Source: Patescibacteria group bacterium (lineage in GTDB: Bacteria; Patescibacteriota; Gracilibacteria; BD1-5; UBA6164). Taken from it: a DNA stretch of 7,730 nucleotides. Made by a program: the position numbers and the translations under genes. The notes below the pieces were generated by a model. The model did not search any database and was not told the origin of the DNA. It worked only from the letters and a program-made list of their open reading frames with translations. The DNA is taken from the NCBI GenBank assembly GCA_018623505.1, contig JAAZVM010000018.1, forward strand, positions 1-7,730, written 5' to 3'. Positions 1 through 7,730 of this stretch are shown in pieces. How positions within the stretch are numbered: the first letter of the stretch is position 1; each line of letters starts with the position of its first letter.

Positions 1-104
1 AACTTAGAAATAAGCTAGTTCATGAACTAGATACTATAAGTGACAATAAAATTCACAAAGAAGCATTAGATTATGAAAAAGAGATATTTATTTTTTTAAA
101 ATAA
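1..104 (+). CDS. C-terminal fragment of a HEPN-like protein (partial, 5' end outside window)
   Basis: Codons in frame from position 3 give about 33 residues ending in TAA at 102-104. The fragment begins LRNKLVHELDTIS. The R-N-K-L-V-H string fits the RX4-6H motif of HEPN-domain RNases (HepT, DUF86 and relatives), where this Arg and His are catalytic and sit near the C-terminus of a small helical domain, followed by one more helix, as here. Many HEPN proteins pair with a nucleotidyltransferase antitoxin, but the partner and the rest of the domain lie outside the window. HepT proteins usually have Tyr two residues after the His; here that position is Leu, so catalytic competence is uncertain. 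The stop codon lies inside the terminator hairpin. The reading frame is secure; the family assignment is an inference from a short motif. Confidence 0.5.
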   Translation, partial: LRNKLVHELDTISDNKIHKEALDYEKEIFIFLK

Positions 105-115
105 ATATCTCTTTT
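77..115. terminator. Bidirectional intrinsic terminator overlapping a stop codon
   Basis: Perfect 18-bp inverted repeat (77-94 and 98-115) with a 3-nt loop. The outer AAAA/TTTT pairs supply U-rich tails for transcripts in either direction. It ends the HEPN-like gene on +, whose TAA lies in the 3' arm, and is the first strong terminator met by the pheA transcript on -, which would give that transcript a 3' UTR of about 140 nt. Confidence 0.85.
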
Positions 116-257
116 GTCAATTTAAAAATACTAAAAACTTAAATATTTTAATGAAAATTTAATATGCAATCATTATAGTGAAATTGCTTTGAGGATTTAT
201 GTGAAATAGGAGAGCTCATATTTTTGATTCAAAGCACCAAAGTTTATTGTCAAAAGT
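116..257. other. Intergenic region with a possible promoter and tRNA-like hairpin on +
   Basis: No convincing protein gene. On +, ATGAAA (151-156), a 17-nt spacer and TATAGT (174-179) make a moderate promoter whose predicted start is near 186. Exactly there begins a 7-bp helix GCTTTGA (186-192) / TCAAAGC (229-235), followed by ACCA (236-239), as at the end of a tRNA. The 36 nt in between are too few for normal D, anticodon and T arms. A weak AT-only inverted repeat and T8 follow at 262-288, inside the end of pheA. A 20-codon ORF starting at 199 has no other support. Confidence 0.3.
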
Positions 258-1070
258 TTAATATTGTCACAATATCATAATTTTTTTTGTAAAAAACTCT
301 AGTTCGTCTAGGGCTTTTTTTAGGTCTTTATTTTCTAGGTTTCATTCAAATTCAAGCCAAAAGTAATAACTAAAGCTTTTATTATAACTAGGCATACTTT
401 CTATCTTTTTCAGGTTTATATTGTTTGTTGCAAAAGCTCAAAGGCATTTGTATAAGCTTGCAGGTATATCTTTTGCTTCGAAAATTATACTTGTTTTATT
501 TGATTTTAAGTTGTAGTTTAGATTATTACTTTTATTTTTTACTATAATAAATCTTGTAGTGTTTCATTTTTGGTCGGCTATATTTTCCTCTAAAATATTT
601 AAACCATAAAGTTTTGCTGCTTTAGTAGAACAGATTGCTCAAACTCATTTTAGGTTATTTTCTTTTATGTGTTTAGCTGATAGAGCTGTATCTCAGAAGG
701 GAATTGGTTTTAAGTTTTTACTTTTTAGATATTTATGACATTGTTCTAATGCTGGCATTTGAGAATAGACTTCTTTTATATCTTTTATATTATCTTCTAA
801 AGAACAAATGCAGTGATTAATTTCAAGATAGTATTCTCAAATAATTTCATAATCATATTTTATAAAACCATAAATATTTGGGTGTATACTTCACATATAA
901 GAGTTTTCTATAGCTAAAACTCATATAGATTCATCAGATATATTTTCCCATACATCACTAAACTCTGGTACTCAAATAATATCTTTTTCTTCTATATCTA
1001 AGTTTTTTGCCACTTCTAATGAAGCTATATTCATATAACTTCAAGGATTTCATTGATAGTATATTTTCAT
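258..1070 (-). CDS. pheA: Prephenate dehydratase with C-terminal ACT domain
   Basis: Cytoplasmic enzyme converting prephenate to phenylpyruvate, the committed step to phenylalanine. It is 270 aa when TGA is read as Gly, a normal length for a stand-alone PDT. Visible motifs: YQGNPGSYMNIAS at the N-terminus (usual YxGxxGSY), SIGVLAIENSYMGSI (usual PIENS..G), MPALEQC (usual AL.QC), DTALSA, and the catalytic TRF (T172-R173-F174) in GNTTRF. The ACT domain follows, with INLKKIESMPS where most PDTs have INLTKIESRPS. The Phe-binding Arg of ESRP is Met226, and the preceding GALV-type motif reads ASLY, so feedback inhibition by Phe may be weak or absent (inference). No chorismate mutase domain is fused. 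ATG 1068-1070 lies one base after the tyrA stop, so the two genes are almost certainly cotranscribed and translationally coupled. Stop TAA at 258-260. Confidence 0.95.
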
Positions 1071-1071
1071 A

Positions 1072-2118
1072 TTAATTTATGTTCCAATTATTTATTTTAT
1101 ATGATTCACCATTTATAAAAAGAGTTTCATTTTCTACTTTTTCAAGTAATCATCTTACTTTTTCTCTTGTATATATGTTTTCTATTGAGACTATTTTTCA
1201 AGTTTTTTTATGGGCAAGTTCAGACTGTCTTCAAATCATATAAATGATTTTATCTGTGTATTCTTGTCATTCATTAGCATCATCTCAAAAGTAATTTTTA
1301 GTTTTTGTAGCTGTTTTTATAAACTTTTTTTCATTTTTATCTTTTACTATTTTGTTGAAATCATTTGTGGTTTTCATAAAAGTTTTATGTACCTTTAAGA
1401 CTTCTTTGTTGTAAATCTGTATATCGCTATATAGTTTTGGATTTTGATTTAAGTATCTAGCTACTGATGATATCATTATCTTGTAAATAGGAGAAACAAA
1501 ATCCATAGATTTTTTTAAATCAAGCTTTAGTCTTCTAATTGTTTCTCAAAAAACAAACATATCAAAGTGAGTTAATCATTGAACAACTGCCATCATTTTG
1601 TCATGATTTTTAGGTGTCTCTTCTATAACTTTTGCATCATTTTCTTCTAGGAAGTTTTTAAGGAAAATATATCTAGGGTCACTTTTATCTTTTTTTTCTG
1701 GACAAAGTACAAAAATCTGACCAGCAATAGTAGATATATATGGACCAAACATAGGGTGAGTTGGGAGTACTAAAACTCACTTTTTACAATATTTTCTAAG
1801 AGCTTTACTCGGACTATCTTTTATAGATGTTACATCTAAAGCCATAGCTCACTTTTTTATGTATGGTCAAACTTGTTTAATAGTTTCAACCATAAATCAT
1901 ATAGGTACTGCAAATATAACTACATCAGCTTCTGTAACTGATTTTATATTATCAGTTTCATAATTACAGCTTAACTCACTTGATAGTTTTTCTAGTTTTT
2001 CTATATCCCTTCAAGTGATAGTTAAGTTTATATTTTTTGTAAAAGATTTAGTTATAAAGCTAGCTAGCCACTTACCAAATCAATCACTTCATCATATGAT
2101 AGTTATATTTTTTCTCAT
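1072..2118 (-). CDS. tyrA: Prephenate dehydrogenase (TyrA), resembling archaeal-type enzymes
   Basis: NAD(P)-dependent oxidative decarboxylation of prephenate to 4-hydroxyphenylpyruvate, the tyrosine branch. It is 348 aa with TGA read as Gly. It starts with a Rossmann dinucleotide-binding loop, IIGGSDGFGKW (residues 7-17; G9 and G10 are both TGA), then DVTSIK, the catalytic-His motif HPMFGP (H121) and HDKMMAVVQGLTHF (from H172). The helical dimerisation domain includes SPIYK and LYSDIQIYN, which recall archaeal-type TyrA proteins; that resemblance is from memory, not a search. About 50 C-terminal residues rich in Lys and Glu follow, with no recognisable ACT domain. It lies between a 116-aa unknown gene and pheA in an operon preceded by a Phe/Tyr attenuator. 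No Shine-Dalgarno sequence is visible before ATG 2116-2118. Prephenate rather than arogenate as substrate is assumed from the family. Confidence 0.93.
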
Positions 2119-2136
2119 ACTTTTGTTTTAATTTTT

Positions 2137-2169
2137 AATAACAAAATTTTATGTATTTTTTTTGTTATT
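2137..2169. repeat. Inverted repeat between the 116-aa gene and tyrA
   Basis: Arms AATAACAAAA (2137-2146) and TTTTGTTATT (2160-2169) form a 10-bp AT-rich hairpin with a 13-nt loop in the 56-nt gap before tyrA. There is no U-run after the stem on -, so it is a poor terminator. It could be an mRNA-processing or stability element, or tune tyrA translation. Function is unknown. Confidence 0.5.
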
Positions 2170-2174
2170 CAAAA

Positions 2175-2525
2175 TTATTGAGTTTCTAAAGTTGTTGAAA
2201 CTTCAGATTTTTTTCCTTCTATTAAGTCATATATTTTTCTTACTAATATATTACTGTATCTTATTTTTTGATATAAAAGGTGATCCTTAGGTAATAAATC
2301 TCTTCAATTTCAATTATATACATATATTGAGAAATCATTACCATCCTCACTTATAATTATTTCTTCATTTATAATTCAGTCTTGTCAGTTAATATCTAAG
2401 CATATTGAAATATCTCAATTAGCCATATAATTATAATATTTTATATTTATAGATTTAATATCTATAGCTTTAAGATGTCATACTTCTCTTGGTATCCATC
2501 CTGTAGGGAAAAGTCAATTTCACAT
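2175..2525 (-). CDS. Hypothetical protein, 116 aa, first gene of the tyrA-pheA operon
   Basis: Open from ATG 2523-2525 to TAA 2175-2177 when TGA is Gly (116 aa). I do not recognise the family. The N-terminus reads MGNGLFPTGWIPREVGHLK. The middle alternates hydrophobic residues as beta-strands would (ISICLDINGQDGIINEEIII, then FSIYVYNGNGRDLL), and the last 35 residues look helical and charged (ILVRKIYDLIEGKKSE). There is no signal peptide or membrane segment. An internal ATG at residue 34 (MANGDIS) is an alternative start. Position is the main clue: it lies 15 nt after the attenuator U-run and 56 nt before tyrA on the same strand, so it is probably under aromatic amino acid control. A chorismate mutase would be expected in such an operon, but I see neither AroQ nor AroH signatures. 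It could equally be a passenger gene. Confidence 0.75.
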
Positions 2526-2540
2526 AATATAATTTTTAGT

Positions 2541-2575
2541 AAATAAAAAACTCTTTTGATTGTTCAAAAGAGTTT
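2541..2575 (-). terminator. Intrinsic terminator of the tyrA-pheA attenuator (segments 3:4)
   Basis: A 12-bp perfect stem (AAACTCTTTTGA on -, 2575-2564, with its complement 2559-2548), a 4-nt loop, and on - an overlapping run of six T (2550-2545) then ATTT. It lies 21 nt after the leader-peptide stop and 15 nt before the first structural gene. On + it is followed by GTTTTTG, but no + gene precedes it, so its role is most likely on -. Confidence 0.9.
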
Positions 2576-2596
2576 GTTTTTGTAATAGTTTTAAAT

Positions 2597-2683
2597 TTAT
2601 TTAAATACAGCAAAAAACATCTTTGAACAAAAGATTATTTCAAAGTAGAAAAAGAAAAATGTATTTTTTGCTAAATATTTCAT
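2597..2683 (-). CDS. Phe/Tyr-rich leader peptide of the attenuator (28 aa)
   Basis: ATG 2681-2683 to TAA 2597-2599, 28 codons. The peptide starts MKYLAKNT, then residues 9-14 are Phe-Phe-Phe-Phe-Tyr-Phe (TTT TTC TTT TTC TAC TTT), with further Phe at 18, 23, 24 and 27. In all, 9 Phe and 2 Tyr make 11 aromatics in 28 residues, with no Trp. This is the hallmark of a leader peptide whose translation senses charged tRNA; enterobacterial pheL is a short peptide of the same kind. The start lies about 29 nt after the predicted transcription start. Only a weak purine stretch (CAAGAAA) precedes the ATG, as for other genes here. Neither T-rich DNA nor frame alone fully explains the pattern, because the ORF begins and ends exactly between promoter and terminator and its aromatic run abuts segment 1. 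Both Phe and Tyr are sensed, matching the two end products of tyrA and pheA. Confidence 0.85.
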   Translation of the reverse strand: MKYLAKNTFFFFYFEIIFCSKMFFAVFK

Positions 2684-2718
2684 TTTCTTGAAATTATTTA
2701 AAATAAATTTGTAATTTT

Positions 2719-2748
2719 ATTATATAATGTTTTTTGGTTATATGTCAA
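2719..2748 (-). promoter_or_regulatory. Consensus sigma70-type promoter of the attenuator/tyrA-pheA operon
   Basis: On -, TTGACA (2748-2743), an 18-nt spacer and TATAAT (2724-2719): both hexamers are perfect. The predicted start is near 2712, just before the closing helix of the leader. The -35 box overlaps the last bases of the U-tract of the tagA terminator, so the two transcription units are packed without a gap. Confidence 0.85.
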
Positions 2749-2771
2749 AAAGAAAATCCTATTTTCTTTTT
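2745..2771 (-). terminator. Intrinsic terminator of tagA, spanning its stop codon
   Basis: Inverted repeat of 11 bp, 2747-2757 and 2761-2771, with a 3-nt loop. On - the stem ends in a T5 run. The tagA stop TAG (2761-2759) sits at the loop, so the 5' arm is coding sequence (the codons of the C-terminal Lys-Arg-Lys). Confidence 0.7.
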
Positions 2772-3568
2772 AAAATCATATAATTAAATATAAAAATTGC
2801 ATTGAAAATCCTTTTTAATCTATTGATTTTTTGAGGTCAAGTTATGAGTCTATATAGCCATTCTATTCATAGGTTTCTCCATAACTTTGGTGCTCTTTTT
2901 TGAAATCAAATCATATAATCAAAACTAGATCATATTCATAGTCATATTTTTATGTTTTCACATTTTTCCATTACTTCTATTATTGATTTTTCTTGTTTTT
3001 TCATGCCGAGAGTAGAAAAAAGTATAGACGAATTTGAATTTTTAATAGAGTTTGTGATTTCTTCTTTTTTTTCAGTATTATATACATAAAAATCAAAATC
3101 TAGCTTAGGATACTTTTTAGAAAAGTTTTCTCTAAACTTTTTTTGTGATTGTACTTTTTTTATGTCGTTTGGATTGTACAGGTCTATTATGCTTATTTTT
3201 TTCTTGTTTTTTTCAGCCCAATTTACTAAGTCTTTTGTCATATCGCTTCAACATATCCTTTCTCAGTACTTTTTATAAAGCATTTTTCTCCTAAAAAATA
3301 AATTGAAAAAAAAGTAAGGGTATAGTAAGAAGTTTATTATTTTTCCATATTTATTATCAAGTACTTGATATGCTATATAAAGTCATATACCATCACTAGT
3401 TAGATAATTAGCTTTTTTTAAGTTTTCTTTAAAAGTTTTATCTTTTATGCTTTCTATTATGATTTCAGGATTTGGAGTAAAAACTATGTTTTGTTTATCT
3501 AGTTTAGTTATTTCTAAAAATAAAGATTTATAGTCTATGTTTTGTATTTCAAGTCAAGCTATTTGCAT
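2759..3568 (-). CDS. tagA: WecG/TagA/CpsF family glycosyltransferase (GT26)
   Basis: Family members transfer an N-acetylhexosamine, in TagA ManNAc from UDP-ManNAc, to a polyprenyl-linked sugar at the inner membrane face during surface polymer assembly. It is 269 aa with TGA as Gly. In order: FTPNPEIII (Thr31), SDGIG (Asp59, the proposed catalytic residue in TagA), ERICGSD (103-109), STLGMKKQE (usual LG.PkQE) near 185-193, GIGSSFDYMIG (211-221), KRAPKLWRNLGIEWLYRLI, and the basic C-terminal tail that in TagA mediates membrane binding. Oddity: about 20 extra residues between SDGIG and ERICGSD carry a hydrophobic aromatic stretch (residues 77-92, including LLYPYFFFNLFF), possibly an added membrane contact. 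ATG 3566-3568 is the only sensible start. It is transcribed alone, between a divergent promoter region and its own terminator. The acceptor and sugar cannot be told from sequence, so the symbol denotes the family. Confidence 0.92.
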
Positions 3569-3707
3569 ATTTTTTATATAGTGTTATTTATAGTATTTTA
3601 TTTTTCTTAATTAATAATACAAATTAAATATTATATCTATAGTTTGACATTATTGTTATATGTATTATATTTAAAAATAATATAATTATATTATTTTAAA
3701 TATATGT
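3569..3707. other. Divergent intergenic region between tagA and the unknown gene pair
   Basis: 139 nt of extremely AT-rich DNA separating divergent genes. Besides the + promoter listed separately, the - strand has a perfect TATAAT (3635-3630) without a good -35, a plausible -10 for tagA with a leader of about 55 nt. No ORF or stable hairpin is evident. Confidence 0.6.
3644..3671 (+). promoter_or_regulatory. Promoter of the unknown gene pair
   Basis: TTGACA (3644-3649), a 16-nt spacer and TATATT (3666-3671), with predicted start near 3678 and a leader of about 30 nt that contains only A and T up to the start codon. The -35 is a perfect consensus match. Confidence 0.7.
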
Positions 3708-4601
3708 ATGGAAAAAATTAAAAAGGGTGATATTCTGAATGCTGTAGAAGATTGAGTTTTAGAGTTATCAGAACTAGCATTATTTATGAAAAATAAAATA
3801 GATAATACTTTATTTAGTGAACTTAATATGCGTAATTTAAACTCTCTCCGTAAATTTAAAAGTTCAGCTTCTAAATATGAAAAAGAGAGATTTAATTATA
3901 TAAATGAATTTTTAAAAAACCTATCACAATTTAGATGAGTAAAGTATCATAAGACATTACAGGAAATAAATTGAAAAACATATATAATTATTGATGAAAG
4001 TGAGAAATATGAAGTTATAGAAAAAATATGAAGTTTTTATATTGCATATGATCATATAAAAGGTACTACTGTTATTTATAGAGTTATGTGTTCAAAAAAA
4101 GAAATTATAGGAAACAGGAGTATTAGAAAATTATTTGATAATTGTCAGTGATTTTCTGATGATATAGATTTATGAGATAATACTGATAAATCTATAATTA
4201 GTATATGAAAATATAAAAAAGTTGAATGTTTAGGTAAATATTGAGATACTTTTTTATTTGTTTGAGAGTTATCTAATAGGACAAAAGAAATTATAGTGTT
4301 AAGATGAATAACTATTAAAAAAATACCTTTTTGAACTAGAAGTATTAAAAAAACTAGTTCTAACAGAACCTTGCTATTTATTTTTAATCATGGAATTTCT
4401 AGTTATAAAGTGTCTCTTTTTGACTTAGATAATATGAATTATATTTTTGAAAATGCAGATTATATAGATACGGAGACAATTAAATCAGAATCTGGAGATG
4501 AGGATTATGTTAAAAGTGTTTGTTGGCATCATAATAAAGATAGAACTTGAATGCTAAAAGGTTTATGAAAGAAAACTATAAGAGAAAAAAAAATTTTTTA
4601 A
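3708..4601 (+). CDS. Hypothetical protein, 297 aa, likely paralog of the next gene
   Basis: ATG 3708-3710 to TAA 4599-4601, open only if TGA is Gly. A second ATG at 3704 is in another frame. Family not recognised. The first 75 residues look helical and charged (MEKIKKGDILNAVEDG, then SLRKFKSSASKYEKERF). The rest alternates short beta-like strands (KTYIIIDESEKYEVI, GDTFLFVGELSNR, LLFIFNHGISSYKVSLFDLD). The tail is basic (KGLGKKTIREKKIF). No signal peptide, membrane segment or catalytic motif is seen; Cys and His residues near the C-terminus (VCWHHNKD) are not in a known arrangement. Several blocks recur in the same order in the downstream protein (see findings), suggesting tandem duplication. 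It has its own consensus promoter and forms a two-gene operon with the next gene, 20 nt away. Confidence 0.85.
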
Positions 4602-4621
4602 TTTTTTAACTAGATAAAAAA

Positions 4622-5593
4622 ATGTCTATACCTAAATTAAGTAATTCAGCACTAAAAGTTTTTAATTGAGAAAAGCCAGATGAACCCACTAAACCTGATT
4701 ATGGTAGAGAGGTTTCAGAATTGTATATTAAGTGAGTGGAGTCTGTTATGGAAGGACAAGAAGTTATATGACCACATGACCAATCGTTAAAAAAAATAAC
4801 TAAAGAGGATTTTTTCAATTTAATGCTTTCTACATCAAGAGATGTAGTTTATAGTAAGTCAGCTATACTTTATTTAATAGACAAGTTTAGAAAATGACTT
4901 AGTAAGGCAGAATCTAGATACTTAAGAGCAGCCTGATACTATTACATAAAATGAAATAAGAGGTTATCAGAATTTGAGTTTGAAAATGAGAAATATCTTA
5001 TAAATGATTGAGCTATATATAGTATAGTTTACTCATTTGATCGTATTATAATTGCAACAAATGAGGATTCTAAAAAATCAATCATAACAAGAAGTTTTTC
5101 TTTAATGAATCATTGAAACTCATCAGAAATATTTGATTTTCAAATCCAAAGTATTGAAAAACCTTTTTCTACTATATATAAAATAACTGATACAGAAGGC
5201 AATGTATATTTTTTTGATATTAGTAGTAATAGAGTTTCTCAAATTTGAAATACAAATTGAGTTTTTGGTTTGGAAAATTATGATAATGATATTTATCATT
5301 ATATAAATGAAAGTGATAAGGCGGTTGTAGGACATATTTTTTATGATAAAGTTTTTGATAGATGAAGAATTGAGGAACTAGATAAGAAGTTTGCTTTATT
5401 AATAGATGATAGCACTTGATTATATGATTTGTATTCTTTTGATTCAAAAAAGTTTTTATTTGAGTGATTAAGTAGAGATTCATTTGAAAAAAATTGAGAT
5501 TCATATTCGTGGGAATTAGAAACAGAAAGACAAACTTTGCTTTGAAGATTTTTTCTTTGACCTAAAACTGTTACAGAAAAAGCTAGTAGATAG
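4622..5593 (+). CDS. Hypothetical protein, 323 aa, likely paralog of the preceding gene
   Basis: ATG 4622-4624 to TAG 5591-5593, with TGA as Gly throughout. Family not recognised. A polar N-terminus (PKLSNSALKVFNGEKPDEPT) leads into a helical part (to about residue 110, with AGYYYIKGNK), then a beta-rich region with repeated aromatic strands: YSIVYSFDRIIIATNED, GNVYFFDISSNR, FALLIDDSTGLYDLYSFDS. The C-terminus is LLGRFFLGPKTVTEKASR. The alternating strand pattern could be a beta-propeller or similar fold, but no WD, kelch or NHL signature is clear. No signal or membrane segment is evident. It follows the paralogous gene by 20 nt and is closed by a strong terminator. The C-terminal third aligns by eye with that of the upstream protein. 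Function is unknown; a pair of related but diverged proteins could form a heteromer (inference). Confidence 0.85.
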
Positions 5594-5596
5594 CTA

Positions 5597-5624
5597 TTGA
5601 AAAAACTAAAAAAAGTTATATATT
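5597..5624 (+). promoter_or_regulatory. Possible promoter for the GT4 gene inside a terminator
   Basis: TTGAAA (5597-5602), a 16-nt spacer and TATATT (5619-5624), with predicted start near 5631, would give a leader of about 16 nt or less. TATAAC (5633-5638) would even place the start at the ATG. Something must drive the GT4 gene, because the preceding transcript ends in a terminator that directly abuts its start codon. Low-complexity AT sequence makes this uncertain. Confidence 0.4.
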
Positions 5625-5646
5625 CTAGTATATATAACTTTTTTTT
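5608..5646 (+). terminator. Intrinsic terminator after the unknown gene pair
   Basis: Perfect 16-bp inverted repeat, 5608-5623 and 5630-5645, with a 6-nt loop. The T8 tail reaches 5646, and the next base starts the ATG of the GT4 gene at 5647. The A-run on the 5' side makes it usable in the other direction too, though no - gene approaches from the right. Confidence 0.85.
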
Positions 5647-6765
5647 ATGGATAAATTTCAAGAGAAAAAAATCGCAATAGTTTGTGATTGGATAAAGGAT
5701 TGGTGATGAGCTGAGATTGTTTTAGAGCAGCTTTTGGAGATATTTCCAAAAGCTGATATTTATAGTTCTGTTTTTTTTCAAGAAGATAATCCACTTTTTA
5801 AAGATAGGATTGTAAAAACAAGTTTCATACAGAGAGTACCTTTTTTAAATAAGTCTCATAAACTAGCTCTTTTTTTAAGACCTTATGCTTTTGAAAGCTT
5901 TGATTTAAGTGATTATGATATAGTTATTACAAGTACAAGTGCTGAGAGTAAGTGAGTTATAACTAAGCCAGATTGTCTTCAAATATGTTATTGTCATACA
6001 TCAACTCGTTATTTTTGGAGTCATTATCATGAGTACCTTAATATGATGGAGTTTTGAAAACTAAACTTTTTGTGAAAGTTTTTTATGCCAAAAATAGTTC
6101 ATAAACTTAGAACTTGGGATTTTTGTGCCTCAGCAAGACCTGATTATTTTATAGCTAACTCTATAAATACTCAAAAAAGGATAAAAAAATATTATGCTAG
6201 AGAAAGTCATGTGATTTACCCTTGTCTTGATATAGAAAATATAGATTTTTTAGAAGAAAAAGAAGACTTTTATCTATATGTATGAAGATGTATACCTTAT
6301 AAAAAGTTTGATTTGATAGTTGAGGCTTTCAATAAAAACTGAAAAAAAATAAAGATAGTTACAAATACTGACAATAAACTTTATAGAGATTTAAAAAGTA
6401 TTTCAAAAGAAAATATAGAGTGGATACTTACAAATGATATAACATATATTAACAAGCTTCACTCTAAGGCTAAGGCTTTTATATTTCCACCAGAAGAGGA
6501 TTTTGGTCTTGTTCCAATTGCTGCTCAAGCTAGTGGTACACCGGTTATAGCTTTTTGAAAATGATGAGCTTTAGAGACAGTGATAGATGATAAAACTTGA
6601 GTTTATTTTTCTGAGCAAAATATAGATAGTCTAAATGGTGCAATAGAAAGGTTTGAAAATATAAAGTTTGATTATAAATATATAAGAGAACATAGTAAAA
6701 AGTTTGATAAAAAAGTTTTTAAAAAAGAACTTTTAAATTTTATAGAAGAAAAGCTAGATAATTAA
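5647..6765 (+). CDS. GT4-family glycosyltransferase (GT-B fold) with an altered EX7E motif
   Basis: Cytoplasmic, probably membrane-associated enzyme transferring a sugar, often mannose, from a nucleotide-sugar during surface polysaccharide or glycolipid synthesis. It is 372 aa with TGA as Gly (11 TGA codons). The N-terminal domain opens IAIVCDWIKDWGGAE, the donor-independent GGAE loop, with G20-G21 encoded by TGA TGA. Then come ADIYSSVFF and CYCHTSTRYFWSHYHEYL, typical of WbaZ-like mannosyltransferases. The C-terminal Rossmann domain has YVGRCIPYKKFDLIVEAF, FPPEEDFGLVPIAAQASG and TPVIAFGKGGALETV. The family's EX7E motif would be E284-x7-E292, but residue 292 is Ala (GCT). Changing any Glu codon to GCT needs two substitutions, so a single sequencing error is unlikely. 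Only one ATG precedes the conserved start, and it directly abuts the upstream terminator. The acceptor is unknown; TagA nearby suggests surface-glycan work. Confidence 0.92.
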
Positions 6766-6790
6766 TTATCTAGCTTTTCTTCTATTTTTT
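6742..6790. terminator. 44-nt perfect palindrome: shared terminator coding the ends of two convergent genes
   Basis: Positions 6742-6785 are a perfect palindrome (22-bp arms, centre between 6763 and 6764), followed on + by T6. It is entirely coding in the GT4 gene up to its stop (6763-6765) and, by symmetry, in the PHP gene on - (stop 6764-6762). On - the downstream sequence is AAAATTT rather than a U-run, so termination there relies on the stem and may be weaker. Confidence 0.85.
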
Positions 6791-7697
6791 CTTTTATATC
6801 TACTATAAGTTCTTCATCTAAAAAGGGGTTTAATTCTCAAAGAGAAGCATGTTTTCAGTCATTTTGTCATATAAAATGACAATCACTTCAAAGAGTTATA
6901 ATTATTCAAAATCTTTTTCTAATTTCCAATATATAATTAACCCACTCTTTATTTGCTTTATTATTTATCTCTATTGCATTTATTCATAATCATAAAAAGT
7001 AATCTAGGTTTTCTTCTAGATAATCCATTCATCATCTATTTGCGAAACTGAAGTTTGGGTGAGCTATGCTAAGTATATCGTCATTTTCTTTTGCTATTTC
7101 AGAGCATAGCTCTAAGCTTGGTTCATACTCTTCAACTGTTCAGTATGCAAGTCAAAATATGTGGAAATATTTTCAACTAGGTTTTAGGCAACTTATAAAA
7201 AAATCTTCTGTATTTTTGAAATTTTCTCAGCTTAATTTTTCTATCAACTCTCTATTGTTTTTCCTTGAAAATAGTATATAAGCTATATCAAACTTATTTA
7301 TACTACTTATATCTCTGTTCATAACTTTTGCTAGAGAAACCATGTCTTCTATACTTATTTCGATTCAAAGATTTTGTAGTACTTCTATTTGTTTTTTTAC
7401 TATTTCAAGTTTTTTTTCTCTAGTATTTTCTAGTACTTTATTTAGTCTTTCATTGAAAACTTTTGAATACCAAGTTATATGTAGAGAATGATTATTCTTC
7501 TTATCTCTTGCTGATATCTCTGTAGAGTAATATGATTTAATTCAAGCTTCAATAAAAGCATCTGGATTTGATATAAAATCATGATCTGTTATACATGCTA
7601 GTTGAATTTCTTTTCTTTTTGCTTCTTCTATAAGTTCATTATAAGTATTTTTTCAGTCAGAATTAGTAGAGTGAAAATGCATATCTATATTTGTCAT
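6762..7697 (-). CDS. PHP-domain metal-dependent phosphoesterase
   Basis: Predicted metal-dependent hydrolase of the PHP family related to YciV/RNase AM and 3',5'-nucleoside bisphosphate phosphatases; the substrate may be pAp, RNA 5' ends or another phosphoester. It is 311 aa with TGA as Gly. Metal-site motifs appear in order: DMHFHSTNSDGK (D5, H7, H9, D14), ITDHD (D38, H39), STEIS (E60), SLHIT (H73), HPNFSF (H213) and GSDCHF (D272, H274). The insertion between H73 and H213 is mostly helical and charged, as in the YciV group. ATG 7695-7697 is chosen because it places the first metal motif at residue 5, as usual. It converges on the GT4 gene with a 4-nt tail overlap and ends in the same seven residues, IEEKLDN, because of the shared palindrome. 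No functional link to the glycosyltransferase is evident. Confidence 0.92.
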
Positions 7698-7717
7698 AAT
7701 CTTTTTGTTAGAAATTA

Positions 7718-7723
7718 ACTATA
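7718..7723 (-). promoter_or_regulatory. Possible -10 box of the PHP gene
   Basis: TATAGT on - (7723-7718) predicts a start near 7711 and a leader of about 14 nt. The -35 would lie outside the window, so only half the promoter can be seen. Confidence 0.35.
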
Positions 7724-7730
7724 AAGATTA

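Follow-up and report, generated by a model that had tools for sequence, protein, structure and literature searches.

The minus-strand element at positions 2748-2541 of the window (the whole 7,730-nucleotide stretch that was analysed) is predicted to be a ribosome-mediated transcription attenuator, which would set the expression of a 116-aa ORF, tyrA and pheA according to the supply of charged Phe (and Tyr) tRNA. A probability of about 0.86 is given to this reading. It is supported since aromatic-rich short ORFs go with aromatic genes at many loci, a competing antiterminator pairing accompanies most of them, and the distance from the aromatic codons to that pairing is nearly fixed. The order on the minus strand is a glycosyltransferase gene (WecG/TagA/CpsF family, ending at 2759), promoter, leader ORF, terminator, 116-aa ORF, tyrA and pheA, with the following features:

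2743..2748, minus strand: promoter -35 hexamer TTGACA, exact consensus match
2719..2724, minus strand: promoter -10 hexamer TATAAT, 18 nt from the -35 hexamer
2597..2683, minus strand: leader ORF MKYLAKNTFFFFYFEIIFCSKMFFAVFK, 28 codons, stop codon TAA, with 9 Phe and 2 Tyr
2642..2659, minus strand: control codons Phe-Phe-Phe-Phe-Tyr-Phe, in the leader ORF
2639..2645, minus strand: segment 1, CTTTGAA, 7-bp pairing with TTCAAAG at 2621-2627
2622..2630, minus strand: segment 2, TTGTTCAAA, with segment 1 or 2560-2568 as alternative partners
2609..2672, minus strand: outer stem, AGCAAAAAA (2664-2672) with TTTTTTGCT (2609-2617), enclosing the 1:2 hairpin
2548..2575, minus strand: terminator hairpin, segments 3 and 4, stem 2575-2564 / 2559-2548
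2541..2550, minus strand: terminator T-run, 3' of the stem
2175..2525, minus strand: 116-aa ORF, first gene past the attenuator, no Pfam match, also readable from an upstream TTG
1072..2118, minus strand: tyrA, prephenate dehydrogenase (PF02153, PF20463)
258..1070, minus strand: pheA, prephenate dehydratase (PF00800) with an ACT domain that scored under its cut-off

The elements named in the original prediction were recovered. The perfect TTGACA-18-TATAAT promoter lies where it had been placed and is the only 12-of-12 match in the window, where promoter-like matches overall were at chance level (60 against 58.9 expected). The codon and residue counts of the leader ORF and its FFFFYF run proved right, as did the 7-bp hairpin at the aromatic codons (2645-2639 with 2627-2621), and Pfam confirmed tyrA and pheA downstream. 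Segment 2 (2630-2622) does have two partners, being complementary over 9 bp to TTTGAACAA at 2568-2560, within the 5' arm of the terminator. The terminator has the 12-bp stem and U-run described, with 3 G-C pairs and a loop of ACAA, and is predicted to cause termination. The outer stem, absent from the original prediction, was added here; with it, the ribosome-free leader is predicted to fold into a single long hairpin consisting of 1:2 plus the outer stem. Counted from the first nucleotide of the leading Phe codon in the run, segment 1 begins 14 nt downstream, so that it is predicted to lie under a stalled ribosome. No Shine-Dalgarno-like sequence was seen by eye ahead of the leader ATG.

The host genome (597 kb, 64.5% complete, with the window as one contig) decodes TGA as Gly, as had been claimed: tyrA alone holds 15 in-frame TGA codons. 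The leader ORF has none and reads identically under the standard code. DAHP synthase was not found in this incomplete genome. The 116-aa ORF has one relative besides itself in the protein database (P0002, 76%), with a different N-terminus, and a search of 352 other genomes of the class gave no good match, the single weak hit carrying in-frame stops.

The promoter match, the Phe-rich ORF, segments 1 to 4 and the competing complementarities are read directly from the sequence, and from them we infer the regulatory steps as follows. With ample Phe, the ribosome would proceed to the stop codon; segment 1 would then pair with segment 2 in its wake, allowing the 3:4 terminator to form and to end transcription near 2541. 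When Phe is scarce, the ribosome would stall on FFFFYF and cover segment 1; the free segment 2 would then capture the nascent 5' arm of the terminator, and RNA polymerase would continue. An untranslated leader would adopt the long 1:2 hairpin, again with termination.

Folding was consistent with the outline of this switch. For an RNA ending at segment 3, the best fold was the 1:2 hairpin extended by the outer stem when unmasked, and the antiterminator when the first 13 or 16 codons were masked. In the full leader with the control codons masked, the terminator fold was still favoured at equilibrium, at about -17 versus -12.6 kcal/mol. Since the terminator fold is lower in energy even then, the switching would have to be kinetic, depending on the order of transcription.

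The leader ORF is hardly reproduced by chance. An ORF with at least 11 Phe/Tyr codons plus a run of six was obtained in 0 of 5000 dinucleotide shuffles, with ATG alone or with ATG/GTG/TTG as start codons, while the run of six by itself appeared in 2/5000 (ATG) and 7/5000 (ATG/GTG/TTG). Among 965 short ORFs of any frame from the window and the comparison loci, four had such a run, the window leader being one of them. The window antiterminator (dG -11.8) had p = 0.006 against 500 shuffles, with p of about 0.004-0.006 over both tests applied, and the best duplex of leader and 5' arm (-11.2 kcal/mol) was matched by 7/2000 shuffles. Taken alone, complementarity between segment 2 and the 5' arm is only moderately unusual and would not settle the case, since an exact 9-bp match was reached in 62/2000 shuffles and the duplex energy was equalled by 24 of 722 other segments of the AT-rich window.

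Instead, the hairpin could terminate the transcript of the upstream glycosyltransferase gene, or a short RNA, driven by the promoter, with constant read-through into tyrA-pheA and a Phe-rich ORF arisen by chance. The AT-rich genome, a hairpin with a T-rich tail on both strands, the other window segments pairing equally well with the 5' arm and the close tyrA orthologues without a leader would agree with this. It is nevertheless judged unlikely in view of the shuffle result for the ORF, of 10 other FFFFYF sites from the window genome, none of which had short ORF, terminator and gene in succession, and of the coincidence of aromatic leaders, antiterminators and aromatic genes across families. 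At the DNA level, the FFFFYF pattern alone is non-specific, being present in 45/48 family genomes. At loci centred on it, a short ORF, hairpin and gene were found in 1/50 (L118), where the hairpin is weak and the gene 267 nt further; these 50 include three overlapping pairs, and the sites at L054 and L067, found through pheA, are outside the count.

Matches to tyrA were obtained in 21/60 genomes, including that of the window, and 11 of the others are close orthologues (L002-L012). An aromatic leader with terminator was found upstream of 0/11 of these, two having under 310 nt available upstream; aromatic short ORFs near them sit within genes or, in L010, more than 1 kb away. Since a gene resembling by eye the upstream glycosyltransferase abuts tyrA in L007, L009 and L010, the leader and the 116-aa ORF were likely inserted between the two genes in the lineage of the window, and the element at the tyrA position appears to be lineage-specific. 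There was no same-genus genome among the relatives or family genomes. The original prediction had expected a conserved leader in relatives: analogous leaders at aromatic operons were indeed found, while the leader was missing at the 11 close tyrA orthologues, a result it had named as counting against the attenuator. This absence is not taken as a refutation, since the leaders of the clade stand before differing aromatic operons. Covariation was examined on these analogous leaders, the window element itself having no alignable orthologous leader. A contig search with a single tyrA query gave no match. In the best 80 loci for a Gracilibacteria tyrA profile, the records after Gracilibacteria (within L257-L323) were mostly named as methanogens or other archaea, hinting at transfer.

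Prephenate dehydratase was found in 186/353 genomes of the class and DAHP synthase in 164/353; aromatic synthesis genes are thus not rare, contrary to the original view of a lineage with few amino acid pathways. For analogous leaders, 213 loci from tyrA, pheA, DAHP synthase, FFFFYF and 116-aa ORF searches were scanned on both strands; the stretches fetched included 40 upstream of pheA, 40 more (38 for DAHP synthase) and 20 around FFFFYF sites. The rule required a terminator-like hairpin outside genes, a gene at most 250 nt after it and, before it, a short ORF with at least 5 Phe/Tyr/Trp in 7 codons. Pairing between leader and terminator was not a criterion, so that the scan was blind to the antiterminator. 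The window element was skipped by the rule because the TTG-start reading of the 116-aa ORF overlaps the terminator, and it was added by hand. Gene identities were taken from Pfam, from phmmer against those proteins or from overlap with search hits.

The scan yielded 318 hairpins, 186 of them with a following gene, and 34 rows with an aromatic ORF, some rows being for the same leader. After removal of copies, 25 leaders stood ahead of aromatic genes and 5 ahead of non-aromatic genes. The nine rows dropped were L209 on both strands (copies of L069), second rows of L016 and L196, and the five non-aromatic ones (L069 minus strand, L120, L139, L182 and L192), whose antiterminator p values were above 0.17. 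The device is therefore not peculiar to the window genome. Leaders were found in 20/68 regions taken for DAHP synthase (one gene being there twice) and in 4/70 pheA regions (L029, L054, L067 and L069); others precede a chorismate mutase-pheA gene (L213) and a tyrA more distant than the 11 orthologues (L016). The operons at L067 and L054 begin with shikimate kinase (aroK) or lead to aroA, aroC and pheA. By the scan rule, most regions had no leader (48/68 for DAHP synthase, 66/70 for pheA). The leaders span eight families of the class (f1, f6, f14, f21, f25, f27, f33 and f34), f6 by L195 alone; examples are MRNLRQNYFFFFFGNIFFFKGCFFSI (L176), MKIFAFDFFYFWFRASEQN (L198), MQNLFFYFWNFYFAPSRVRVRS (L190) and MKINNLSLNFFFFYFSSYFLK (L054). 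The leader ORFs of L176, L177 and L178 carry an in-frame TGA and are full length only if UGA is read as Gly.

Aromatic leaders were strongly associated with aromatic genes. Over 176 distinct hairpins with a gene, a leader was present at 24/43 before recognised aromatic genes versus 7/133 others (Fisher 3.5e-12), and two of those seven, L054 and L069, actually head aromatic operons. An exact TTGACA was the best -35 match ahead of 14/26 leaders, a raw count without chance control. By eye, the 26 leader peptides share little beyond the aromatic cluster, close relatives apart. This, together with the position of the leader ORFs before aromatic genes, speaks against the ORF encoding a small membrane peptide that has a function and a terminator of its own, an explanation which the hydrophobic character of the peptide would suit and which is regarded as extremely improbable.

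To evaluate the antiterminator in the window and the 25 leaders, the sequence following the aromatic codons was paired with the 5' arm of the terminator, and the best duplex was compared with those of 500 shuffles. It reached p <= 0.05 in 23/26 leaders, window included; the misses were L174 (0.074), L198 (0.078) and L195 (0.61), the only f6 leader. Near-identical leaders within the 26 (L176-L178; L198, L202 and L206) inflate any combined p. With a fixed 66-nt stretch, p <= 0.05 was obtained for 22/31 hairpins with aromatic leader and gene, 17/145 with a gene and no such leader, and 7/114 without any gene after them. Split by gene, the counts were 21/24 for a leader with a recognised aromatic gene, 1/7 for a leader only (this one being L069), 6/19 for an aromatic gene only and 11/126 for neither. 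Two of the six are Tyr-run leaders before tyrA that were missed by the rule, MNFQAKITSYYYTFSL (L016, p 0.005) and MNTLQVSYYYKNGLTAGVF (L205, p 0.040). Upstream of position 1435, L016 carries two tandem attenuator-like units before tyrA, the first with SYYY and the second with FF, YYF and YLYY.

Stalling might also act through translation or Rho-dependent termination and not through a choice of hairpins, which would accord with the equilibrium preference for the terminator despite masked codons. The competing pairing in 23 of the 26 leaders argues against it, and so does the position of the next gene, at least 14 nt past the hairpin in all 25 scanned leaders and 22 nt in the window, where the 116-aa ORF follows; the stem and T-run common to all scanned leaders were a selection criterion and carry no weight here. 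This route is considered quite unlikely.

The mean distance from the first aromatic codon of the cluster to the start of segment 2 is 31 nt (SD 4.3, range 18-39); the distance of segment 2 to the stop codon varies widely. Shuffled leaders gave an SD of 15.3, never below 10.2, and 0/300 rounds were as tight as the real spacing. A ribosome held at the aromatic codons would be the simplest reason for this near-fixed spacing. Six DAHP synthase leaders from the family of the window showed changes on both sides at 4/12 columns of the 2:3 helix; the column pairs came from duplex folding, so that breaks are unsampled, and three of the six leaders are near-identical. MAFFT misaligned segment 2 in these leaders, and the pairs were anchored on the AAGG core instead.

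T-box, riboswitch and TRAP-like devices are known on amino acid operons of other bacteria, and a tRNA-, metabolite- or protein-binding attenuator of such a kind, with the ORF irrelevant, was weighed on that ground. It would leave the near-fixed distance from codons to segment 2 without a reason. With Rfam 15 at E <= 1, the window gave three matches, all under the gathering score, two of them being a plastid 3' UTR hairpin on the terminator, and 20 other loci with leaders gave one tRNA at gathering score and nothing else. Neither the window nor these loci thus matched any Rfam leader, T-box or other family at that score, bar the tRNA. Such a device is held to be very unlikely.

The ribosome-mediated attenuator, with codons matched to the pathway, is likely to operate at aromatic genes (in some genomes Trp and His genes) of many members of the class and of some bacteria outside it. 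Short frames with Trp-Trp were found before trpE at 7/30 loci, all of family f15, with a terminator 56-64 nt on, just ahead of trpE; the start codons of these frames are provisional. The antiterminator had p <= 0.05 in 4/7, and the two loci covered by the wider test had 0.060 and 0.114 there. The Trp-Trp frame and terminator are conserved in these f15 loci (L217, L218, L223, L224, L236, L238 and L241), and in several of them TGTACC-like repeats, seen by eye just before the frame, may be an operator or promoter. Leader ORFs with HHH, a terminator and an antiterminator preceded hisG at 2/30 loci, L365 (p = 0.010; its other hairpin 1.000) and L378 (p = 0.015).

In a phylum-wide sample, DAHP synthase was found in 23/221 genomes, of which 13 lie outside the class. 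In 5 of these 13 (L324, L328, L334, L342 and L343) the gene is preceded by an aromatic leader with p <= 0.015, L342 having 4 and not 5 aromatic residues in 7 and L343 a weak DAHP synthase match. Trp codons in or beside the aromatic cluster were present in nine leader genomes, all nine with a PF00425 enzyme, compared with 6/16 without Trp codons (hypergeometric 0.0025, calculated by hand, with 7/9 genomes from one family). This is suggestive of Trp codons tracking PF00425, a family that is not TrpE alone. TTC accounted for 37/79 Phe codons in 11 leaders from the family of the window, versus 64/529 in long ORFs of the same loci; three of the leaders are near-identical and the long ORFs are putative genes. 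On balance, these results lean towards ribosome-mediated attenuation as a standard, probably ancient control of aromatic, Trp and His genes in Patescibacteria (CPR), with codons tuned to the branches retained and the rare Phe codon TTC favoured. Tuning here would mean Trp codons only with a TrpE-type chorismate-binding enzyme, Tyr runs at tyrA, and Phe runs at pheA and DAHP synthase.

Leader-peptide attenuators control the pheA, trp and his operons of proteobacteria, and a comparative study of such attenuators was reportedly made by Vitreschak and others in 2004. The window element resembles them in having a cognate-codon ORF, protector hairpin, antiterminator, terminator and biosynthetic operon. 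It differs in its host, a member of the Gracilibacteria with UGA as Gly, and in that tyrA-pheA would be controlled along with a 116-aa ORF. As a ribosome-mediated attenuator, it has the cognate ORF, terminator, antiterminator and protector hairpin as predicted elements, with conservation at the same operon, a usual but not strictly defining trait of the kind, in 0/11 relatives with a close tyrA orthologue. CPR bacteria, Gracilibacteria included, are largely uncultured and are regarded as poor in regulation.

Outside Proteobacteria, the same principle is represented by the actinobacterial leader peptides of Seliverstov and others (2005, PMC1262725) and by a His leader in bacilli (PMC2965389, which also mentions T-box as against leader peptide switches); the host phylum of the window differs, and the likeness to these leaders is one of principle and not of sequence. 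According to PMC7143001, Gracilibacteria belong to Patescibacteria (CPR), and the leader peptides treated there are those of bacteriocins. The original statement that no such device had been described in Absconditabacteria or Gracilibacteria agrees with the literature search: among the matches listed from open PMC papers, there was no account of leader-peptide attenuation in Gracilibacteria, Absconditabacteria, Patescibacteria or the candidate phyla radiation. The element would be a known kind of device, and not a singleton, in a host lineage for which no report of it was found among these papers.

If the attenuator reading is true, these bacteria sense amino acid scarcity and probably couple transcription with translation, and the amino acid sensed is legible from DNA. 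In metatranscriptomes, leader termination versus read-through could then serve as a readout of their starvation. Leader-peptide attenuation would also be extended to a phylum for which the search of open papers gave no account of it.

Elsewhere in the window, two adjacent plus-strand ORFs of 297 and 323 aa (3708-4601 and 4622-5593) had no Pfam match. In addition, an inverted repeat of at least 20 pairs at 6742-6785, between convergent genes, is likely a terminator.
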